Below, one piece after another: positions 1 through 64,000 of a DNA stretch of 64,000 nucleotides. Numbering within the stretch: the stretch's first letter is position 1; the number at the start of each line of letters is the position of its first letter. The notes under the pieces were generated by a model. The model did not search any database and had not been told where the DNA came from. It was given only the letters and a program-made list of their open reading frames with translations. Origin of the DNA: Halorussus rarus. GTDB lineage: Archaea; Halobacteriota; Halobacteria; Halobacteriales; Haladaptataceae. Made by a program: the position numbers and the translations under genes. Where the stretch lies: the NCBI RefSeq assembly GCF_003369835.1, contig NZ_QPMJ01000001.1:434001-498000 (forward strand). The letters are read 5' to 3'.

Positions 1-37
1 TGCTCACGCCGAGCACGTCGTAGAAGTCCTCGCTCAT
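1..37 (-). CDS. dnaJ: DnaJ chaperone, N-terminal fragment (gene runs off the left edge)
   Basis: The twelve visible residues, MSEDFYDVLGVS, match the start of the DnaJ J-domain (DYYEVLGV in most family members). J proteins deliver substrates to DnaK and stimulate its ATPase in the cytoplasm. The gene lies directly downstream of dnaK on the same strand, the usual grpE-dnaK-dnaJ order. The start is the ATG at 37; there is no other start nearby. Only the first 4 percent or so of the protein is in the window, so the rest cannot be judged. Confidence 0.85.
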   Translation of the reverse strand, partial: MSEDFYDVLGVS

Positions 38-155
38 TCGTTGTGAGTCGGTAAAAGTCGGAGTTACTTCAAGGGTCCGTTGCCGCGCGAGCGCTCAGGC
101 GTCCGAACGGTCGGCGTTTCCGGTCGCCGCGGTTACTCGTCGCCGTCGTCGACTC

Positions 156-176
156 CGTCAGAGGGAAGCTCTGACG
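156..176. terminator. Perfect hairpin between dnaK and dnaJ
   Basis: CGTCAGAG and CTCTGACG form an 8-bp stem around a 5-nt loop, 20 bp past the dnaK stop. The same stem, with a different loop, recurs at 24265-24285. It could be a processing or attenuation site between dnaK and dnaJ. No T-run follows on the leftward strand, so it is not a classical terminator here. Confidence 0.5.
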
Positions 177-195
177 AGCAGACGACTCGTCGTCC

Positions 196-2109
196 CTACT
201 GGTCCTCCTCGTCGTCGACGTCCTCGAAGTCGGCGTCGACGTACTCGTCGTCGCCGGCGCCGCCGGCACCTGCGCCGCCCGGACCGCCCTGGCCGCCCAT
301 GCCGCCCGGACCGGCGCCCGCCGCGCCGCCGGGACCAGCGCCGGCGCCGCCCGCGCCGGCCTGGGCCTGCTGCTGGTACATCTGCTTGCCGATCTCCTGG
401 AGCTCCTCGCTCAGGCTCTCGGTGGCGTCCTCGAGGTCGTCCTTCGTGGCGTCCTCGTCCCCGAGGACCTCCTGGACGCTGTCGATCTCGGCCTCGATGT
501 CGGCCTTCAGGTCGTCGTCGATCTCCTCCTCGTTCTCGTCGAGGAGCGTCTCGGCGCGCTGGACCGCGCTCTCGGCCTCGTTGCGGGCCTCGATGCGCTC
601 GCGGCGCTGCTGGTCCTCCTCGGCGTGCTGCTCGGCCTCCTCCTGCATCTCCTCGATCTGCTCGTCGGAGAGCCCGGCGCCGCCCTCGATGGTGATCTCC
701 TCCTGGTTGCCCGAGCCCTGGTCCTCGGCGGAGACGTTGACGATGCCGTTCTCGTCGATGTTGAACGACACCTCGATCTGCGGGGTACCGGCCGGCGCGG
801 GCGGGATGCCGGTCAGCTGGAACTCGCCGAGCAGCTCGTTCTCCTCGGCGATCTCGCGCTCGCCCTGGAACACCCGGACCTGCACCGAGGTCTGGTTGTC
901 GGCGGCGGTGGTGAACACCTTCGACTCCTCGGTCGGGATGGTGGTGTTCTTGTCGATGAGCCGCTCGAACAGGCCGCCCTTGACCTCGATGCCGAGCGAG
1001 AGGGGCGTCACGTCGAGCAGCACGATGTCGTCGACGTCGCCCGAGAGGACCCCGCCCTGGATGGCCGCGCCGAGCGCGACCGCCTCGTCGGGGTTGACGT
1101 TCTTCTTGGGCTCCTGGCCGGTCATCTCCTCGACCTGCTCCTGGACCTGGGGCATCCGGGTCGAGCCGCCGACCAGAATGACCTCGTCGATGTCGGACTT
1201 GGAGTAGCCGGCGTCATCGAGCGCCTGCTCGGTCGGGCCGACCGTCCGCTCGATGAGGTCGGAGGTGAGGCTCTCGAACTTCGCGCGGGTCAGGCTCTCC
1301 TCGAGGTGGACCGGCCCCTCGTCGGTCGCCGTGATGAACGGGAGGTTGACGTCGGTCTCCTTCCGGGAGGAGAGCTCGATCTTGGCCTCCTCGGCGGCGT
1401 CCTTCAGGCGCTGGAGGGCCTGGCGGTCGTCGCGGAGGTCGATGTTGTGCTGGTTCTGGAACTCGTCGGCGAGGTAGTCGATGATGGCCTGGTCCCAGTC
1501 GTCGCCGCCGAGGTCGTTGTCGCCGTTCGTCGCGACGACCTCGTAGACGCCGCCGCCGAGGTCGAGGATGGAGACGTCGAAGGTGCCACCGCCGAGGTCG
1601 TAGACGAGGACGGTCTGGTCGGACTCGTCGTCGAGGCCGTAGGCCATCGACGCCGCGGTCGGCTCGTTGACAATGCGCTCGACCTCGAAGCCGGCGATCT
1701 CGCCGGCGTCCTTGGTCGCCTGGCGCTGCTTGTCGTTGAAGTACGCGGGGACCGTGATGACCGCCTTCTCGACGTCGTCGCCGAGGTACTCCTCGGCGTC
1801 GCGCTTGATCTTCTGGAGGATCATCGCCGAGATCTGCTCGGGGGTGTACTCCTCCCCGTCGATCTCGACGGTGTAGTCGTCCTCACCCATGTGGCGCTTG
1901 ATGGACTGGATGGTGCGCTCGGGGTTCTGGACCGCCTGATTCTTCGCGGGCTTGCCGACGAGGCGCTCGCCGTCGTCGAAGGCGACGACCGAGGGCGTGG
2001 TTCGCTCGCCCTCGCTGTTGACGATGATCTCCGGGTCGCCGCCCTCCATGACCGCGAACGCGCTGTTCGTGGTACCGAGGTCGATGCCCAGAATCTTGTT
2101 ACTCGCCAT
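196..2109 (-). CDS. dnaK: Chaperone DnaK (Hsp70), 637 aa
   Basis: This is the ATP-driven Hsp70 chaperone that binds exposed hydrophobic peptides and works with DnaJ and GrpE in the cytoplasm. The N-terminus carries the phosphate-1 motif [11 protein letters not shown]. The second phosphate loop [13 protein letters not shown] and the adenosine motif [10 protein letters not shown] follow in the nucleotide-binding domain. A substrate-binding domain comes next, then a Gly/Ala/Met-rich low-complexity stretch and a very acidic tail ending DVDDEEDQ. Length is normal. A TATA-like CTTAAACG lies 27-34 nt upstream of the ATG. grpE is upstream and dnaJ downstream, both on the same strand. Confidence 0.98.
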
Positions 2110-2135
2110 CTTGTTCGATACGTTGCGGGTTCTTC

Positions 2136-2143
2136 CGTTTAAG
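2136..2143 (-). promoter_or_regulatory. Core promoter (TATA) of dnaK
   Basis: CTTAAACG on the minus strand sits 27-34 nt before the dnaK ATG, the position expected for a near-leaderless haloarchaeal transcript. The same octamer lies 23-30 nt before grpE. Confidence 0.5.
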
Positions 2144-2227
2144 CCTTGCTAGTCTCGGCGTACGGCCGCGCTGAGCTATCGGCTCGCCGTCTTTCGGTTT
2201 TGGCGCCCACCTGTGTCCGAGAATGAC

Positions 2228-2241
2228 ATACTTATATATCC
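2228..2241. promoter_or_regulatory. Second AT-rich TATA-like island upstream of dnaK
   Basis: A TATATAAG-like block on the minus strand lies about 120 nt upstream of dnaK, in otherwise GC-rich DNA. It could be an alternative (for example heat-induced) dnaK promoter giving a leader of roughly 90 nt. No gene on either strand explains it otherwise. Confidence 0.3.
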
Positions 2242-2322
2242 GACCGCAATTCCACTCCACTTCGCGACACGTCGAGCCCGACGAACCTGACCGGGATTCG
2301 CTCCGCCCGTCCTCTTGCGAGC

Positions 2323-2988
2323 CTACTCGTCGCCCTGGCTGACCGTCACCTGCGCCGCCCGCAGGACCTTCCCGCCCATCTCGTAGCCGGGCTGGTAGAC
2401 GTCGGCGACGGTGCCCTCCGGCTGGTCGCTCTCGACCTGCATCATCACCTCGTGGCGCTGTGGGTCGGTCTCGGCGCCGGGCTCGGGGGCGATCTCCTCG
2501 ACGTTCTCGTCCTCGAACGCGCGGTCGAGCTCCTTCAGGGTCATCTCGACGCCCTCCTTGAGGCTCTCGACGTCGTCGTGGTCGTCCTCGATGGCGCGCA
2601 CGAGGTTGTCCCGGACGTCCAGCAGGTTCTCCACCAGGTCCTCGGTTGCGGTCTCCTCGAGCTGCTCCTGGCGCTTCTTCGCGCGCTTCTTGTAGTTCTG
2701 GAAGTCCGCCCGCTCGCGCTTGAGCTTGGATTCGAGCTCGTCGGCGCGCTCGCTGGCCGCCTCGCGCTCGGCCTCGACGTCGGCGAGGTGGTCCTCGAGG
2801 TCCTCGGCGAGCGACTCGTCCTCGATGGCGACCTCGGCGACGAGCTTGGTGCTGGTCGGGCCGAGCGCGTCCGCCCGGGCCTGCGCCTCGGCCGCGGAGT
2901 CGGCGTCGGCGTCCTCCTCTGCCTCGTGCTCCTCGTCGGCTCCGTCGGCGTCCTCCCGCACCTGCTCGGTGACTTCCTCGTCGGTCAT
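2323..2988 (-). CDS. grpE: GrpE nucleotide exchange factor, 221 aa
   Basis: GrpE releases ADP from DnaK. The protein has a long acidic N-terminal extension (residues 1-70), a charged coiled-coil region rich in Glu/Lys/Arg (about 65-135), and the C-terminal beta-domain with the family signature YQPGYEMGGKVLRAAQVTVS. It is the gene upstream of dnaK, separated by about 210 bp with its own promoter, so the two are probably transcribed separately but co-regulated. The ATG at 2988 lies right after a promoter-like CTTAAACG. Confidence 0.95.
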   Translation of the reverse strand: MTDEEVTEQVREDADGADEEHEAEEDADADSAAEAQARADALGPTSTKLVAEVAIEDESLAEDLEDHLADVEAEREAASERADELESKLKRERADFQNYKKRAKKRQEQLEETATEDLVENLLDVRDNLVRAIEDDHDDVESLKEGVEMTLKELDRAFEDENVEEIAPEPGAETDPQRHEVMMQVESDQPEGTVADVYQPGYEMGGKVLRAAQVTVSQGDE

Positions 2989-3010
2989 ACGCGGTACAAA
3001 TGGTTGGGCG

Positions 3011-3018
3011 CGTTTAAG
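3011..3018 (-). promoter_or_regulatory. Core promoter (TATA) of grpE
   Basis: CTTAAACG on the minus strand, 23-30 nt before the grpE ATG, is identical to the dnaK element. Confidence 0.45.
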
Positions 3019-3119
3019 GATTCAGAAAGCGGGCGGGGCGCCGCCGCGGTCGGTCAGTCGGGGCGGTCCCGGACAGGGGCTGCTGCGGGTCTGCCGACCG
3101 CGTTGCGACGGCTCGTCGG

Positions 3120-3578
3120 TCAGGACTCCATCACGCCGCGGCGCTCGAACGCGGCCCGCACCCCGTCGCTGATGCCCAGGTCCTCGAGCTCCTCGGCCAC
3201 GTCGATCTCGTCGAACATCTCGGCGCCCTTCGGCGTCTTCTTGAGGTTGTTGACGTGGTAGAGGTACGAGACCCGGAGCAGCCAGGTCGCCCGGTCGACG
3301 TCCTCGTCGTCCTCGACGTACATGGTCGTCCACCCCGACTCGGGGACGACGTGGTGTTCTTCGGTCTTGCCCTCCTCGATGAGGGTGTCGCGCAGGCGCT
3401 CGGTGAAGGGCACGTCCACGATGCCCCATCGGTGGACGTGGCCCACCTCGCGCGGGCCCAGCGTGAACTCCCGGCCCTCGAAGCGGTGCTCGTTGGTGTT
3501 GACGTGGGGCCACGCGGCGACCTCCTCGATGACGCGGTCGACGAGTCGCGCCGCCCGCCGTTTGTCCTGGTCCCCCAT
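3120..3578 (-). CDS. DUF5519 (luciferase-domain-like) protein, 152 aa
   Basis: The sequence looks like the haloarchaeal DUF5519 family, annotated as luciferase domain-containing because of distant similarity. It contains a His/Arg-rich core (HRFEGREFTLGPREVGHVH), then DVPF and a conserved HHVVPESGW motif. The family is small and soluble with no established reaction, so no light-producing function should be assumed. The start at 3578 is preferred over an in-frame upstream ATG at 3608 because the TATA-like ATTAAG on the minus strand lies at about 3605-3613. It is divergent from the XPB gene. Confidence 0.75.
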   Translation of the reverse strand: MGDQDKRRAARLVDRVIEEVAAWPHVNTNEHRFEGREFTLGPREVGHVHRWGIVDVPFTERLRDTLIEEGKTEEHHVVPESGWTTMYVEDDEDVDRATWLLRVSYLYHVNNLKKTPKGAEMFDEIDVAEELEDLGISDGVRAAFERRGVMES

Positions 3579-3711
3579 GGTTTCGTACGTGGCTTCGCCG
3601 CCCGGCAACTTAATCTGCCTGCCCGCCGGCCGGGAGTCGGGCGCGAGCGCGGAGCGTGCCCTGGCGCACGACTCCGCGGGGCGCCCGACTCCGGCGGGTC
3701 CGACGACCGAC

Positions 3712-3720
3712 CGCTTAAGG
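3712..3720 (+). promoter_or_regulatory. Core promoter of the XPB gene
   Basis: CGCTTAAGG lies 29-37 nt before the GTG start at 3749, consistent with a leaderless or near-leaderless transcript. Confidence 0.4.
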
Positions 3721-3748
3721 CGACCCAGCCCCGAGAATCGACCGAACC

Positions 3749-5149
3749 GTGCCCCACGCGACGCTCACCTTCGAGGAGGGGACAATCCGGGTCGAGACCG
3801 ACCCCGACGCCGATCTCGATCTGCCCCACGCCGCGGCCGACGCCCGGTCGAAGACCCGCCGGGCGCCCGCCTTCCGGTACGCCGCCCTCCGCGACGCGCT
3901 GGCCCGGCAGGGCGCCGACCTCGAGGATTCGGTCCTCGACGCGCCCGACCTCCCCGACGTGGCCTCCACCTACGAGCTCCGCGGGTACCAGCGCGACGCC
4001 CTCTCGGCGTGGGAGGACGCCGGCCGGCGGGGCGTCCCCGCGAGCGACGCGAGCGGGGGCTCACAGCGGCGAAGCCGTTGGGGCGTCCTCGAGCTCCCGA
4101 CCGGCAGCGGCAAGACCGTCATCGGACTGAAGGCCATCGAGTCGCTCCAGACCGCGACCCTCGTGGTCGTCCCGACCATCGACCTGCTGGAGCAGTGGCG
4201 CCGCGAACTCGAGGCGGAGTTCGGCGTCCCGGTCGGCCAGTTGGGCGGCGGCGAGCAGAACGTCGAAGCCATCACCGTCTCGACCTACGACTCGGCGTAC
4301 CTGCGCGCCGACGAACTCGGCGACCGGTTCGGGCTGGCCATCTTCGACGAGGTCCACCACCTCGGCGGCGAAGGGTACCGGGACATCGCCCGGTTGCTGG
4401 CCGCGCCCGCCCGGATGGGACTGACCGCCACCTTCGAGCGCCCGGACGGCGCTCACGAGGTGGTCGCGGACCTCGTCGGCGGGAAGGCGTACGCCATCGA
4501 CCCCGAGGAACTGGCGGGCGAGCACCTCGCGCCCTACGACGTCAAACGCGTCGAGGTCGAACTCACCGACGCCGAGCGCGAGCGCTACGAGGCCGCCAAC
4601 GAGGTGTTCACGAACTACCTCGCCCGGTCGGACATCCGGATGCGGAGCGGCAGCGACTACCAGGAACTGGTCAAGCGCTCGGGCTCGGACCCCGAGGCCC
4701 GCGAGGCGCTGCTCGCCAAGCAGCGCGCCCGCGAGGTGATGATGAACAGCGACGCGAAGGTCGACGCCCTCGAATCGATTCTCGACGACCACCGCGACGA
4801 CCGCGTCATCGTCTTCACCGCGCACAACGACCTGGTCTACCGGCTCTCGGAGCGGTTCCTCCTGCCCGCCGTCACCCACCAGACCGGGGCGGCCGAGCGC
4901 CGCGAGATTCTGGAGCGGTTCCGCGAGGGCGACTACTCCCGGGTCGTCACCTCGAACGTGCTCGACGAGGGCGTGGACGTCCCCGACGCCAACGTCGCCG
5001 TGGTGCTGTCGGGCAGCGGCAGCGAGCGGGAGTTCACCCAGCGGCTCGGCCGCATCCTCCGGCCGAAGGACGACGGCCGGCCCGCGCTGCTGTACGAGGT
5101 CGTCAGCGCCGAGACCGCCGAGGAGCGGGTGGCCGAGCGCAGGCGGTAA
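3749..5149 (+). CDS. Archaeal XPB/Rad25-type DNA helicase, 466 aa
   Basis: This is a superfamily 2 DNA helicase of the XPB type, used in archaeal nucleotide excision repair. An N-terminal damage-recognition-like region is followed by Walker A (LPTGSGKT, about residues 116-123), the DEVH box at about 200-203, motif III GLTATFER, and the second RecA domain with NVLDEGVDVP and QRLGRILRP. Length is typical. The start is GTG. The Bax1 nuclease gene lies downstream on the same strand, but a lipoprotein gene on the other strand sits between them. XPB and Bax1 are known to form a complex in archaea. Confidence 0.93.
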   Translation: MPHATLTFEEGTIRVETDPDADLDLPHAAADARSKTRRAPAFRYAALRDALARQGADLEDSVLDAPDLPDVASTYELRGYQRDALSAWEDAGRRGVPASDASGGSQRRSRWGVLELPTGSGKTVIGLKAIESLQTATLVVVPTIDLLEQWRRELEAEFGVPVGQLGGGEQNVEAITVSTYDSAYLRADELGDRFGLAIFDEVHHLGGEGYRDIARLLAAPARMGLTATFERPDGAHEVVADLVGGKAYAIDPEELAGEHLAPYDVKRVEVELTDAERERYEAANEVFTNYLARSDIRMRSGSDYQELVKRSGSDPEAREALLAKQRAREVMMNSDAKVDALESILDDHRDDRVIVFTAHNDLVYRLSERFLLPAVTHQTGAAERREILERFREGDYSRVVTSNVLDEGVDVPDANVAVVLSGSGSEREFTQRLGRILRPKDDGRPALLYEVVSAETAEERVAERRR

Positions 5150-5191
5150 GGAGGGGAGACTGCGGTGCGGAGCGCCGGCGGACCCCGCGAC

Positions 5192-5596
5192 TCAGGGCCG
5201 GAAGTCGATGTCGATCGAGCCCTGCTCGCGGAACTGTTCGTACGGGATGTCGAACTCGATCTCGACGGTCTTGCTCTCGCCGGCCGGGACGGTCACGTCC
5301 CGGGACTCGCGGCTCGCCACGGTCCCGTCGTCGTCGGTCTCGTTCCCACTGCTCGGCTCGGCGGCGGTCACGGTCACGTAGAGGTCGCCGGTTCCCGCCT
5401 CGGTCCCGGTGTTCTCGATGGTTACCGTGACGACGAGGTCGCCCGACTCGCTCTCCCGCCGGTCGAACGACGTCTGGGAGAGCGACGCCGCGGACTTCGA
5501 CTCGTCGTCGCCACCGCCCGCACAGCCTGCGAGCGAGCCGACGCCCGCCGCGGCACCGAGGGCCGCACAGTTCCGGAGCACGTCACGCCTGCGCAT
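5192..5596 (-). CDS. Secreted Tat lipoprotein, 134 aa, beta-sandwich type
   Basis: The N-terminus MRRRDVLRNCAALGAAAGVGSLAGC is a twin-arginine signal with a lipobox, so the mature protein should be anchored outside the cell by Cys24 or Cys25. The rest is a single domain with alternating beta patterns (GDLVVTVTIENTGTEAG, VTVPAGESKTVEIEFD). This resembles the extracellular adhesion-type folds that follow many haloarchaeal lipoprotein signals. It sits on the opposite strand between XPB and bax1. Function unknown. Confidence 0.8.
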   Translation of the reverse strand: MRRRDVLRNCAALGAAAGVGSLAGCAGGGDDESKSAASLSQTSFDRRESESGDLVVTVTIENTGTEAGTGDLYVTVTAAEPSSGNETDDDGTVASRESRDVTVPAGESKTVEIEFDIPYEQFREQGSIDIDFRP

Positions 5597-5673
5597 AGCC
5601 GAGGGTCCGAGGCCATCGGGATGAGTCTTCTGTCTTCCGACGGTTTTTGTACGCGCCGCCCCTCTCTCCGGCC

Positions 5674-7206
5674 ATGCTGACCAAGGACCTGCTGCGGGTC
5701 TCGCGGGCCGGCGGAGGCTACCGCCCCCGGTTCGCGGGCCGGGAGCACCGGCCGCTGGCCGCCAGGGTCCTCGGCACCTACCAGGGCCACGTCGGCGAGC
5801 CCCGCGCGGACCTCGACGCCGCGCTGAAGGACCTCGAAGCCGACGCCGACCACTTCAAGCTGGTCCGGGGGTTCGCCAAGCTGCTCGACCGCGAGGCCGC
5901 CTTCGAGACCGAGGCCGCGGTCGACCCCGAGCGCGCCCGCCGGACCGCGTTCGAGGCGGCCGAAGCAGTGGGGGTCGTCACCGAGGCCGAGCGCGACGCC
6001 GCCCTCCGGGAAGCGAGCGACCGGCTCGGCGCCGGTCCGGACGCGGTGGCCGACGCGCTGTACGCCGACCTCGACGAGCGGCAGGTCATGGGCCGATTCG
6101 ACGCGCGGTGGGACCCCGACCAGCTTCTGGCCCAGTATAACCTCTCGCTGGCCCAGACCGCCCTGTTCGATGCGACCGAGGTCCGGGTCCGGACCGCCGA
6201 CCCGCGGGCGCTCGTCTCGGCGGTCAAGCGCCTCCGGCTGATGTACGAGATCCGAAAGACCGGGGGCGGGAGCGGACCCGAGCGCCGGGTCTCGGACCGG
6301 GAGATCGTCGTCACCGGACCCGACGCCCTCTTCCGGTCGACCCGGCGGTACGGCACCCGGTTCGCGCGCCTCCTCCGGACCGTCGCGAAGGCCGACGCCT
6401 GGACGCTTACGGCGACCGTCGACGACTACGGCACCGAGCGCACCCTCTCGCTCTCGGACGACGACCCCGTCCGCGTGCCGGGCACCGAACCGGTCGCGGA
6501 CGTGACCTTCGACAGCGGCGTCGAGGCCGACTTCGCCGCCCGGTTCGAGTCGCTCGACCTCGACTGGGCGCTGACCCGCGAGCCGGAACCCCTCGAGACC
6601 GGCGCGCGGGTGATGATTCCGGACTTCGCCTTCGACTACTCGCACGCCGACTTCCGGGTCTTCTTCGAGATTATGGGGTTCTGGACGCCAGAGTACGTCG
6701 AGAAGAAGCTCTCGCAACTGGAGGCCGTCGAAGACGTCGAACTGCTGGTGGCGGTCGACGAGAGCCTGGGCGTCGGCGAGGACGTCGAGGCCCGCGACCA
6801 CCGCGCGATTCCCTACTCCGGAACTATCCGGCTCAAGGACGTCCGCGACGCGCTCCGGCGCTACGAGGACGACCTGGTCGCCGCGAGCGCGGCCGACCTG
6901 CCCGGCGAGCTGGTCCCGGAGGCGGACGTCATCTCGCTCGAAGCCCTCGCGGCCGAACACGGCGTCAGCGAGGACGCCGTCGCGGACAAGCCGTTCCCCG
7001 ACCACGAGCGCGTGGGCCGGACGCTGGTGCGGCCCGGTGTGCTCGCTGAACTCGACGATCGGATCGAGTCCGGGACGGCCTACTCGGCGGTCGAGGAACT
7101 CCTGAGCGAGTACGGCATCGACGACGCGAGCGCACTGCTGTCCGAACTGGGGTACGCCGTCGAGTGGGAGGGGCTGAGCGGCGGGACCGTCCGGCGCAAG
7201 GGCTGA
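5674..7206 (+). CDS. bax1: Bax1 (DUF790) nuclease, partner of XPB, 510 aa
   Basis: DUF790 proteins are Bax1, which binds archaeal XPB and cuts DNA beside the unwound bubble. The N-terminal half begins MLTKDLLRVSRAG and carries DUF790 features. The nuclease core is around residues 310-360, with a PD-(D/E)xK-like arrangement (MIPDFAFDY, FFEIMGFWTPEYVEKKL). The ATG at 5674 is chosen over an in-frame upstream start because it matches the family N-terminus. The last 66 nt (7141-7206) are duplicated at 21055-21120, on the far side of the catabolic island, so the 3' end of this gene is an island boundary. Confidence 0.9.
   Translation: MLTKDLLRVSRAGGGYRPRFAGREHRPLAARVLGTYQGHVGEPRADLDAALKDLEADADHFKLVRGFAKLLDREAAFETEAAVDPERARRTAFEAAEAVGVVTEAERDAALREASDRLGAGPDAVADALYADLDERQVMGRFDARWDPDQLLAQYNLSLAQTALFDATEVRVRTADPRALVSAVKRLRLMYEIRKTGGGSGPERRVSDREIVVTGPDALFRSTRRYGTRFARLLRTVAKADAWTLTATVDDYGTERTLSLSDDDPVRVPGTEPVADVTFDSGVEADFAARFESLDLDWALTREPEPLETGARVMIPDFAFDYSHADFRVFFEIMGFWTPEYVEKKLSQLEAVEDVELLVAVDESLGVGEDVEARDHRAIPYSGTIRLKDVRDALRRYEDDLVAASAADLPGELVPEADVISLEALAAEHGVSEDAVADKPFPDHERVGRTLVRPGVLAELDDRIESGTAYSAVEELLSEYGIDDASALLSELGYAVEWEGLSGGTVRRKG
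7141..7206 (+). repeat. Left copy of the island-flanking direct repeat (bax1 3' end)
   Basis: These 66 nt encode the last residues of Bax1. Compared base by base with 21055-21120 there are 12 differences, including a 29-nt perfect run at 7159-7187. Confidence 0.85.
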
Positions 7207-7274
7207 GCGGCGCTGTCGTCACTCGTCTGCCCGTCGAGGGGGCTTTCGTGAATGGTGGGGTCTACGGCCCGTAG

Positions 7275-8048
7275 CTACTGGTCGGGCATGAAGTCGTGGT
7301 CGACGTCGCCGGTGAACTCCCTGGCGACGAACTCGTTGCGGAGCGTGCCCACCCCTTCGATCTCGACCTCGACGGTGTCGCCGTCGCTTATCGGCCCGAC
7401 GCCGGACGTGGTGCCCGTCGCGATGACGTCGCCGCGTTCGAGCGTCATCAGCTCGGTGATCTCCTCGATAAGCTCCGGGACGGAGAAGATCAGGTTGTCG
7501 ACGGTCGATTCCTGCTGGACCGCCCCGTTCTTCCGCAGTTCGATGGCGGCGTCGTCGGGTACCCGGTCGGGGGACGCGACGACCGGGCCGATCGGCGCGG
7601 CGTTGTCGAACGACTTCCCGCGGATCCAGTTCTGCTCCTCGCGCTGGTCGTCTCGGTTCGAGAGGTCGTTGACGCAGGTGTACCCCGCGATGACGTCGTC
7701 GGCTCGGTCGGCCGAGACGTTCCGGCACTGCTCGCCGATGACGACGCCCAGTTCGGCCTCGTGGTCGATGCGCTCCTTGTCCTCCGGGAGCGCGATGGTA
7801 TCGCCGTGGGCCGCGAGCGCGTTCGGCGCCTTGAGGAACAGCAACGGTCGGTCCGGAATCTCCGAGTCGGTCTCCTCGGCGTGGTCGCTGTAGTTCAGTC
7901 CGATACAGACGATCTTGCTCGGCTCGACCGGCGGGAGCACCGTCACCTCGTCGAGGCCGTACCGTCGGTTCGCGAACACCGCTTCCCCCTCGTCCCATTC
8001 CCCGAGACGGACCGAACCGGCCGGGTCTCGGAATCGAACGTGTTGCAT
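7275..8048 (-). CDS. Fumarylacetoacetate hydrolase (FAH) family protein, 257 aa, copy 1
   Basis: FAH-fold enzymes hydrolyse or decarboxylate 2-oxo acids of aromatic and sugar-acid breakdown using a divalent metal. The metal-site segments are visible: HEAELGVVIGEQC (two Glu ligands) and CVNDLSNRD (Asp ligand), plus the opening motif IVCIGLNYSDHAEE. The length is that of single-domain acylpyruvase-like members. The ATG at 8048 (MQHVRFRD) matches the paralog at 17837-18568 and has a TATA 26-37 nt upstream; a longer upstream frame is rejected. It is the third gene after AKR and MFS on this strand. The exact substrate cannot be read from sequence. Confidence 0.9.
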   Translation of the reverse strand: MQHVRFRDPAGSVRLGEWDEGEAVFANRRYGLDEVTVLPPVEPSKIVCIGLNYSDHAEETDSEIPDRPLLFLKAPNALAAHGDTIALPEDKERIDHEAELGVVIGEQCRNVSADRADDVIAGYTCVNDLSNRDDQREEQNWIRGKSFDNAAPIGPVVASPDRVPDDAAIELRKNGAVQQESTVDNLIFSVPELIEEITELMTLERGDVIATGTTSGVGPISDGDTVEVEIEGVGTLRNEFVAREFTGDVDHDFMPDQ

Positions 8049-8073
8049 GCCAACAGCCCCCACTACTGACCGG

Positions 8074-8085
8074 GCCAAAAAGATT
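8074..8085 (-). promoter_or_regulatory. Core promoter of FAH copy 1
   Basis: AAATCTTTTTGG on the minus strand, 26-37 nt before the ATG, suggests FAH copy 1 has its own leaderless promoter and is not only read through from the MFS gene. Confidence 0.4.
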
Positions 8086-8142
8086 TGCCCGCAGTCGCGG
8101 CTCAGCCGGACGCTTGGAGGGCACCACTCGACAGCGACCGGT

Positions 8143-9441
8143 TCAGTCGGTGTCCGCGACGGTCGGCGCCCGCTTGGCGTAGACACGTTCGTTCAACAGC
8201 AACGCGATCGGAACGGCGGACGCGAGGACGACCCCGGCGAGCACGGCGAACGCGACGCGGAGGCCGACGATCTCGGCCACGTACCCGACCGCCGGGGGCG
8301 AAATCGACGCCGCAACGAGCGCCCCGGTCCAGAGGTAGCCGAAGGTCCGCCCCTCGCGCTCGGGCGGGGTGATGTCGCTGACCAGGGCGTCCCGCGCCGG
8401 GTTCTGGCTGAACAGGCTCGCGCCGAGAACCGCGAAGACGACGAACAGTCCGACGGGCGAGAGGGGCAACGCGGAGAGGACCGCCAGCGCGACCGTCGCG
8501 ACGAGGAGGTAGCCGATGACTATCTTCCGACGATCGAACCGATCGGCGAGCACGCCGGTGCCCAGTTGGGCCAGCCCGGCGACGACCAGTAGCGACGAGT
8601 AGTAGAAACTGGCGGTGGACTCGGGCGCGAGCGTCGTCCCGAACGCCGAGACGCTGAACCCGTATATCGACGCGACGAACTCGGGGAGGAAGACGGTGAC
8701 GCCGTTGGCGGCCATGATCTGGACTGCGAAGTAGGCGAAGATGGCGATCATCGGGTACCGGTACGCGCGGCTGTCTCCGCCGGTCCGGGCCTCCGCGGAC
8801 GCGTCGGGATCGGCGTCCACCGGCCTGGTCTCGAAGGAGCCGAGAACGACGAAGAGGGCGGCCGTGAAGGCGAGCGCGAGCCCGCCGAACAGCCCGAGGA
8901 TGGCGGTCCACGGCAGGACGACGAGCAGGACGCCGACCGCCGCCGGGGCCAGCGCGTCGCCGAACTTGGACGCGCTCCCCCACATTCCGAGGACTCGCCC
9001 CTTGTCGGCCGCGTTCACGTTCACCGTGATGAGCGGGTATCCCGACGGGTGCACCGTGCTCGACCCGAATCCGGCGACGAGCATGGCCGCCAGCATCGCC
9101 AGGAGGCGACCGTCCGCGTCGTATCCGAGGACGGCGACTCCGACGCCGAGCGGGGTGACGGTCGGGACCGTCGCGAGGATCAGCACGCCGACGCCCATCA
9201 CGCCCAGGCCAGCCGAGAGCAGGTACCGCCGGTCGTACCTGTCGGAGAGGACGCCCATCGGCGCCTGTCCGAGCGCGGAGCCGAACGAGTGGGCGCCGAG
9301 GAGCAGGCCGAGCTGCCAGAGCGGGTAGCCGAACGCCGCCGCCCAGACCGGGATCAGCGGCGGGAAGACGCGCTTCAACAGGTGGTCCACGCCGTGGACA
9401 CCGCTGACGACGAACGCGAACAGCAGTTCCCGGCGGTTCAT
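8143..9441 (-). CDS. Major facilitator superfamily transporter, 432 aa
   Basis: About twelve hydrophobic segments and the MFS loop motif GVLSDRYDRRYLL after helix 2 identify a secondary transporter of the plasma membrane. The N-terminus (GVHGVDHLLKRVFPPLIPVW) resembles the fosmidomycin-resistance/sugar-efflux branch. A charged loop near the middle (VDADPDASAEARTGGDSRAY) separates the two six-helix halves. It lies between an AKR gene and FAH copy 1 on the same strand, with gaps of about 95 nt each side. Uptake or efflux of a 2-oxo-acid-type metabolite would fit, but the substrate is unknown. Confidence 0.88.
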   Translation of the reverse strand: MNRRELLFAFVVSGVHGVDHLLKRVFPPLIPVWAAAFGYPLWQLGLLLGAHSFGSALGQAPMGVLSDRYDRRYLLSAGLGVMGVGVLILATVPTVTPLGVGVAVLGYDADGRLLAMLAAMLVAGFGSSTVHPSGYPLITVNVNAADKGRVLGMWGSASKFGDALAPAAVGVLLVVLPWTAILGLFGGLALAFTAALFVVLGSFETRPVDADPDASAEARTGGDSRAYRYPMIAIFAYFAVQIMAANGVTVFLPEFVASIYGFSVSAFGTTLAPESTASFYYSSLLVVAGLAQLGTGVLADRFDRRKIVIGYLLVATVALAVLSALPLSPVGLFVVFAVLGASLFSQNPARDALVSDITPPEREGRTFGYLWTGALVAASISPPAVGYVAEIVGLRVAFAVLAGVVLASAVPIALLLNERVYAKRAPTVADTD

Positions 9442-9537
9442 GGGAGCACCCGTCAGTGCCGCCGACCCGGGGCCGGGGCGATGCGTCCCGTCCGGACCCG
9501 TCCGGAGACCGGGCGACCCGACCGGGTCGGCCGACCG

Positions 9538-10356
9538 TCACCAGTCCGGGGCATAGGGATTGTCGTACTGGCGCTCCTCGCGGTCGATCGAGTCGATTCT
9601 GTCGACGTCCCCGTCGTCGAGTTCGAGGTCGCGCGACCCCCAGTTGTCGCGGATGTGTTCGCCGCCCGTGGCCTTGGGGATGGCCGCGACGCCCTTCTCG
9701 CGCAGCCACGCGAGGCTGACCTGCGCCTCGCTGACGCCGTGCTTCTCGCCGATCTCGCGGAGCTCCGGCACCTCGAACACCCGACCGTTCCCGAGCGGGG
9801 CGTAGGCGACCAGGTCCATCCCGTGCCGGTCGCAGTACTCCCGCAGCGCCTCCTGCTGGAGGAGCGGGTGCATCTCGGCCTGGACCGCGGAGACGGGCAC
9901 GTCCGAGGTCTCGCGGGCCTCGTCGACGAGCTCGGGCGTCATGTTGCACACGCCGAGGCGGTCGAACGCCCCCTCCTCGTGGAGGCGCGCGCAAGCCGCG
10001 AAGGTGTCCTCGGGGTCGTAGTCGCCGCCCGGCCAGTGGACGCCGTAGAAGAGCTCGACCGAGTCGACGTCGAGGCGGTCGAGGCAGCCCCGGCCGCTCT
10101 CGACGATGCCCTCGGTCGAGTAGTCGTCGGTGAACTTCGGGTGCAGGACCTTCGTGGCGAGCACGACGTCTTCTCGCGACACCTCGCTCGTCGCCACTCC
10201 GTTCCCGACCGCCTCCTCGTTGCCGTAGGCCTCCGCGGTGTCGACGTGTCGGTACCCCGCTGCCAGGGCGGTCCGGACGCTCTCGGCGCACCGGTCTGGA
10301 TCGTCGTTCCGGTACGTGCCGAGCCCGAGCGTCGGTATCTCCGGTCGGGTCGCCAT
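9538..10356 (-). CDS. Aldo/keto reductase, 272 aa
   Basis: This is an NAD(P)H-dependent aldo/keto reductase of the TIM-barrel family. The catalytic Asp and Tyr are in VDTAEAYGNE, Lys in LATKVLHPK and His in FYGVHWPGG. The C-terminal cofactor region contains AIPKATGGEHIRDN. The ATG at 10356 gives the family start MATRPEIPTLGLGTY; the in-frame ATG 21 nt upstream has no support. It heads the leftward AKR-MFS-FAH group. A second AKR of the same subfamily lies at 56902-57735. Confidence 0.92.
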   Translation of the reverse strand: MATRPEIPTLGLGTYRNDDPDRCAESVRTALAAGYRHVDTAEAYGNEEAVGNGVATSEVSREDVVLATKVLHPKFTDDYSTEGIVESGRGCLDRLDVDSVELFYGVHWPGGDYDPEDTFAACARLHEEGAFDRLGVCNMTPELVDEARETSDVPVSAVQAEMHPLLQQEALREYCDRHGMDLVAYAPLGNGRVFEVPELREIGEKHGVSEAQVSLAWLREKGVAAIPKATGGEHIRDNWGSRDLELDDGDVDRIDSIDREERQYDNPYAPDW

Positions 10357-10486
10357 AGCCACGTCAATAGATAACAATTGCCAAAAGCGTTTCCCCGTCG
10401 GGGAACCGGCGCGGCGACCGACAGCGCTCGCGACGCGTCAGGTCGTCAACCGATAGCCGGTTCCCGGTCACCGGTGTTGCTCGCGG

Positions 10487-10497
10487 TGGATTTATGT
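10487..10497 (+). promoter_or_regulatory. Core promoter of the thioredoxin-like gene
   Basis: An ATTTATG box lies 28-38 nt before the ATG at 10525. Confidence 0.4.
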
Positions 10498-10524
10498 CCG
10501 TGCGGGCCGGCTAGGGTCTGTGGG

Positions 10525-11181
10525 ATGTCAACAAGCAACTCGCTATTCGCAGCGAGCGTCCTGACCGTCGTCGACGAGACCGCGACGACGACCGGGGAGT
10601 TCGAGGACGCGGTGGGGGAGTACGCGACCGAGTTCGAGGGGTGCGACGCCGACGGCCTGGCAGCCGCGGTCCGGCGCCGGGTCGACGACGAGGAAGTGGC
10701 CGAGCAGTTCGCGGCGCTCGGTGCGGCGGACCCGCGGACCGTCGCCGAGCTGTGTGCCCTCGCCGATCGCGTGGAGGCGACGGAGGACGAGGAGTGGCTA
10801 CAGCTGCTCCCTCCGTTGCGGCTGTTCCGGGACGACGACGTCAGGGCCGAGGGCGCTCCCGATCCGTTCGTTCCGGTGCCGGCCGACCACCTCCCGAAGC
10901 TGACGCGGGTGTACTCGCCGTCGGTGGTCTACGCCTGGCTCGACGACTCGCGGAGCTGCGAGCTGGCCCGGCGCGACCTCGAGGAGGTCTTCGCGGAGCC
11001 CCGGGAAGTGATGCCGTTCGCCGTCTACGGCCCGGCCCACCGGGAGTTCCTCGAGCGGGAGTACGACCTCACCGCGGGACCGGCGCTGCTGTTCGTGCGC
11101 GACGGAACGGTCGAGGCGCGACTGTACGGCGCCCACGGCACCGCCACGGTCGAGGCGGAGCTGGAGCGCCACTGCGCATGA
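10525..11181 (+). CDS. Uncharacterised protein with a thioredoxin-like C-terminal half, 218 aa
   Basis: I do not recognise the full-length family. Residues 1-100 are acidic and helical. Residues 130-218 look like a thioredoxin fold: beta strand SPSVVYAWL, a helix starting where the CxxC would be (DDSRSCELARRDLE, only one Cys), MPFAVYG, and a cis-Pro-like turn TAGPALLFVRDGTV. The missing second Cys argues against disulfide exchange by the usual mechanism. The start is set by a TATA box about 30 nt upstream. It lies between the two transport groups of the island, and no partner is evident. Confidence 0.7.
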   Translation: MSTSNSLFAASVLTVVDETATTTGEFEDAVGEYATEFEGCDADGLAAAVRRRVDDEEVAEQFAALGAADPRTVAELCALADRVEATEDEEWLQLLPPLRLFRDDDVRAEGAPDPFVPVPADHLPKLTRVYSPSVVYAWLDDSRSCELARRDLEEVFAEPREVMPFAVYGPAHREFLEREYDLTAGPALLFVRDGTVEARLYGAHGTATVEAELERHCA

Positions 11182-11232
11182 ACGCCACCGCGGAGAACCG
11201 GCGTCTCACGCGAGGAAGCCGGTCGCGAAGTC

Positions 11233-11244
11233 AAAATCTTTATC
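11233..11244 (+). promoter_or_regulatory. Core promoter of the ABC importer operon
   Basis: AAAATCTTTATC lies 20-31 nt before an ATG at 11264. A start of transcription at that ATG makes the 22-codon leader ORF the first translated frame of the operon. Confidence 0.45.
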
Positions 11245-11263
11245 CCGGTTGGAGTATGTGAAC

Positions 11264-11332
11264 ATGCACCATATCATGACCGTCGACGGAGAGGCCGAGT
11301 ACTGCGTGCCGGCGTCGTGGGGGATGCGATGA
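11264..11332 (+). CDS. 22-aa leader ORF coupled to the first permease gene
   Basis: MHHIMTVDGEAEYCVPASWG is followed by MR and a stop. The TGA at 11330-11332 overlaps the permease ATG at 11329 (ATGA). The TATA box upstream is spaced for a leaderless start exactly at this ATG, so ribosomes would enter here and reinitiate at the permease. It is not a known protein. It may be a coupling device or the remains of an older start. Confidence 0.4.
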   Translation: MHHIMTVDGEAEYCVPASWGMR

Positions 11333-12231
11333 GCGTCGCCGAACAGTTCGAAGCGTACCGGGAGAGCGACCTCGTGGTCATCGCCCGGCGGACGCTTCGG
11401 AACCTCCTCTCGGAGCGGATCACCCAGTTCGCGTTCGCGGTCCTGGTCGGGATCCTGATTCTCGGCGTCGTCGGACCGATGATCGCCCCGTACCAGTACA
11501 ACGAACAGCAGACGACCGCCGACGGGGAGCTGATGCGGTACGAACCGCCGTCGCTCGACCATCCGCTCGGCACCAACGACCGGGGGGAGGACGTGCTCTC
11601 GCGGCTCCTGATCGGCGCGCGGACGACGCTGATCACGGGGCTGCTCGCGGGCGGGCTGATGATGACCGTCGGGCTGTCGGTGGGGATGACCGCCGGGTAC
11701 GTCGGGGGGAAGACCGAGAGCTTCCTCATGCGACTGGTCGACTTCATGTACGGCATCCCGTTCATCCCGTTCGCCATCGTGCTCATCACGTTCTTCGGGG
11801 CGGGCTTCTACACCACGATCGCGATCCTCGGGCTCGTCCTCTGGCGGTTCATCGCCCGGGTGATCCGTTCGCAGGTGCTCCAGATCAAGCAGCGGCCGTA
11901 CATCATGGCCGCGCGGGCCTCCGGCGCGAGCACTCTGTGGATAATGCGCAAGCACATCCTGCCGAACATCGCGAACATGGCGGCGCTGTTCTTCGCGATG
12001 GGGGTCGGGCTGGCGATACTCGAGCAGGCCGGCCTCTCGTTCATCGGCGTGACCGACCCGTTCACGCCGACGTGGGGCATCATGATCCGTAACGCCAACC
12101 AGGCGGGCCGGGTCGCCGACGCCTGGTGGTGGTCGTTCCCGCCGGGCATCATGATCGCGCTGACCGTCCTCTCGCTGTACCTCCTCGGACGGGGCTACGA
12201 GGGCGGCGGCGACGACGAGGTGGTGGTCTGA
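11329..12231 (+). CDS. ABC importer permease, DppC/OppC type, 300 aa
   Basis: This is a membrane component of a peptide/opine/nickel-type (PepT family) ABC importer. It has an N-terminal OppC segment with one TM helix (about 35-55), the conserved HPLGTNDRGEDVLSRLLIGART box after the loop, five further TM helices, and the EAA coupling loop (RASGASTLWIMRKHILPNI). The ATG at 11329 is chosen because it overlaps the stop of the leader ORF. The two ATPase genes follow immediately. Unusually, its partner permease B comes after the ATPases rather than before. Confidence 0.92.
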   Translation: MSVAEQFEAYRESDLVVIARRTLRNLLSERITQFAFAVLVGILILGVVGPMIAPYQYNEQQTTADGELMRYEPPSLDHPLGTNDRGEDVLSRLLIGARTTLITGLLAGGLMMTVGLSVGMTAGYVGGKTESFLMRLVDFMYGIPFIPFAIVLITFFGAGFYTTIAILGLVLWRFIARVIRSQVLQIKQRPYIMAARASGASTLWIMRKHILPNIANMAALFFAMGVGLAILEQAGLSFIGVTDPFTPTWGIMIRNANQAGRVADAWWWSFPPGIMIALTVLSLYLLGRGYEGGGDDEVVV

Positions 12232-12232
12232 C

Positions 12233-13276
12233 GTGTCCGACCCGATACTCGCGTTCGAGGACGTCGACATCCGCTACCGGACCGACGGGCCCGACGACGT
12301 CCACGCGGTCAACGCCGCCTCGTTCTCGATCGAGGAACACGACTACTTCGGGCTGGTCGGCGAGAGCGGCTGCGGAAAGAGCACCATCGCCGACGCCATC
12401 GTCGGCGGCCTCGACGACAACGGCGAGGTCGCCTCGGGGACGATCCGGTACAAGGGCGAGCCGATCCAGGACTACTCCGAGTCGGAGTTCAACAAGAACA
12501 TCCGCTGGAAGGAGATCTCGGTGATCCCCCAGTCGTCGATGAACAGCCTCGACCCCGTGATGAAGCTGAGCGAGCAAGCAGTCGAGATGGCGAAGTACCA
12601 CACCGACCTCACGACGCCCGAGGCGCTCGACCGGCTCCGCGAACTGTTCGACGTCGTCGGGCTGTCGGAGTCCCGGATCGACGACTACCCCCACCAGTTC
12701 TCGGGCGGGATGCAGCAGCGCGCGATCATCGCGTTCGCGCTGTTCCTCCGGCCCAGCCTGATCATCGCGGACGAGCCGACGACGGCGCTCGACGTCATCA
12801 TGCAGGACCAGATCATGGACCACATCAACGGCCTGAAGGACGACTGGAACGTCAGCATGCTGCTCATCACCCACGACATCTCGCTGGTGTTCGAGAACTG
12901 CGACTCGATGGCGGTCATGCACGGCGGCCAGATCGCCGAGACGGGCACCGTCGAGGACGTGTTCGACCGCCCGCGGCACCCGTACGCGATCCTCCTCCAG
13001 AACGCGTTCCCCGACGTGCGGTACCCGGACCGCGAGCTGGCCGTGATAGACGGCCACCCGCCCCAACTGCGCGACGAGGTGGACTTCTGCACGTTCGTCG
13101 ACCGGTGCCCGTGGGCCGTGTCCGCCTGCCGCGAAGGGGCGCCCCCGGCGAACCCCGTCGCCGGCGACGAGGACCACCTCGCGTGGTGCGTCCGGGCCGA
13201 CGAGATGTCGGAGCTGGCAGGCGAGTACCTCGACCGCTCGACCGAGTCGACGAGCATCCTGGAGGGGGAGGGATGA
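12233..13276 (+). CDS. ABC importer ATPase, DppD/OppD type, 347 aa
   Basis: One of two cytoplasmic ATPases of the importer. Walker A GESGCGKSTI (about 41-50), Q-loop VIPQSSMNSLDP, signature FSGGMQQRAIIA and Walker B LIIADEPTTALD are all present. The C-terminal OppD extension has the Cys cluster FCTFVDRCPWAVSAC seen in [4Fe-4S]-binding OppD/DppD proteins. The start is GTG two bases after the permease stop. It overlaps the following ATPase gene by 4 nt. Confidence 0.94.
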   Translation: MSDPILAFEDVDIRYRTDGPDDVHAVNAASFSIEEHDYFGLVGESGCGKSTIADAIVGGLDDNGEVASGTIRYKGEPIQDYSESEFNKNIRWKEISVIPQSSMNSLDPVMKLSEQAVEMAKYHTDLTTPEALDRLRELFDVVGLSESRIDDYPHQFSGGMQQRAIIAFALFLRPSLIIADEPTTALDVIMQDQIMDHINGLKDDWNVSMLLITHDISLVFENCDSMAVMHGGQIAETGTVEDVFDRPRHPYAILLQNAFPDVRYPDRELAVIDGHPPQLRDEVDFCTFVDRCPWAVSACREGAPPANPVAGDEDHLAWCVRADEMSELAGEYLDRSTESTSILEGEG

Positions 13277-14352
13277 GCGACGACGAACCGGTCTTTGAGC
13301 TGCGGTCGCTGGAGAAGTACTTCGACACGACCTCGGGGCTGGTCGAGACGATCAGGAACCGGCTCGCCGGCGGGGGACCGCGCCTGGTGCGGGCGGTCGA
13401 TGACGTCGACCTGACGCTGCAGGAGAACCAGGTCCAGGGCGTGATCGGCGAGAGCGGCTGCGGGAAGACGACCCTGCTCCGGACCCTCATCGGGCTCTAC
13501 GAGCCGACCGGCGGCGAACTGCGGTTCCACGGCCGACCGACCTCGGAGTTCACCAAGAGCGACTGGAAGGAGTTCCGCCAGCAGGTCCAGATCGTCTTCC
13601 AGGACCCCTTCAACTCTCTTGACCCGAAGTTTAGCGTGCGCCGCACCCTGGCCGAGCCCCTGCAGATCCACGGCATCGACTACGACCGCACCGACATCGA
13701 GGAGATGCTCGAGACCGTCGGACTGACGCCGGCGGACCAGTACATCCGGCAGTTCCCGAACCAGCTCTCCGGGGGGGAGAAACAGCGCGTCGCCATCGCG
13801 CGGGCGCTGATCACCGAGCCCGACGTGATCCTGGCCGACGAGCCGGCGTCGATGCTCGACGTGTCGACGCAGGCCGAGATCCTGAACCTCCTGAACGAGC
13901 TGACCGACGAGTTCGGCGTGTCGATGGTGTACATCTCTCACGACCTGTCGACGGTGTCGTACATCTGCGACCGGATCAACGTGATGTACCTCGGTCGAAT
14001 CGTCGAGAAGGCGCCGACCCGTGAGCTGCTCGCGGACCCCAAACACCCCTACACCCAGGCTCTGATCCGCTCCATCCCGATTCCGGATCCCCACTACGAG
14101 CGCGAGCAGGCGACCATCGGCGGCGAGCCGGGCGATCCGATAGACATGCCGGAGGGATGTCGGTTCAAGAACCGCTGCCCCGAGCGGATGGACGTCTGCG
14201 ACCGGACGCCCCTCGACGTCGCGCCCGACGGCGACGAGACCCGTTCGGTCGCCTGCCACCTCTACTACGACCACGAGGAGGAGGCCGAGCCCGAGATGAT
14301 CGAACGACCGAGCGACGACCCCCATCCGAGCAGTGCGGAGGACACGGTATGA
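13273..14352 (+). CDS. ABC importer ATPase, DppF/OppF type, 359 aa
   Basis: The second ATPase. Walker A GESGCGKTTLL, Q-loop IVFQDPFNSLDP, signature LSGGEKQRVAIA and Walker B VILADEPASMLD are intact. The C-terminal extension again holds a Cys motif (CRFKNRCPERMDVC). The ATG at 13273 overlaps the previous stop (ATGA); a longer upstream frame belongs to the shadow of DppD. Its own stop overlaps the ATG of a 37-codon ORF, so the whole set is translationally chained. Confidence 0.94.
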   Translation: MSDDEPVFELRSLEKYFDTTSGLVETIRNRLAGGGPRLVRAVDDVDLTLQENQVQGVIGESGCGKTTLLRTLIGLYEPTGGELRFHGRPTSEFTKSDWKEFRQQVQIVFQDPFNSLDPKFSVRRTLAEPLQIHGIDYDRTDIEEMLETVGLTPADQYIRQFPNQLSGGEKQRVAIARALITEPDVILADEPASMLDVSTQAEILNLLNELTDEFGVSMVYISHDLSTVSYICDRINVMYLGRIVEKAPTRELLADPKHPYTQALIRSIPIPDPHYEREQATIGGEPGDPIDMPEGCRFKNRCPERMDVCDRTPLDVAPDGDETRSVACHLYYDHEEEAEPEMIERPSDDPHPSSAEDTV

Positions 14353-14462
14353 TCAGAGACGCGTCACACCCGCCGGGCGGCAGCGAGACGGATCGGACGC
14401 CGAACGACGGCTCGCCGCCCGCCGGTGGGACGGCGTCGCCGCGGGGAGGTGAGCGCCCGTGA
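14349..14462 (+). CDS. 37-aa linker ORF between DppF and permease B
   Basis: It starts at the ATG overlapping the DppF stop (ATGA, 14349-14352) and its TGA overlaps the GTG start of permease B (GTGA, 14459-14462). The peptide begins MIRDASHPPGGSETDRTPND and is rich in Pro, Gly, Ser and Asp, so probably unstructured. The double overlap makes it more likely to keep ribosomes moving across a 106-nt gap than to encode a folded protein. No family is recognised. Confidence 0.45.
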   Translation: MIRDASHPPGGSETDRTPNDGSPPAGGTASPRGGERP

Positions 14463-15460
14463 GCCGCCTGCGGTACTTCGCCCGACGCACGGCGGTGACG
14501 GCGGTGCTCATCTTCCTCGTCGCGACCGCGCTGTTCCTGTTCTTCCGGTTCATGCCGGGCGACTACACCTCGCTGCTGGTACAGCAGGGGATGGACCCCG
14601 AGCAGGTCGAGGCGCTGGAGCGCAAGTGGGGCCTTGCCGCGCCGCTGCACGTCCAGTACGTCCGCTACATCGTGAACCTCATGACCGCGGACGTCGGTCA
14701 GTCGTTCCGCTACGGGGAGCCCGTCTGGGACCTGGTCTGGCCCCGGATCCTCAACTCGTTCGTGCTGGTCGCGCCCGCCATCACGGCGACGTACATCATC
14801 GGCGGTATCCTCGGCGCGATCATGGGCTGGCGCCGCGGCGGGTACTTCGAGAAGACCGGGATCATCAGCGTCTCGGTGTTCCACTCCATCCCCGACTTCT
14901 TCCTGGGCATCATCCTGATCGCAGTGTTCTCCTCGTCGCTTGGCATCTTCCCGACGTCGGGGATGCTCTCGGCGCCGACGATGATCATGATCGAGGACCA
15001 GCCGTACTGGCACCGGTTCCTGCTGCCGGAGTTCTGGATGCACTACGCGCTCCCGTTCGCGACGGTGACGCTGTACTTCATGCAGTACCCCGCGCTGATC
15101 ATGCGCAACAGCGTCGTCGAGGTGAGCGACCAGGAGTTCCTCCACTACCACCGGCTGAAGGGGCTCCCGCAGTCGAAGCTCCTGCGGAAGATCATCCGCC
15201 ACGCCTCCCTGCCCGTCGTCACGCTCTACCCCATCTCGCTTGCGGCCTCCATCAGCGGGCTGGTTCTGATCGAGATCGTGTTCAACTGGCCCGGCATCGG
15301 CTCGCTGCTGGTCAGTTCGGTCCTGGCGCGGGACTTCCCGGTCATCCAGTTCGTGTTCCTCGTCGCCGCCGTCTGGGTCATCCTGGGGAACTTCCTCGTC
15401 GACCTGCTCTACGGGGTGCTCGACCCCCGCGTCTCCGTCGGAGAGGGCGAAGCCGAGTAG
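14459..15460 (+). CDS. ABC importer permease, DppB/OppB type, 333 aa
   Basis: The second membrane subunit. The N-terminus RYFARRTAVTAVLIFLVATALFLF is the first TM helix, followed by the OppB-type segment LFFRFMPGDYTSLLVQQGMD and ALERKWGLAAPLHVQYVRYI. Five more TM helices and the EAA loop (HRLKGLPQSKLLRKIIRHASLPV) follow. The GTG start overlaps the stop of the small ORF. In most operons of this family B precedes C; here the order is C-D-F-B. Confidence 0.93.
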   Translation: MSRLRYFARRTAVTAVLIFLVATALFLFFRFMPGDYTSLLVQQGMDPEQVEALERKWGLAAPLHVQYVRYIVNLMTADVGQSFRYGEPVWDLVWPRILNSFVLVAPAITATYIIGGILGAIMGWRRGGYFEKTGIISVSVFHSIPDFFLGIILIAVFSSSLGIFPTSGMLSAPTMIMIEDQPYWHRFLLPEFWMHYALPFATVTLYFMQYPALIMRNSVVEVSDQEFLHYHRLKGLPQSKLLRKIIRHASLPVVTLYPISLAASISGLVLIEIVFNWPGIGSLLVSSVLARDFPVIQFVFLVAAVWVILGNFLVDLLYGVLDPRVSVGEGEAE

Positions 15461-15639
15461 ACCGGCCCTACCCGGACCCGGCGCCGAATCGGGGGACCCG
15501 ATTCGACACCCGGAGCGATGCCGTGCGACGCCGCAGTTCGTCAGCGTCGGGTCCGGGACGGACAGAACGCTCCGAACGTCCGACCGCCTCCCCTCGGCGT
15601 GGCCGGCGGAGCGACGGATCGCTCCTGTCGAGATGCGTC

Positions 15640-15740
15640 ACATCATCTATAACTTACATAGAATCGCGATACGATTTATCGGAATCGGAGAAATTAAGCG
15701 TCGATACATGTTCAATGTCACCGGTATTCTTTTAATATCC
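15640..15740 (+). promoter_or_regulatory. AT-rich regulatory region and promoter of the substrate-binding protein
   Basis: About 100 bp of unusually AT-rich DNA ends in TTTTAATAT at 15730-15738, 21-29 nt before the ATG at 15759, indicating a separate strong promoter. An operator-like inverted repeat CGATA-N5-TATCG lies at 15667-15681. A separate promoter would let the binding protein be made in excess over the transporter. Confidence 0.5.
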
Positions 15741-15758
15741 TGAGTAGATGTGTGGTCC

Positions 15759-17570
15759 ATGCCAACAGATGGCAAGCAAGAGGGGGTTGACAGGAGGAGA
15801 GTCCTGCAAGTAATCGGCGCCGCGTCGGCCGCCGGTTTGGCCGGGTGCACCGGCGGGGGACAGCAGGAGACGACGACCGACGGCGGGGGGCAAGAGACGG
15901 GGACGACGACCGACGGCGGAGGGGGTGGCGGTCTGGGCGAGCGCGTACCGACCCTGACGTTCCAGTACTGGTCCGATCAGGGGCCGCCGACGGTCCTGTT
16001 CGAGGAGACCATCTCGAACATCCAGTCGGTCGCCTCGGATCTCGGCATCCAGATCGAGACCCAGCCGATGACGACGGCCCAGGGGATCACCGCGGTCGGC
16101 GACGACGTGCGGGAGTTCCACGTCGCGGTCAACAGCCACGGTCCCGACCCCGGGAGGCTCGACCCCAACAATCTGCTGCAGTCGTACAGCATCGGCCGCG
16201 CGGGCGCGAACGGGGAGTACAATCCCTCGAACTACGCGAACACGCAGTTCTCGGAGCTGGCCAACCAGCAGGAGAGTATCGGCGTCCCCGAGGAGCGCCG
16301 ACAGGTCGTCGGCGAGGCGATGAGCATCTACTCGGAGGACATGCCGTTCATCCCGACGATAGAGCGGCCGACGACGGCCGCGATCAACACGGACATGGTC
16401 CAGCCCATCGAGGCCGGTGGCGCGGGGCTGTCCGCGGTCAACTGGGCCGCGCTGGTCGAGAGCGGCGCTCAGACTCAGCAAGGGACGGACACCATCCTGG
16501 GGAACCTCCCCGGCGAGTTCCTCACCAGCAGTTTCTACCCGACCGTCGGCGACACCGACTCGCTGGGGCTGTACACCCAACTGACGCACTCGCCGCTGAT
16601 GTTGTACAACTCCGACTACGAACGGGTGCCCGTGCTGGCCGATGGGCTCGGGGAGGTTTCCGACGACGGAACGGAGGTCACGTTCACCCTGCGGGACGCG
16701 ACCTTCCACAACGGTGACCCGGTGACGCCCGAAGACGTCAAGTGGACCTACGAGTTCCTGGCCGCTCAGTATCACGAGGGCAACTACCAGTGGACCGCAC
16801 TCCCCGCGGAGCTGACCGTCGAGGTCGTCGACGACAGCACGGTCAAGTTCGTCACGCCGGAGCCGTCGCCGACGCTGGTGACGGCCCAGTTGCCGACGTT
16901 CGGCGTGTTGCCCCGGGACCCCTACGTCGAGGCCGGTATCGAGGAGAACCCGACCGACTTCGACGACCCGATGATCGGCGCCGGTCCCTACCAGATCACG
17001 CAGTACAACAATCAGGAGAACATCGCACTGGAGCCCCACGACGGGAATCCCCAGTTCGAAGTCCAATCGCCGATGATCCTGTCGATATACGACAGCGTCT
17101 CCGCGGTACGCCGGGCGTTCGAGAACGGCGAACTCAGCATCGCGGTGACGCTGACGCCCGACGCCGGCCGCCAGATATCGAACAGCATGGGCGACACTGC
17201 CCAGATCGTCAACGGAGCGGCGTTCCTCCCGTTCGGGATGATGCCCCAGATGTCGTACGCGCCGGGGATGTTCCGGGAGTTCCGCCAGGCGCTGTCGTAC
17301 GCAGTCGACCGGCAGGGCCTCAACGACACCTACGCGTTCGGCGAGTCCGACGAGGTCGTCTACGGCACGTTCAACTCCCAGCAACACCCGTGGTACGACG
17401 AGGACAACCTCACCAAGGTCGGCAAAGAGACCCGCGACGTGGAGGCCGCACGCCAGGCCCTCTCGGAGGCCGGTTGGGGATGGGACGACCAGGGCAGGCT
17501 CCACTACCCGTCGGGTGCCGACCTGGAGGCCTGGCCGGAGGGCGAGACGCCCAATCCCGAGAACTTCTGA
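15759..17570 (+). CDS. Solute-binding lipoprotein (SBP_bac_5 type) with permuted domain order, 603 aa
   Basis: This is the extracellular binding protein of the importer. It begins with a twin-arginine lipoprotein signal (DRRRVLQVIGAASAAGLAGC, lipid anchor at Cys30) and a Gly/Thr linker to about residue 62. Residues 64-237 read like the domain normally found at the C-terminus of this family (LTFQYW, a two-domain crossover strand, DPGRLDPNNLLQ, NPSNYANTQFSELANQQE, MPFIPTIE). Residues 240-603 read like the normal N-terminal and middle parts (SDYERVPVLADGLGEVSDDG, LRDATFHNGDPVTPEDV, FRQALSYAVDRQ, EAGWGWDDQGRLHYP). The gene ends where the usual linker to the C-terminal domain begins. Total length equals a complete protein, so the pieces are reordered, not missing. 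An alternative GTG start 9 nt upstream is possible. Confidence 0.88.
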   Translation: MPTDGKQEGVDRRRVLQVIGAASAAGLAGCTGGGQQETTTDGGGQETGTTTDGGGGGGLGERVPTLTFQYWSDQGPPTVLFEETISNIQSVASDLGIQIETQPMTTAQGITAVGDDVREFHVAVNSHGPDPGRLDPNNLLQSYSIGRAGANGEYNPSNYANTQFSELANQQESIGVPEERRQVVGEAMSIYSEDMPFIPTIERPTTAAINTDMVQPIEAGGAGLSAVNWAALVESGAQTQQGTDTILGNLPGEFLTSSFYPTVGDTDSLGLYTQLTHSPLMLYNSDYERVPVLADGLGEVSDDGTEVTFTLRDATFHNGDPVTPEDVKWTYEFLAAQYHEGNYQWTALPAELTVEVVDDSTVKFVTPEPSPTLVTAQLPTFGVLPRDPYVEAGIEENPTDFDDPMIGAGPYQITQYNNQENIALEPHDGNPQFEVQSPMILSIYDSVSAVRRAFENGELSIAVTLTPDAGRQISNSMGDTAQIVNGAAFLPFGMMPQMSYAPGMFREFRQALSYAVDRQGLNDTYAFGESDEVVYGTFNSQQHPWYDEDNLTKVGKETRDVEAARQALSEAGWGWDDQGRLHYPSGADLEAWPEGETPNPENF

Positions 17571-17836
17571 GGGGTAACTCTCTTCTCCATTACTTCCCGT
17601 CGAAACATCTGAAACCTCTCTACCGGCGGGTGTCCGGGACGGTCGACCGAGAGTGGGTCGCTGACCGGCCGCTACGGTCGCTCCGGGATTCAGTCCCCGC
17701 AGTCTTCGGTTCGCGTAGCGCTTCGACGGGAACGCCCGCGGAGAAACAGCTCCGAGCGATTCGGTCGCCGGAGCGCTGCGCTTCGCCGCGGGACCGTTCG
17801 GTCGAAACCGACGACGTGGCGCCGCCCCGACGCGAG
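17571..17836. other. Convergent intergenic region, no gene seen
   Basis: This lies between the stops of the binding protein (rightward) and FAH copy 2 (leftward). It contains several short GC-rich inverted repeats but no convincing ORF or RNA gene. Confidence 0.5.
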
Positions 17837-18568
17837 TCAGTCGAAACGGACCTCGTTCCGGAGGGTACCGACTCCGTCGACCTCGATCTCCACGCTGTCA
17901 CCCTCCTCCAGCCGACCGATGCCTTCCGGGGTCCCCGTGGCGATTACGTCGTCGGGTTCGAGCGTCACCAGCTTCGTTATCTCTTCGATGAGTTCCGCCA
18001 CCGGGAAAATCATCTTGTCGGTCGTGGCCTCCTGTCTGACCTCTCCGTTCACCCGCGACTGAACCGTCGGGTTCTCTGGCAGTTCGTCCGGCGTCGCAAC
18101 CACCGGGCCGATCGGCGCGGCGTTGTCGAAGGCCTTCCCGCGGATCCAGTTCTGCTCCTTCCGCTGGTCCTCGCGGTTCGAGAGGTCGTTGACGCACGTG
18201 TACCCCCGTATCACGCTATCGGCGTCCGACGCCGAGACGTTCCGGCACTGCTCGCCGATGACGACGCCTAACTCGGCCTCGTAGTCGATGCGTTCTTTGT
18301 CCGCCGGAAGCGTGACCGTGTCGCCGTGTCCGGCGAGCGTGTTCGGCCCCTTCAGGAACAGGAGCGGCCGGTCGGGGACCTCCGAATCGGTCTCCGCGGC
18401 GTGCTCGGCGTAGTTCCGCCCGATGCAGACGATCTTCGACGGTTCCACCGGCGGGAGCAGTCGGACCTCGTCGAGGTCGTACGTCCGCCCGGCGAAGGCG
18501 ACGCCGTCGCCGGTCCACTCACCGCGCCGTTCGCTTCCGGCCGGATCGAGAAATCTCACCTGCTTCAT
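17837..18568 (-). CDS. Fumarylacetoacetate hydrolase family protein, 243 aa, copy 2
   Basis: A close paralog of the FAH at 7275-8048. Whole blocks are the same or nearly so, for example EAELGVVIGEQCRNVS, CVNDLSNR and DNAAPIGPVVA. It has the same metal-site pattern (Glu, Glu, Asp) and the family opening IVCIGRNYAEHAAE. It is slightly shorter at the C-terminus, lacking the GDVDHDFMPDQ tail of copy 1. The ATG at 18568 (MKQVRFLD) lines up with copy 1. It follows HpcH/HpaI aldolase and amidase on the same strand, which fits a role on 2-oxo acids made by that pathway. Confidence 0.9.
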   Translation of the reverse strand: MKQVRFLDPAGSERRGEWTGDGVAFAGRTYDLDEVRLLPPVEPSKIVCIGRNYAEHAAETDSEVPDRPLLFLKGPNTLAGHGDTVTLPADKERIDYEAELGVVIGEQCRNVSASDADSVIRGYTCVNDLSNREDQRKEQNWIRGKAFDNAAPIGPVVATPDELPENPTVQSRVNGEVRQEATTDKMIFPVAELIEEITKLVTLEPDDVIATGTPEGIGRLEEGDSVEIEVDGVGTLRNEVRFD

Positions 18569-18674
18569 ACCTACTCTCGACGTCGACCGATTCGGCAAAG
18601 TATCTTCTCTATAATTATGATTCGGCGATTCCTTGTACGAAGGGCCGATTCCGGGAATCCGACGCCTCTCGACG

Positions 18675-20123
18675 TCACTTCGGATACGACTCGTCCCACG
18701 GCCGCTTGCGCTCGAAGGCGGCGCTCGCCGCGAGCACGTCGTCGTCTGCGAACCGCCCGCCGGCGACCTGCAGTCCCACTGGGAGGCCGTCGTCGGTGAC
18801 CCCGGCCGGAATCGAGGCGGCGGGATGGCCGCTCATGTTGAACGGCTGGGTGAGGACCCAGCCCCGGAGCGGTTCGACCTCGGTCCCGTCTATCTCGGTC
18901 GGATCCTCGCCGTGGGGGAACGGCGGGACCGCGAGCGTCGCCGTGGCGAGCAGGTCGTACTCGGCGAGCAGTTCCCGGAGGGCGTCGTAGATTTTCGTGC
19001 GGATGACGTCGGCGCGCTTGTACTCGCGGGTGGAGACCGCGTCGGATTCGAGGATGGTCTCGACGGTGACCGACCGGAGGCGGTCGCGGTCCGCGCCGCG
19101 AGGGTCGAGGTCGTGTTCGGCTTCGAGCGCGTCGAACAGCGCCTCCCAGCGCACCTTCGCGAACGTGTAGAACGCGTCGAGGACGTCGGCCTGTTCGAGG
19201 TCGAGGTCCGGGTCGGCGCGCTCGACCACCGCGCCGGCGCGCTCGAAGGCGTCGACGGCGTCGTCGAGGGCGGCTCGCACCCGGGAATCGAGCGGGTAGA
19301 TGCCGAAGTCCGGAGTGTACGCGATCCGCATCCCGTCTATCGCGCGTTCGGTCGCGGCGACGAAGTCGGTCCCGTCGTCGGGAAGGCTGAACGGATCGGC
19401 CGGGTGGGGACCCGTCATCACTTCGAGCATCAGTGCGGCGTCCTCGACCGAGCGGGCCATGGGGCCGAGGTGCGTGAACGGCGTGTGGTGCCCGAACGCG
19501 TCGGGACGGTTGTCGATGGGAACGCGACCGAACGACGGCTTCAGCCCGTACACGCCGCAGAACGAGGCCGGCGTCCGGATGGAGCCGCCTGTGTCCGACC
19601 CCTGTGCCAGCGGGACGAGCCGGTCGCCGAGCGCCGCGCCGGCGCCCCCGGACGACCCGCCGGCGTTTCTGTCTGGATCGAATGGAGTCCCGGTCGGCCC
19701 GACGACTCTGTTGTCGGTCGTACACCCCAGCCCGAACTCCGGCGTGTTCGTCTTGCCGATCACGACCGCGCCCGCGTCGAGGAGCCGCTCGACGAACGGC
19801 GCGTTCGCGTCGGCGACGCGGTTCTCCAGCAGCTTCGACCCATGGGTCGTGGTCACCCCGGCGACGTCGTCGAGGTCCTTGATCGCGACCGGGACGCCGG
19901 CCAGCGGCCCGGGCGGATCGCCGCGCTCGACCGCCTCGTCCACTTCCCTGGCGGTTTCCCGCGCCAGGTCGTCGGTCACCGTCACGAAGGCGTTGGTCCG
20001 GTCGTTCCGTTCGTCGATCCGCTCGAGCAGCGCATCCACGATTTCCGTGGCGGTAAGGTCGCCGTCGCGGACCCGCCGCGCCATTTCCGCGGCCGTCAGG
20101 CCATGTATCTCGGAGCCTGCCAT
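18675..20123 (-). CDS. Amidase signature family enzyme, 482 aa
   Basis: Amidase-signature hydrolases split amide bonds with a Ser-cisSer-Lys triad. Lys82 lies in VAIKDLDD, Ser157 in NAGGSSGG and the nucleophile Ser181 in GSDTGGSIRTP; all three are present. Length is normal. The sequence resembles general amidases rather than GatA, and there are no gatB/gatC neighbours. The ATG at 20123 is set by the family N-terminus; the long upstream frame is the shadow of the aldolase gene. It lies between aldolase and FAH copy 2, so it may release an acid from an imported amide or peptide-like compound. Confidence 0.93.
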   Translation of the reverse strand: MAGSEIHGLTAAEMARRVRDGDLTATEIVDALLERIDERNDRTNAFVTVTDDLARETAREVDEAVERGDPPGPLAGVPVAIKDLDDVAGVTTTHGSKLLENRVADANAPFVERLLDAGAVVIGKTNTPEFGLGCTTDNRVVGPTGTPFDPDRNAGGSSGGAGAALGDRLVPLAQGSDTGGSIRTPASFCGVYGLKPSFGRVPIDNRPDAFGHHTPFTHLGPMARSVEDAALMLEVMTGPHPADPFSLPDDGTDFVAATERAIDGMRIAYTPDFGIYPLDSRVRAALDDAVDAFERAGAVVERADPDLDLEQADVLDAFYTFAKVRWEALFDALEAEHDLDPRGADRDRLRSVTVETILESDAVSTREYKRADVIRTKIYDALRELLAEYDLLATATLAVPPFPHGEDPTEIDGTEVEPLRGWVLTQPFNMSGHPAASIPAGVTDDGLPVGLQVAGGRFADDDVLAASAAFERKRPWDESYPK

Positions 20124-20215
20124 GTCCCGTCCACGACGGCGACCCGCAAAAGGCTGTCCTCGACCGGGCGACGGGCCGGTTCCCGCCGCACGACCGCTCG
20201 GGCCCGCCTCGCCAA

Positions 20216-21004
20216 CTACTCGCTCGGCTCGACGGCCGCCGCCCGGAGGTGCTCGACCCGCTCGCCGAGTACCTCGCGGGCCGCCGAGAGCTCGTCGCCG
20301 ACGCGCACCAGCCGATACTCCTCCTCGAGCGCGGACTCGGCGGTCGCGCGGTCGTCGGCCGCACATCCCACCGGGACGTCGGCCGCGAGGCACGCGTCCC
20401 GTACCGTCGCGACGGCCTCCCGGACCTCCGGGTGGTCCTTCTCGACCGGGTGACCCAGCGCGACCGAGAGGTCGGCCGGTCCGACGAAGGCGAATCCGAG
20501 TTCGGGCACCGACAGGAGTTCGTCGATTTCCTCGAGTGCGGCTTTCGTCTCGACCATCGTTCCGACGACGATGTCCTCGTCTGCGGGTCGCGCGCCCGCG
20601 CCCCAGGCGTTCGCGCGGCCCGTCGTCGCACCGCGGCCGCCGGGGGCGCCGTCGTAGGTGAATCGAGTCGCCGAGACGACCTCCCGGAGCTGCGCCGCCG
20701 TTTCGACGTGGGGCACGAGGACTGTCCGGACGCCCGCCGCGAGCAACTTCCTGGCGGTCGTCGGGTCGGGGGCGGGCAGGCGGACCAGCGGTTCGATGCC
20801 GGCCGCGTCGGCCGCACGGGTCAGCTCGTCGACCGCGGTGCTGTCCAGCGGACTGCCGCCCAACTGTTCGAAGTCGAGCCACGCGAAGTCGAACCCGAGC
20901 GCGCCGTACACCTCGACGACCGCCGGGGACATCGTCATCGCCTTCGCGCCGATTACGGGTTCGCCCTCGTCCCACTTCCGACGGATCGTGTTATCACTTG
21001 CCAT
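20216..21004 (-). CDS. HpcH/HpaI-family class II aldolase, 262 aa
   Basis: Members are metal-dependent aldolases that cleave 4-hydroxy-2-oxo acids, giving pyruvate and an aldehyde, in aromatic and sugar-acid breakdown. Visible features are GFDFAWLDFEQLGG near the N-terminus, VRLPAPDPTTARKLLAAGVRTVLVPHVE, the metal-binding MVETKAAL and FAFVGPADLSVALG. Length is as expected. It is the first gene of the leftward aldolase-amidase-FAH group and starts near the right border of the island. Confidence 0.92.
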   Translation of the reverse strand: MASDNTIRRKWDEGEPVIGAKAMTMSPAVVEVYGALGFDFAWLDFEQLGGSPLDSTAVDELTRAADAAGIEPLVRLPAPDPTTARKLLAAGVRTVLVPHVETAAQLREVVSATRFTYDGAPGGRGATTGRANAWGAGARPADEDIVVGTMVETKAALEEIDELLSVPELGFAFVGPADLSVALGHPVEKDHPEVREAVATVRDACLAADVPVGCAADDRATAESALEEEYRLVRVGDELSAAREVLGERVEHLRAAAVEPSE

Positions 21005-21054
21005 GAGGGACAGAATCCGCGCGCGTAGTTGAACGTGACGCCGGTGCGGGCCGT

Positions 21055-21120
21055 TCGGAACTCGGTTTCACGGTCGAGTGGGAGGGGCTGAGCGGCGGGA
21101 CGGTCCGGGAGAAGGAGTGA
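21055..21120 (+). pseudogene. Remnant of a second bax1 3' end (right island-flanking repeat)
   Basis: The frame reads SELGFTVEWEGLSGGTVREKE and then TGA. The functional Bax1 ends SELGYAVEWEGLSGGTVRRKG. Base by base, 54 of 66 nt match 7141-7206, with 29 consecutive identities at 21073-21101. No homology to bax1 is seen upstream of 21055. It is in direct orientation relative to bax1, so the island lies between a complete gene and a spare 3' end. Confidence 0.85.
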
Positions 21121-21132
21121 GGTGAAGAGACC

Positions 21133-21663
21133 TCAGAGGTCGCGCTGGCGGCCCTTCGGCACCGGACTCTGGAGTTCGCCGTGGACGTAGAGGCCGACGC
21201 CGAGGGGTTCGGGGGCGCCGGCCTGGTCGTGGGCCGCGACCAGGTACCCCCAGTCGCCGTCCCAGTCGAGTTCCTGGTCCTCGCCCCGGACGAACGTCCG
21301 GGCCTGCTCGCGGGTGAGTCGAATGACGTTCCTCGTCGCCTCGCGGCCGAACCGCTGGACCGCGTCGGTCGTCGGCTTCCAGTGCTCCTGGCGGGTCCGC
21401 AGGAACGTCATCCCCAGCGCCTCGACCCGGATTGGCGAGGGCGCCTCGCCCCGGAGAATCCAGATCTTGCCCTTCCCTTTCTCCCAGAAGGTGTAGCCGT
21501 CGAACGTCTCGGGCGGGACGCCGAACCGGTCGTCCCACCAGTCGACGACCTCCCGCCGGGTCGCCCGGCCCTCGACTTCGCGCTCGTCGGCGGTCTCGGG
21601 CAGGCGGTCGAACCGCTGGCCGACGTTGGTCTTGCCGGCCCCGCCGCCGCTCTCGCCGCTCAT
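21133..21663 (-). CDS. Uncharacterised companion of the RNA m5C methyltransferase, 176 aa (DUF7122-like)
   Basis: The ATG at 21663 overlaps the methyltransferase stop by 4 nt (ATGA), so the two are translated together. Visible features are an acidic N-terminus, VVDWWDDRFGVPPETFDGYTFWEKGKGKIWIL, and GMTFLRTRQEHWKPTTDAVQRFG. This resembles the PUA-like RNA-binding extension found fused to some NOP2/Sun methyltransferases, here as a separate protein. I believe haloarchaeal relatives are listed as DUF7122, but that is from memory. Confidence 0.75.
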   Translation of the reverse strand: MSGESGGGAGKTNVGQRFDRLPETADEREVEGRATRREVVDWWDDRFGVPPETFDGYTFWEKGKGKIWILRGEAPSPIRVEALGMTFLRTRQEHWKPTTDAVQRFGREATRNVIRLTREQARTFVRGEDQELDWDGDWGYLVAAHDQAGAPEPLGVGLYVHGELQSPVPKGRQRDL

Positions 21664-22568
21664 CCCGCCACCTCCAGTTTCGCGCAGAAGAACCCGCCGG
21701 TGTCGTTGTGGTGGGGATAGAACCGCTTCGCTTTCCGGACGCTCTCGTCGAACCGCTCGCCGTCCCACTCGGCGACGCCGGGCCGGGCGTCGAGGCCGAC
21801 GTCGAACTCGACGAGCCGGCAGTCCTCCTCGTCGAGCACGTGGTCGACCACGGCCTCGTTCTCCTCGGGCGCGAACGTGCAGGTCGAGTAGACGACCGTG
21901 CCGCCCTCCTTCGTGGCCTGGACCGCGCGCCGGAGGATGCCCTTCTGGACGCCGGCGACGCTCCGGACGTGGTCCATCGTCCAGTCGTCGAGCGTGGTCG
22001 GGTTCTTCCGTATCGTCCCCTCGCACGAGCAGGGCACGTCGACGAGCGCTCGGTCGAAGGCGTCTAAATCGAACGGCTTGAGCGAGAAGTTCCGGGCGTC
22101 GGCGTTCGTGACGGCGGCGTTCGTCACGCCGAGTCGCTCGGTGTTGAACCGCAGCGCAGACAGCCGACCCAGGTTGTTGTCGTTGGCGACGACGAGTCCT
22201 TCATCGTCCATCAGCGCCGCGAGCTGGGTGGTCTTGCTCCCCGGTGCGGCGCAGGCGTCCCAGACGCGCTCGCCGGCCTCCGGCGCGAGTACCTCGGCCG
22301 GAATCGCCGAGACCTCCTCCTGGCCGTGGACCCAGCCGTGGTACGACGCCCACGTGCTGCCGGGGGCGTCGGTGTCGAGCTCCAGCACGGTGTCGGACCA
22401 CTCGCGGTCGGTCCAGCCGACCCCGTCCTCGTCGAGCGCCGCCTTCGCCCGTTCCGGGGTCGCCTTGATCGTGTTGACCCGGACGACCGAGGGAAGCGGC
22501 CGCCGGCAGGCGTCGAGGAACGCCTCGAAGTCGTCGACCAGCGGTTCGTACCGCTCGAGTGTCTCCAT
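21660..22568 (-). CDS. RsmB/NOP2/Sun-family RNA cytosine-5 methyltransferase, 302 aa
   Basis: This SAM-dependent enzyme methylates C5 of cytosine in rRNA or tRNA. The SAM-binding motif is ACAAPGSKTTQLAALM. The two catalytic Cys motifs are VDVPCSCEGTIRKNP (motif IV) and VYSTCTFAPEENE (motif VI). Motif IV has PCSCEG where the family usually has PCSGEG, adding a third Cys in the active site. The ATG at 22568 (METLERYEP) is preferred over an in-frame start 177 nt upstream, which would run into the divergent gene's promoter. The target base cannot be assigned. Confidence 0.92.
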   Translation of the reverse strand: METLERYEPLVDDFEAFLDACRRPLPSVVRVNTIKATPERAKAALDEDGVGWTDREWSDTVLELDTDAPGSTWASYHGWVHGQEEVSAIPAEVLAPEAGERVWDACAAPGSKTTQLAALMDDEGLVVANDNNLGRLSALRFNTERLGVTNAAVTNADARNFSLKPFDLDAFDRALVDVPCSCEGTIRKNPTTLDDWTMDHVRSVAGVQKGILRRAVQATKEGGTVVYSTCTFAPEENEAVVDHVLDEEDCRLVEFDVGLDARPGVAEWDGERFDESVRKAKRFYPHHNDTGGFFCAKLEVAG

Positions 22569-22671
22569 CGGTCGACGGTTGGCGCGAGCCGCGCTTGTGG
22601 GTTTCGGAACCCGGCGAGTGCCGGCGGGTCCGGCCGTAGCCGTTACCCGTCCTTCGCCCGTCGTCTCACGC

Positions 22672-22950
22672 ATGGCAAACGCGAACGCACCCGACGACAT
22701 CGACTGGGACGACGCCGCTCGAATGGAGCTGGAGCCCGACGCCATCCACGAGAGCGACAGCGGCTACTACTTCGACTGCCCGGAGTGCGGCTCGCCGGCG
22801 ACCATCGAGAACATCATCGAAGAGCGCAGGTGCAACGGCTATCTCAACGAGCAGGTGGAGGGCATCGACTTCGACGTCGAGAACATCTCCTGCTCGGCCC
22901 TGCTCCAGCTCGAACTCGCGTACACCGCCGACCCCGAGTCCGAGACGTAG
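22672..22950 (+). CDS. Small zinc-ribbon-like acidic protein, 92 aa
   Basis: Residues 30-60 contain a CPEC knuckle followed by single Cys residues (RRCNGYLN, ISCSALL) that could complete a zinc site. The rest is acidic. No known family is recognised with certainty; similar short proteins are common in haloarchaea. It is divergent from the methyltransferase and 93 nt upstream of the PAC2 gene. Confidence 0.7.
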   Translation: MANANAPDDIDWDDAARMELEPDAIHESDSGYYFDCPECGSPATIENIIEERRCNGYLNEQVEGIDFDVENISCSALLQLELAYTADPESET

Positions 22951-23043
22951 CCCTGTCGCCCGACGACCGCGACGCCGCTCGGTCGCGAAGCGGCGAGCGA
23001 ACCAGCCCGGACCTTTATGCGCGCGCTGACGTAACTGGCTGCC

Positions 23044-23790
23044 ATGGCAAGCGTCACGATCCACGACGACGACGTCTCGCTGGACCGACCCGCGCTGGTC
23101 GAGGGGCTCCCCGGCGTCGGGCTGGTCGGCAAGCTGGCGACCGACCACCTCGTCGAGTCGTTCGGGATGAGCTACTACGCCAGCATCGACTGCGAGGGCC
23201 TGCCGCGCATCGCGGTGTACGAGGACGACAGCCGAACGCTCCGGCCGCCGGTCCGGCTCTACGCCGACGAGTCGCGGGACCTCGTGGCGCTCCAGAGCGA
23301 CGTCCCGGTGTCGGCGTCGGCGGCCCCGGAGTTCGCCGCCTGCGTCACCGACTGGATCGCCGACCGCGAGGCCACGCCGGTCTACATGAGCGGGCTCCCC
23401 ACCGAGAAGGACGCCGCCGAGATTCCGACGCTCTACGGCGTCGCGACGGGTGACGCCGGCGACCGACTCGACGAGCAGGAGATCTCCACTCCCCGCGAGC
23501 GCGGCGCGGTCAGCGGCCCGACGGGCGCGCTGCTCTACGAGGCCGACGCCCGGGGGCTCGACGCGCTGGGCCTCGTCGTGGAGAGCGACCCGCAGTTCCC
23601 GGACCCCGAGGCCGCCCGCATCCTCATCGAGCACGGCATCTCGCCGCTGGCGGGCGTCGAGGTCCCGACCGACGACCTGGTCGAACGCGCCGAGGAGATC
23701 AGCGAGCAGAAGGAGCAGCTCGCCCAGCGGATGCAGGAGGCCGAGACCGACGAGAGCTCGCAGGCCCAACCGCTCCGGATGTTCCAATAG
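23044..23790 (+). CDS. PAC2-family (proteasome assembly chaperone-like) protein, 248 aa
   Basis: The PAC2 fold is recognised by the opening RPALVEGLPGVGLVGKLATDHLVE, the strand pattern LVALQSDVPV, and GAVSGPTGALLYEADARGLDALGLVVES. Archaeal members are often called proteasome assembly chaperones, though direct evidence is limited. The C-terminus is a charged helix (about 215-240). The gene ends in a post-stop hairpin element. Function is inferred from the family only. Confidence 0.85.
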   Translation: MASVTIHDDDVSLDRPALVEGLPGVGLVGKLATDHLVESFGMSYYASIDCEGLPRIAVYEDDSRTLRPPVRLYADESRDLVALQSDVPVSASAAPEFAACVTDWIADREATPVYMSGLPTEKDAAEIPTLYGVATGDAGDRLDEQEISTPRERGAVSGPTGALLYEADARGLDALGLVVESDPQFPDPEAARILIEHGISPLAGVEVPTDDLVERAEEISEQKEQLAQRMQEAETDESSQAQPLRMFQ

Positions 23791-23930
23791 TACCTTTTTA
23801 CTTCGTCGGGTGTCCTCGCGCCTCCGGCGCTGCGGGCACCACTCCTCGTAAAAATCTACGCTAAAAACTCCCGCTCGCTCACTGCGTTCGCTCGCGGCGA
23901 AACGGCGCTTCGCGCCGTATGCTGGTGCGC
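23791..23930 (+). repeat. Post-stop structured element, copy C (after the PAC2 gene)
   Basis: It begins one base after the TAG stop. TTTTTAC (23795-23801) pairs with GTAAAAA (23848-23854). Inside are GGTGTCC/GGGCACC (7 bp with one G-T) and GCGCC/GGCGC. After it come CTAAAAAC, a CGCTCGCTCACTGCGTTCGC block, and a hairpin ACGGCGC-TTC-GCGCCGT. The layout is the same as copies A, B and D with different stem sequences. Confidence 0.8.
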
Positions 23931-23994
23931 AACTTGTCAGCTACGCCGGCGCGACTTCATCAGGCCTTTCTCCGTGCCCTTCCTGTGGTAACGT

Positions 23995-24141
23995 ATGAGT
24001 GACCTCGAAGACGCGGTTTCGGAGTTCCTGCGCGACGCGGACACGGTGTACAGCGAGTACGACAACGGCTACATGGACGCCGACGCGGCGCTGAGCCGGC
24101 TGGAGAACCACGTCGAGGAGCTACGAGAGCAGGTGGAGTAG
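23995..24141 (+). CDS. Small acidic helical protein, 48 aa
   Basis: The peptide starts MSDLEDAVSEFLRDADTVYS and ends in a Leu/Glu-rich helix (RLENHVEELREQVE). Its heptad-like pattern suggests a short coiled coil. It has an ATG start, haloarchaeal acidic composition and a clean stop. No family is recognised; related 45-60 aa acidic proteins are frequent in haloarchaea. It lies between two post-stop elements. Confidence 0.6.
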   Translation: MSDLEDAVSEFLRDADTVYSEYDNGYMDADAALSRLENHVEELREQVE

Positions 24142-24175
24142 CGACTCGGCCGTTTGCGGTTCGCACCAGTTGTTG

Positions 24176-24349
24176 TGCCGCGAGCGAACGAACGTGAGCG
24201 AGCGGACCAAGCGACGACCGGAGGGAGGAGTGCCGTGTCTGCCTGAACGGAGTGAGCGCAGGCTCGTCAGAGCGGAGCTCTGACGGTGTTTTTGGTCGAG
24301 CTTTTGCAAGGGCGGCGCGTTCAGGCGCCGCCCGCTGGAAAAGGTCGTC
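24176..24349 (-). repeat. Post-stop structured element, copy D (after the reductase gene)
   Basis: On the minus strand, CCTTTTCC (24344-24337) follows the reductase stop. A 9-bp stem, GGGCGGCGC with GCGCCGCCC (24310-24318 and 24325-24333), comes next, then GCAAAAG (24307-24301), a CCAAAAACACC block, and the hairpin CGTCAGAG-N5-CTCTGACG (24265-24285). It ends with a CTCGCTCAC/GTTCGCTCGCGG block. On the plus strand the last hairpin is followed by a T-run, so it may also stop transcription of the 48-aa gene. Confidence 0.75.
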
Positions 24350-25720
24350 TCAGTACTTCGGCTCGGCGCCGGTCGTCGCGTAGATGTCGTCCATGATCTC
24401 GTCGCGCTTGCGCTGCCAGGGTTCGAGCCCCTGCGGGCGGCTCGGGTAGCGCTCGTAGTGGTCGATGAGGTCGTCGGCGAGGTTCTTGGCCTGATAGAGG
24501 TCGTAGATGAGCTCCCAGTGGCCGAACGACTTGACGGCGGTCTGTATCTTGAGCCACCAGCCGATGTTGGCCGACCCCGAGTAGAGCGCCTCGGCCAGCT
24601 TGTTCGCCGGGAGCGCGCCGAGCAGCCCCATCAGGTCGTCGACCTCCACCGCGGTCGAGAAGATGTTGTACACGTCGAGGCCGGCGTAGCGCGCGCCGAA
24701 GTGGTCCATCACGCGCTGGTTGTACTCCCAGAGGTTGGCCTCGCCGACGTCGCCGTCCTCGATGGCGTCCATGGCGGCCTCGGCGGCGTACTTGCCGGCG
24801 TAGGCCGCGCCCGCGATGCCGCCGCCCGTGGTCGGGTTGACGTGGCCCGCGGCGTCGCCGACCGCCACGAAGCCCGGCGCGGTCGCCGAGTCGTAGGGCC
24901 GGCGGGTCGGGAGCGCGGCGCCCAGCTTGTCGGTGACGGTCGCGCCGTCGAACTCGGCGCGGTTCCGGAGGTCGCGCTTCAGGTCGTCGACCAGGTGCAT
25001 CGGCTCCTCGTTCATCTGGAAGCCCAGCCCGGCGTTGATCTCGGTGTCGGTCCGGGGGAAGTACCAGAGGTAGCCCGCCGCGCGCGAGGTGGGCTTGAAC
25101 ACGAGCGCGTCGTCCCACGGCACCGGCTCCTCGACCTCGACGATCTCGCGGTAGGCCGAGCAGAACTGCGAGTAGGTGACGTTGGTGTCGAAGGTGGCGT
25201 CGGCGAGGTCGGCCTTGTCCTGGAGGATGGAGAGCGACCCCGCGGCGTCGACGACGACGTCTGCGTCGTAGCGCTGGATGTCGCCGTTGCGTTTGCCCCG
25301 CACGCCGGTGACCCGGCCGTCCTCGCGCTGGGTCACGTCCTTGACCACGGTGTCGTAGTGGAACTCGACGCCGGCGTTCTCTGCGCCCTCGATGATGCGC
25401 CGGCCGTACTCCCAGCGGTCGATGACCGCGAGTTCGCCCGGCACGGGAATCTCGAGCACCGTGTCCTCCTGGGGGATCTCGAACCGGCCGTGGTCGACGC
25501 CGGTGTTGGTGAACGACGGCTCCAGCTGGGACTTCGGGATGGCCTCGGGGAAGGCGTCCGCGCCCTTCAGGGCGTCGCCACAGGCGATGTGGCCCGCTTC
25601 CTCCTCGTCCTTGCGCTCCACTACGACGACATCGTACCCTTCACGCGCGGCGGTGGCGGCGGCGTAACAGCCCGCCGTCCCCGCCCCGACGACGACGATG
25701 TCGCGCTCGTGCGTAGCCAT
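24350..25720 (-). CDS. Geranylgeranyl reductase-family FAD protein, 456 aa
   Basis: This family saturates double bonds of isoprenoid chains (archaeal lipids or menaquinone). The FAD-binding Rossmann motif VVVGAGTAGCYAAATAAREGYDVVVVERK is at residues 8-36, and the second FAD motif FVAVGDAAGHVNPTTGGGIAGA is near 300. The region between holds the substrate domain with YLWYFPRTDTEINAG. Length is slightly above the typical 400, from a helical C-terminus (about 400-456). A 2Fe-2S ferredoxin gene is divergent 120 nt away, a plausible electron donor. Confidence 0.9.
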   Translation of the reverse strand: MATHERDIVVVGAGTAGCYAAATAAREGYDVVVVERKDEEEAGHIACGDALKGADAFPEAIPKSQLEPSFTNTGVDHGRFEIPQEDTVLEIPVPGELAVIDRWEYGRRIIEGAENAGVEFHYDTVVKDVTQREDGRVTGVRGKRNGDIQRYDADVVVDAAGSLSILQDKADLADATFDTNVTYSQFCSAYREIVEVEEPVPWDDALVFKPTSRAAGYLWYFPRTDTEINAGLGFQMNEEPMHLVDDLKRDLRNRAEFDGATVTDKLGAALPTRRPYDSATAPGFVAVGDAAGHVNPTTGGGIAGAAYAGKYAAEAAMDAIEDGDVGEANLWEYNQRVMDHFGARYAGLDVYNIFSTAVEVDDLMGLLGALPANKLAEALYSGSANIGWWLKIQTAVKSFGHWELIYDLYQAKNLADDLIDHYERYPSRPQGLEPWQRKRDEIMDDIYATTGAEPKY

Positions 25721-25840
25721 ACCTTCGGCTACGAGACGGAGGGGGCAAAACTCTTTATACGCGAACCGGGATTCCGTCCCCGATACGCCGACGGAGACGG
25801 CGATAAAGAGTTTAGTGTCGGAGTTTCGTAGCCCCGAGGT

Positions 25841-26176
25841 ATGACCGAGTACACCGTCGAGTTCGTCGGCACGGGCGAGACCATCGAGGTCTCGGACACG
25901 GAGACCATCCTGAGCAGGTGCATCGAGGAGGGCGTCGCCCAGGAGTACTCCTGCCGCGTGGGGATGTGCCTGGCCTGCTCGGCCGAGATCGTCGAGGGCG
26001 AGGTCACCCAGCCGGCGGCCCGCGGCCTCACCGACGAGGAGGCCGACGACTACGCGCTGACCTGCATGGCCCGCCCGCAGACCGACCTCGTGCTCGACCG
26101 CGGGGAGTACCCGCCGAGCATCGAGGACGACGCCGAGGCCGTGACCGAGAACGAGCCCGCGGCGGCCGACGACTGA
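25841..26176 (+). CDS. 2Fe-2S ferredoxin, 111 aa
   Basis: A plant-type [2Fe-2S] ferredoxin. Three cluster ligands are in SCRVGMCLAC (C-x4-C-x2-C) and the fourth is in LTCMARP, with the usual long spacing. There is no halophile-type N-terminal insertion, but an acidic tail (about 90-111) is present. Divergent placement from the geranylgeranyl-type reductase suggests it feeds electrons to that enzyme, which is an inference. Confidence 0.92.
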   Translation: MTEYTVEFVGTGETIEVSDTETILSRCIEEGVAQEYSCRVGMCLACSAEIVEGEVTQPAARGLTDEEADDYALTCMARPQTDLVLDRGEYPPSIEDDAEAVTENEPAAADD

Positions 26177-26199
26177 GGCGGGTCTCGACCACCGGTCGC

Positions 26200-27087
26200 C
26201 TACTCCCGATTCCTCTCGAACCACTCCGCGGCGTAGTCGACCAGGTCGCGCTGGGAGACGAGTTTCGCGTCCGCCAGTCCGACCGACCCCGCCGTCACCG
26301 CCTCCGGGCGCTCGTCTTCGAAGTCCCGTCCCACCTCCGCGAAGTCGCTGCTGTCGTAGTCCAACTGCTCGTAGGTGACGGTCTCCCGGTCCCCGTCAGG
26401 GCCGACGACCGGCGCCTCGTGAGTCGATGCGGTCTGCTCGCGGTCGGCTCGGTGCTCGGCCAGGTGGAACGAGGTGTTGGTGTCGTAGCCGGTGCCGAGC
26501 ATGAGGACGCTCCCGTCGCGGTCGTACACCCGGGCCAGCGGCGACCCCTCGCCGAGCCCGTGGTCGTAGGCGTGGTCCGCCACGACGAACTCGGCGTCGG
26601 CGCCCCGCGCCGCGAACGAGTAGGTCGGGTGGCGGCTCCGGATCGCGCCGGGGTACGACCGGAAGCACTCCGGAATCGCGCCCATCCCGCGGGTCGGCGT
26701 GACCGCCGGGCGGTACGGCGGGCGCTCGGCCCTGATGCGACCGACCCAGTCGTCGGGCACCGGCGGGTTCCGCCACCCCGTGGGGTCGCTGTACTGCGTG
26801 GAGTGGGTCGGCATCGCGAGGGTCCCGTCGGGTCCGACCACCTCCAGCAGCGCGTCGACGACCGCCGACGGCCCGACCGCGACCCACCCGAGCGCAGACA
26901 GCGACGAGTGGACCAGCAGGGTGTCGCCGGCCTCGACGCCCAGCTCCCGGAGGTCGGCGGCGATGCGCCCGACCGTCAGCGGGTCGTCCATGCGTTCGAT
27001 CGCGTCGGCCTCGCTCGTCACCTCGGCCCCGTCCCCGTCTCTCCGCTCGTCGCCCCCGTCTTCGGTCGGGTCGTCCTCGCCGCTCAT
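26200..27087 (-). CDS. AAC(3)-family N-acetyltransferase, 295 aa
   Basis: The family includes aminoglycoside 3-N-acetyltransferases and many chromosomal relatives of unknown substrate that use acetyl-CoA. Diagnostic parts are GDTLLVHSSLSALGWV, GTLAMPTHSTQYSDPTGW, TPTRGMGAIPECFRS and RSRHPTYSFAARG. The first 40 residues are an acidic extension. The ATG at 27087 overlaps the flavin reductase stop by 4 nt. Resistance to a drug should not be assumed in an archaeon. Confidence 0.88.
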   Translation of the reverse strand: MSGEDDPTEDGGDERRDGDGAEVTSEADAIERMDDPLTVGRIAADLRELGVEAGDTLLVHSSLSALGWVAVGPSAVVDALLEVVGPDGTLAMPTHSTQYSDPTGWRNPPVPDDWVGRIRAERPPYRPAVTPTRGMGAIPECFRSYPGAIRSRHPTYSFAARGADAEFVVADHAYDHGLGEGSPLARVYDRDGSVLMLGTGYDTNTSFHLAEHRADREQTASTHEAPVVGPDGDRETVTYEQLDYDSSDFAEVGRDFEDERPEAVTAGSVGLADAKLVSQRDLVDYAAEWFERNRE

Positions 27088-27677
27088 GGCAGTCGCTCCA
27101 TCGAGAACCGGTCCCGGGTCGTCGCGTAGCGGCTCCCCGACAGCCGCCCCACGGCGTCGAGCTTCTCGACGTCGAGCTTCCCGTCGGTCGTCACCTCGTC
27201 GTGGAGATGTGCCCATTCGACCTCGCCGAGAACCATCGTCGACCCGCCGAGGTCGACCAGCTCGCGGAGCGAGCACTCGAAGGCGACGGGCGATTCGGCA
27301 ACCCGGGGCGGGGCGACCGCCCGCGACTCCGCGCGCGTGACGTCGGCGCGGTCGAACTCGCTCTCGCCCGGCGGGAGGGTCGCGGCGGACTCGTTCATCG
27401 CCTCGGCGACCGGTTCCGTGACGACGTTGACGACGAACTCCTCGGTCCGGCGGACGTTCCGCGGGGTGTCCTTCAGCCCCTCGGGCGACCCGTCGTCGTC
27501 CACGGGCGCGAACATCAGTATCGGCGGGTCGACCGCGGCGACGTTGAAGAAGCTGTAGGGCGCGAGGTTGTCCGCTCCCTCGGGGTCGGTCGTGCTGACC
27601 CACGCGACGGGCCGGGGCACGACCCCGCCCGCGAGGGTCCGGTACATCGACGACACCTCGTCGGGGTCGAGTTCCAT
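27084..27677 (-). CDS. Flavin reductase-like (FMN-binding split barrel) protein, 197 aa
   Basis: The split-barrel flavin-binding fold shows in MYRTLAGGVVPRPVAWVSTTDPEGADNLAPYSFFNVAAVDPPIL and NVRRTEEFVVNVVTE. Members reduce FMN/FAD or bind flavin for a partner. The ATG at 27677 (MELDPDEV) is the conserved start. It is translationally coupled to the downstream acetyltransferase. Confidence 0.9.
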   Translation of the reverse strand: MELDPDEVSSMYRTLAGGVVPRPVAWVSTTDPEGADNLAPYSFFNVAAVDPPILMFAPVDDDGSPEGLKDTPRNVRRTEEFVVNVVTEPVAEAMNESAATLPPGESEFDRADVTRAESRAVAPPRVAESPVAFECSLRELVDLGGSTMVLGEVEWAHLHDEVTTDGKLDVEKLDAVGRLSGSRYATTRDRFSMERLP

Positions 27678-27810
27678 GTCGGGGCAAGGAGGCGGCGCGC
27701 CGAAGAGTTTGCGCTTCCGGCGAGCGAGAGTCCGTTCCGACGAACGAAGCGCGCGGCGGATTCGACGGAGGGCCACCAGGTCGAAGGCCATCTGGAACCT
27801 CGATCCGGAC

Positions 27811-28032
27811 ATGGTAGACGAAGAGACCGCCGAGGGCGAGACCGACCGGCGCGACGAGATGGAGGCCGAGCGCGAGAAGGAGGTCGAGGAGGAGATGGAG
27901 CGGGTCGACGAGGAGATGGACTCCGAACAGACCGACCAGTCCGACGCCGCGGCCCTGCCCGACGACGAGGAGGGCGACCGCGACCGCGTGCATGGCGAGC
28001 ACGTCGGGGCGAACGAGGAGAACGACGGATAG
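27811..28032 (+). CDS. Highly acidic small protein, 73 aa
   Basis: About half of the residues are Asp or Glu. The N-terminal 40 residues could form one long charged helix (DEMEAEREKEVEEEMERVDEEMD). No domain is recognised. The ATG at 27811 gives a clean frame divergent from the flavin reductase. Its composition is extreme even for a haloarchaeal protein. Confidence 0.6.
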   Translation: MVDEETAEGETDRRDEMEAEREKEVEEEMERVDEEMDSEQTDQSDAAALPDDEEGDRDRVHGEHVGANEENDG

Positions 28033-28081
28033 CGGCCCGCGGTCGACCGCCGCTCCGTGCGCCGCCGACAGCCCTTTTCGC

Positions 28082-29275
28082 TCAGTCGTCCGCGGCCACC
28101 GCGCAGTTGTTCGGCCCGAGCTCCATCTCGAAGGCCGTCTCGTCGTCCGGCGACTCCTTGCCGAGGTTCGCCGGCACGATGTCCTCGAAGTTCGCGGGCC
28201 GGGGCGGTAGCGAGTCGAGCACCCGGTCGACGAACGCCGCCCTCTCGTCGGGAATGCGCAGTCGCTCGCGGATAGCGCCGATTCTGGCCGCGTAGGCGCC
28301 GCCCTCGTCGGGGTTCGGCGCGGCCTCGGGCGTCCGGTGGCCGGGCGCGACCAGCGTGTCGTCGGGGAGCGCGAGCAGGCGGTCCCGGAGGGTGTCGTAG
28401 AGCGTGCCGGCGAGGTCGCGCGCGCCCTCCGCTCCGCGTTCCAGGTCGGGCCGGCCGAAGCTATCCACGAACAGCGCGTCGCCCGAGAACAGCAGGTCGC
28501 CGAGCCGGAGCGCGGTCAGCTCGGTGGTGTGGCCCGGCGCGTGGAGCGCGGTCAGGGCGACGTCGCCAACCCGGAGTTCGTCGCCGTCGTCGAGCAGTTT
28601 GGCGTCGAAGGCGAGGCCGCGGTCGGTCGCGCCCGCGGGCAGGACGGCTCGGGCACCTGTCTCCTCGGCGAGTCGCCGGACGCCCGAGAGGTGGTCGGCG
28701 TGGACGTGGGTGTCGACGGCGAACCGGAGGGTCGCACCCCGTTCCTCCGCGTCGGCGACGTAGCGGTCGGCGAAGGCCCGCAGGGGGTCGACGACCGCGG
28801 CCTCGTCGCCGGCGACGACCAGGTGCGAGAGACAGCCGGTCGCGGGCCGGTCGTACTGGACGGCCGTCGCGTCGCCGGGGACGGCCGCGGCCGGCAGTTC
28901 GGTCGCGACGTACACCCGCGCCCAGCCCCGCATCCCGCCGGCGAGGTTCCGCGCGTCGAAGCCCTCGTCCCGGAGGAACTCTGCGACCGTAGCGCTGGCC
29001 TCCCCGCGCGGGCAGACCGCGACGACCGGTTGGTCGGGGTCGAGGCCGAGGTCGTCGACGAACGCGGGCAGGTCGCCGCGTGCCTTCGCGGCCGTGAACT
29101 GCGCGTACGCCACCTGGGTCGCGTCGACGCCGTCGCCCGTGATGCGCCACGCCTCGTACTCGTCGCGGTTGCGCACGTCGAGCAGGTGGACGGCGTCGCC
29201 GCGCCGGATTCGCTCGTGGAGCTCCTTGGGCGATATCGACGGTGTGTCGTCGTTCTCTTCGGTCTCGCCGGTCAT
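28082..29275 (-). CDS. Rhodanese-metallo-beta-lactamase fusion (persulfide dioxygenase-like), 397 aa
   Basis: Residues 10-125 are a rhodanese domain with the persulfide-carrying Cys88 in VVAVCPRGEAS. Residues 135-350 are an ETHE1-like metallo-beta-lactamase domain with metal ligands H190, H192, D194 and H195 (THVHADHLSG), H249 (APGHTTEL) and D266 (FSGDALFVDSFGRPD). Such proteins oxidise glutathione- or protein-bound persulfide to sulfite. Here the rhodanese part comes first, the reverse of CstB-type fusions. A short C-terminal tail follows. It acts in sulfide or sulfur detoxification by inference. Confidence 0.9.
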   Translation of the reverse strand: MTGETEENDDTPSISPKELHERIRRGDAVHLLDVRNRDEYEAWRITGDGVDATQVAYAQFTAAKARGDLPAFVDDLGLDPDQPVVAVCPRGEASATVAEFLRDEGFDARNLAGGMRGWARVYVATELPAAAVPGDATAVQYDRPATGCLSHLVVAGDEAAVVDPLRAFADRYVADAEERGATLRFAVDTHVHADHLSGVRRLAEETGARAVLPAGATDRGLAFDAKLLDDGDELRVGDVALTALHAPGHTTELTALRLGDLLFSGDALFVDSFGRPDLERGAEGARDLAGTLYDTLRDRLLALPDDTLVAPGHRTPEAAPNPDEGGAYAARIGAIRERLRIPDERAAFVDRVLDSLPPRPANFEDIVPANLGKESPDDETAFEMELGPNNCAVAADD

Positions 29276-29394
29276 GTCCGGTCGTACGCGCCGGGGAGAG
29301 AAAACGGTGTGGCGAGCGGCGAGGCGGTCGGCGGTCCCTCACCCGGGGCGCGGCTCCGCAAACCTTCAAACGCGCTCGCGGCGTACCGACGGGC

Positions 29395-30027
29395 ATGGAC
29401 GCCGACGCCTTTCCGGACGAGGTAGAGACCGCGAAGGCGACCGAACTCGACCGCCTGGGCTCCCAGCAGGCGCTGGTGGCGCTGACCGACGCCGACCTCG
29501 ACGCCGAAGCGGTCCTCCGGGCCGCGGCGCAGAGCGAGCACACCGCCCGCGAGACGTTCCGGCAATGGGCCGACAGCGAGGCCGGTTCGGACGCCGCCGA
29601 CGCGTTCGCCGCGCTGGCCGACCAGGAGACCGACCACTACGAGCGCGTGGCCGCGGAACTCGGCGGCGAGTCCGCCCCCGACGACGCGGTCGACTCGGTC
29701 CACGAGCGCCTCCGCGAACTCGACGACACGGTCGAGCGCGCGGCGGGGCTGGTCGGCCGGTCGCTGGCGAGCGACCGTACTCAGCTGCAGGTCGTGAACT
29801 TCTTCGTGAACGAGGCCGACGAGCGCCGGGCCGACCTCTTCCGCGAGCTGCGCGAGGACACCCGGAAGGGCGTCTCGGCCGGCGCGGACCTGCTCGCGGC
29901 CCGCTGCGAGGACGACGAGGACTGGGAACGCGCTCAACATACCGCGGAGGAAGTCGTGCAGATCGCCTACGACGACTACGCCGAGACGCTGAAGGGGATG
30001 GGGCTGGACCCGAAGCCGATCTGCTAA
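29395..30027 (+). CDS. Ferritin-like (rubrerythrin-family) helical protein, 210 aa
   Basis: Two helix pairs carry the ferritin-like metal pattern: AAAQSEHTARETFRQWADSE and ALADQETDHYERVAAELGG (ExxH-type ligands), then QLQVVNFFVNEADERRADLF. No C-terminal rubredoxin CxxC domain is present, so it is the minimal form. A role in iron or peroxide handling is likely from the family but not proven. The ATG at 29395 is the first in frame after a short divergent region. Confidence 0.72.
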   Translation: MDADAFPDEVETAKATELDRLGSQQALVALTDADLDAEAVLRAAAQSEHTARETFRQWADSEAGSDAADAFAALADQETDHYERVAAELGGESAPDDAVDSVHERLRELDDTVERAAGLVGRSLASDRTQLQVVNFFVNEADERRADLFRELREDTRKGVSAGADLLAARCEDDEDWERAQHTAEEVVQIAYDDYAETLKGMGLDPKPIC

Positions 30028-30065
30028 TCAGTCGGTGTCGGAAGTTCATCGACGAACGTCGGCGC

Positions 30066-30178
30066 GTGCAGGCGCGACCTCCGTGCCGCGCCGAACCGCG
30101 CGAGGGACGACCGAGTGAGCGAAGCGAACGACGGAGGAGGCTGGGGAGGTGTGAGGCTCGCGCTCGGTGACGCGGACT
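30066..30178 (+). repeat. GC-rich dispersed repeat, copy R3
   Basis: It shares with 47044-47195 the blocks GCGCGACCTC, CGCGCGAGGGACGA and GG(T/C)TGGGGAGG-N-GTGAGGCT in the same order and spacing. It lacks the 3' GTGACGGCAGTAGCTAGCT part seen in the other two copies. Confidence 0.65.
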
Positions 30179-30190
30179 AATCGTCCGGGT

Positions 30191-30371
30191 GGGACTGAAA
30201 GGGGCCGGCCGCTCGCGACCGAAGGCCGTGGTCGCTTGCGCGACCTCTCTCCGACGCAGCTACGTCCGTCGGAGATGTCGCGTGGTTCGAAAGAGCGAAG
30301 CTCTTTCGTCATCCCGAAAATTCCCAATTTTCGGAGACAACGACCGTGAGCGGCCGCGGGCTTTCTGGGAC
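30191..30371. other. Multi-helix junction element (candidate structured RNA)
   Basis: A closing helix, GAAAG + CGGCCGCTC (30197-30214) with GAGCGGCCG + CTTTC (30348-30365), encloses four further helices. They are GCGACC/GGTCGC (30215-30235), CGCGAC + CTCCGACG with CGTCGGAG + GTCGCG (30239-30282), CGAAAGAGC-GAA-GCTCTTTCG (30288-30308) and CCGAAAATT-CCC-AATTTTCGG (30314-30334). The outer part shares the TGAAAGGGGCCGG core with 62031-62068. No credible coding frame explains it. Confidence 0.65.
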
Positions 30372-30484
30372 GTCTTTTCGACGTGGCCGGTAGTCGCGCC
30401 TCTGTCGCTTCCGAGGTTCACACCACGCCCGATTCCTAGCCGCTTCCCGCAAACCTAACCATCTGGGGCGCCTACGTTCACCCA

Positions 30485-31051
<567 letters not shown>

Positions 31052-31126
31052 TCTGGCAGTCGCGGCCGCGACGCTCCGGGCACGCGTCGCTTCCCGGAGA
31101 ATTACCGCGCCAGAACGCGCGACCCG

Positions 31127-31684
31127 TCAGTCCGTCCCCGTCTCGTCCCCGCCGGTTCCGTCCCCGCCGTCCCGGAGCAGGACCGGTTCGGGGTCGTAGG
31201 CGGTCCGGACCGCGATGCGTCCCGTTCCGGTGTCGAACTCGACGGTCCGGCCCCGCCCGCCGCCGACGTCCTCTCCCGCGACCGGTACGTCCAGACCGCC
31301 GAACGCTTCGCGGGCCGTCGCGACGTTATCGTCGCCGACCTCCCGCGGAAGCTCCCGGAGGTCGAGCAGGTCGCTCCCGCCGACGACGTACCCCTCCAGC
31401 CCGGCGTAGCTCGCGCCCGCCGACACCGCCTCCCGGAGCAGTCGCTCGACCGCGGCGTCGACGTACTTGCCGTCGGCGGTGCCGCCGCCCTCCGACTGTC
31501 GGGGGAGCATCGCGTGGGCGAGCCCGCCGACCCCGTGCTCGGGGTCGTACACCGCCAGTCCCACGCAGGCTCCGAGGCCGTAGGCGACCAGCGTCGCGCC
31601 GTCGGCGACCACCTCGTACTCCGAGACGCCGACGAGGCGGCGCTCGCGATCGGGTTCCGAGAGGTCGGTCTCGTAGGTCTCCAT
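31127..31684 (-). CDS. cheD: Chemoreceptor glutamine deamidase CheD, 185 aa
   Basis: CheD deamidates Gln residues of chemoreceptors and binds CheC. The papain-like catalytic Cys40 is in GLGACVGLAVYDP and His57 in GGLAHAMLP. The ATG at 31684 is preferred to the GTG one codon before it. It is the last gene of the leftward chemotaxis cluster, 63 nt after cheC. The acidic Gly-rich C-terminus is a haloarchaeal addition. Confidence 0.93.
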   Translation of the reverse strand: METYETDLSEPDRERRLVGVSEYEVVADGATLVAYGLGACVGLAVYDPEHGVGGLAHAMLPRQSEGGGTADGKYVDAAVERLLREAVSAGASYAGLEGYVVGGSDLLDLRELPREVGDDNVATAREAFGGLDVPVAGEDVGGGRGRTVEFDTGTGRIAVRTAYDPEPVLLRDGGDGTGGDETGTD

Positions 31685-31747
31685 CACGCGGTCACCTCCG
31701 TCGTCACGAGTCGACGACCCCCGTCGTCGCCGGTCGGTGTGGCCCAG

Positions 31748-32605
31748 TCACGGATCGATGACCTCCAGGCCGACCGCCGAGAGCTTGGTCACGAACTCCC
31801 GCCGGCCGGGGAACACGTAGATGGTCGCGTTCACGTCGTACTCGGGAATGTGCAGCCGCGACCGGATGAACAGCCCGACGCCGTACTGCTTGAGGATGCG
31901 CGCGACCAGGGTCCGCTCGGGGTCCTGGACCGCGACCGGCGACCCGGTGTCGATGGTAGTGTCGAACAGCGTCGCCCACTCGTCGACGAACCCGTTGGCC
32001 ATCATGTTGCAGAGCTCGGTCAGCGCGTCCCGTCCCATCTCGGTCGAGACCGACGAGAGGTCCTCGACCGCCCGCCGGAGCATCAGCGCGGCCGCCTTGT
32101 TCGCGCTCGCCATCGGGAACACGACCAGCACGTTCCCGACGAGGGGCTCGCTCAGCAGGACCCGCGCTCCCGCGCGGTCGGCCGCGACGAACTGGCCGCC
32201 GACCGTCCGCTGCTCGGCGTAGCCGACCTTGACCTGCTCGGTGGTCGCGGTCAGGTCGTCGTCGAGCACGTCGTTGAGCCGGTCCTCGACCCCGGTGACG
32301 CCCCGGTCGCCCAGCCAGTTCAGCACCGCAAGCGTCTTCAGCGGAATCGCCTGCTCGGCGTCTGAGACAGAACCCCTGTCGGGCTCGCCGTCGCGCGCAT
32401 CGCGGTCCGTTCCGCCCGCGTCGGGGGTCTGGCGTTCGTCGCCCCGAGCCCGCTCGTCGTCGGCGCGGGTCCGCTCGTCGTCCTCGCCGCCCGATGTCGC
32501 GCCGGCCTCAGCGTCACCCGACTCGGCGCCGCCCGATTCGGTGCCGCCGCCCGACCCGGCGCCGCCCTCGCGGGTCCGCCCGGTCGCGTCGCGGCCGGGC
32601 GTCAT
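31748..32605 (-). CDS. cheC: CheC-family phosphatase with long acidic N-terminus, 285 aa
   Basis: CheC dephosphorylates CheY-P and regulates CheD. The CheC core starts near residue 85 (AIPLKTLAVLNWLGDRGVTG). It contains one active-site helix with the E-x-x-N motif (DALTELCNMMANGFVDEW) followed by the conserved Pro (GSPVAV). Residues 1-80 are low-complexity Gly, Asp, Glu and Arg. The ATG overlaps the cheW stop (ATGA). This is the single-domain partner to the double-domain protein at 35906-37240. Confidence 0.88.
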   Translation of the reverse strand: MTPGRDATGRTREGGAGSGGGTESGGAESGDAEAGATSGGEDDERTRADDERARGDERQTPDAGGTDRDARDGEPDRGSVSDAEQAIPLKTLAVLNWLGDRGVTGVEDRLNDVLDDDLTATTEQVKVGYAEQRTVGGQFVAADRAGARVLLSEPLVGNVLVVFPMASANKAAALMLRRAVEDLSSVSTEMGRDALTELCNMMANGFVDEWATLFDTTIDTGSPVAVQDPERTLVARILKQYGVGLFIRSRLHIPEYDVNATIYVFPGRREFVTKLSAVGLEVIDP

Positions 32606-33108
32606 GCCTGGGCCCTCGCTTCGTCGACCAGCGCGTCGAGGTCGAGCACCCCGAGCGGGTCGTCCCCGTCATCGGGGTCGGCGACGACCGCCCGGAACCA
32701 CCGCCGGTTCGCCGGCGGCTCCCAGTCGGCCGACGTCGGCGTCTCGATGCGCCCGACGTGTCGGGCGTCGATACCCGCCACCTCGTCGACGAGCAGGCCC
32801 GTCGGCCGGGCGTCGCTGCGGTCGAGCACCAGCAGCGTCGACTCTTCGTCGGACGCTCGGGGCGGGAGGTCCAGCAGCGCCCGGCCGTCGACGACCACCG
32901 GAATCCGGCCCCCGAGGTTGGCCACGCCAGCGATGGCGGGTCCGGTGTGGGGGACCGGGGTCACCGCCGGCGCGTCGAGAACCCGCTCGACGTGGCCGAG
33001 TTCGAGGCCGTACTCGTCGCCGCCCAGCCCGAAGCGGACGAACTCGACCCACTCGCGCCGGTCCGCCGCGGCCCCCGTCGTCGTCGCGCTCGATAGCTCG
33101 CCGCTCAT
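32602..33108 (-). CDS. cheW: CheW coupling protein, 168 aa
   Basis: CheW links receptors to CheA. The CheW fold is visible: FVRFGLGGDEYGLELGHVERVL, VPHTGPAIAGVANLGGRIPVVVDGRALL, and TGLLVDEVAGIDARHV. It starts 3 nt after the receptor gene and overlaps cheC by 4 nt, so receptor, CheW and CheC are one operon. Its dedicated placement suggests it serves this receptor in particular. Confidence 0.95.
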   Translation of the reverse strand: MSGELSSATTTGAAADRREWVEFVRFGLGGDEYGLELGHVERVLDAPAVTPVPHTGPAIAGVANLGGRIPVVVDGRALLDLPPRASDEESTLLVLDRSDARPTGLLVDEVAGIDARHVGRIETPTSADWEPPANRRWFRAVVADPDDGDDPLGVLDLDALVDEARAQA

Positions 33109-33111
33109 CCG

Positions 33112-34950
33112 TCAGGCCTCCCCGTCGCCGAGGGGTTCGGTCGGCTCGCCGCCGGGTTCGGGGGACTCGGCCAGCGGGTCCTCCGTGGAGACGTCGGTCG
33201 AGTCGGTCCCTGCGTCGGTATCGACATCGGCGACGGCCGGGTCGATTTCGGCCGCGTCGGTCTCGGCGGTGTCCGCCTCCGCATCGCTCCCGACGTCCGC
33301 GGTCGAGACGGACACGGGCTCGGTGTCGCGGTCCTCCGGCGGGAGCGGGTCGTCGGCGTCGGCGGTCGCGTCGCCTTCGTCGGGAACCGCCGAGTCGTCC
33401 GTATCGACTCCCGACCCGTCGGCGTCGGCCCCGGCTGATTTGGAGCCGTCGTCCTCGTCCGCGTCGTCGCCCGCGTCCTCGCCGATGGCGTCCTCGGTGT
33501 CGAACGAGTCCAGCGCGTTGCTGAGCCGGGTCGCCTGGCGGGCCAGGTCGCTCGCGCTGTCCGAAACCTGCGAGAGGGCCGTCGTCTGGGACTCGCCGGC
33601 GGTCGCCACGGTCTCGGCTTCGGCCGTGATGGCCTCGCTGACCGCCGCGGCCTCTTCGACCATCTGGAGGGCCTCCTCGGTCGAGTCGGCCTGCTGCTGG
33701 GTCGCGTCGGAGATCTCCTGGACGCCCGCGTTGGTCTTCTGGGCGTAGCCCGCGATGTCGGCCAGCGCCTCCGCGGCGTTCTCGACCGAGTCGGTCTGCT
33801 GGGAGATCCGGTCGCTGGTGTCCCGGACCTCGTCGACCGTCCGGTCGGTCTGGTGCTGGATGCGGTTGAGCCGCCCCTCGATGTCGCCGGCCGCCTCCTT
33901 CGTGCGCTCGGCGAGGTCCTTGATCTCGTTGGCGACCGCCGCGAAGCCCGCGCCCTGCTCGCCGGCGCGGGAGGCCTCGATGTGAGCGTTCAGGGCGAGC
34001 ATGTTGGTCTGCTCGGCGATCTCGGAGATGAAGTCGATGAGCTCGTCGACCTGCTCGACCTCGGATTCGAGCCCCTCGATGGCCTCGACGGTCTCCTCGG
34101 ACTCGGTCTCGATATCGTTCATCCCCTCGACCGCGTCGGTGGCGGCCGCCCGGCCCTCGCGGCCGGTCTCGGCGGTCCGCTCGGCGATGGCGGCCACGTC
34201 GTCGGTCGAGGCCGCGACCTCCTGTACCGCGGTCGAGAGCCGGTCCATCTGGTCGGCGGCCGCCCGGAGGTCGCCGGTCTGGGCCTCGGCGTCGACCGAG
34301 ATGTCCCGGAGCGAGTCGACGACCCGCAAACTCCCGTCGCTGACCTCCTCGGTGCTGAGCGTGACCTCCTGGCTGTAGGTGGCCACCTCGTTGGCGAACC
34401 GGGTGAGGTTCTCGACGGTCGCCTCGAACTCCTCGAGCATCGCGTTGAACTCGGTCGCGACCCGGTTCATCGCCTCGCTCTCGGAGCTGGGTTCGACCCG
34501 CTCGCCGAGGTCGCCGTCGGCGCACCGGCGCATGACCCGGCCGTACTCCTCGGCGGTCTGCTCGACGTGGGCGTGGAGGTCCTCGGCTTCGAGCCGTGCG
34601 CGGTGCTCGTCCAGCAGCGTCTCGTGGGTGTCGGCCATCGAGGCCGCGACCCGGCCCACGCAGTCCGCGCGGGCGGAGTCGAACGACGGCTCCTCGCCGT
34701 CGGCCCGCCGGTCCGCGCTCGCCACGAGCCGGTCGAGCGCCCGGCTCGCCCGCCACGAGACGGTCGTCCCGACGGCTCCCGCGAGGAGCGCGCCGCCGAG
34801 CGTCGCTCCGACGACAGTTCGGTCGAACTGACCGGTCGCGTACACGCCTCCTGCCGCGAGAGCGCCGACCGCCGCCATCGTCAGACCCACCTTCAGCGGG
34901 TAGCGCCGCCTGACGAAGCCGGGGACGACCGCTCGCACAACGTTAGCCAT
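33112..34950 (-). CDS. Methyl-accepting chemotaxis protein without extracellular domain, 612 aa
   Basis: Two TM helices (about 21-39 and 46-65) are separated by only a few residues, so nothing senses outside the cell. HAMP-like and long coiled-coil regions follow. The signalling hairpin [31 protein letters not shown] is near residues 310-345 and binds CheA and CheW. From about 487 to the end is a disordered acidic tail of Asp, Glu, Ala and Thr. It is next to an H-NOX gas sensor gene, the most likely source of its input. A TATA lies 25-32 nt before the ATG, so it has its own promoter. Confidence 0.94.
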
Positions 34951-34974
34951 TGAGCGAACACAATCAGTACGACG

Positions 34975-34982
34975 TAATAAAT
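34975..34982 (-). promoter_or_regulatory. Core promoter of the chemoreceptor-cheW-cheC-cheD operon
   Basis: ATTTATTA on the minus strand lies 25-32 nt before the receptor ATG. It is inside an AT-rich 90-bp gap (34951-35040). Confidence 0.5.
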
Positions 34983-35107
34983 CTTAACGAAACATGAACG
35001 AAGAGTTATAAAAATATAGCGCCAGGTAAAATCAACCGTCGAAACATATCTGTAGAACCGACCGAGATACGATCACGTTCAGCGAGAGGGTCGCGGACCA
35101 ACGACCG

Positions 35108-35647
35108 TCAACGCCGGACGACCAGTTCGCACCGGTCGTCGCCATCGCGCATGCACGTCCGCTCGTCGACGGCGAACGCCTCGCCGTAGTAGTCGCCGAC
35201 GCCCCGGAGCAGCCCGACCGCAAGCGGGCAGAGCTCCCGGTCGGAGGCGTAGGTCACCACCACCTCGTCGGCCCCGACCCGCTCGGCGCCGAGGTTGGGC
35301 GGGGTGTAGGTCGACAGCTGCTTGCCCCGCAGCGCCTCGTGGATGTACGTCTCGACGTTGGCGATCAGGTCGAGGCCGGTCCAGTCGGCGTCGACGTGGA
35401 CGCCGTAGGTCTCGACCAGCGACGGCACGAGGAACCGGCCGAACGCGTCGAGCAGGTCGGGCACCGACTCGCCGGTGACCGCCGACGCCGCCTCCACGAG
35501 CGCGAGCGCGTCGGCGTCGGCGTACTCGGTCACCGGGACGTACACCGTCCCGCCGAGGTCCGCGCGGTCCCGGACGGTCCGCCAGGCCTCGTCGTCGTAC
35601 TCGGCGGTCACGAAGTCCTTCAGCCCCTTGAGGACGATGCCGTGCAC
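35108..35647 (-). CDS. H-NOX heme NO/O2-binding sensor protein, 179 aa
   Basis: H-NOX domains bind NO, and some bind O2, through a heme with a His ligand. The N-terminus VHGIVLKGLKDFV matches the family start HGxxxxxLxxFV. The heme-ligating His103 is in NVETYIHEALRG, the Pro that distorts heme is in YTPPNLG (116-117), and the heme-propionate motif YxSxR is YASDR at Tyr133, Ser135 and Arg137. Length is that of a stand-alone H-NOX. The start is GTG at 35647, two bases after the stop of a 37-codon ORF. Its place between cheA/cheC and a receptor lacking a sensor domain suggests it controls that receptor. Confidence 0.88.
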   Translation of the reverse strand: MHGIVLKGLKDFVTAEYDDEAWRTVRDRADLGGTVYVPVTEYADADALALVEAASAVTGESVPDLLDAFGRFLVPSLVETYGVHVDADWTGLDLIANVETYIHEALRGKQLSTYTPPNLGAERVGADEVVVTYASDRELCPLAVGLLRGVGDYYGEAFAVDERTCMRDGDDRCELVVRR

Positions 35648-35649
35648 GG

Positions 35650-35763
35650 CTACCGCTCCCGCCCGGCGGGCCCGGTCGCGGCGCGCGCTGATCCCGACCC
35701 GACGACGCCTCGCTCGGTCCAGTGCGCCGCGTCCGGCGGCGGGTCCCTCCGACGCTGGTACAT
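35650..35763 (-). CDS. 37-aa upstream ORF before H-NOX
   Basis: It runs from ATG at 35763 to TAG at 35652-35650; the H-NOX GTG begins after 2 nt. The peptide begins MYQRRRDPPPDAAHWTERGV and is basic, unlike the acidic proteins here, so it may be regulatory rather than functional. A TATA-like TTATACTA (35786-35793) lies 23-30 nt upstream, so a leaderless transcript would start at this ATG. Confidence 0.4.
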   Translation of the reverse strand: MYQRRRDPPPDAAHWTERGVVGSGSARAATGPAGRER

Positions 35764-35785
35764 GTTTCAATCGGATTCGGACTGA

Positions 35786-35793
35786 TAGTATAA
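35786..35793 (-). promoter_or_regulatory. Core promoter for the uORF/H-NOX transcript
   Basis: TTATACTA on the minus strand, centred about 27 nt before the uORF ATG. Confidence 0.45.
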
Positions 35794-35905
35794 CTGTTCT
35801 GGCCGTCATGATAGAGGACGCTTCGGAGCGAAAGTTAGGGGTTCGTGGGGTGAGGGGCAGTATCCCCCCAGAAAGGTAACTCTCGTCGGAAGGACGGCTC
35901 GCGGC

Positions 35906-37240
35906 TCAGAGCGAGTCCCAGTAGTCGAGGTCCATCTCCTCGCCGGAGAGGTCGGTGTCGGCCTCGGGTTCCGTGTCGGCCACCCGGGCCATGTCGAACT
36001 CGCCGAGCGCGGTCCGGAGGTCCGCCTCGTCGGGGATGACGTAGATGTCGAGGTCGACCTCGGTGTCGACCGCCTCGATGCGGGTGTCGAAGACGAACGC
36101 GAACTCCTGGGACTCGCCCAGCCCCACGACGAGGGGGTCGACCACCGCCGCGCCCATGTCGTGGGCGTAGGCCGGTGTCGAGTGGTCGATGGTCGTGTCG
36201 AGCAGGTTGGCCCACCCGTCGAGCATCCCGCTGGCCATCACGTTCGACAGCTCCTGGACGGCGTCGCGCTCGAACGCGCCGAAGTCGGTCGCGGTCCGGC
36301 CTTCGACGCTCCGACTCACCAGCCGCCGGGCCGAGCCCTCGTCGAACAGGAAGAGGAGGTAGCCGCTGGGCATCCCGGAGAAGCTGAACGCCACGCCGAT
36401 CATCCGCTCGGTCGACACCTCGCTGGGGATGGCGTCGAGCGAGATGAAGTTGATGCGCCGGATGTCGACGTCCATCTCGATGTCGGTCATCTGGGTCAGG
36501 TTGGCCGCCACCTGGGTCGCGCCGCGCTGGGCGATGCGGTCGAACCCGACCAGCTTCTCGAACTCGATGGCGCGGTCCTCGGTCCGGGCCCGGAACAGCC
36601 GCCGGACCGTCTCGGCGTCCGGAATCAGGTAGTGGCGGAACGTCAGTTCCTCGCCGACCGCCTCGAGGTTGTTCCGGAACAGCACCGCGAGGTCGTCGGA
36701 CGCGGGCGTTCCGGACCGCTCGCCCGTCTCGGCGGTTTCGGCAGCTACCGTGTCGCCATCGCCGCCCGTTCCTGCTCCCGCCAGCGCGAATTCCGCATTG
36801 CCGAGGAACGCGTCGGGGTCGTCGGCCGTCACGTACGTCGGTGCCGACACGTCGACGTTGGTGTCGAGCACGTTCGCCCACCCGTCGACGAACCCGTTGT
36901 TCATTATCTGGGCGATCTCGGTCACGGTGCTCTCCCGGAGCGTCCCCTCCTCGACGGTGGGGACGTCCGCGACGACCGCCGAGGCGATGGTCTCGGCGCT
37001 CTCGCGGTCGAACAGTAGCAGCGAGGTCCCGCCGACCCCGTCCGAGAGGCCCACGCGGATGCCGACCCACTCGGCGTCGGCCAGTTCGCGCGCGACCGAG
37101 TCGTCTCTGGTGAAGTTGAGGTGGGTGACCTCGACCCGCGCCGGGATGTCGGTCATCGAACTCAGTCGACTGGCCGCCAGGCCGGCGCCCTCCCGGGCCA
37201 TCTCGTAGAACGTCCCGAGGGTGTCGACGTCGAGTTTCAT
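35906..37240 (-). CDS. Double CheC-like chemotaxis protein, 444 aa
   Basis: Two CheC-like units are arranged in tandem, about 1-160 and 220-410, joined by an acidic linker. Each has the FVDGWANVLDT / MLDGWANLLDT signature after the active-site helix. In unit 2 the helix has the catalytic pair E-x-x-N (VQELSNVMASG). In unit 1 it is E-x-x-Q (VTEIAQIMNNG), which may impair phosphatase activity. Its ATG overlaps the cheA stop. Probably a CheY-P sink or adaptor; catalytic role partly uncertain. Confidence 0.85.
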   Translation of the reverse strand: MKLDVDTLGTFYEMAREGAGLAASRLSSMTDIPARVEVTHLNFTRDDSVARELADAEWVGIRVGLSDGVGGTSLLLFDRESAETIASAVVADVPTVEEGTLRESTVTEIAQIMNNGFVDGWANVLDTNVDVSAPTYVTADDPDAFLGNAEFALAGAGTGGDGDTVAAETAETGERSGTPASDDLAVLFRNNLEAVGEELTFRHYLIPDAETVRRLFRARTEDRAIEFEKLVGFDRIAQRGATQVAANLTQMTDIEMDVDIRRINFISLDAIPSEVSTERMIGVAFSFSGMPSGYLLFLFDEGSARRLVSRSVEGRTATDFGAFERDAVQELSNVMASGMLDGWANLLDTTIDHSTPAYAHDMGAAVVDPLVVGLGESQEFAFVFDTRIEAVDTEVDLDIYVIPDEADLRTALGEFDMARVADTEPEADTDLSGEEMDLDYWDSL

Positions 37241-40200
37241 AGCGTTGCCACGTCCAGCACGTTCACCGCGCGGCCGTCGCCCAGCGTGGTCGCCCCGCTG
37301 ACGCCGGGGACGTCCCGGAGCAGGTCGCCGTAGGGCCGGACCACGACCTCCTGGGACGTCACCATCCGGTCGCACCGCAGCGCGAGCCGGCCGGCCTGGG
37401 TGCGGAGCCAGACCATCTGGTCGCCGGCCTCGGGCTCGGAGTCGGTGTCGGAGCCCTCGAGCCCCAGCGCGGACGCCAGCCGAACGTGGGGGTAGGCGTC
37501 CTCGGCCTCGACGCCCTCCGGCAGGCCGCCCACGAGGTCGAGGTCCGACCGCCGGACCACCTCCCGGCCGTTCTCGGTCTCGACCGGCGGTGCGGGCGTC
37601 ACCTGCTCGACCGCGGTCATCGGGACGCCGAACGTCTGGCCGGTCGTCGCCACGAACAGCACCTCGGTCAGCGCGATGGACACCGGGACCGTGAGCCGAA
37701 CGGTGGTCCCCACGCCGGGGTCGCTCTCGACGCTCACCGTGCCGTTGAGGTCGGCGACCGTCCGGTGGACCACGTCCATGCCGACGCCCCGGCCGCTCAC
37801 GTCGGTCACCTCATCGCTGGTGGTGAATCCCGGCTCGAACAGCAGGTCGTAGGTCTGCTCGTCGCTCAATTCCGCGGCCTCGGCCCGGGTGACGACGCCG
37901 TTCTCGACGGCTCGGTCGCGGACCGCCTCGGGGTCGACGCCCCGACCGTCGTCCGAGAGCTCGACGACCACCTCGTCGCCGACGCGCTCGGCCGAGATGG
38001 CGACGGTCCCGTCTCGCGCCTTGCCGGCCGCCTCGCGCTCCTCGGGCGGTTCGATGCCGTGGTCGACCGCGTTGCGCGCGAGGTGGACCAGCGGGTCCCG
38101 GAGCCGGTCGACGATGGAGCGGTCGAGCTCCACGTCGGCGTCGTCGGCGACGACCTCGACCTCCTTGCCCTGCGAGCGAGCCACGTCCCGGACGGTCCGG
38201 GGGATCTCCTCGAGCGCGGTCTCGAGCCCCACGAGCCGCACGTCGACGACGGTCCGGCGGTACTCGGTGACGATCCGGAGCAGGTTCGACACCTCCTCGC
38301 GGACGGCCTCGTCGGTCTCGGGGCCGACCGCCTCGTCGAGCCGGAGGTGTGACAGCGACAGCTCCTCGGCGACGTTCAGCAGTCGGTCGGCGGTCTCGAC
38401 GTCGACGGTCGTCGCCTGCAGCCGGTCGAACTCCCGGGTGTCGCCGGCGCGCTCCCCGCCCCGGTCCGGGAACTCCGCGGCGTCGAGGCTGCTCGCCTCG
38501 ATGGTCGGCACCGCAGACCGGAAGACCTCGCCCTCGTCGCCGGCGTCCTCGCTCCCCGGCCCGGTGCCGAGCAGGTCGCCGAACCGCGACTCGAACTCCG
38601 CCATCTCCTCGTCGACCGCGACGTCCATCTCGGCGCCGCCGCCCGCGTCGGAGTCGCCGTCGAGGTCGGCGTCGAACTCGCCGCGGAGGTCCACGCCGAG
38701 GTCGGTCTCGGGCAGCGAGTCGGGGTCCGGCATCGGGTCGGCGTCCGACGCCGGTTCGGCGTCCGGCATCGCGTCCGGGTCCGGAAGCGAGTCCGCGTTC
38801 GGGGCCGACTCCGCAGTAGGCACCGAGTCCGCGTCGGGGATCGAGTCGTCGTCCGGAACCGGATCAGCGTCCGGTGCCCCGTCGTCGGCCGCGACCGTGT
38901 CGGCGTCCGTCCCGTCGTCCGCCGCGGTCGCTGGTTCCGCGTCCGACGCCTCGTCCGGCGTCGCGGACGACGTCGGTTCCCCGGGCGAGACCGATCCGTC
39001 GCCGGATTCCGGCGCGTCCTCGGCCTCGTCGCCCCCGAAGACGAACGTGCCCGGCTCTTCGGTCTCTTCGGTCTCGTCGGTCTCGTCGACTCCCTCGACC
39101 TCGCCGTCCGCGTCTGGCTCGCCACTCGCGTCGGTCGTCGCGTCGGGCGCACCGACCGCCCCGTCTTGGTCGTCGTCCGGCGACGGATCGGCGTCGGCCA
39201 GCCCGAGGGGGTCGCCGATCGCGTCGGCAGGCTCGCCGCTGCTCTCGCCGACCGCCGCGCCGCCCGCCGGGTCGGCGTCGACGTCGCCGGTCCCGAGCAG
39301 GTCGGGCGGCAGGTCAGGGGAGTCGCCGCTTCCGGTCGGGGCGTCGGCCGATTCCGACGCCGGTCCGGCGGCGCCGTCCTCGGAGGGGGCCGCCGCGGCG
39401 TCCTCGTCCGGATCCTCCTCTGGTTCGAGCGCCAGCAGCTCCTCGATGGTGTAGGTGTCCTCGTCGTCGAACTCGCCGAACTCGACCGCGTCGATGTCGG
39501 CCTGGAGGTCGTCGACGCCCTGGTCGTCGTCGACCCGCCGTTTCGTCTCCTCGAAGAACGCCGAGGGTTCGTCTGGGGTCTCCGCGGGACCAGGGCCGGC
39601 GGCGGAGTCGGCGTCGTCGGCCCCTCGCAAGGAGTCGGCCGAAGTCGAACCGGACGTCGCGGAGTCGGTCCCGAGGTCGCCCTCGTCGCCGAGCATGCCC
39701 CACCCGTCGAGTTCCTCGTCGTCGGCCGGGTCGTCCAGCCCGTCGAGCAGGCCGTCGATGTCGTCGAACTCGGAGGTCTCCTCGAGCGCCGCGACGACGT
39801 CGTCGCTCAGCCCCTCCTCGGCGGGGTCCCAGTCGTCGTCAGGGTCGGCGAAGCCGGACGCGGCGGCGTCGAGCGTCGCGTCCGAGTCGGTCGGCGTCCG
39901 CGCGCGCTCCTCGTCGAGGGTCGCCCGAAGTGACGCGCAGGTCGCGGCGACGTCGCCCTCGACGTCGCCGCCGACAGCGTCGGTCCGGACCGTCGCTTCG
40001 AGGAGGTCGACGGTCGCCAGCGCCTCGTCGATCAGCGCGGGCGTCGGTTCGACCGCGCCGGCCCGGAGCGCGTCGAGCGCGTCCTCGACCGCGTGGGCCA
40101 GGTCGCCGGCGTCGTCGAGCCCGCGGGTCCGGCACGACCCCTTGAGCGAGTGGGCGACCCGGAACAGCTCGGCGACCGGCGCGTCCGCGTCCCCGCCGGC

Positions 40201-40281
40201 CTCGGCGGCGAGCAGGCCGTCGTTCAGCGTGCGGATCTGGGACCTCGCCTCGCGGCGGAAGGCGTCGTCAGTCGGAGCCAT
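37237..40281 (-). CDS. cheA: Chemotaxis histidine kinase CheA, 1014 aa
   Basis: CheA phosphorylates CheY in response to receptors. The HPt domain (about 1-115) has the phospho-accepting His44 in VAHSLKGSC. P3 dimerisation is at about 620-690. The ATPase domain has the N box VHLARNAVDHG (near 735), G1 DDGRGVD and G2 GRGVGMDVV. A CheW-like domain fills about 860-1010. Between HPt and P3 lies an unusually long acidic linker of roughly 500 residues with Pro-Asp-Ala-Asp-type repeats. No separate P2 CheY-binding domain is recognisable. It overlaps the next gene by 4 nt. Confidence 0.96.
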   Translation of the reverse strand: MAPTDDAFRREARSQIRTLNDGLLAAEAGGDADAPVAELFRVAHSLKGSCRTRGLDDAGDLAHAVEDALDALRAGAVEPTPALIDEALATVDLLEATVRTDAVGGDVEGDVAATCASLRATLDEERARTPTDSDATLDAAASGFADPDDDWDPAEEGLSDDVVAALEETSEFDDIDGLLDGLDDPADDEELDGWGMLGDEGDLGTDSATSGSTSADSLRGADDADSAAGPGPAETPDEPSAFFEETKRRVDDDQGVDDLQADIDAVEFGEFDDEDTYTIEELLALEPEEDPDEDAAAAPSEDGAAGPASESADAPTGSGDSPDLPPDLLGTGDVDADPAGGAAVGESSGEPADAIGDPLGLADADPSPDDDQDGAVGAPDATTDASGEPDADGEVEGVDETDETEETEEPGTFVFGGDEAEDAPESGDGSVSPGEPTSSATPDEASDAEPATAADDGTDADTVAADDGAPDADPVPDDDSIPDADSVPTAESAPNADSLPDPDAMPDAEPASDADPMPDPDSLPETDLGVDLRGEFDADLDGDSDAGGGAEMDVAVDEEMAEFESRFGDLLGTGPGSEDAGDEGEVFRSAVPTIEASSLDAAEFPDRGGERAGDTREFDRLQATTVDVETADRLLNVAEELSLSHLRLDEAVGPETDEAVREEVSNLLRIVTEYRRTVVDVRLVGLETALEEIPRTVRDVARSQGKEVEVVADDADVELDRSIVDRLRDPLVHLARNAVDHGIEPPEEREAAGKARDGTVAISAERVGDEVVVELSDDGRGVDPEAVRDRAVENGVVTRAEAAELSDEQTYDLLFEPGFTTSDEVTDVSGRGVGMDVVHRTVADLNGTVSVESDPGVGTTVRLTVPVSIALTEVLFVATTGQTFGVPMTAVEQVTPAPPVETENGREVVRRSDLDLVGGLPEGVEAEDAYPHVRLASALGLEGSDTDSEPEAGDQMVWLRTQAGRLALRCDRMVTSQEVVVRPYGDLLRDVPGVSGATTLGDGRAVNVLDVATL

Positions 40282-40344
40282 CCCTGTACCCCCGCGAGGC
40301 GTCGGGTCGCAGGCGCCGGTCGGCGTCGTCGGTCGCGACCGCGG

Positions 40345-40716
40345 TCACGGGGCGACCACCCCGTCGATGGCGTCGGTCAGCTCCTCGTCCTCGAACGGCT
40401 TGGTGATGTAGGCGTCGGCGCCCGCCCGCGCGGCCAACTGTATCTTCTGGCGCTGGCCCACGCTGGTGCACATGATGACCCGCACCTCTTCGTCGAGCTT
40501 CTTGATCGCGGCGGTGGCCTTCAGCCCGTTGGCCTTCCGCATCACGATGTCCATCAGCACGAGGTCGACCTCGTCGGCGTGCTCCTTGTACCGCTGGATG
40601 GCCCACGCGCCGTTGGGCGCCTCGGCGACGATGCGGTACTCGTCGGCCGCGAGCGCGCTCTTGACCCGCTGGCGCATGAACTCCGAGTCGTCCACGATGA
40701 GAATCCCGGTCTTCAT
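40345..40716 (-). CDS. cheY: Response regulator CheY, 123 aa
   Basis: A single receiver domain. Acidic pocket Asp9/Asp10 (IVDDSEFM), phospho-acceptor Asp56 (LVLMDIVM), Thr84/Ser85 (CTSVGQ) and Lys106 (ITKPFEDEEL) are all present. It is the first gene of the leftward chemotaxis cluster, 63 nt before cheA. The ATG at 40716 is chosen over an in-frame start at 40857 because the upstream DNA holds the promoter. Confidence 0.96.
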   Translation of the reverse strand: MKTGILIVDDSEFMRQRVKSALAADEYRIVAEAPNGAWAIQRYKEHADEVDLVLMDIVMRKANGLKATAAIKKLDEEVRVIMCTSVGQRQKIQLAARAGADAYITKPFEDEELTDAIDGVVAP

Positions 40717-40750
40717 GGCGTGATACCTGTTATTCGCTCCGAGCCGTGCA

Positions 40751-40764
40751 AAGTATAAAATACT
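40751..40764 (-). promoter_or_regulatory. Core promoter of the cheY-cheA transcript
   Basis: AGTATTTTATACTT on the minus strand lies 35-48 nt before cheY, which would give a leader of about 10 nt. Confidence 0.5.
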
Positions 40765-40860
40765 ACTCCCCGGAAATATACCACCGAATCCGACAGTTCG
40801 CCACCGCTGACACTTTTTCAGGCAGTGGTGGTCGGTGAATTTCCGCAAATCGGCCAATAC

Positions 40861-40868
40861 ATTTAATC
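40861..40868 (+). promoter_or_regulatory. Core promoter of the truncated hemoglobin gene
   Basis: ATTTAATC lies 28-35 nt before the GTG start at 40896. It is back-to-back with the cheY promoter about 100 bp away, so the two could share regulation. Confidence 0.45.
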
Positions 40869-40895
40869 GCCTCGGTTATATCCGATTAGTCACAC

Positions 40896-41258
40896 GTGTC
40901 CCAGACCCTCTACGAACGGCTCGGCGGTCGCGACGCCATCGCGGCGGTGGTCGAATCGTTCTACGAGCGCGTCCTCGACGACGAGCGCGTGGCTCACTTC
41001 TTCGAGGACGCCGACGTGGCGTCGCTCCGGACCCACCAGACCCAGTTCCTCGCGTCCGCGACGGGCGGTCCGGTCGAGTACGACGGCGCGGACCTCGAGA
41101 CCGCCCACGCCCACCTCGACATCGGCGCGCAGGACTTCGAGATCATCGCGGTCCACCTCGACGAGGCGCTGGCGTCGTTCGAGGTGCCCGACGGCGAGCG
41201 CGGCGAGGTCCTCGCCGCGGTCGGCGAACTCGAACCGGCCGTCGTCTCGGCGGAGTGA
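40896..41258 (+). CDS. Truncated hemoglobin (group 1-like), 120 aa
   Basis: A 2-over-2 globin that binds O2 or NO. The start TLYERLGGRDAIAAVVESFYERVL includes the B9-B10 Phe22-Tyr23 pair. The proximal heme His is probably His71 in ETAHAHLDI, and the C-terminal helices follow (FEIIAVHLDEAL). Length is standard. The start codon is GTG. Divergence from cheY, beside an H-NOX chemotaxis module, makes a role in NO or O2 handling linked to taxis plausible but unproven. Confidence 0.9.
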   Translation: MSQTLYERLGGRDAIAAVVESFYERVLDDERVAHFFEDADVASLRTHQTQFLASATGGPVEYDGADLETAHAHLDIGAQDFEIIAVHLDEALASFEVPDGERGEVLAAVGELEPAVVSAE

Positions 41259-41333
41259 GCCCGGGCGGTCGGGTGTGCAGTCGGCGGGCACAGGCGTGGA
41301 AGCGTTAACTCTTCGCAAGCGGTACCGACCGGC

Positions 41334-42458
41334 ATGGAACCGACGTCGAGACGAGCGTTCGTATCCGCGATGGCGGCCGCCGTCGGCGGGCTGTCGGGGT
41401 GTCTCGGCGGTGCGACCCCGCAGCCGCCGTCGGACCGGGACGAAGGGGAGTCGGCACAGCCCGCGACCACGACGGGAGAACGAATGGGAGGAGTCCCGGT
41501 CCGCAGCACGGCGCTGCCGGTCGAGTACGAGCTCGGGGCGCTCCGCGACGAGGTGCTGTCCGGTGGCCCGCCCAAGGACGGCATCCCCTCGATCGACGAG
41601 CCCACGTTCTGGGGCGTCGACAGAGCCGACCGGGAGCTTCGCGACCGGGACGTCGTCTTCGGGCTGGTCCGTAACGGCGAGGTGAAAGCGTACCCGCAGC
41701 GGATTCTGGTCCACCACGAGATCGTCAACGACGTCGTGGGCGAGCAGCCGGTGGCGGTGACCTACTGCCCGCTGACCGGGACGGCGATGGGGTTCCGCCG
41801 GGGCGAGACCACGTTCGGCGTCTCGGGCGAGCTGCTGAACAACAACCTCGTGATGTACGACCGCGCGACCGACAGCCGCTGGCCCCAGGTGCTCGCGACG
41901 GCCATCTCCGGCGAGTTCGAGGGGAAGTCGCTGCAGGAGTTCCGGCTGGTCTGGACGACCTGGCGGAAGTGGAGGACGGCCCACCCCGAGACGAGGGTCC
42001 TCTCGACCGACACCGACGCGCTCCGCGACTACGGCAACGACCCCTACGGCTCGTACGTACCGGACCCCGCGGGCTACTACTCGCGGGACGCGACGCTGTT
42101 CCCGCCGCTCGGCCGCGACGACCGCCTGCCGAACAAGGCGGTGGTCGTGGGGGTTCGCACCGGGGACGGGCGCCTCGCGGTCGAGAAGTCCGCGCTGCGG
42201 GAGGCGGGTCTCCTGTCGGGATCGGCGGGGTCGGACGACGAGTCGACCCACCTGGCAGTCTACGACCCGACCCTCGACACGGCGTACGTCTACCGGAACC
42301 CGGACGACGCAGCCTTCGACTACCGGGACGGTCGGGCGGTCGCCGCCGACGGCACCAGCCACGTTCCGGCGGACCTGCCGCTCGACCGGGTGTACGCCTT
42401 CGACGCGATGTGGTTGGCGTGGGCTGGCTTCTACCCGAGCACGGGGCTGGTGACCTGA
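41334..42458 (+). CDS. DUF3179 domain Tat lipoprotein, 374 aa
   Basis: The signal SRRAFVSAMAAAVGGLSGC has twin Arg and a lipobox, placing the protein outside the membrane. The DUF3179 domain is recognised by AYPQRILVHHEIVNDVVGEQPVAVTYCPLTGTAMGFRR, DSRWPQVLATAISGEFEGKSLQEF and PNKAVVVGV. The conserved YCPLTG Cys and the HHE His/Glu could bind metal or a cofactor, but the biochemical role of the family is not established. The next gene starts one base inside its stop (TGATG). Confidence 0.9.
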   Translation: MEPTSRRAFVSAMAAAVGGLSGCLGGATPQPPSDRDEGESAQPATTTGERMGGVPVRSTALPVEYELGALRDEVLSGGPPKDGIPSIDEPTFWGVDRADRELRDRDVVFGLVRNGEVKAYPQRILVHHEIVNDVVGEQPVAVTYCPLTGTAMGFRRGETTFGVSGELLNNNLVMYDRATDSRWPQVLATAISGEFEGKSLQEFRLVWTTWRKWRTAHPETRVLSTDTDALRDYGNDPYGSYVPDPAGYYSRDATLFPPLGRDDRLPNKAVVVGVRTGDGRLAVEKSALREAGLLSGSAGSDDESTHLAVYDPTLDTAYVYRNPDDAAFDYRDGRAVAADGTSHVPADLPLDRVYAFDAMWLAWAGFYPSTGLVT

Positions 42459-43054
42459 TGGCGGCCGAGACGGTCGCGGGCGGGCCGGTGGGGCGCACCG
42501 TCGCCAGCACCGGGTTCGCCCTCCGGGCGGCGCTCGGCCGGCGCGACGGTCGGGCGGTGTTCGCGAGCGTCACGGTCCTCTATCTCGTGGCGTACCTCTG
42601 GTTCAGCGACCTGCTGAACCTCGGGAACGACGGGGTCGGACTGACGGTGGCCGGCGATCCGCTCGGACGGTTCTTCGAACTGGCCAACGGCGCGCTGTCG
42701 TTCGAGCCGGTGGCGCTCGTCGAGTTCGGGCTCGGAACCTACCTGTTCTCGCTGAACACGGTCCTCGGGCTGGGCGTCGCGGTGCTCGTCGGCCTCAACC
42801 TCGCGGTGACGTACCTCGCGTGGCGGCAGCCGGCGGCCTGCGGCATCGGGACGTCGTCAACGGGGGTGCTCGCCGGGGTTCCGGCGCTGCTCTCCGGGGC
42901 GGCCTGCTGCGGCTCGGTCGTCCTCATCGTCTTCGGGATTCAGGCCTCCAGCACGCTGCTGACCGCGTTCGAGTGGCTGATTCCGTCCGCGGTGGTCCTG
43001 CTGGTCGGGAGCCTGCTCTGGATCGGTCGGCAGGTCGAACCGGCGCTCGCGTAG
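42458..43054 (+). CDS. Multi-helix membrane protein coupled to DUF3179 gene, 198 aa
   Basis: Four or five hydrophobic helices are predicted by eye: about 35-55, 88-112 (SLNTVLGLGVAVLVGLNLAVTYLAW), 125-150 and 165-188. A short CG...AACCG cysteine pattern (ACGIGTSSTG, GAACCGSVVL) lies at the third helix and may bind metal or a thiol. It overlaps the DUF3179 gene stop, so the two probably work together at the membrane. No firm family assignment. Confidence 0.78.
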   Translation: MAAETVAGGPVGRTVASTGFALRAALGRRDGRAVFASVTVLYLVAYLWFSDLLNLGNDGVGLTVAGDPLGRFFELANGALSFEPVALVEFGLGTYLFSLNTVLGLGVAVLVGLNLAVTYLAWRQPAACGIGTSSTGVLAGVPALLSGAACCGSVVLIVFGIQASSTLLTAFEWLIPSAVVLLVGSLLWIGRQVEPALA

Positions 43055-43149
43055 CGGGCGGTCCGGAGCGGGGTGCGTCGGTCGACGAACCGGGGTGCAG
43101 GCCGTTCCTCGGGACGAGGGCGCGGCCCGAGACCGACGACCGGCCGGGC

Positions 43150-43908
43150 CTACTCCGAGCGACCGTCCCCGACGTACCGGACGTCGACCCGACTCCGGAG
43201 TCGCCCGGCCAGCGCGAGGCCGACCAGCGGACTGCCCCACCGCAGGATGTCGGCGAGGAGCAGTTCCACGTTGAGCCGGTCGGTGTGTCCGGCGGCGTAC
43301 ACACGGTAGTAGGTGTTGTCGCCCAGTCGCACGGGCGTCTCCGGCACGTCGACCTCGCGGTGGGCCGTCCCGACGCCGGTCCTGGCGGCTTCCCTGACGG
43401 CCGGGCGGACGTCCTCGGCCGAGACCGACACCCGTTGGAGCGCGTCGCCGGCCGACGCCGGCTCGAGCGCGAGGTCGACGCGGTACATCCCGTCGCTGTT
43501 CTCCGCGGAGCGATTGGCCACGTAGCTCGTCTCGTACGTCGTTCCGTTCACGATTGCGTACTCGTAGTGGTCGACTGTCGGGAGTCTCGACGGTCCGGGC
43601 GTGCTGGACGCGATTCCCGTCGGCACGGTGTGGTTCCGGGCGAGGTACCGCTCGAAGTAGCAGCCCCGCGAGTGTGCGAAATCACCTGTACACGCGACGT
43701 CGGCGCTGATGGGGCCGCGGACCGGCGGGTCCGAGTCGTTCGCGTACGCGATGGTCCCGTCGGACGCGGTGACGCGAGCGCTCTCGTAGCGGTAGGTCGG
43801 GTCGCCGAAGTGGGCCAGCGGCGCCCAGATCGGTCCGGCGAGCAGCGCGAGCGCGACAACTGCGAGGAGGGCGTCGCGGCGCTTCGGGGAGAGGAGGGCG
43901 GGGGCCAT
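43150..43908 (-). CDS. Membrane-anchored extracellular protein, 252 aa
   Basis: There is one N-terminal TM helix (about 12-30, LLAVVALALLAGPIWAPL), then a soluble part with Cys residues (VACTGDFAHSRGCYFERYL) and Asn-x-Ser/Thr sites (NGTT, NRS), then a second hydrophobic segment near 220-235. This suggests a surface protein held at both ends. The ATG at 43908 is preferred over one 27 nt upstream. Function is not recognised. Confidence 0.7.
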   Translation of the reverse strand: MAPALLSPKRRDALLAVVALALLAGPIWAPLAHFGDPTYRYESARVTASDGTIAYANDSDPPVRGPISADVACTGDFAHSRGCYFERYLARNHTVPTGIASSTPGPSRLPTVDHYEYAIVNGTTYETSYVANRSAENSDGMYRVDLALEPASAGDALQRVSVSAEDVRPAVREAARTGVGTAHREVDVPETPVRLGDNTYYRVYAAGHTDRLNVELLLADILRWGSPLVGLALAGRLRSRVDVRYVGDGRSE

Positions 43909-44002
43909 ACTCGTAGCCGGCGAGCCGCGGACCAAAACTGTAACGCTATCGGGGAGTCGGGTAGGCTGCCGAGAACAGAGATACCGTCAGGATGCGACGA
44001 AG

Positions 44003-45241
44003 CTACGCTTCGTCGAACAACTCCTCGCCCTCGACCATGTGCTCCTCGACCGTGTCCATGTCGAGGGTCACGCCGAGGCCGGGCTCCTCCGGGACCGTGA
44101 TGTGGCCGTCCTCGATGACGTCCTCCTCGACGAGGTCCTCCCACCAGCCCAGCTGGTAGCTGTGGTACTCGACCGCCAGCGAGTTCGGGATGGCCGCGCC
44201 GACGTGGGCCGACGCCATCGTGGCGACCGGCGAGGAGACGTTGTGCATCGCGACCGGGATGTAGTAGGTGTCAGCCATGTCCGCTATCTTGCGGGTCTCG
44301 CGCATCCCGCCGGTCTTGGGCATGTCGGGCGCGACGATGTCGACCGCCTGCTCCTCGACCAGCCGGCGCTGGCCGTGCTTTCGGTAGACGTTCTCGCCCG
44401 CGGCGATGGGCGTGGTCGTCGAGTGGGTGACGTTGGCCTGGACGTCGAGGTTCTCCGGCGGGACCGGGTCCTCTAGCCACCAGATGTCGTACTCCTCGAG
44501 GGCGCTCGCGAGGCGCTTCGCGCTGCCCGCCGAGAAGGTCCAGTGGCAGTCGAAGGCGACGTCGGCCCGGTCGCCGACGGCCTCGGTGACGGCCTCGACG
44601 ATCTCGACCTTGTGGTCGATCTCTGGGTTGCGGAGGTGGCGGTTCGCGCGGTCCTTCTCGTGGCCCGAGGGCACGTCGAGGTCGAACTTCAGTGCGTCGT
44701 AGCCCAGCTCCTCGACCACGCGCTCGGCCTCCGCGGCGTTCGACTCGGGGTCGGCCTCCTCGCCGGCGTGGCAGTCGCAGTACACCCGGACCTGGTCGCG
44801 GTACTTCCCGCCGAGCAGCTGGTAGGCGGGGACGTCGAGCAGCTTGCCCGCGACGTCGTGGAGCGCGATCTCGATGCCCGAGATGGCGGTGACGGTCACG
44901 CCCTGGATCGAGCCCTCGCCGGACATCTTCTGGATCAGGTGCTCGTAGAGCCGGTCGATGTCCAGGGGGTTCTCGCCGACCACGAACGGCTTCATCCGCT
45001 CGACGAGTTCGGGTACGCCCGCGCCCCAGTAGGCCTCGCCGGTCCCCACGACGCCGGCGTCGGTGTAGACGCGGACGAGCGTCCACGGGAAGTTGCCGTC
45101 GACCATCGTGGTCTGAACGTCGGTGATCTCTACGTCCCGGCCCCCGCCGCGCGCTCCGGTGGCCTCCATCGTCTCCGCCGAGAGGTCCCGCATGGTGTAC
45201 TCGGCGTTCGGGTCGTGGAGCGACTCGTAGTTACGAACCAT
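44003..45241 (-). CDS. D-gluconate dehydratase (mandelate racemase/enolase superfamily), 412 aa
   Basis: This matches the haloarchaeal gluconate dehydratase of the semi-phosphorylative Entner-Doudoroff pathway, which turns gluconate into 2-keto-3-deoxygluconate. The opening MVRNYESLHDPNAEYTMRDLSAE followed by DVQTTMVDGNFPW is characteristic. Enolase-superfamily ligands are Asp in VAFDCHWTFS, Glu in WWLEDPVPPEN and Glu in AAGENVY, with His in VAMHNVSSP as a catalytic candidate. The KD(P)G aldolase gene is 400 bp upstream on the same strand. A galactonate- or xylonate-dehydratase relative is the main alternative. Confidence 0.88.
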   Translation of the reverse strand: MVRNYESLHDPNAEYTMRDLSAETMEATGARGGGRDVEITDVQTTMVDGNFPWTLVRVYTDAGVVGTGEAYWGAGVPELVERMKPFVVGENPLDIDRLYEHLIQKMSGEGSIQGVTVTAISGIEIALHDVAGKLLDVPAYQLLGGKYRDQVRVYCDCHAGEEADPESNAAEAERVVEELGYDALKFDLDVPSGHEKDRANRHLRNPEIDHKVEIVEAVTEAVGDRADVAFDCHWTFSAGSAKRLASALEEYDIWWLEDPVPPENLDVQANVTHSTTTPIAAGENVYRKHGQRRLVEEQAVDIVAPDMPKTGGMRETRKIADMADTYYIPVAMHNVSSPVATMASAHVGAAIPNSLAVEYHSYQLGWWEDLVEEDVIEDGHITVPEEPGLGVTLDMDTVEEHMVEGEELFDEA

Positions 45242-45250
45242 GCGAAATGG

Positions 45251-45454
45251 TTACTCCGGAGAGAGTAAAAGTTTGAATGGTCCGGCGCTCCGGCCGGCCG
45301 CGAGCGCGGGGCCCAGGACCAACTGGACGCCGACCGCGACCAGTACCGTCGCGAACGGGACGCAGTGGACGCTCAGCGCGCCGAGCGCGCCGACCGCCCA
45401 GAACTGTCCGCCGAGTGCGGTGCGCTTGTTGAGTGGAGGGATGGTGCAGTTCAT
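45251..45454 (-). CDS. Possible small membrane protein, 67 aa
   Basis: A single ORF with a strongly hydrophobic stretch (WAVGALGALSVHCVPFATVLVAVGVQLVLGPALAA, about 19-53) between short polar ends. It ends 9 nt before the dehydratase ATG and overlaps its promoter. Start ATG at 45454; TATA-like sequence about 75 nt further up. No family is recognised and it could be chance, but the composition is membrane-like rather than a high-GC shadow. Confidence 0.4.
   Translation of the reverse strand: MNCTIPPLNKRTALGGQFWAVGALGALSVHCVPFATVLVAVGVQLVLGPALAAGRSAGPFKLLLSPE
45262..45272 (-). promoter_or_regulatory. Core promoter of gluconate dehydratase
   Basis: AAACTTTTACT on the minus strand lies 21-31 nt before the ATG and contains the TTTACTC string also found near gdh and kdgA. 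Confidence 0.45.
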
Positions 45455-45637
45455 GAGTGACCTTCGTGACGAGCGACAGCCTCCGCGGTCGCGGGGCCGA
45501 GCCGCGTCCGCCCGACTCGACTCGTGTGATAACTATTAGCACACCAGGGCATTAAACCCTCCGACTGTTCGGCCGAAATCATGCGGAACCGAGCGGAACG
45601 AACCGGAAAACAAAAGGAAGACGGGCGGGTCCGCGAG

Positions 45638-46558
45638 TCAGAGCAGGCCGAGGTCCGAGAGGTCGTCCCGGAGCTGTTCGCGGTCCTCGTCGTCCATCGT
45701 CCGGAGCGGGCTCCGGAGCGGCCCGACGTCGAACCCGACGTCCCGGAGGCCGAGCGCGGTCTTGACCCCCGCCATGTACGGGCCGCGCTTCAGGGCCGAC
45801 CGCACGTCGTACACCTCGCTCTGGAGCCGGCGGGCGCGCTCCTCGTCGCCCTCGTCGTAGGCGTCGTAGAGGTCCGCGACCAGTTCCGGGAAGGCGTTGG
45901 CGACCGCGCTCACCAGCCCCGCGCAGCCGACCTCCAGGCCGGGGAACAGCAGCGAGTCCGACCCCGCGAGGAACGTGAGTTCCGGGTGGGCGTCGATGGC
46001 CTGGCCGAGCCACGGCACGTCCTTGCTGGAGTCCTTGAGCCCGACCAGGTTGTCGATGTCGGCGAGCGCGTCGAGCGTCTCCAGCGACAGCGAGTTGCCG
46101 GTCTTGCTCGGGATGTGGTAGACGTACACGGGGAGGTCGACCGCCTCGGCGACCCGCCGGTAGTGGGCGACCGCCGCGTCGTGGTCGAGCGGGTAGTAGT
46201 ACGGGGTGACGACCACGACGCCGTCGGCGCCGACCCGCTCGGCGTGCCGGGCGTGGGCCTCCGTCTCGCGCGTGCTGGGTGCGCCGACGCCCGCGATGAC
46301 CGGGACGTCGCCGTCGATCTCCCCGACCACGGCCTCGACCACGCCCTCGCGCTCGTCGGGGGTCAGCAGCGGGAACTCGCCGTTGGTCCCGAGCGGGAAG
46401 ACGCCGTGGGCGCCCCGGTCCGCGACGAAGCGGGCGTGGGCCGCGGTCGCCTCGTAGTCGACCGATTCGTCCGCGTCGAACGCCGTGACGGTCGGCGGGA
46501 CGACCCCGTGCAGACCGACGGGGTCGTCGCTACCGGGCGCCGGTGCGTTGTTCACCAT
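45638..46558 (-). CDS. kdgA: 2-keto-3-deoxy-(6-phospho)gluconate aldolase, DHDPS family, 306 aa
   Basis: A Schiff-base aldolase of the dihydrodipicolinate synthase superfamily that cleaves KDG or KDPG to pyruvate and a triose. Features are GVFPLGTNGEFPLLTPDE, TPYYYPLDHDAAV, the Tyr in VYVYHIPSKTG, and the Schiff-base Lys in LVGLKDSSKD. The gluconate dehydratase gene follows on the same strand, and glucose dehydrogenase with gfcR lies about 5 kb away. DapA is unlikely because the gene neighbours are all sugar-acid enzymes. Confidence 0.9.
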   Translation of the reverse strand: MVNNAPAPGSDDPVGLHGVVPPTVTAFDADESVDYEATAAHARFVADRGAHGVFPLGTNGEFPLLTPDEREGVVEAVVGEIDGDVPVIAGVGAPSTRETEAHARHAERVGADGVVVVTPYYYPLDHDAAVAHYRRVAEAVDLPVYVYHIPSKTGNSLSLETLDALADIDNLVGLKDSSKDVPWLGQAIDAHPELTFLAGSDSLLFPGLEVGCAGLVSAVANAFPELVADLYDAYDEGDEERARRLQSEVYDVRSALKRGPYMAGVKTALGLRDVGFDVGPLRSPLRTMDDEDREQLRDDLSDLGLL

Positions 46559-46620
46559 GCCGGGAAAGTGGCGGGCCGCGTCCTTAAGCGATTCCGTCCC
46601 GGCAGGACTATTTCGCGTGT

Positions 46621-46634
46621 GAGTAAACTTTTAG
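46621..46634. promoter_or_regulatory. Shared promoter region between kdgA and the MoaD-like gene
   Basis: On the plus strand AAACTTTTAG lies 25-34 nt before the ATG at 46659. On the minus strand the overlapping TTTACTC lies about 63-69 nt before kdgA, whose own TATA (CTTAAGG) is at 46582-46588. Confidence 0.35.
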
Positions 46635-46658
46635 TCCCTGGGGTCACGATGAAGGTGT

Positions 46659-46931
46659 ATGAACGTCACCGTGGAACTCACCGGCACTCTCGTCGCCCGC
46701 ACCGGCACGCGCAAGGCCCGCGTGGCGGTGCCCGACGACGCGACGGTCGCGGACGTGGTGGACGCACTCGCCGACCAGTACGGCCCGCAGGTCCGCGCTG
46801 GAGTCCTGGACGGCCAGCGCCTCCGCTCGGACACCGTGGTCGTCCGCGAGTCGTTCGACTCGACCGAGACGCTCTCGACGGGGAGCCCCCTGGAGAACGG
46901 CGATACGGTCCGGTTCCGACTGAACGTCTGA
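46659..46931 (+). CDS. MoaD/ThiS-like beta-grasp protein lacking the C-terminal Gly-Gly, 90 aa
   Basis: The beta-grasp pattern (NVTVELTGTLVARTGTRKARVAV, TVADVVDALADQYG, NGDTVRFRLNV) matches MoaD, ThiS and the archaeal small modifiers (SAMPs). Those proteins end in Gly-Gly, which is adenylated by an E1-like enzyme. This one stops at RLNV with no Gly-Gly, so it should not be conjugated or carry sulfur by the normal route. The stop is clean and no frameshift restoring GG is visible. It is divergent from kdgA. Confidence 0.8.
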   Translation: MNVTVELTGTLVARTGTRKARVAVPDDATVADVVDALADQYGPQVRAGVLDGQRLRSDTVVVRESFDSTETLSTGSPLENGDTVRFRLNV

Positions 46932-47043
46932 AACTGGCCATTCTTCGTTTCTGGGTTCTCTCCCCCGACCTCTTTCGTCGCTTCTCTGTCGAGCGTCGAC
47001 GACCGCAAGAGCGACTGGTTCACCTCGACCCCGGCGCGCGCCG

Positions 47044-47195
47044 GCGCGACCTCGTGTCGCGCCGAGTCGCGCGAGGGACGAGCATCGCAGGGAGGAGCGA
47101 AGTGACGACCGAGAAGCGCAGGCGGTTGGGGAGGCGTGAGGCTGTCGCGGTGCCGTGCGGTTGCGGTACATAGGTGACGGCAGTAGCTAGCTTCT
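47044..47195 (+). repeat. GC-rich dispersed repeat, copy R1
   Basis: Blocks in order: GCGCGACCTC, CGCGCGAGGGACGA, GGTTGGGGAGGCGTGAGGC, GGTTGCGGT and GTGACGGCAGTAGCTAGCT. The last 19-mer occurs again, inverted, at 48690-48711. It fills most of the 328-bp gap between the MoaD-like gene and the HAD gene. Confidence 0.75.
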
Positions 47196-47259
47196 ACGGT
47201 GCTTCATTGGAGTTGTAACCGAAATTCTCCACAACCACAAAAATCGCTGCACGAGCCCC

Positions 47260-48567
47260 TCATCCCAGGTTCGCCAGCCGGTTCAGCGCGAAGATTGTCC
47301 GGAGCACGTCGCCGGCCTTGCCGCGGTCGAACACCAGCTCGTCCGTGCGAATCACGTGGTCGAGCACGTCGCGGGAGGCGTGCTCCGGGGCGGCCGCGAT
47401 GCCCGCGTCGTTTTCCGCGACCCACTCCATCACCCGGAGGTCGCTCTTGCTGTCGCCCAGCACCGCCGCGAAGGGGTCGTCGATGCCCAGCACCTCGAAG
47501 GCGGCCTCGACGCCGACGACCTTGTTGAGTTCGAGGCTCCCGATCTCGGCGGCGTCGGCCTCGTAGTAGGCCACGTCGATGCGCTCGAAGGTGTCTTGAA
47601 TCGGGTCGGGCACGTCCTCGGGCCCACAGTCGGGCGTCTCGCCCTCGCGTTCGAGCACGCCGCGGATCTCGGGGTCCTGCTCGACGTAGTAGGCCCGCGC
47701 CCAGTCGCCGGCGCGGTCTCCGGCTACCGAGTCGTCCCCGGCGCTCTCGTTCGGGTCTGCGTCCGCGCTCGGAGTGGCTTCCCCGTCACCGGCCTCCGCC
47801 GCGACCGCGTCGCCGAGCAGGTCGAGTTCGTACACCAGCGCGCGGTCGATGACCGCGCGGGCGTCGTCGCTGCCGGTCTCGAAGTTGGGCTTCATGGTGA
47901 CGTTGAACTCGTTGCCCTGGAGGTGACACCCCCGGCGCAGTTCCTCGGGGGCCTCCGAGAGCACCCGGGAGCGCACCGCGTCGAAGATGGCCCGGACGTC
48001 GTCGTCGAGGTCGTCGTAGAGCAGGCGCTTGGTGTCCGCGCCGTGGCCGGGCGTGAACACCCCGGTGCCGGCCTCGTAGACCACCGAGAGGTCCCCGGAG
48101 TGGACGATCTCGTTGCCCAGTCCCTGGATGAGAAAGCCCTTGACGTTCTCGAGGGTCTGGCCGGTGCAGACCACGATGGGCGTGCCGGCCTCGTGGAACT
48201 CGGTCAGCAGGTGGAGCGTCTCGCGGGGGATCTCGTTGTCGGTGCCGCCGGCCGAGCGCAGGGTCTCGTCGACGTCGAGCACCAGCACGTTCACACCGCG
48301 GTCGTGCTTGGCGTGGAGGTCGAGCGCGGTGAACGCCTGGTCGCGCGTGGCCCGCGCCGCGAGCTCGCAGAAGGTCTCGCCCGTCGCGGAGAACGCCTCT
48401 CGAATCTCGGTCTTCCGGTCGTCGAGTTCGTCGCCGACCTCCTGCCAGTGCTCGAGGGCGACCCGCGAGTCGACCGGCGGGAACAGGTCCACGAAGTCCT
48501 GGAGCGCCCGGAGGGTCGCCGCGTCGAACTCGTCGTAGAGTCGATAGAGCTGGTCGTACCGCTCCAT
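47260..48567 (-). CDS. HAD-superfamily hydrolase, 435 aa
   Basis: The HAD active site is LVLDVDETLRS with nucleophile Asp98 and general acid Asp100. Motif II is IVVCTGQTLENV and the C-terminal metal motif is AVLGDSKSDLRVMEW. An N-terminal helical region (1-90) and a cap insertion with an acidic Ser/Asp-rich loop (about 255-290) make it longer than typical. It resembles sugar-phosphatase-like HADs, but the substrate is not assigned. It lies between two inverted repeats. Confidence 0.85.
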   Translation of the reverse strand: MERYDQLYRLYDEFDAATLRALQDFVDLFPPVDSRVALEHWQEVGDELDDRKTEIREAFSATGETFCELAARATRDQAFTALDLHAKHDRGVNVLVLDVDETLRSAGGTDNEIPRETLHLLTEFHEAGTPIVVCTGQTLENVKGFLIQGLGNEIVHSGDLSVVYEAGTGVFTPGHGADTKRLLYDDLDDDVRAIFDAVRSRVLSEAPEELRRGCHLQGNEFNVTMKPNFETGSDDARAVIDRALVYELDLLGDAVAAEAGDGEATPSADADPNESAGDDSVAGDRAGDWARAYYVEQDPEIRGVLEREGETPDCGPEDVPDPIQDTFERIDVAYYEADAAEIGSLELNKVVGVEAAFEVLGIDDPFAAVLGDSKSDLRVMEWVAENDAGIAAAPEHASRDVLDHVIRTDELVFDRGKAGDVLRTIFALNRLANLG

Positions 48568-48689
48568 GCCGGCAGTGGGTCGCTCGCGGGGATAAAGGGC
48601 GGGGGTCGGTGTGAAAAACGGGTAGAGACATTCTTCTTGAGCTTCGGACACGATTTCTGGCTCTGAATTAAAGTGGATGTTGGGCAGGA

Positions 48690-48840
48690 GCTAGCTACTG
48701 CCGTCACCGATGAGTTTCCGCACAGCACCGCAACCGCGGGCCTCACCCCTCCCCAGCCTCGGCGGTCGCAGCAACGCGACCGCCTCCCTCGCGCGGCGTG
48801 GCGGACCCCGAGGGGCCGCCGTGGGAGCAAGCTCCCACGA
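48690..48840 (-). repeat. GC-rich dispersed repeat, copy R2 (inverted)
   Basis: Reading on the minus strand: CGCGCGAGGGA, GAGGCTGGGGAGGGGTGAGGC, GGTTGCGGTGCTGTGCGG and GTGACGGCAGTAGCTAGCT, the same order as R1. Its 5' side includes a perfect hairpin, CGTGGGAGC-AA-GCTCCCACG, at 48820-48839. Otherwise the 380-bp gap 48568-48948 holds no gene. Confidence 0.75.
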
Positions 48841-48948
48841 GCCTGCACTCGCTCCGCTCGTGCAGACGCCAGCGCGCGCCGACCGCTGTCTGCCCCGGAT
48901 GCTACTGGAGCGACTCGTCTCTCGAAAAGAGTCCACGTCCGCTTCCAC

Positions 48949-49089
48949 TCACCGCACCCGGTCGAACACCGTGCAGTCGCACCGGCGACACGTCCGGCGG
49001 TTGAACCGGTAGGTCTTCCCGCAGTCGTGACACCGCCACGTCGGCCGGAGCACGTCGAGCTTCGCGTCGAGGGCTTCGGGGAGTTCCAT
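48949..49089 (-). CDS. Small zinc-ribbon protein, 46 aa
   Basis: The peptide starts MELPEALDAKLDVLRPTWRC. It has a C-x2-C pair in WRCHDCGKTYRF and a second in TCRRCDCTVF, making one zinc ribbon, with many Arg residues that could contact nucleic acid. Start ATG at 49089, stop at 48949. It is too short for default gene finders but has a strong zinc-binding pattern. Function unknown. Confidence 0.7.
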   Translation of the reverse strand: MELPEALDAKLDVLRPTWRCHDCGKTYRFNRRTCRRCDCTVFDRVR

Positions 49090-49169
49090 GCCAGTCCCAC
49101 GCACCGAGCCGCTAAATCCCTGACGCGTCGCTCAGTCGCCACGTCGGCGTCCGAGCGCCGGAATCGGAC

Positions 49170-49580
49170 TCAGGACTTCTCCTCCGGGACGGCTGTCTCG
49201 GCCGCTTCGAGTCGGTCGACCCTGTCGCGGAGGTCGACGTAGTAGTCGTCGCGCTGGGTCCACAGGTAGCCCACTGCGAGTCCCACTGCGACGGCGGTCA
49301 GCGGTTCGCCCAGCGCGAGCCACGTCAGCCCGGTCAGCGCGACGCCCGCGGTCCACTCGACGGCCCGCCCGACCCGACCGAGTCGGAACCGGACCAGCCG
49401 CACTTCCAAGTCCGGCGGGGCGAGCCCTTGGAGCACGAGGACCAGTCCGGCGAACAGCACGACCGCGAACGGCACCAGGTGGACCGGATTCCCCACGTCG
49501 ACGCGGAGCCGCAGCAGCGCGACCAGGTAGGCGACGGCGGCCGCGCCGGCGAGCGCGTCCCACTCCGAGAGCGAGGACAT
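49170..49580 (-). CDS. Small membrane protein with C-terminal helix, 136 aa
   Basis: Four short hydrophobic helices (about 8-24, 34-52, 75-92 and 95-108) are followed by a charged C-terminal helix (DLRDRVDRLEAAETAVPEE). Conserved family not recognised. The ATG at 49580 is the only good start; the long upstream frame is the shadow of the next gene. Confidence 0.72.
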   Translation of the reverse strand: MSSLSEWDALAGAAAVAYLVALLRLRVDVGNPVHLVPFAVVLFAGLVLVLQGLAPPDLEVRLVRFRLGRVGRAVEWTAGVALTGLTWLALGEPLTAVAVGLAVGYLWTQRDDYYVDLRDRVDRLEAAETAVPEEKS

Positions 49581-49721
49581 TGGACGTGGACGAAACGACG
49601 CTCGGAGTGTTAATTCTTCGGTGCTGACGGTTCGATCGCCTCGGAGACCCGTCGGTCCCCGCCGACCCCGCGTCACTCGCCAGTCGCCGCACCTTAGGCC
49701 CCCGACCTCCGAGGCACGGGT

Positions 49722-50687
49722 ATGCTCGGCAAACTCGACCCCGACGACCTCGCTCGTGTCCTCTCGCGCACGGGTGCGCGTGATGACTCGGTACTGATGG
49801 GCCCGAAGTACGGCGAGGACGCGGCGGCGATGCGACTCGACGACGGGAGCGTCCTGGTGGCCAACTCCGACCCGCTCTCGCTGGCGAAGGAGCGACTCGG
49901 CACGCTCGCGGTTCACGTCGCGTGCAACGACGTCGCCGCCTGCGGGGCCGACCCGCGGTGGCTGACGAACGTGATGTTCCTGCCCGACGACGACCGGGAA
50001 ACTCTGGACGCGCTGACGACCCAGATGGACGAGGAGGCCCGCGAGCTGGGCGTCACCATCGTCGGCGGCCACTCCGAGTTCGTCCCCGCGCTGGAGCGGC
50101 CGATGGTATCGATGACCGCGCTGGGGCTGGCCGACGAGTACGTCCCGACCGGCGGGGCCGAGCCCGGCGACAGCCTCGTCCTCACCAAGGGCGCGGGCAT
50201 CGAGGGGACCGCGGTGCTGGCGACCGACTTCCGCGACGACCTCGCCCTGTCGGCCGACGTCCTCGAACGCGCCGAGGACTTCTTCGGCGACATCAGCGTC
50301 GTGCCCGACGCCCGAGTGCTCCGGGAGTCGGCCACCGCGATGCACGACCCCACCGAGGGCGGCCTGGTCACCGGACTGGTCGAACTCGCCAGCGCCTCGG
50401 GCGTCCGCCTCGAGGTCGACCGGAGCGCGGTCCCGGTCCGCGAGGAGACCGCCGAAATCTGCGAGGCGATGGGCGTCGACCCGCTTCGAATCTTCGGGTC
50501 GGGCGCGCTGCTGGCGGCGGTCCCCGAGCACGAGTGCGACGACGCCCTCGCGGCGCTCGACGCCGAGGGAATCGAGGCGAGCGAGATCGGCGTCGTGGCC
50601 GGCGAAACCGACGACCCGGGCGTCGCACTCGACGGCGACCTCGTCACCGAGGCGGTCCGCGACGACCTCTACGACCTCTGGGAGTAG
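49722..50687 (+). CDS. AIR synthase-related (PurM/HypE/SelD-like) ATP-binding protein, 321 aa
   Basis: The PurM fold shows in GPKYGEDAAAMRLDDGSVLVANSDPL, LGTLAVHVACNDVAACGADPRWL, GVTIVGGHSEFV and MHDPTEGGLVTGLVELASASGV. These proteins bind ATP and activate a carboxyl, selenide or carbamoyl group. The lack of hyp genes nearby argues against HypE proper, and the sequence is likewise not ThiL or PurM by context. Reaction not assigned. Confidence 0.85.
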   Translation: MLGKLDPDDLARVLSRTGARDDSVLMGPKYGEDAAAMRLDDGSVLVANSDPLSLAKERLGTLAVHVACNDVAACGADPRWLTNVMFLPDDDRETLDALTTQMDEEARELGVTIVGGHSEFVPALERPMVSMTALGLADEYVPTGGAEPGDSLVLTKGAGIEGTAVLATDFRDDLALSADVLERAEDFFGDISVVPDARVLRESATAMHDPTEGGLVTGLVELASASGVRLEVDRSAVPVREETAEICEAMGVDPLRIFGSGALLAAVPEHECDDALAALDAEGIEASEIGVVAGETDDPGVALDGDLVTEAVRDDLYDLWE

Positions 50688-50751
50688 GTCGCTACGCCGT
50701 TCTCTCCGGCGCACACCCATCCAGCGGGGCCACTTCTCCTGACGCAAGATG

Positions 50752-50777
50752 TTTACTCGATATAGAATAAATCTTTA
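50752..50777 (+). promoter_or_regulatory. Promoter region of gdh-gfcR
   Basis: TTTACTC (50752-50758) is followed by an AT-rich TATA region (50761-50777), 26-42 nt before the gdh ATG. The TTTACTC string also appears near the gluconate dehydratase and kdgA promoters, a possible regulator site. Confidence 0.4.
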
Positions 50778-50802
50778 GACCCTCCCGCCCCAACCGACAC
50801 CC

Positions 50803-51870
50803 ATGCAAGCAGTTGTCATCGAGCGGGGCGCGACCTCGCCGACGGTCGCCGAGGTGCCGCGTCCGGAGCCCGAACCCGGGGAAGCGCTGGTCCGGACGCT
50901 CCGGGTCGGCGTCGACGGCACCGACCACGAGGTCATCGAGGGGAGCCACGGTGCGTTCCCCGAAGGCGAGGAGTACATGGTGCTGGGCCACGAGGCGGTC
51001 GGCGTGGTCGTCGACGGCACCGACACGGTCTTCGAACCGGGTGACGTGGTCGCCCCGACCGTCCGACGGCGCCCCGCGTCGGGGACCAACGAGTACTTCG
51101 AGCGCGGTCAGCCCGACATGGCGCCGCCCGGCGAGTACGTCGAACGGGGCATCGACGGCGCCCACGGCTTCATGGCCGAGTACTTCACCAGCCCCGCCGA
51201 GTCGCTGGTGCCGGTGCCCGACGACCTCGCCGAGTGGGGCTTTCTGGTCGAACCCGTCAGCATCACCGAGAAGGCGCTCGACCACGCCGACGCCTCCCGG
51301 TCGGCGTTCGACTGGGAGCCCGAGACGGGACTCGTCCTCGGCAACGGGAGCCTGGGCCTGCTCACGCTCGCCATGCTCGAATCGCGCGGCTACGACCGCA
51401 CCTACTGCCTGGGTCGGCGCGACCGGCCGGACCCGACCGTCGACCTCATCGAGCGGCTCGGCGCGACCTACGTCGACTCGCGGGAGACGCCGGTGCCCGA
51501 GATCCCCGACGCCCACGAGCCGATGGACCTCGTCTACGAGGCCACCGGCTACGCGAAGCACGCCTTCGAGTGCATCGAGGCGCTCGCGCCCGGCGGGGTC
51601 GGGGCGCTGCTGGGCGTGCCCGAACCCTGGGAGTTCGAGATCGACGGCGGGCGGCTCCACAAGGAGTTCGTGATGGGGAACAAGGCGCTGGTCGGCAGCG
51701 TCAACTCCGACGTCCCCCACTTCGAGGCCGCGGTCCGGACCCTCCGGGACCTCCCGGCGTGGTTCCTCGACGACCTGGTCACGGGCGTCCACGGCCTCGA
51801 CGACTACCGGGCCGCATTTGCGGATGACGAAACGACAATAAAGACCGCGGTCCAATTCGACCAGATATGA
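50803..51870 (+). CDS. gdh: Glucose 1-dehydrogenase (zinc MDR family), 355 aa
   Basis: Oxidises glucose to gluconolactone with NAD(P)+, the first step of the semi-phosphorylative Entner-Doudoroff pathway. It is very close to characterised haloarchaeal glucose dehydrogenases: LRVGVDGTDHEVIEG (zinc ligand Asp38 replacing the usual Cys), VLGHEAVGVV (His63), FLVEPVSITEKAL and the Rossmann motif VLGNGSLGLLTLAML. ATG start, with gfcR overlapping the stop (ATGA). Confidence 0.96.
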   Translation: MQAVVIERGATSPTVAEVPRPEPEPGEALVRTLRVGVDGTDHEVIEGSHGAFPEGEEYMVLGHEAVGVVVDGTDTVFEPGDVVAPTVRRRPASGTNEYFERGQPDMAPPGEYVERGIDGAHGFMAEYFTSPAESLVPVPDDLAEWGFLVEPVSITEKALDHADASRSAFDWEPETGLVLGNGSLGLLTLAMLESRGYDRTYCLGRRDRPDPTVDLIERLGATYVDSRETPVPEIPDAHEPMDLVYEATGYAKHAFECIEALAPGGVGALLGVPEPWEFEIDGGRLHKEFVMGNKALVGSVNSDVPHFEAAVRTLRDLPAWFLDDLVTGVHGLDDYRAAFADDETTIKTAVQFDQI

Positions 51871-52511
51871 AGAACGTCGACGACCTCATCGAGAGCGCGG
51901 CCGAACTCGCCGACCAGGGGCTGTCGAAGGGCGAGATCGCCGACGAGCTCAACGTCTCGCGGGAGACCGCGAGCTGGCTGGTCGAGCGCAGCGGCACCGG
52001 AACCGAGACGCCGACGACCCCGCGACCCGAACCCACCGGCGGCCCCCACGACATCCACGTCGACTGGTCGGCGCTCGGCCGGGACAGCAGCCGGCTCTAC
52101 CACGCCGGGGCCGCGATGGCCGACCTCATGGCCAAGCAGGGCGAGGAGGTCGACCTGACCATCGGCATCGAGAAGGCGGGCGCGCCGCTGGCCACCGCGG
52201 TCGCGCGCGAACTCGACACCGACCTCGGCACCTACGCCCCAAGCAAGCACCAGTGGGAGGAGGGCGACATCGAGGACCTCGGCGGCACCTTCTCGCGGAA
52301 CTTCGCCCAGATACGCGACCGCGAGTGTTACGTGGTCGACGACACCATCACCAGCGGGACCACCATGACCGAGACCGTCGAGTCCATCCGCGAGGAGGGC
52401 GGCACGCCGGTCGGCTGCGTCGTCCTGGTCGACAAGCAGGGCGTCGACGAGGTCGAGGGCGTCCCGGTCCACTCGCTCATCAACGTCGTGCGGGTCGGCA
52501 ACGACGAGTAA
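51867..52511 (+). CDS. gfcR: Transcriptional regulator GfcR (HTH plus phosphoribosyltransferase domain), 214 aa
   Basis: GfcR of Haloferax activates genes of glucose breakdown by the semi-phosphorylative Entner-Doudoroff pathway. The N-terminal HTH (about 5-45, GLSKGEIADELNVSRETASWLVE) is followed by a PRTase-like domain with the PRPP loop CYVVDDTITSGTTMTET. Overlap with gdh by 4 nt means co-translation. The targets in this window are probably gdh, kdgA and the dehydratase. Confidence 0.95.
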   Translation: MKNVDDLIESAAELADQGLSKGEIADELNVSRETASWLVERSGTGTETPTTPRPEPTGGPHDIHVDWSALGRDSSRLYHAGAAMADLMAKQGEEVDLTIGIEKAGAPLATAVARELDTDLGTYAPSKHQWEEGDIEDLGGTFSRNFAQIRDRECYVVDDTITSGTTMTETVESIREEGGTPVGCVVLVDKQGVDEVEGVPVHSLINVVRVGNDE

Positions 52512-52548
52512 CGCAACTTCTTTGCGCACGGGGGCCGTATCGAACGGC

Positions 52549-52890
52549 ATGACCTTCCAACCCGAGAGCGACCTGAGCGAGGAGGAGGTCCGCGAGCGCG
52601 TCGATTCGGCAATCGCGGACAACGACGTCGTGCTGTTCATGAAGGGCAACGAGCTGATGCCCCAGTGCGGCTACTCCCAGAAGGCGCTCGAACTCATCCA
52701 GCAGCACCGCGACGACTACGAGACCGTCGACGTGCTCGACGCGCTCCCCGAGTTCCGGACCGCGCTCGAGGACCACAGCGGGTGGGAGACCATCCCCCAG
52801 ACGTTCGTCGACGGCGAGTTCGTCGGCGGCAGCGACGTGCTGGGAGAGCTCGACGAGCGGGGCGAGCTGGGCGAGACGCTGTCGGCGTAA
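52549..52890 (+). CDS. Monothiol glutaredoxin, 113 aa
   Basis: A CGYS-type glutaredoxin (MPQCGYSQKALELI) with the usual IPQTFVDGEFVGGSDVL glutathione-binding region. Such proteins carry [2Fe-2S] clusters. Haloarchaea use gamma-glutamylcysteine instead of glutathione, so the bound thiol is unclear. The ATG at 52549 is the family start. It follows gfcR by 37 nt. Confidence 0.93.
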   Translation: MTFQPESDLSEEEVRERVDSAIADNDVVLFMKGNELMPQCGYSQKALELIQQHRDDYETVDVLDALPEFRTALEDHSGWETIPQTFVDGEFVGGSDVLGELDERGELGETLSA

Positions 52891-53002
52891 TCCGATACTA
52901 GATTGACACAATCCGGAACTGAAAGGGTAGGTCATATATGTTCGGACCACCTACGTTTCCGTGTACCGTGTCGTCAGCCGGGAACCTGCGTGTAACTCAC
53001 AA

Positions 53003-53584
53003 ATGACGGGGCAAGTATATCGACTTCACTCGACGCTCGAACTGCCGCTGGAAACTGTGTACGACCACTTCGAGGACGACCCCGACCTGCCGCCCAAGAT
53101 CGCCAGCGTCGACATCACCCGGCGCAAGAACACGCTCATCATCAGCGCGGTGGCCGACGACGACAGCATCAGCAAGTACACGCCGACCGCCCAGTTGAAG
53201 GCCAGCATCTCCGAGACCCGCGTCTACACCGAGGAGGAGCAGAAGCGACGCGAGGGGCCTCGCTGGGGTGACGACGTCGAGGAAGAGGAGGAGGACGACG
53301 AACCGATGGGCGAACTCATCGAGGTCGCCGCGTTCAAGGGCGACCGGGAGACCGTCCTCCAGAACACGGCGCTCCAGTACCCGATGTTCCTCGTGCTCTG
53401 CGACATCGCGCGCCTCGCCGAGAAGGGGACGCTCACCGCGATCACCGAGCAGGACGGCGAACTCCAGGCCACCCGCATCGTCGACGGGGAGGACCGCCCC
53501 GCCTCCATCGAGGTGGTCGAGGGACCGACCTCCTCGAACTCCGGCTCCGGCGGCGTCGACTGGCGCGACAACGAGTTCATCTAA
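53003..53584 (+). CDS. Uncharacterised conserved haloarchaeal protein, 193 aa
   Basis: It opens MTGQVYRLHSTLELPLETVYDHFEDDP, then IASVDITRRKNTLIISAVADDDSISKYTPTAQLKAS. An acidic insertion (DDVEEEEEDDEP) splits it before a helical block (LQYPMFLVLCDIARLAEKGTL). I believe it belongs to a DUF71xx-type haloarchaeal family (DUF7110), from memory. No catalytic motif is apparent. The start at 53003 is chosen over one 42 nt upstream because of the family opening. It ends in a post-stop element. Confidence 0.75.
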   Translation: MTGQVYRLHSTLELPLETVYDHFEDDPDLPPKIASVDITRRKNTLIISAVADDDSISKYTPTAQLKASISETRVYTEEEQKRREGPRWGDDVEEEEEDDEPMGELIEVAAFKGDRETVLQNTALQYPMFLVLCDIARLAEKGTLTAITEQDGELQATRIVDGEDRPASIEVVEGPTSSNSGSGGVDWRDNEFI

Positions 53585-53790
53585 ACAACCTTTTGCTGCG
53601 CTCGCGCCACGAGCGGCGCTCGCTTGCAAAACGTTGACGAAAAACACGGCGTCACCCCCTCACTCGTCCCTCGCTTGTTCGCGGCTTCGCCACTCACATT
53701 CGCGGCGCTCCGCGCCGCGCTACCGCTCGGGACTCGTCGAGGGTTCCTTGGTCTACTCGCTCACTCGCTGCGCTCGTTCGCTCGCAGTAC
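53585..53790 (+). repeat. Post-stop structured element, copy A
   Basis: TTTTGC (53591-53596) pairs with GCAAAA (53626-53631) around an inner GCTCG/CGAGC stem. ACGTTGACGAAAAACACGG, CACCCCCTCACTC, a long GC-rich region, GAGGGTTCCT and a CTCGCTCAC...GTTCGCTCGC block follow. It begins 6 nt after the stop. The rest of the gap to 54000 holds only the promoter of the next gene. Confidence 0.8.
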
Positions 53791-53977
53791 TACCTATCGT
53801 GCGCGAGCCTCCGGTCGCTGCAAAAAGATGAAGTAATCGGGGTTCACGCGGATTCCTGTACGTCAGTCGAAGCGTCGAGGTGTGCCATCAGCCACCACGC
53901 AGAATCGCGGTAGAAGACGCCTGCAAGGTAGTTTACGCGGCCTGAAACGATGGAGAGCCGAAAAGCACTTTAGGCCG

Positions 53978-53995
53978 GTAATTATATCTAATTAC
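53978..53995 (+). promoter_or_regulatory. Perfect palindrome over the promoter of the PP-loop gene
   Basis: GTAATTA-TATC-TAATTAC is an uninterrupted 7-bp inverted repeat ending 6 nt before the ATG at 54001. A TATA-like ACTTTAGG lies just upstream (53968-53975). It is the position of a repressor operator. Confidence 0.5.
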
Positions 53996-54000
53996 GAACG

Positions 54001-54972
54001 ATGGCAGAAGACTTCCCCGACTACGTGGACGTCGACTACACCGACGGCGAAGGCGAGGACCCCGAGGACTACGCTTCGATGGAGCACAAGATCGAGAAGG
54101 CCATCGAGGTCACTCGGCAGGGCCTCGAGGAGTACGAGAATCCGGCCGTGATGTGGACCGGCGGCAAGGACTCGACGCTGACGCTGTACTTCATCAAGGA
54201 GGTCGCCGACAAGTACGACCTCGAGACCCCGCCCGCGGTGTTCATCGACCACTACCAGCACTTCGACGACATCCACGACTTCGTGGATAAGTGGGCCGAC
54301 GAGTGGGACCTGGAGGTCGTCTACGCCCGCAACGAGGACGTCGGCGAGTACGCCCAGGAGAACGACCTCGAACCCGGCGACGACATCCCCATCGACGCGC
54401 TGAACGAGCACAACCAGCACCACGTCCGCGACATCCTCGAGTACGAGGAGGACGAGTTCCCGTTCCTGCTCGACACCTACGTCGGCAACCACCTGCTGAA
54501 GACGGTGGCGCTCAACGACGCCATCGAGGAGCACGACATCGACGGCATCATCTCGGGCGTGCGCTGGGACGAGCAGGAGGCCCGGGCCGACGAGACGTTC
54601 TTCAGCCCGCGCCACGACCCCGACATCTACCCGCCCCACGACCGCGTCCAGCCCATCCTCCAGTTCGACGAGCGCGCGGTCTGGGACACCTTCTGGCACT
54701 ACGTCGTGCCCGACACCGTCGAGGAGTACCCCGACGACGGCTACGTGCCCCAGGACCACGACGACCTGCCGAACGACCTCACGCAGGACGACATCCCGGT
54801 CAGCCCCAAGTACTTCGCCGGGTTCCGGTCGCTGGGCAGCGAGGTCAGCACCGAGAAGACCACCGAGGACCCCGCGTGGCTCCAGGACCTCGACGACACC
54901 ACCGAGCGCGCCGGCCGCGCCCAGGACAAGGAGGACCTCATGGAGCGCCTCCGCGACCTGGGCTACATGTGA
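54001..54972 (+). CDS. PAPS reductase/CysD-type PP-loop protein, 323 aa
   Basis: The N-type ATP pyrophosphatase loop is AVMWTGGKDSTLTLYFI (about 49-65). The sequence continues PAVFIDHYQHFDDIHDFVDKWADEWDLEVVYARN, as in sulfate adenylyltransferase subunit 2 and PAPS reductases, and has GIISGVRWDEQEARADETFF with an Arg/Asp motif for the sulfate or adenylate. No cysN or other sulfate genes lie beside it, so the reaction (sulfate activation, reduction or RNA thiolation) is open. A palindrome before its start suggests regulation. Confidence 0.85.
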   Translation: MAEDFPDYVDVDYTDGEGEDPEDYASMEHKIEKAIEVTRQGLEEYENPAVMWTGGKDSTLTLYFIKEVADKYDLETPPAVFIDHYQHFDDIHDFVDKWADEWDLEVVYARNEDVGEYAQENDLEPGDDIPIDALNEHNQHHVRDILEYEEDEFPFLLDTYVGNHLLKTVALNDAIEEHDIDGIISGVRWDEQEARADETFFSPRHDPDIYPPHDRVQPILQFDERAVWDTFWHYVVPDTVEEYPDDGYVPQDHDDLPNDLTQDDIPVSPKYFAGFRSLGSEVSTEKTTEDPAWLQDLDDTTERAGRAQDKEDLMERLRDLGYM

Positions 54973-55130
54973 ACCTTTTCCTGCGGTCGAGAGCGCCGTA
55001 GGCGCTCTCTCCCTGGGAAAACGTTCATGAAAAACACGTCGTCACCCCCTCACTCACGCGCTGACGGCGCGTGAGTTCGAGGGTTCCTCGGTCCGCTCGC
55101 TCACTTCGTTCGCTCGCGGTCTAACTGCTG
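54973..55130 (+). repeat. Post-stop structured element, copy B
   Basis: It begins directly after the stop. TTTTCC (54976-54981) pairs with GGAAAA (55016-55021) around a 9-bp perfect stem, GAGAGCGCC-GTA-GGCGCTCTC (54989-55009). Then GAAAAACACG, CACCCCCTCACTC, a second hairpin CTCACGCGC-N5-GCGCGTGAG, GAGGGTTCCT and CGCTCGCTCACTTCGTTCGC follow. Confidence 0.85.
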
Positions 55131-55215
55131 GTGCTTGACCGCACAGTCCGCGGTCGCGGACGGCGGGTCGCGGACCGCGTCCTTTCTTTTCGATCAGTTG
55201 GCCGAATCCGGCCCG

Positions 55216-55407
55216 TCAGTGCATCGCCCGGTACTCGCCGTGCTTGACGCCGAGCAGGAGCGCGATCAGACCGAACACCAGCATCGACGGGGCCACCATC
55301 ATCAGTACCGTGCTCGTGGCCATGAAGTCCATGGCGATGAGTCCTACCGTTCCGAGGGCGACGATGGCGAGCAACACTGCACCGGTTACAGGTGCGTTGA
55401 ACTCCAT
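55216..55407 (-). CDS. Small membrane protein, 63 aa
   Basis: Two TM helices (about 7-28 and 32-53, TVLMMVAPSMLVFGLIALLLGV) separated by a short turn with MDFMATS, then KHGEYRAMH. Two-helix proteins of this kind are common in haloarchaea and carry DUF numbers (DUF7333-like by memory). Start ATG at 55407. It is 37 nt downstream of the larger membrane protein on the same strand. Confidence 0.75.
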   Translation of the reverse strand: MEFNAPVTGAVLLAIVALGTVGLIAMDFMATSTVLMMVAPSMLVFGLIALLLGVKHGEYRAMH

Positions 55408-55444
55408 ACGCGACTCTCGGGACGATGAAAGCAAAAGCGTTGCT

Positions 55445-56188
55445 CTACTCTCCCTTGGGCCGGACGACGTCGGCCAGCGTCACCAGCAGACCCAGCAACC
55501 ACCCCGTCGGCACCGAGAGACCGAACCACATCGCCACGTAGTTCGCGCCCTCGAGGGTGAACTGCTCGCGGAGGAACGTGTTGAGGCCCCAGAGGTCGAG
55601 CGGGTTGTCGAGCAGCCAGACCGCCAGCGTGTAGCTCTTGGGGAAGATCACCTCCGAGAGGGTCGGGGAGTACAGCGCCGCGACGACCGGCGGCAGGAAG
55701 ACGGCCGTCATCGCGAACGGGTAGGCGAAAAGCACCGTGCTGAGCCGGCCCCCGCGGGTCCCCGAGACGTACGCCAGCACCGCCGCCACGGTGGCGACTC
55801 CCCCGGCGACCGCGACCGCCAGGAAGCCGTCGGTCGAGAAGCGCACCCGGGCGAGCGCGGTCAGTCCGCCCCACACGAGTATCGACAGCACCAGCACGCC
55901 CACGACGCCGAGTCGGGTCGCGGTCCCGTCTATCTTCCGGGTGTAGTAGCGGGCCGCGAAGCCGAACAGCGTCAGGGGGTAGAGCAGCGCCACGACCGCC
56001 GTTCCGACCGCGCTCCACGCGCCGTACGCCACCTTCCCCGACGTCGAGGTCGGTTCCCACTTGCCGAGGACGCCGCTCTGGTTCCCGCGCTGCCGGGGGA
56101 AGAACAGCGCCATCCAACTCTCGTGCAGCCGCTGCAGGTCGTATCGGATCGCTCCGACGAGGCCGGTACCGCTTGTTCCGCCGTGCAT
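55445..56188 (-). CDS. Multi-spanning membrane protein, 247 aa
   Basis: About six hydrophobic helices follow a 50-residue soluble N-terminus (LQRLHESWMALFFPRQRGNQSGVLGKWEPT). The helices start near 53, 92, 120, 150, 190 and 218. No transporter or channel family is recognised. It lies in a leftward group of three membrane protein genes (56299-56817, this gene and 55216-55407). Confidence 0.75.
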   Translation of the reverse strand: MHGGTSGTGLVGAIRYDLQRLHESWMALFFPRQRGNQSGVLGKWEPTSTSGKVAYGAWSAVGTAVVALLYPLTLFGFAARYYTRKIDGTATRLGVVGVLVLSILVWGGLTALARVRFSTDGFLAVAVAGGVATVAAVLAYVSGTRGGRLSTVLFAYPFAMTAVFLPPVVAALYSPTLSEVIFPKSYTLAVWLLDNPLDLWGLNTFLREQFTLEGANYVAMWFGLSVPTGWLLGLLVTLADVVRPKGE

Positions 56189-56298
56189 CTGCGTTTTAAT
56201 ACGTTACGGCCGTTATGAAGTTTCGGGGTCGTTCCGGCGGAACGGTGTCGATTCTGCCCCCAGAAATGTAGGGTTATTACCACTTCGAGACCGGCCAC

Positions 56299-56817
56299 CT
56301 ACCGGTTCCGGGAGCGTTCGCGGTGCGTGTCGGTTTCCCGACGGCGCTCTCGCTCTCCGCTCGACTGACCACTCGGCCGGGAGTCGTCTCCGCGCTCGCT
56401 CGTCGCCAGCACCGAGTCGAGGCGGTGCTCGAACTCGTCCTGGCTCAGTTCCCCGGCGGCGTACCGACGCTTGAGGACGTCCTCGGCGGTCTGGCGCTCG
56501 TCGTCCGGGCCGGCGGCGCCGTCGGGGTACGCGGCCGCCGACTCCACGTTGCCGATGAGCGAGAGGTAGACCGGCCAGAGCGATACGACTCCGACCAGGA
56601 GCGCCGGCACGCTGAGGACGACCATGAGCAGGGCCGTCACGAAGGCCGCGAAGCTCCCTGCGCTGCCGAGGACGGCGACTCCGCCGAGGAACATGAACGG
56701 CGCGAGCAGCAGCGCCGGCCCGCCGAGCAGGGTCCGGCCGAGCGCGCCGTCGGGCGTGTAGTGCTCGACGAGTCGATGGAGGGCGCGGACGGTGGAATCG
56801 TCGGGCGAGTCGATCAT
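56299..56817 (-). CDS. SHOCT-domain membrane protein, 172 aa
   Basis: Two TM helices (about 32-52 and 56-78) are followed by a SHOCT motif (DVLKRRYAAGELSQDEFEHRLDSVL, about 112-136) and a basic, Arg/Ser-rich tail. SHOCT motifs mediate oligomerisation in many haloarchaeal membrane proteins of unknown function. Standard start at 56817. Confidence 0.85.
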   Translation of the reverse strand: MIDSPDDSTVRALHRLVEHYTPDGALGRTLLGGPALLLAPFMFLGGVAVLGSAGSFAAFVTALLMVVLSVPALLVGVVSLWPVYLSLIGNVESAAAYPDGAAGPDDERQTAEDVLKRRYAAGELSQDEFEHRLDSVLATSERGDDSRPSGQSSGERERRRETDTHRERSRNR

Positions 56818-56901
56818 CGTCCGCAGCGACGGAGACCTATCAGTAAAACATTTTGTTCTCCCCGTCGGAACGGAACTCCCGCGCCCGCCGGGCCGCCTCG
56901 G

Positions 56902-57735
56902 TCAGTTCCACGGCGCGAAGCCGGGGTCGACCTGGCGCTCGCGGTCGTCGATGGACTCGATCTTCTCGACGTCCTCGTCGTCGAGTTCGAGGTCGCGCGC
57001 CCCCCAGTTGTCCCGGATGTGGTCCTCGCTGGAGGCCTTCGGAATCGCGGCCACGCCGTCGCGCTGGAGCAGCCAGGCCAGGCTGACCTGTGCGGCCGAG
57101 GCGTCGTGCTTCTCGGCGACGTCCCGAATTTCGGGGACGTCGAACACCTTGCCGCGGGCCAGCGGCGAGTACGCCACGAGGTTGACGTCGTGTTCGCGGC
57201 CGTACTCCACGAGCTCGTCCTGCGGGAGCAGCGGATGCATCTCGACCTGATTCGCGAACAGCGGCGCGTCGAGCACCTCGCGGGCCTCGTCGAGGTGCCG
57301 GGGCTCGAAGTTCGAGACGCCGACGTTCTCGACGAGCCCCTCGTCGTACAGTTCGTCGAACGCCGAGAGCGTGTCCTCGGGGTCGTACTCGCGTGCCGGC
57401 CAGTGGACGTACAGCAGGTCGAGGTAGTCGACCCCGAGCCGGTCGAGGCTCTCCCTCGTGGTCTCGATGACGTCGTCGTGAGTCAGGTTGCTCGTCCAGA
57501 TCTTGGTCGCGAGGAAGACGTCGTCGCGGTCCACGTCGGCGTCGGCGATGCCCCGACCGACGTGCTCCTCGTTGTCGTATATCTGGGCGGTGTCGACGTG
57601 GCGGTACCCCATCTCCAGGGCCTGCCGGACGCTTTCGGCGCACGTCCCGGCGTCGGTGTTCTCCCACGTGCCGATTCCGAGCCGCGGCATCCCGTCGAGC
57701 GTAGACGCGTCTCCGCGTTCCTCGCGCTGAGCCAT
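56902..57735 (-). CDS. Aldo/keto reductase, 277 aa
   Basis: Catalytic Asp and Tyr (VDTAQIYDNE), Lys (LATKIWTSN) and His (LLYVHWPA) are in place in a TIM barrel. The C-terminal cofactor motif is AIPKASSEDHIRDNWGARDLELDDEDVEKI. That end matches the AKR at 9538-10356 closely (WGxRDLELDDxDV), so the two share a subfamily. The ATG at 57735 is chosen over one 21 nt upstream. Confidence 0.92.
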   Translation of the reverse strand: MAQREERGDASTLDGMPRLGIGTWENTDAGTCAESVRQALEMGYRHVDTAQIYDNEEHVGRGIADADVDRDDVFLATKIWTSNLTHDDVIETTRESLDRLGVDYLDLLYVHWPAREYDPEDTLSAFDELYDEGLVENVGVSNFEPRHLDEAREVLDAPLFANQVEMHPLLPQDELVEYGREHDVNLVAYSPLARGKVFDVPEIRDVAEKHDASAAQVSLAWLLQRDGVAAIPKASSEDHIRDNWGARDLELDDEDVEKIESIDDRERQVDPGFAPWN

Positions 57736-57840
57736 AACAAGAGAGTGTAGGGCCACGCCGTGGAAAGCAGTTACGGCGTCGGAAAGATGCGGGTCGCCGC
57801 CGACGGCCCGCCTCCGGCGATGATTGCCGGAACCGAAGAT

Positions 57841-57854
57841 AAAATCTTTTTACC
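57841..57854 (+). promoter_or_regulatory. Core promoter of the HTH-10 regulator
   Basis: AAAATCTTTTTACC would place the transcript start near 57870, before the ATG at 57892. Confidence 0.35.
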
Positions 57855-57891
57855 TGCCTCGCGTATGGGGTCGGATAGCAAGGGCAGGCCC

Positions 57892-58593
57892 ATGATAGAC
57901 ATCACGATGGACATGGAGCAGTACGACTGCCCGTTTATCGACACGACCGACGACCACGCGGTGGGGTTCTCGGCCGTCCAGTGGGACTTCGACCGGACGG
58001 AGCGCCGGCTCGAGACCCGGCTGATGGTCGAGGGCGAGGACCGGGACGAACTCACCGCGGGGCTGGGCTCCCTGCGGGATCACGACAACATGCACAACTA
58101 CGACCTGCTCACCCGCAGGGGCAACGTCGCCCACATCCGGACGGTCATCGGCGAGACCGACGCGATGGCCGCCATCCGGGAGAACGACGGCTACATCACC
58201 GGCCCCTTCCACATAAAGGAGGGCAGCGAGATCTGGCACGTCGGCTTCGACGACGTCGAGCGCGAGGACACCACGCTGGCCGAGCTCGAACGCGACAACG
58301 AGTTCGACGTGCTCGACCGCAACAACACCGAGATTCCGGACCTCCAGGGGTTCGTCCAGAACGCGGGCGCCGCGATGACCCTCATCGAGGGGTGCCGGGA
58401 CCTCTCGGACGTCGAGCGCGAGACCCTCGAGACCGCCGTCAGCGACGGCTACTTCGAGAGCCCCCGCGGCGCGACCCTGGGCCACCTCGCCGACGAGTTC
58501 GACGTCTCGAAGCCCGCGGTGTCGAAGAACCTCCGGCGGGGCCAGCAGAAGATGATCGAGCGCGTCGTCGAGGCGCTCGACGAACTGGAGTAG
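57892..58593 (+). CDS. HTH-10 (bacterio-opsin activator-type) transcriptional regulator, 233 aa
   Basis: The C-terminal HTH-10 domain is clear: LSDVERETLETAVSDGYFESPRGATLGHLADEFDVSKPAVSKNLRRGQQKMI (about 175-228). The N-terminal half is a GAF-like or ligand-sensing region typical of the family. Haloarchaea carry many such regulators, often next to the genes they control; here AKR (leftward) and SDR (leftward) flank it. The start is uncertain: ATGs at 57865, 57892 and 57907 are all in frame. 57892 best fits the promoter. Confidence 0.85.
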   Translation: MIDITMDMEQYDCPFIDTTDDHAVGFSAVQWDFDRTERRLETRLMVEGEDRDELTAGLGSLRDHDNMHNYDLLTRRGNVAHIRTVIGETDAMAAIRENDGYITGPFHIKEGSEIWHVGFDDVEREDTTLAELERDNEFDVLDRNNTEIPDLQGFVQNAGAAMTLIEGCRDLSDVERETLETAVSDGYFESPRGATLGHLADEFDVSKPAVSKNLRRGQQKMIERVVEALDELE

Positions 58594-58659
58594 GCGGTTC
58601 ACGGCTGGGACGGTCTCTGCGTCGTGGTCCCGCTGTGGAATCCGGGGAGAGACCGCGGC

Positions 58660-59502
58660 TCACTCGTAGGTCAGCGTCATCCCGTCGTCGAACCGGAGGT
58701 CGCCGCCGTTGAGGTGGTCGGCGTGCTTCGAGAAGCCGAACGCGAAGAGGTTGGCCACCTCGGCGGGCGTCATCATCTCGTCGGTGCGCGACTGGCCGAG
58801 CATCACGTCCTCGACGACCTCCCGGTTCGAGATGCCGCGCTGCTCGGCGGTGTCCGGAATCTGGTCGGTCACGAGCGGCGTCTTGACGTAGCCCGTGCTG
58901 ACCGAGAACGCGCGGACGTCCCCATCTCCCTCGGCCGCGATGGACTGGGTGAGCCCCCGGAGGCCGAACTTCGCGACGTTGTAGGCCACCTTGTCGGCGG
59001 TGACGTAGTGGCCGTGGACCGAGGCCATGTTGCCGACGCAGCCGACGCCGGTCTCGCGCATGTGCGGGAGACACTCCCTGGCGAGCTGGACCGGCGCGCG
59101 GAGCATGACCTCCTGTATCCGGTCGTAGGCGTCCATCGGGAACTCCTCGATGGGGTCGATGTGCTGCATCCCGGCGATGTTCGCGAGGAAGGCGAGGTCG
59201 CCGTACTCGGCCGCCGCCTCGACGATGTCGGGCACGTCCTCGCGGAGGTCGCCCGCGACGGTCTCGACGGTCCCCTCGACCCCGAGGTCGGCGGCCCGGT
59301 CGCGGGTGTCGGCCAGGCCGTCCTCGTCGACGTCGGTGCCGACCACGGTCAGGCCGTTTTCCGCGAGCACCAGCGCGGTCGCCCGGCCGATGCCGGAGGC
59401 CGCGCCCGTGACGAGCGCGACGTGCTCGGGGGCGAACCGGTCGTCCTCGATGACGAACGCGTCGTCGGTCGCGAGCTCCGGAGCGGTGACTTCGTCGGAC
59501 AT
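58660..59502 (-). CDS. Short-chain dehydrogenase, 3-hydroxybutyrate dehydrogenase-like, 280 aa
   Basis: An NAD(P)-binding SDR: cofactor motif ALVTGAASGIGRA (about 29-41), catalytic Ser, Tyr and Lys in MASVHGHYVTADKVAYNVAKFGL, and the C-terminal GGDLRFDDGMTL. The arrangement NIAGMQHIDPIEEFP resembles 3-hydroxybutyrate dehydrogenases. A 25-residue N-terminal extension is added. The ATG at 59502 is preferred to a longer in-frame start. It is divergent from the liv-type importer. Confidence 0.88.
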   Translation of the reverse strand: MSDEVTAPELATDDAFVIEDDRFAPEHVALVTGAASGIGRATALVLAENGLTVVGTDVDEDGLADTRDRAADLGVEGTVETVAGDLREDVPDIVEAAAEYGDLAFLANIAGMQHIDPIEEFPMDAYDRIQEVMLRAPVQLARECLPHMRETGVGCVGNMASVHGHYVTADKVAYNVAKFGLRGLTQSIAAEGDGDVRAFSVSTGYVKTPLVTDQIPDTAEQRGISNREVVEDVMLGQSRTDEMMTPAEVANLFAFGFSKHADHLNGGDLRFDDGMTLTYE

Positions 59503-59684
59503 ATCGGAACGCACACCCCCGAGGAGTGAAAAACCGGAGGTTAACCGATGAACGAACAGGTCACTCCCCCCGAGTCGGCGCGGACGCGAGCGCGCTCTCG
59601 CCGCCTCGCGACGGCGTCCCGCCGGGTCGTTCACATGTTAACCCCGCAGTATTTGCCGAACGCAGGAATCTATACCAATCTGTT

Positions 59685-61112
59685 ATGGTGGATGACAGTG
59701 TTTCACGACGGCGATGGCTCGCGGCGCTCGGGGCGACCGGAGCGGCGGGCTTCGCCGGATGCGTGGGCGGTGACGGTGGACAGAACACGACGACCGAATC
59801 GGCGGGCGGCGATACGACGGAGGGCGGCATGAACGAGACCACGACGAAGACGACGACGCAGTCGAACGCCTCCGGGACGGTCAAGATCGGCGTCCTCCAG
59901 CCGACGTCGGGCGACATCAAGTACTACGGCCAGCAGGCGCTGTGGGGCTTCTACTCCGGGCTTGCGTACAAGGGCGACACCGACCCCATCCAGGGGTCGA
60001 GCACCGGGACCAAGACCGTCTCGGTCGGCGACGTCGACTACGAACTCGTCGTGCGCGACACCGGGTTCGCCGCCGACCAGGCCCAGACGCTGGCGACCGA
60101 CCTCGTGCAGAACGAGGAGGTCGACATGCTCTTCGGCTGCGCGTCGTCCGGGGCGGCCAACCGCGTCATCAAGACCGTGGTCAAGCAGGCCCAGATACCG
60201 TACATGGTGGGGCCGGCGGCGTCGGCCGCCATCACCAGCAGTTCCGAGACCTGCGGGAACCTCGTGTTCCGCGCGAGCGAGAACACCGCGATGGACGCCC
60301 GGTCGGGCGGGAAGTACGTAGCCAACCAGACCGACGTGAGCAAGGTGTTCCTGTTCGGCGCCGACTACTCGTTCGGCCAGGCGGTCGTGAACAACTACGA
60401 GCAGGTGCTCGAGGCCGAGGGCGTCGAGATCGTCGGCAAGAAGTTCGTGCCGCCGGGCCACTCCGAGTGGAAGGGCCTGCTCGACAACGCCCAGAGCGCG
60501 GGCGCCGAGGGCATCGTGGGCGGGTTCACCGTCAACACCCTCCCGAAGCTGTTCACCGCGTTCCTCAACGGGAACTACGACTACCGCGTCTTCGGCGGGT
60601 TCGCCACCCGCATCACCAACGCCGTGGTGGGCCAGACCCTCCAGAAGGCGCTGGGCAAGCCCCTGACGAAGGAGAAGATCCAGAGCGCGAACATGGGGCC
60701 GTTCACGACGCGCTACCACTGGAACCAGTACGACAACGACATCAACAGCGCGTTCGTCGACAGCTACACCAGCGCCTACGGCGTCGTGCCCGACCTGTTC
60801 ACGTCCGGGACGTTCACGGCCGCCTCGGCCATCGTCCAGGCGGTCAACGAGAGCGGTTCGACAGAGGGCGCCGACGTCGCCGAGGCGCTCCACGGGATGA
60901 CGGTCAAAGATACTCCCAAGGGCGAGGGCGGCTACACCTTCCAGGAGTACAACAACCAGGCCCGGTCGGCGATGACCGTGGCCGACGTCGTGCCCACCAC
61001 CGACGAGTGGGCCGACTCCTGGAAGGCGGCGGTCATGCCCAGCGAACCGCTGGCCACCATCGACGCCTCGGAGACGACTATCCCGAAGAGCGGCGTCGAC
61101 TGCTCGCTGTAG
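59685..61112 (+). CDS. Branched-chain amino acid-type ABC importer substrate-binding lipoprotein, 475 aa
   Basis: A periplasmic-binding-protein type 1 (LivK/urea/amide-binding) protein. The Tat lipoprotein signal ([20 protein letters not shown]) is followed by a Thr/Gly-rich linker and the type 1 fold from residue 64 ([21 protein letters not shown]). Later features are [10 protein letters not shown]-like loops ([12 protein letters not shown]) and [30 protein letters not shown]. It resembles the amide/urea/short-chain branch more than LivK proper. The operon continues livG-livF-livH-livM; livG starts 3 nt after this stop. Confidence 0.93.
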
Positions 61113-61115
61113 GCC

Positions 61116-61937
61116 ATGTTGCGAACCTCGGGACTGACGAAGGAGTTCGGCGGCCTCACCGCCGTCAACGACGTCGACTTCGCGCTCGACGACGGCGAGC
61201 TCTGCTCGCTCATCGGGCCGAACGGCGCGGGCAAGACGACGTTCTTCAACCTGCTGACCGGCGTGCTGTCCCCGACCGAGGGCACCATCGAGGTGCGCGA
61301 CGGGGGGAACTGGAGAGACGTCACCGACGCCACGCCGTACGAGACGGCGAACCTCGGCCTCCACCGGTCGTACCAGATCACGAACGTCTTCCCGACCAGC
61401 ACGGTGCTGGAGAACGTCCGGGTCGCGGCCCAGGCCGCCAGCGACGACGGGCTGAAGCTCTGGCGCAACGCCGGGGCCTTCGAGGAGCACATCGAGGAGG
61501 CCCACCGGATACTCGAGCGGGTCGGTCTCGCCGACGAGGCCGAGACCACCGCCGAGAGCCTCAGCCACGGCGCCAAGCGCCAACTGGAGGTCGCGGTGGC
61601 GCTCGCGGGCGACCCCGACGTGCTCCTGCTGGACGAGCCCAACGCGGGCGTCTCCTCGGAGAGCGTCGGCGACATCATCGACCTCATCGAGGACGTGGCG
61701 ACCGACCACGCCGTGCTGCTGGTCGAGCACAACATGGACATCGTGATGAACGTCTCGGACCGGGTCGTGGTGCTCAACCAGGGCGCGGTCATCGCCGAGG
61801 GCGACCCCGCCGAGGTCCGGAACGACCCCACGGTCCAGGAGGCGTACCTCGGCGGCTACGAGGCCGGCAGCCTCGACCGGGACGCAGAGACGCCCACCGA
61901 GGAGTCCGGGGCCGACCCGGAGGAGGGCGCGGCGTGA
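61116..61937 (+). CDS. livG: ABC importer ATPase LivG type, 273 aa
   Basis: Walker [13 protein letters not shown] (about 33-44), Q-loop [12 protein letters not shown], signature [15 protein letters not shown] and Walker [13 protein letters not shown] are present. The C-terminus is extended by an acidic tail. The gene follows the binding protein by 3 nt. The downstream gap to livF is 199 nt, unusual for this operon, and contains a repeat element. Confidence 0.95.
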
Positions 61938-62030
61938 GCGCGGCGCACCGATTTTTCGTACAACTGCGCGCAGCCACGCAGTCCACCAGCAGACGGTCGG
62001 TACAGAACCACGCGTCTGGGTGGATGAAAG

Positions 62031-62110
62031 GGGCCGGCCGGGCGCGGGCCGGGGGCTTTCGAGAACCTCACGGCTCCGATTTCGAAGTCACTGTCGGAGC
62101 AGCTACTGAC
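62031..62110 (+). repeat. GAAAG-core structured element inside the liv operon
   Basis: GAAAG (62031-62035) and CTTTC (62064-62068) close a helix over a GGG/GGG internal loop and a CCGGCC/GGCCGG stem. A second hairpin GCTCCGA/TCGGAGC (about 62082-62104) follows. The TGAAAGGGGCCGG core is shared with 30196-30208. Confidence 0.6.
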
Positions 62111-62121
62111 GAAAATCTAGC

Positions 62122-62128
62122 AAGGAGG
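62122..62128 (+). promoter_or_regulatory. Strong Shine-Dalgarno before livF
   Basis: AAGGAGG lies 8 nt before the livF ATG (62137), unusually clear among the mostly leaderless or overlapped genes here. It is needed because livF is separated from livG by the repeat element. Confidence 0.6.
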
Positions 62129-62136
62129 ACCCTATC

Positions 62137-62835
62137 ATGACACTACTCGAAGTCGAGAACGCCCACACCTACTACGGCGAGAGCCACATCCTCGAGGGCG
62201 TCTCGCTCGAAGTCGAGGAGGGCGAAGTGGTCGCACTGGTGGGCCGGAACGGGGTCGGCAAGACCACCACGCTCCGGACCATCCTGCAGTTGACCCCGCC
62301 CCGCGAGGGGACGGTCCGGTACCGCGGCGAGGACGTGACCGGCCGGGAGACCCACGAGGTCGCCGACCGCGGCGTCGGCTGGATCCCCGAGGGTCGCCGG
62401 ATGTTCACCCAGCTATCCGTCGAGGAGAACATCCGCGTCGCGGTGCCCAAGGACGACAGCGTCGACGCGGCGCTCGACCTCGCGTTCGAGACGTTCCCCG
62501 ACCTCCGCGACCACCGCGACCGCGAGGCCGGCACGCTGTCGGGCGGCCAGCAGCAGATGCTGGCGCTTGCCCGCGGGCTGGTCGGCGACAACGACCTGCT
62601 GCTGGTCGACGAGCCCAGCGAGGGCCTCGCGCCGCTCATCGTCGAGCGCGTGGCCGAGGCGCTGGCCGACGCCGCGACCGACACGACCCTGCTGGTCGTC
62701 GAGCAGAACCTGCCGCTGGCGCTCGACCTCGCCGACCGGTTCTACGTGCTCGACAACGGCCAGGTGGTCGACGAGGGCGACGCCGACGAGACCTCGGCCG
62801 ACGACGAGCGGCTCAGGAGGTATCTCAGCGCATGA
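62137..62835 (+). CDS. livF: ABC importer ATPase LivF type, 232 aa
   Basis: Walker A LVGRNGVGKTTTLRTI (about 34-49), signature LSGGQQQMLALARGL and Walker B LLLVDEPSEGLAPLIVE are complete. Length is typical of LivF. It overlaps livH by 4 nt (ATGA). Translation is served by the AAGGAGG site. Confidence 0.95.
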   Translation: MTLLEVENAHTYYGESHILEGVSLEVEEGEVVALVGRNGVGKTTTLRTILQLTPPREGTVRYRGEDVTGRETHEVADRGVGWIPEGRRMFTQLSVEENIRVAVPKDDSVDAALDLAFETFPDLRDHRDREAGTLSGGQQQMLALARGLVGDNDLLLVDEPSEGLAPLIVERVAEALADAATDTTLLVVEQNLPLALDLADRFYVLDNGQVVDEGDADETSADDERLRRYLSA

Positions 62836-63866
62836 TGGACGTCGCCACCGCATTGACGAATCAAATCGCCCTTGCGGGGTTCGTCGACGCGCTCGGCCAG
62901 TTCCTCCGCCCGGAGAACCTCGCCTCGGTCCTGGTCGACGGCCTGGCGAAGGCCGCCATCTACGTGATGATCGCCGGCGGGCTCACCCTCATCTTCGGCC
63001 TGATGGGCGTGCTCAACTTCGCCCACGGGTCGATGACGATGATCGGCGCCTACCTCGGCGGCCTGCTGATGGTGTTCGCGGTCGGCGGGGCGACCGGCGC
63101 GGGGATGCGCCTGCTGACCTTCTTCCTCGCGCTCGCGGCGACGTTCGCGCTGCTCGCGGGTCTCGGCGGCGCGGTCGAGGTGGGCCTCATCCGCCGGCTC
63201 TACGACCGGCCGCCGGTGTACCAGATACTGCTGACCTTCGGACTGACGCTCATCCTCGACGAGCTGGTCCGCATCGCGGTCCTGTTCTACGGGATGCAGC
63301 CCACAAGCGACTGGCAGGCCGCGCTGGGAACCAAGCCGTCGTTCCTCGCCGAGTCGGTCGACCTCGGGCTCATCTCGGTCAGCGGCCTCTCGCTGTTCGA
63401 GATCGCGGTCGGGATCGCCACGGTTGCGGGTCTCTGGGCGTTCCTCACCCGGACGCGCTACGGGCTCATCATCCGGGCCGGGAGCGAGGACGCCGAGATG
63501 ACCGAGGCGCTCGGCATCGACGTCCGTCGGGTGTTCACCGTCGTGTTCGCGCTGGGCGCGGGCGTGGCGGGCGCGGCCGGGACGCTGCTGATGTGGGACC
63601 CCGCGTGGGGCGCCAGCGTCCCGCTGGCGGCCGACACCCTGCTCCCGGCGTTCGTGGTCGTCATCATCGGCGGCCTCGGCACGTTCCGGGGCACCGTCGC
63701 GGCGGCGGTCATCGTCGGGATGGCCGACGCGACGACCACGTGGTGGTTCGTCAACCACGTCGACTTCGCCAGCCTACCCGAGATGACGGTCTTCCTCATC
63801 CTCGTGGCGATGCTCATCCTGCGACCCCAGGGCCTGTTCGGCGTCGAGGAGGTGGGCGGCCATTAG
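62832..63866 (+). CDS. livH: ABC importer permease LivH type, 344 aa
   Basis: The LivH permease has about eight TM helices. The conserved opening GLAKAAIYVMIAGGLTLIFGLMGVLNFAHGSMTMIGAYLGG contains the family motif GLMGVLNFAHG, and the loop EMTEALGIDVRRVFTVVFALGAGVAG is the coupling region. Two ATGs stand at the start; the first overlaps livF. The stop overlaps an ATT that begins the livM frame. Confidence 0.94.
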   Translation: MMDVATALTNQIALAGFVDALGQFLRPENLASVLVDGLAKAAIYVMIAGGLTLIFGLMGVLNFAHGSMTMIGAYLGGLLMVFAVGGATGAGMRLLTFFLALAATFALLAGLGGAVEVGLIRRLYDRPPVYQILLTFGLTLILDELVRIAVLFYGMQPTSDWQAALGTKPSFLAESVDLGLISVSGLSLFEIAVGIATVAGLWAFLTRTRYGLIIRAGSEDAEMTEALGIDVRRVFTVVFALGAGVAGAAGTLLMWDPAWGASVPLAADTLLPAFVVVIIGGLGTFRGTVAAAVIVGMADATTTWWFVNHVDFASLPEMTVFLILVAMLILRPQGLFGVEEVGGH

Positions 63867-64000
63867 CACCGAAACCGCCGACGCTGACGCGGACCCCGAT
63901 GCGGCCGCCGCCGAGGCAGACGGGGAAGAGGAGCCGGCGGCCGCGACCTCGTGGCCGGTCCGGTACGCCCGCGAGCAGTCGGTCCACCTCGCGGTCATCG
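63862..64000 (+). CDS. livM: ABC importer permease LivM type, N-terminal fragment (runs off the right edge)
   Basis: The frame reads (ATT)STETADADADPDAAAAEADG, an acidic N-terminus, then SWPVRYAREQSVHLAVI leading into the first TM helix. This is a normal start for a haloarchaeal LivM, right after livH. No ATG, GTG or TTG lies in frame near the 5' end of this frame, so initiation would have to use ATT at 63862, which overlaps the livH stop (ATTAG), or a distant codon. The remainder is outside the window. Confidence 0.7.
   Translation, partial: MSTETADADADPDAAAAEADGEEEPAAATSWPVRYAREQSVHLAVI

Follow-up and report, generated by a model that had tools for sequence, protein, structure and literature searches.

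A Halorussus rarus substrate-binding lipoprotein with a circularly permuted cluster C fold

The gene at positions 15759-17570 of a 64,000-nucleotide stretch of the Halorussus rarus genome (hereafter the window) raises the question of whether a substrate-binding protein (SBP) of the SBP_bac_5 family can carry its segments in reverse order, as a preliminary description of the locus proposed, and whether such a protein is a one-off or belongs to a fixed haloarchaeal subfamily, a point that the description left open. Our analysis makes it very probable that the gene encodes a working, membrane-anchored SBP of a type I ABC importer whose chain represents a circularly permuted version of the cluster C fold.

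Segment order, breakpoint and predicted fold

The gene and the parts of its product are as follows.

15759..17570, + strand: permuted SBP_bac_5 substrate-binding lipoprotein, 603 aa, ATG to TGA (profile and structure matches)
15792..15848, + strand: Tat twin-arginine motif to lipobox cysteine, residues 12-30 (sequence)
15933..16463, + strand: N-terminal permuted segment (N-segment), residues 59-235, corresponding to the C-terminal third of canonical SBPs (profiles, structural alignment)
16242..16244, + strand: Thr162 in NYANTQF, a Cys in members with a tail Cys (homolog comparison)
16464..16484, + strand: short linker, residues 236-242, from ancestral C-terminus to ancestral N-terminus (rotated alignment)
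16485..17510, + strand: C-terminal segment (C-segment), residues 243-584, corresponding to the first two thirds of canonical SBPs (profiles, structural alignment)
17511..17567, + strand: new C-terminal tail, residues 585-603 (homolog alignment)

The protein begins with a twin-arginine motif, RRRVLQ (residues 12-17), and a lipobox, LAGC (residues 27-30), of which RR, A28 and G29 are invariant and C30 nearly invariant across 25 homologs. This is the combination described as typical for haloarchaeal lipoproteins, of which 78-87% of the predicted ones use Tat (PMC2945643). The normal Tat lipoprotein signal reported in the preliminary description is thus present, as are all the motifs it quoted, at the positions it gave. 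The N-segment opens with the conserved motif LGERVP and the C-segment terminates at GWGWDDQGRLHYP.

SBP_bac_5 (Pfam PF00496) is the sole Pfam family above cut-off for the 603-residue protein, which belongs to it with 165.6 bits against a gathering cut-off of 32.4. In the native sequence, the match spans profile positions 3-285 of 368 only (protein residues 290-580, E 2.3e-48), and neither the first 240 residues nor segment 59-235 alone returned a Pfam or NCBIfam match. Rotating the protein in silico by placing residues 61-242 after residue 603 yielded one SBP_bac_5 match over positions 3-361 of 368, as expected for the proposed reordering and not for a truncation. Since the accompanying gain in score is small (171.3 versus 165.6 bits unrotated), we ran independent tests of segment order.

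An N-segment profile (A1) built from 25 homologs matched the C-terminal third of SBPs in the PDB, with residues 380-502 of a DppE chain as the best hit (E 7.9e-10) and 48 chains, nearly all SBPs, at E<=1; only this family profile was significant, a single-sequence phmmer search with the N-segment being weak (E 0.17). The second part of a whole-protein profile matched the same kinds of PDB chain at about residues 20-370. Both results agree with the preliminary assignment of the front residues to the C-terminal part of SBP_bac_5 proteins and of the back residues to the canonical N-terminal and central parts. Searching with the two segments separately, a check suggested at the same time, gave the reverse of the window order in E. 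coli DppA, where local profiles placed the C-segment at 70-377 and the N-segment at 395-526 (E 3.8e-17); in OppA, the corresponding matches lie at 73-414 and 426-548. No PDB chain in permuted order was found among the best 60 of 113 whole-protein profile matches.

Extending the comparison to homologous proteins, we counted 128 in permuted order, against 57 canonical proteins in which an N-segment match could be detected in the reversed position; some of the loci are the same gene reached by two routes. Rotated permuted proteins align gap-light with canonical SBPs across the rejoined site. The protein does not follow the canonical DppA/OppA order (N-terminal lobe part, lobe II, return to lobe I) and shows the general hallmarks of circular permutation, namely swapped complementary segments, joined old termini and a coverage of about one unit. 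All parts of the SBP_bac_5 fold are present, as judged by the rotated profile coverage of 3-361/368 and the complementary structural alignments described below. The segment order in the window protein is far beyond chance.

In the domain layouts of DppA and OppA, the helix-turn '..EAGWGWDDQGRLHYP' sits inside the second lobe. Canonical chains read '..EAGY-x-dG-f-tl-..' there, with the helix leading into the next strand, and it is at this point that the permuted proteins terminate. The window protein ends with '..AGWGWDDQGRLHYP' followed by a 19-residue tail and starts, after the signal, with 'LGERVP-TLTFQYW'. Bacterial members share the same breakpoint: they end with ..GYGWDxxGRLHYP, mostly stopping almost directly past 'GRLHYP', and start with 'LGExVP..' or a similar motif behind a normal signal peptide. 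The cut therefore lies after the helix-turn '..EAGWGWDDQGRLHYP', and what was relocated comprises the back half of lobe II together with the strands returning to lobe I. The preliminary proposal that the C-terminal lobe had been moved to the front is right in that the C-terminal third now stands first, but the cut falls inside lobe II, so the moved piece is not exactly a lobe. The permuted SBP of one locus (L191, 577 codons) carries the C-terminus ESGFRYEGDTLMKPVDW in place of the usual WDxxGRLHYP, and the end motif is thus not absolute.

Structure prediction, also suggested at the outset, produced a confident AlphaFold2 model with 49 permuted homologs as input (pLDDT 94.8, pTM 0.91) and two complementary sequential alignments to canonical SBPs. 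A sequential structural aligner placed only model residues ~181-531 (protein residues 238-588) on canonical SBPs, where they fall on chain residues 1 to about 370 (Z 19.5-21.9; Foldseek was also run), and the best structural matches of the model are cluster C SBPs (Z about 20). Predicted alone, the N-segment reached a modest pLDDT of 72 (AF2). Residues 2-138 of this isolated model (protein residues 59-195) align to the C-terminal stretch that comes next in chains of the same kinds, at NikZ 326-452 (Z 7.7), AccA 359-484, CtaP 355-482 and MppA 372-497 (Foldseek was run here as well). The NikZ chain is thereby tiled by two pieces, 1-330 from the back of the protein and 326-452 from its front. For the long alignments of the N-segment, the r.m.s.d. 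is near 11 Å, which is understandable for a fragment that spans two lobes without its partner, and we regard them as support for the permutation, not as proof.

Distribution and origin of the permuted family

In a first survey, which covered haloarchaeal homologs of both segments with identities down to 28-40%, every homolog had the permuted order. A scan of a genome collection detected the same order in Paracoccus, Devosia, Roseibium, Nitratireductor, Anaerolineae/Chloroflexota, an actinomycetote and deltaproteobacterial lineages. For the genome surveys, we counted genomes in which one profile match, at strict E-values, ran through both segments in the permuted order; the resulting counts are lower bounds, with seeds included and few candidates scored per genome. 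On this basis, at least 115 of the 242 Halobacteria genomes sampled, distributed over 51 of 73 genera, have the permuted order, which answers the call of the preliminary description for a survey of haloarchaeal homologs. It was found in at least 10/240 genomes of the class of Paracoccus, at least 7/150 of the class of the Chloroflexi bin, at least 2/198 of the actinomycetote phylum and at least 4/148 of the Desulfacinum phylum. The permutation is thus rarer in Alphaproteobacteria, Chloroflexota, Actinomycetota and deltaproteobacterial lineages than in Halobacteria. The Pfam match of bacterial members is likewise truncated, covering at most 1-298/368, and plasmid copies are annotated simply as 'ABC transporter substrate-binding protein'.

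The genome of the window holds one more, distant permuted paralog and several canonical ones, paralogs having been sampled through loci. The second permuted SBP (G000:C5:137940-139541, locus L002) lies in a 662-codon frame and is without the cysteine pair discussed below; proteins of its size are common in other haloarchaea.

We computed maximum-likelihood trees, which are unrooted, from rotated permuted proteins and canonical ones. In an 80-row tree, the permuted proteins stand on one side of a branch with support 99/94. The permuted clade was recovered from the C-segment columns only, where rotation cannot matter (98/87), and from a wider set of 86 rows including E. coli DppA and OppA (100/100). 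A quick 129-row tree placed a long-branch canonical paralog (L014) inside the permuted clade; upon removal of four long branches, the clade returned with an SH-aLRT support of 98. The permuted SBPs are therefore neither a one-off nor confined to haloarchaea: they are a fixed, single-clade family reaching several bacterial phyla, which makes a single ancient origin of the permutation likely. Since SBPs of this family are generally in canonical order, we read the permuted order as derived and gained once.

The classical route to such a protein would be a tandem duplication followed by trimming or loss of both outer parts, through which the ancestral gene would have acquired new ends in a surface loop of lobe II and a short linker between its former C- and N-termini. 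The one frame of suspicious length for a tandem-duplication intermediate (L151, 985 codons) proved to be only an open frame upstream of a normal-length lipoprotein.

Other histories can be weighed against these data. The C-terminal part of one paralog could have been fused in front of the N-terminal part of another, for which the many SBP_bac_5 paralogs of haloarchaeal genomes would provide the raw material; sequence order alone cannot separate such a fusion from the permutation route. However, both segments tile the fold once, with no large overlap or gap, as a chance fusion would rarely do, and the C-segment columns alone recover the same single permuted clade as both segments together, so that we consider a fusion of two SBP fragments improbable. 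The permutation could also have arisen more than once at the same loop, in haloarchaea and in bacteria, given that the loop is a plausible permissive site and that one long-branch canonical sequence disturbed the largest tree. We judge such convergence to be quite unlikely, as the permuted rows fall on one side of a branch in each of the three trees with the supports given above, and as members have LGExVP in common at the new N-terminus and WDxxGRLHYP at the new C-terminus.

That the protein might instead be an SBP in canonical order that has gained an unrelated domain at its N-terminus and lost part of its C-terminus, as in a degenerate gene or pseudogene, is suggested at face value by the Pfam and NCBIfam scans, which show positions 3-285 only and no family for the first 240 residues. 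This reading is contradicted by the rotated Pfam match, by the N-segment structural alignment and by the reversed order on DppA. The segment profile finds 48 PDB chains, SBPs with few exceptions, and aligns to their C-terminal third; the full-length model is confident; and the gene, which has an open frame and an operon setting, is conserved in at least 115 Halobacteria genomes. An unrelated N-terminal domain on a canonical order, the outcome named in advance as fatal to the proposed permutation, is contrary to both the model and the structural alignments, and we find it scarcely credible. Circular permutation with one origin thus remains our preferred reading.

The linked importer operon and a thioredoxin-like partner

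Upstream of the SBP gene and on the same strand, the window contains a complete permease-ATPase-ATPase-permease set, preceded by a gene for a thioredoxin-like protein.

10525..11181, + strand: thioredoxin-like protein, 218 aa, linked to clade-A permuted SBPs; SxxC here, not CxxC
11317..12231, + strand: DppC/OppC-type permease (BPD_transp_1, OppC_N)
12233..13276, + strand: ABC ATPase with oligo_HPY, DppD/OppD type
13273..14352, + strand: ABC ATPase with oligo_HPY, DppF/OppF type
14459..15460, + strand: DppB/OppB-type permease (BPD_transp_1)

A Dpp-type permease lies within 8 kb at 49 of 51 sampled permuted loci, which establishes the Dpp/Opp linkage; most bacterial permuted loci have the order SBP-B-C-D-F in one direction and with short gaps. 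Together with the permease set in the window, this linkage indicates that the permuted protein is most likely the transporter's own binding protein, that is, the working SBP of the linked Dpp/Opp-family importer. An ordinary two-lobed clamshell fold is expected, in which the solute would be bound between the lobes and handed to the neighbouring permease, with the export signal and lipid anchor now fixed to another corner of the protein. Substrates of the Dpp/Opp family include peptides, metals, opines and sugars, among others, and naming 'peptide' as the ligand would therefore be a guess.

A gap of ~300 bp (window 15461-15758), AT-rich immediately 5' of the start codon, separates the last permease gene from the SBP gene, which may have its own promoter there. 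The operon is flanked by catabolic-looking genes, all on the - strand, at 7275-8186, 8143-9441, 9538-10377, 17837-18598, about 18675-20200 and 20216-21004. They comprise two genes of the FAA-hydrolase family and genes for an MFS transporter, an aldo/keto reductase, an amidase and an HpcH/HpaI aldolase, several of them named from their sequence only. FAH and AKR relatives also occur near orthologous Halorubrum and Halorussus operons, and FAH near alphaproteobacterial permuted SBPs (L082, L084, L089, L127). The flanking FAH and AKR genes may offer a hint to the ligand.

The thioredoxin-like gene is the first in the direction of the operon, and its thioredoxin-like domain is C-terminal. Among 20 members of its family, the second Cys of CxxC and a downstream Pro are invariant; the first Cys is present in nearly all and is Ser in the window lineage. 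The conserved CxxC and the downstream, putatively cis, Pro point to a thioredoxin fold. Relatives occur near 26 of 31 haloarchaeal permuted loci, at 0/8 haloarchaeal canonical loci and at none of the bacterial permuted loci. Genome-wide, at E<1e-30, matches were found in 30 of 32 genomes with SBPs of clade A, the larger haloarchaeal clade, which contains the window protein, and in 0/36 genomes without a clade-A SBP; all but one match lie close to the SBP on the same contig. We therefore reject the idea that the gene is a part of all haloarchaeal Dpp operons, given its absence from the eight canonical loci and the 36 genomes.

Most clade-A members have 'NYxNCE' in the permuted segment and a conserved Cys in '..DFPCL' ending the new tail, which in about ten proteins are the only two cysteines past the signal region. 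The window protein and its closest relatives have neither. In 69 permuted sequences, both cysteines are present in 42, and the first never occurs unless a Cys also lies within the final 40 residues. Across 30 genomes, the state of the SBP cysteine pair matches that of the CxxC in 29: 21 have both and eight, including that of the window with its SxxC, have neither; the eight probably descend from one co-loss and so count statistically as one event. The one genome that deviates (G257) is also the one with a thioredoxin-like gene unlinked to the SBP. These sequence patterns indicate that the lineage of the window lost the cysteine pair and the CxxC jointly. In another genome (G009, C1:759718-760361), the thioredoxin-like gene, already SxxC, seems split into two pieces in different frames, possibly by a frameshift.

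Tat exports folded proteins. The simplest reading would be that the thioredoxin-like protein handles a disulfide tying the new tail to the permuted segment before Tat export. We tentatively suggest, as a possibility that we hold to be somewhat doubtful in its full form, that clade A has a dedicated, linked oxidoreductase which would form or proofread this tail-segment disulfide in the cytoplasm, and that the window lineage would have lost the disulfide and the first active-site Cys, leaving a redox-dead partner.

HyaE is a thioredoxin-fold export chaperone of hydrogenase that serves a Tat substrate. The linked gene cannot be assigned to HyaE (Pfam PF07449), as its score of 13.7 bits (E 0.066) is below the gathering cut-off of 22. 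The weak similarity of the thioredoxin domain, and the prospect that both would serve a Tat substrate, may be taken as a lead. Most members of the linked family differ from HyaE in keeping CxxC and having an extra N-terminal region, and the genetic partner of the linked gene is an SBP, not a hydrogenase.

Relation to known binding proteins and implications

The closest precedent is TpMglB-2 (Tp0684), a sugar-binding protein of cluster B from Treponema pallidum that is circularly permuted and was proposed to represent 'Type Ic / Cluster Bc' (PMC4990184). Both are natural circular permutations of an ABC-importer binding protein that ordinary sequence searches miss end to end. TpMglB-2 keeps the bilobed fold and binds its ligand (PMC4990184); for the window protein, a bilobed fold is predicted. 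The two differ in cluster and in cut: TpMglB-2 is a cluster B protein (MglB, sugar-binding) with a permuted N lobe whose first strands were moved to the C-terminus, whereas in the present protein, of cluster C (SBP_bac_5), it is the C-terminal third that now comes first. They also differ in their range of organisms, the TpMglB-2 type being reported mainly in treponemes and Gram-positive bacteria. The window protein lacks the cluster B, type I, MglB-like homology that defines Type Ic / Cluster Bc and, being of cluster C and cut elsewhere, represents the same phenomenon in another cluster. It resembles DppA, OppA, NikA, AppA and AccA in Pfam family, predicted fold and transporter context, and differs from them in its reversed segment order and in the new termini in lobe II, where the lipid anchor would also sit. 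In the open-access literature, to which our search was limited (subscription papers being outside its scope), we found no description of a permuted cluster C or SBP_bac_5 protein. The clade with a covarying cysteine pair and a linked thioredoxin-like gene is new here.

Our findings extend the precedent for permutation from cluster B (TpMglB-2) to cluster C. Part of one of the commonest binding-protein families is permuted, although it is annotated plainly as 'ABC transporter substrate-binding protein', and order-dependent tools (Pfam, NCBIfam, phmmer) detect only two thirds of each permuted member. A cross-domain permutation of single origin amounts to a natural experiment on how moved termini and a moved lipid anchor bear on a clamshell receptor and on permease docking. 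The thioredoxin-like gene and the co-lost cysteine pair suggest that an archaeal lipoprotein exported by Tat may pass through a disulfide-maturation step, a proposal that can be tested, and the thioredoxin-like partner may prove to be more interesting biology than the permutation itself.

Follow-up and report, generated by a model that had tools for sequence, protein, structure and literature searches.

A transducer fed by a separate protein is known from Halobacterium, in which sensory rhodopsin is paired with its Htr and BasB with BasT, and HemAT is a globin fused to a chemoreceptor (MCP). In Treponema, the soluble, metal-based gas sensor ODP, a di-iron protein, reportedly feeds chemotaxis in trans through its MCP. 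Some Htrs are described as interacting with separate receptor proteins, and an O2 signal is assigned to the HemAT of Halobacterium (PMC3579733, excerpts). For H-NOX proteins a split has been drawn between O2-type MCP fusions in obligate anaerobes and the NO-specific proteins of facultative anaerobes (PMC8738867, excerpts). The fusions, such as that of Tt H-NOX (PDB 1u4h), place H-NOX and MCP on one chain, are of the O2 type and carry a distal Tyr (PMC8738867, excerpts).

The locus analysed here lies within a 64,000-nucleotide stretch of Halorussus rarus DNA (the window), and its H-NOX would likewise serve as the input of an MCP, except that the two are encoded by ORFs 157 bp apart and the distal Tyr is missing. 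With the H-NOX/HnoK systems of Shewanella and Vibrio it shares a separate H-NOX gene, an NO-type pocket and a three-cysteine site, but the neighbour in those bacteria is a histidine kinase, whereas in the window it is a sensorless chemoreceptor accompanied by a full Che set. The arrangement also resembles sensory rhodopsin/Htr and BasB/BasT, although here the presumed sensor would be a soluble heme protein, and CheA and CheY are the cluster's own. ODP is likewise said to be a soluble, metal-based gas sensor acting in trans, but it is bacterial and di-iron, unlike the system described here. HemAT offers a further case of heme-based gas sensing by a haloarchaeal MCP, but it senses O2 and its globin is fused. 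In the accessible part of the open-licence literature we found no description of this H-NOX cluster, and the term ‘HNOB’ is absent from the main text of the archaeal chemoreceptor survey PMC9680633. A stand-alone, NO-type H-NOX feeding a sensorless MCP would cross the split between O2 fusions and NO-specific proteins and, if true, would represent an archaeal NO-sensing pathway. On balance, we consider it probable that Halobacteria have here a second, dedicated chemosensory pathway, with such an H-NOX driving it. We favour NO, possibly together with a redox signal, as an input delivered in trans, and an output that need not be swimming.

Gene layout and recurrence

Named by their Pfam matches, the genes on the minus strand follow the order cheY (40345-40716; a single receiver of 123 aa, PF00072, 3.1e-27), cheA (37237-40281; 1014 aa, PF01627, PF02518 and PF01584), a double cheC (35906-37240; PF04509 in two stretches, 2.7e-13, and PF13690 in two stretches), the stand-alone H-NOX gene (35108-35647; 179 aa from a GTG start, PF07700, 3e-32), the MCP gene (33112-34950; 612 aa, PF00015, 3.4e-37, supported by hydropathy), cheW for the coupling protein (32602-33108; PF01584, 8.7e-23), cheC (31748-32605; CheY-P phosphatase type with an acidic N-terminal extension, PF04509, 2.3e-7) and cheD (31127-31687; receptor deamidase and CheC partner, PF03975, 6.3e-19). 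A truncated hemoglobin gene (trHb; 40896-41258, plus strand, PF01152, 1.3e-21) lies 179 bp from cheY and is divergent to it. The double cheC starts within the last 4 bp of cheA, and cheC and cheW likewise share 4 bp; the H-NOX gene is preceded by a gap of 258 bp and followed by one of 157 bp, in neither of which a search for a second H-NOX remnant gave a match. By Pfam, the general chemosensory set is complete, comprising MCP, CheW, CheA (with Hpt, HATPase and CheW domain) and CheY. All genes named in the original prediction were thus recovered, in the predicted order, at 31127-41258, and its remark that cheB and cheR are missing holds for the cluster; the genome's single copies of both belong to the canonical cluster on contig 2.

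The class survey covered 391 genomes, 86 of which contain PF07700; 115 regions were fetched around PF07700 matches outside the window, and the window's proteins were mapped on them. We compared 120 H-NOX-like proteins, namely those of 114 fetched loci, the window and L032. Thirty-eight are MCP-linked, 14 in full che clusters (class A) and 24 in H-NOX/MCP pairs alone (class B), and 82 are unlinked; L062 is counted among the 38 and the 14 even though its contig ends before any MCP. The heme His is found in all 38 MCP-linked proteins versus 10 of the 82 unlinked ones, the three Cys in 38/38 versus 72/82, and YxSxR, Pro117 and Glu162 occur in every MCP-linked protein. Tandem H-NOX genes, both with the heme His, were seen at four loci (L032, L037, L039 and L065).

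Loci with a heme-His H-NOX number 43 across the 391 genomes, and 41 of them can be judged for their neighbours, L059 and L062 being at a contig edge. At 32 of these 41 (8 full clusters and 24 pairs) the H-NOX gene is directly followed by a co-oriented MCP gene, and nine have no MCP next door; the loci are related to each other, and the ratio of 32/41 is not convertible into a fair binomial probability. Set against 1 to 16 MCP matches per genome (nine genomes), an adjacency at 32 of 41 loci nevertheless points to more than chance. A comparison of gene order in other haloarchaea had been proposed as a check on the original prediction, and an H-NOX followed by an MCP is indeed conserved at these 32 loci; gene content and recurrence of the cluster are solid. 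The original prediction did not mention the che cluster on contig 2, the tandem H-NOX genes of relatives, the lack of a distal Tyr or the conserved three-Cys site.

The H-NOX protein and its receptor

The window H-NOX is the genome's only PF07700 match (112 bits; cut-off 25.5), and is 75% identical to the proteins of Halorussus aquaticus and halophilic archaeon LT46, its nearest named relatives at the locus. The heme His103 and the YxSxR motif (Y133/S135/R137), both named in the original prediction, are present together with P117, C140/C165/C173 and E162. Among solved relatives, S. oneidensis H-NOX scores best (6e-17), followed by S. woodyi and Nostoc, with Tt at ~1e-5, and the AF2 model (pLDDT 89.4) likewise finds its best fold match in S. 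oneidensis H-NOX (4u99, TM 0.91). We take the distal pocket of Tt H-NOX to be formed by Trp9, Asn74 and Tyr140, and under this assumed numbering and alignment the window protein has Leu9, Leu73 and Leu142 at these positions. Across MCP-linked H-NOX proteins, position 142, that of the distal Tyr, is V, L, F, W or I, position 73 is V, L, I or A and position 9 is L, I or F; none of the 38 has the Tyr that marks the O2 type.

A distal Tyr is described as being required for O2 binding, and the H-NOX proteins of facultative anaerobes as NO-specific (PMC8738867, excerpts). Its absence therefore predicts NO rather than O2 as the ligand, an assignment that we regard as quite likely. The original prediction had left the ligand as ‘NO or O2’, and it is the O2 half that loses ground here, the positions of Trp9 and Asn74 being nonpolar as well. 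C140, C165 and C173 align with Cys residues of S. oneidensis H-NOX. In proteins of the S. oneidensis/V. cholerae type, zinc is reported to be bound by three Cys plus a His or Gln (PMC7108781, excerpts), and Glu162 of the window protein is near the site where this His or Gln would be expected.

The receptor consists of a TM hairpin (residues 21-39/46-64), a signalling domain (270-437) with the tip NAHIEASR, and an acidic tail. In a Kyte-Doolittle scan its TM segments are 6 residues apart, in agreement with the almost loopless receptor described initially, and its AF2 model (mean 65.9, with low scores for the TM segments and the tail) suggests N-terminal helices followed by a coiled coil, with no globular domain. 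By the same scan, two TM segments separated by 4-12 residues occur in 11/11 class A and 21/24 class B receptors. Taken together, the 35 H-NOX-linked MCPs comprise 32 with a tight hairpin, three, all of class B, with no TM segment, and none with an extracellular domain. For comparison, 20 of the 25 other MCPs in the same-genus genomes G000, G374 and G384 divide into three with a hairpin, one with a wider gap, seven with an extracellular domain and nine with no TM segment. In ten H-NOX-linked MCPs searched with Pfam, the matches are to MCPsignal, a weak HAMP and coiled-coil types, and no PAS, Cache, globin or other sensor domain was found. The idea of signalling in trans, from a soluble H-NOX to a sensorless receptor, was part of the original prediction and gains from the conserved adjacency, the sensorless hairpins and the separate Che proteins; we think it likely that this receptor takes its signal from the H-NOX. 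A single soluble input would also make such a receptor a clean system in which to study how a cytoplasmic signal enters an MCP.

Relation to the canonical chemotaxis system

The canonical cluster on contig 2 encodes a CheA with a P2 domain, CheB, CheR and CheD, with two CheF matches, one ArlDE match and one archaellin within 30 kb. The window CheA is composed of Hpt, a long acidic linker, HATPase and CheW domain, and gave no match to a P2 domain at E up to 1. Against CheA_Halo (cut-off 950) it scores 479 bits and the genome's own canonical CheA 968; three other H-NOX-linked CheA score 403-527 bits, and a Haloferax-type canonical CheA (L156) also falls below the cut-off at 858. Among same-genus genomes, two CheA are matched in the three with H-NOX (G000, G374 and G384) and one in the six without, these counts including split matches. 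In the tree, the CheY proteins of 11 H-NOX clusters form one clade (95/83), and the CheA proteins of H-NOX clusters form two groups outside 18 canonical CheA (100/99), the order between the groups being weak.

The window CheY keeps D56, T84 and K106, as do the other CheY of H-NOX clusters (H-type). All 11 H-type proteins differ from nine F-type and six N-type CheY at alpha1 (L17R), and all 11 have lost the Pro at position +4 from the phospho-Asp (following DIVM), which is replaced by Arg or Ala. Relative to 15 canonical CheY, they also have a two-residue insertion at 47-48. At the receptor tip, IEA[S/T]R is found in 34/34 readable H-NOX-linked MCPs and IEAA in 19/19 readable same-genus MCPs that are not H-NOX-linked; in Haloferax-type genomes the remaining MCPs have IEAAR (nine readable of 11). 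The S/T tip was rejected as a signature of H-NOX receptors, being present also in four MCPs away from H-NOX in G143, a genome with a canonical system in which CheF was not found. We read this as two types of array, the H-NOX receptor apparently belonging to the one at odds with its genome's CheF system. Since receptors elsewhere share the S/T tip, the H-NOX-linked ones of class B may feed an ordinary array. The separate CheY clade, the low CheA_Halo score and the different MCP tip suggest, at the level of sequence, that the H-NOX cluster is a dedicated and probably insulated pathway.

Mechanism, alternatives and output

Signalling could proceed as follows. The ferrous heme of the H-NOX would bind NO, and the H-NOX would act on the cytoplasmic portion of the adjacent MCP, which is presumably anchored by its TM hairpin alone. 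The receptor would set the activity of its own CheA via its own CheW, and the cluster CheA would phosphorylate the cluster CheY. CheC, the double CheC and CheD could then reset and adapt the pathway, which lacks its own CheR/CheB pair. At least in Halocatena, a non-motile lineage, CheY would have an output partner other than the archaellum.

In one alternative, the H-NOX would be mainly a heme-independent redox or zinc sensor using C140/C165/C173, with NO secondary. The three Cys and Glu162 are invariant in the 38 MCP-linked proteins, and a heme-free V. cholerae H-NOX is reported to sense oxidation at such a site (PMC7108781, excerpts). The heme His, Pro117 and YxSxR are, however, equally invariant in the same proteins, and 62 of the 72 unlinked paralogues without the His retain the Cys, so that the heme site is what tracks linkage to a receptor; we therefore consider such a sensor improbable. 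Less credible still is a receptor that senses in the membrane itself while the H-NOX regulates CheA, the hemoglobin or some other partner. Its model would be MpcT of H. salinarum, which responds to membrane potential and has two TM helices (PMC3579733, excerpts), and tight hairpins do occur in three of the 20 other MCPs. Yet H-NOX and MCP are adjacent at the 24 pair loci with no other che gene near, a hemoglobin is present at one of these 24, 3.8 kb away, and three H-NOX-linked MCPs are devoid of any TM segment.

The main rival concerns output rather than input, and holds that this is ordinary NO taxis, the second pathway being wired to the archaellum and its CheY-P using the same CheF as the canonical system. 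Archaeal CheY-P is described as acting on the archaellum through CheF, which contacts CheY at alpha1 and at the loops beside the phospho-site (PMC9126983, excerpts). Since the window genome encodes archaellin and ArlDE as well as two CheF, the CheY of its H-NOX cluster may still reach the motor; the D, T and K retained in cluster CheY proteins and the ArlDE match in 12 of the 24 class B genomes are also in keeping with taxis. Against this, the alpha1 and Pro changes of all 11 H-type CheY fall at the published CheF contact, and Halocatena keeps the cluster with no archaellin or CheF match. These changes and missing matches favour another output, if only tentatively for motile genomes such as that of the window, and ordinary NO taxis appears rather unlikely. 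The taxis put forward in the original prediction has become doubtful, though with its archaellum and CheF the window genome may still use the cluster for it. As a general rule, a non-archaellar output is a tentative proposal that could well fail; for Halocatena we rate it higher.

In the Halocatena genomes G183 and G277 the only CheA and the only MCP are those of the H-NOX cluster, and searches for CheR, CheB, CheF and archaellin gave no match. Strain YIM 93972 of G183, a name that now maps to Halocatena halophila, is reported to form hyphae and spores, to have lost the archaellum and PilB3 pili, and to lack cell motility (PMC10067837, excerpts). Two further genomes of the genus (G338 and G361) have no H-NOX match and no CheA at E 1e-30, and archaellin is unmatched in all four. 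ArlDE matches do occur in these four genomes, and were rejected as evidence of an archaellum for G183, in which the match is in a protein encoded beside a salactin gene. The absence of CheF was likewise rejected as proof of non-motility, CheF being also unmatched in the archaellum-bearing genomes G028, G143 and G033. Across the class, ArlDE was not found in 12 of the 24 class B genomes versus 74 of the 367 others (Fisher 0.0017, calculated on related genomes with descent ignored). It is possible, if speculative, that the cluster represents a methylation-free, NO-responsive haloarchaeal pathway that is not for swimming and steers, for example, a switch of growth form or life on surfaces, and that constitutes the sole array of Halocatena. 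This genus makes testable what an archaeal array does without archaellum, CheF, CheR and CheB.

A link to denitrification was rejected, TIGR02376 (NirK) being over its cut-off in four of eight full-cluster genomes (G000, G374, G078 and G305) versus 208 of 391 overall. ORF clustering around 11 clusters (13 loci), searched for an extra output gene, returned Che proteins, H-NOX and trHb as widely shared families and no other. The hemoglobin, which was originally thought to tune the ligand and may do so, adjoins nine of 12 full clusters and none of the three Halocatena-type ones; it is found beside cheY in Halorussus-like genomes and beside the H-NOX gene in Haloferax-like genomes.

Heme-less HNOB proteins beside a PRPP synthetase-type gene

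The heme histidine (His103 of the window H-NOX) is gone in 72 of the 82 HNOB (PF07700) proteins encoded without a linked MCP (class C loci among L038-L150); tyrosine replaces it in 40 receptor-unlinked proteins, while the three cysteines corresponding to C140, C165 and C173 are retained in 62 of the 72. At 69 of these 72 loci, a same-strand gene directly upstream of HNOB clusters with its counterpart at the example locus L073 (7111-8586), a PRPP synthetase by profile NF002095 (2.7e-91); the profile scan covered this L073 gene only, and the other loci were assigned by clustering with it. Judged from sequence, this is a predicted HNOB family without heme, tied to ribose-phosphate metabolism. At L060 (4275-9683), a heme-histidine H-NOX without an MCP has a multi-PAS histidine kinase on one side and a PNPOx-type flavoprotein on the other.

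Chemotaxis clusters and archaellum markers

The sister of the H-NOX-cluster CheY clade is the CheY of a compact cluster in genome G005 (support 100/98), ordered MCP-CheW-CheY-CheA-CheC2-CheD. Across L161 1964-9094 and L219 128-2934, this cluster is convergent with a gas vesicle gene set ~33 bp away, in which GvpO was identified by Pfam and GvpN-, GvpC- and GvpA-like genes were assigned by eye.

Canonical che systems for which CheF gave no match occur in G028, G143, G005, G293, G033 and class B genomes (H-NOX/MCP pair); CheA is present in all 12 class B genomes lacking an ArlDE match. The Halocatena genome G183, in which archaellin had no match, carries a solo ArlDE-domain protein (L196 7720-9867; 1.8e-13) adjoining a salactin gene (2e-179).

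Hemoglobin neighbourhood

In the window, a DUF3179 protein (41334-42458, + strand) is encoded downstream of the truncated hemoglobin gene, and a DUF3179 gene also lies near the hemoglobin gene at locus L032.
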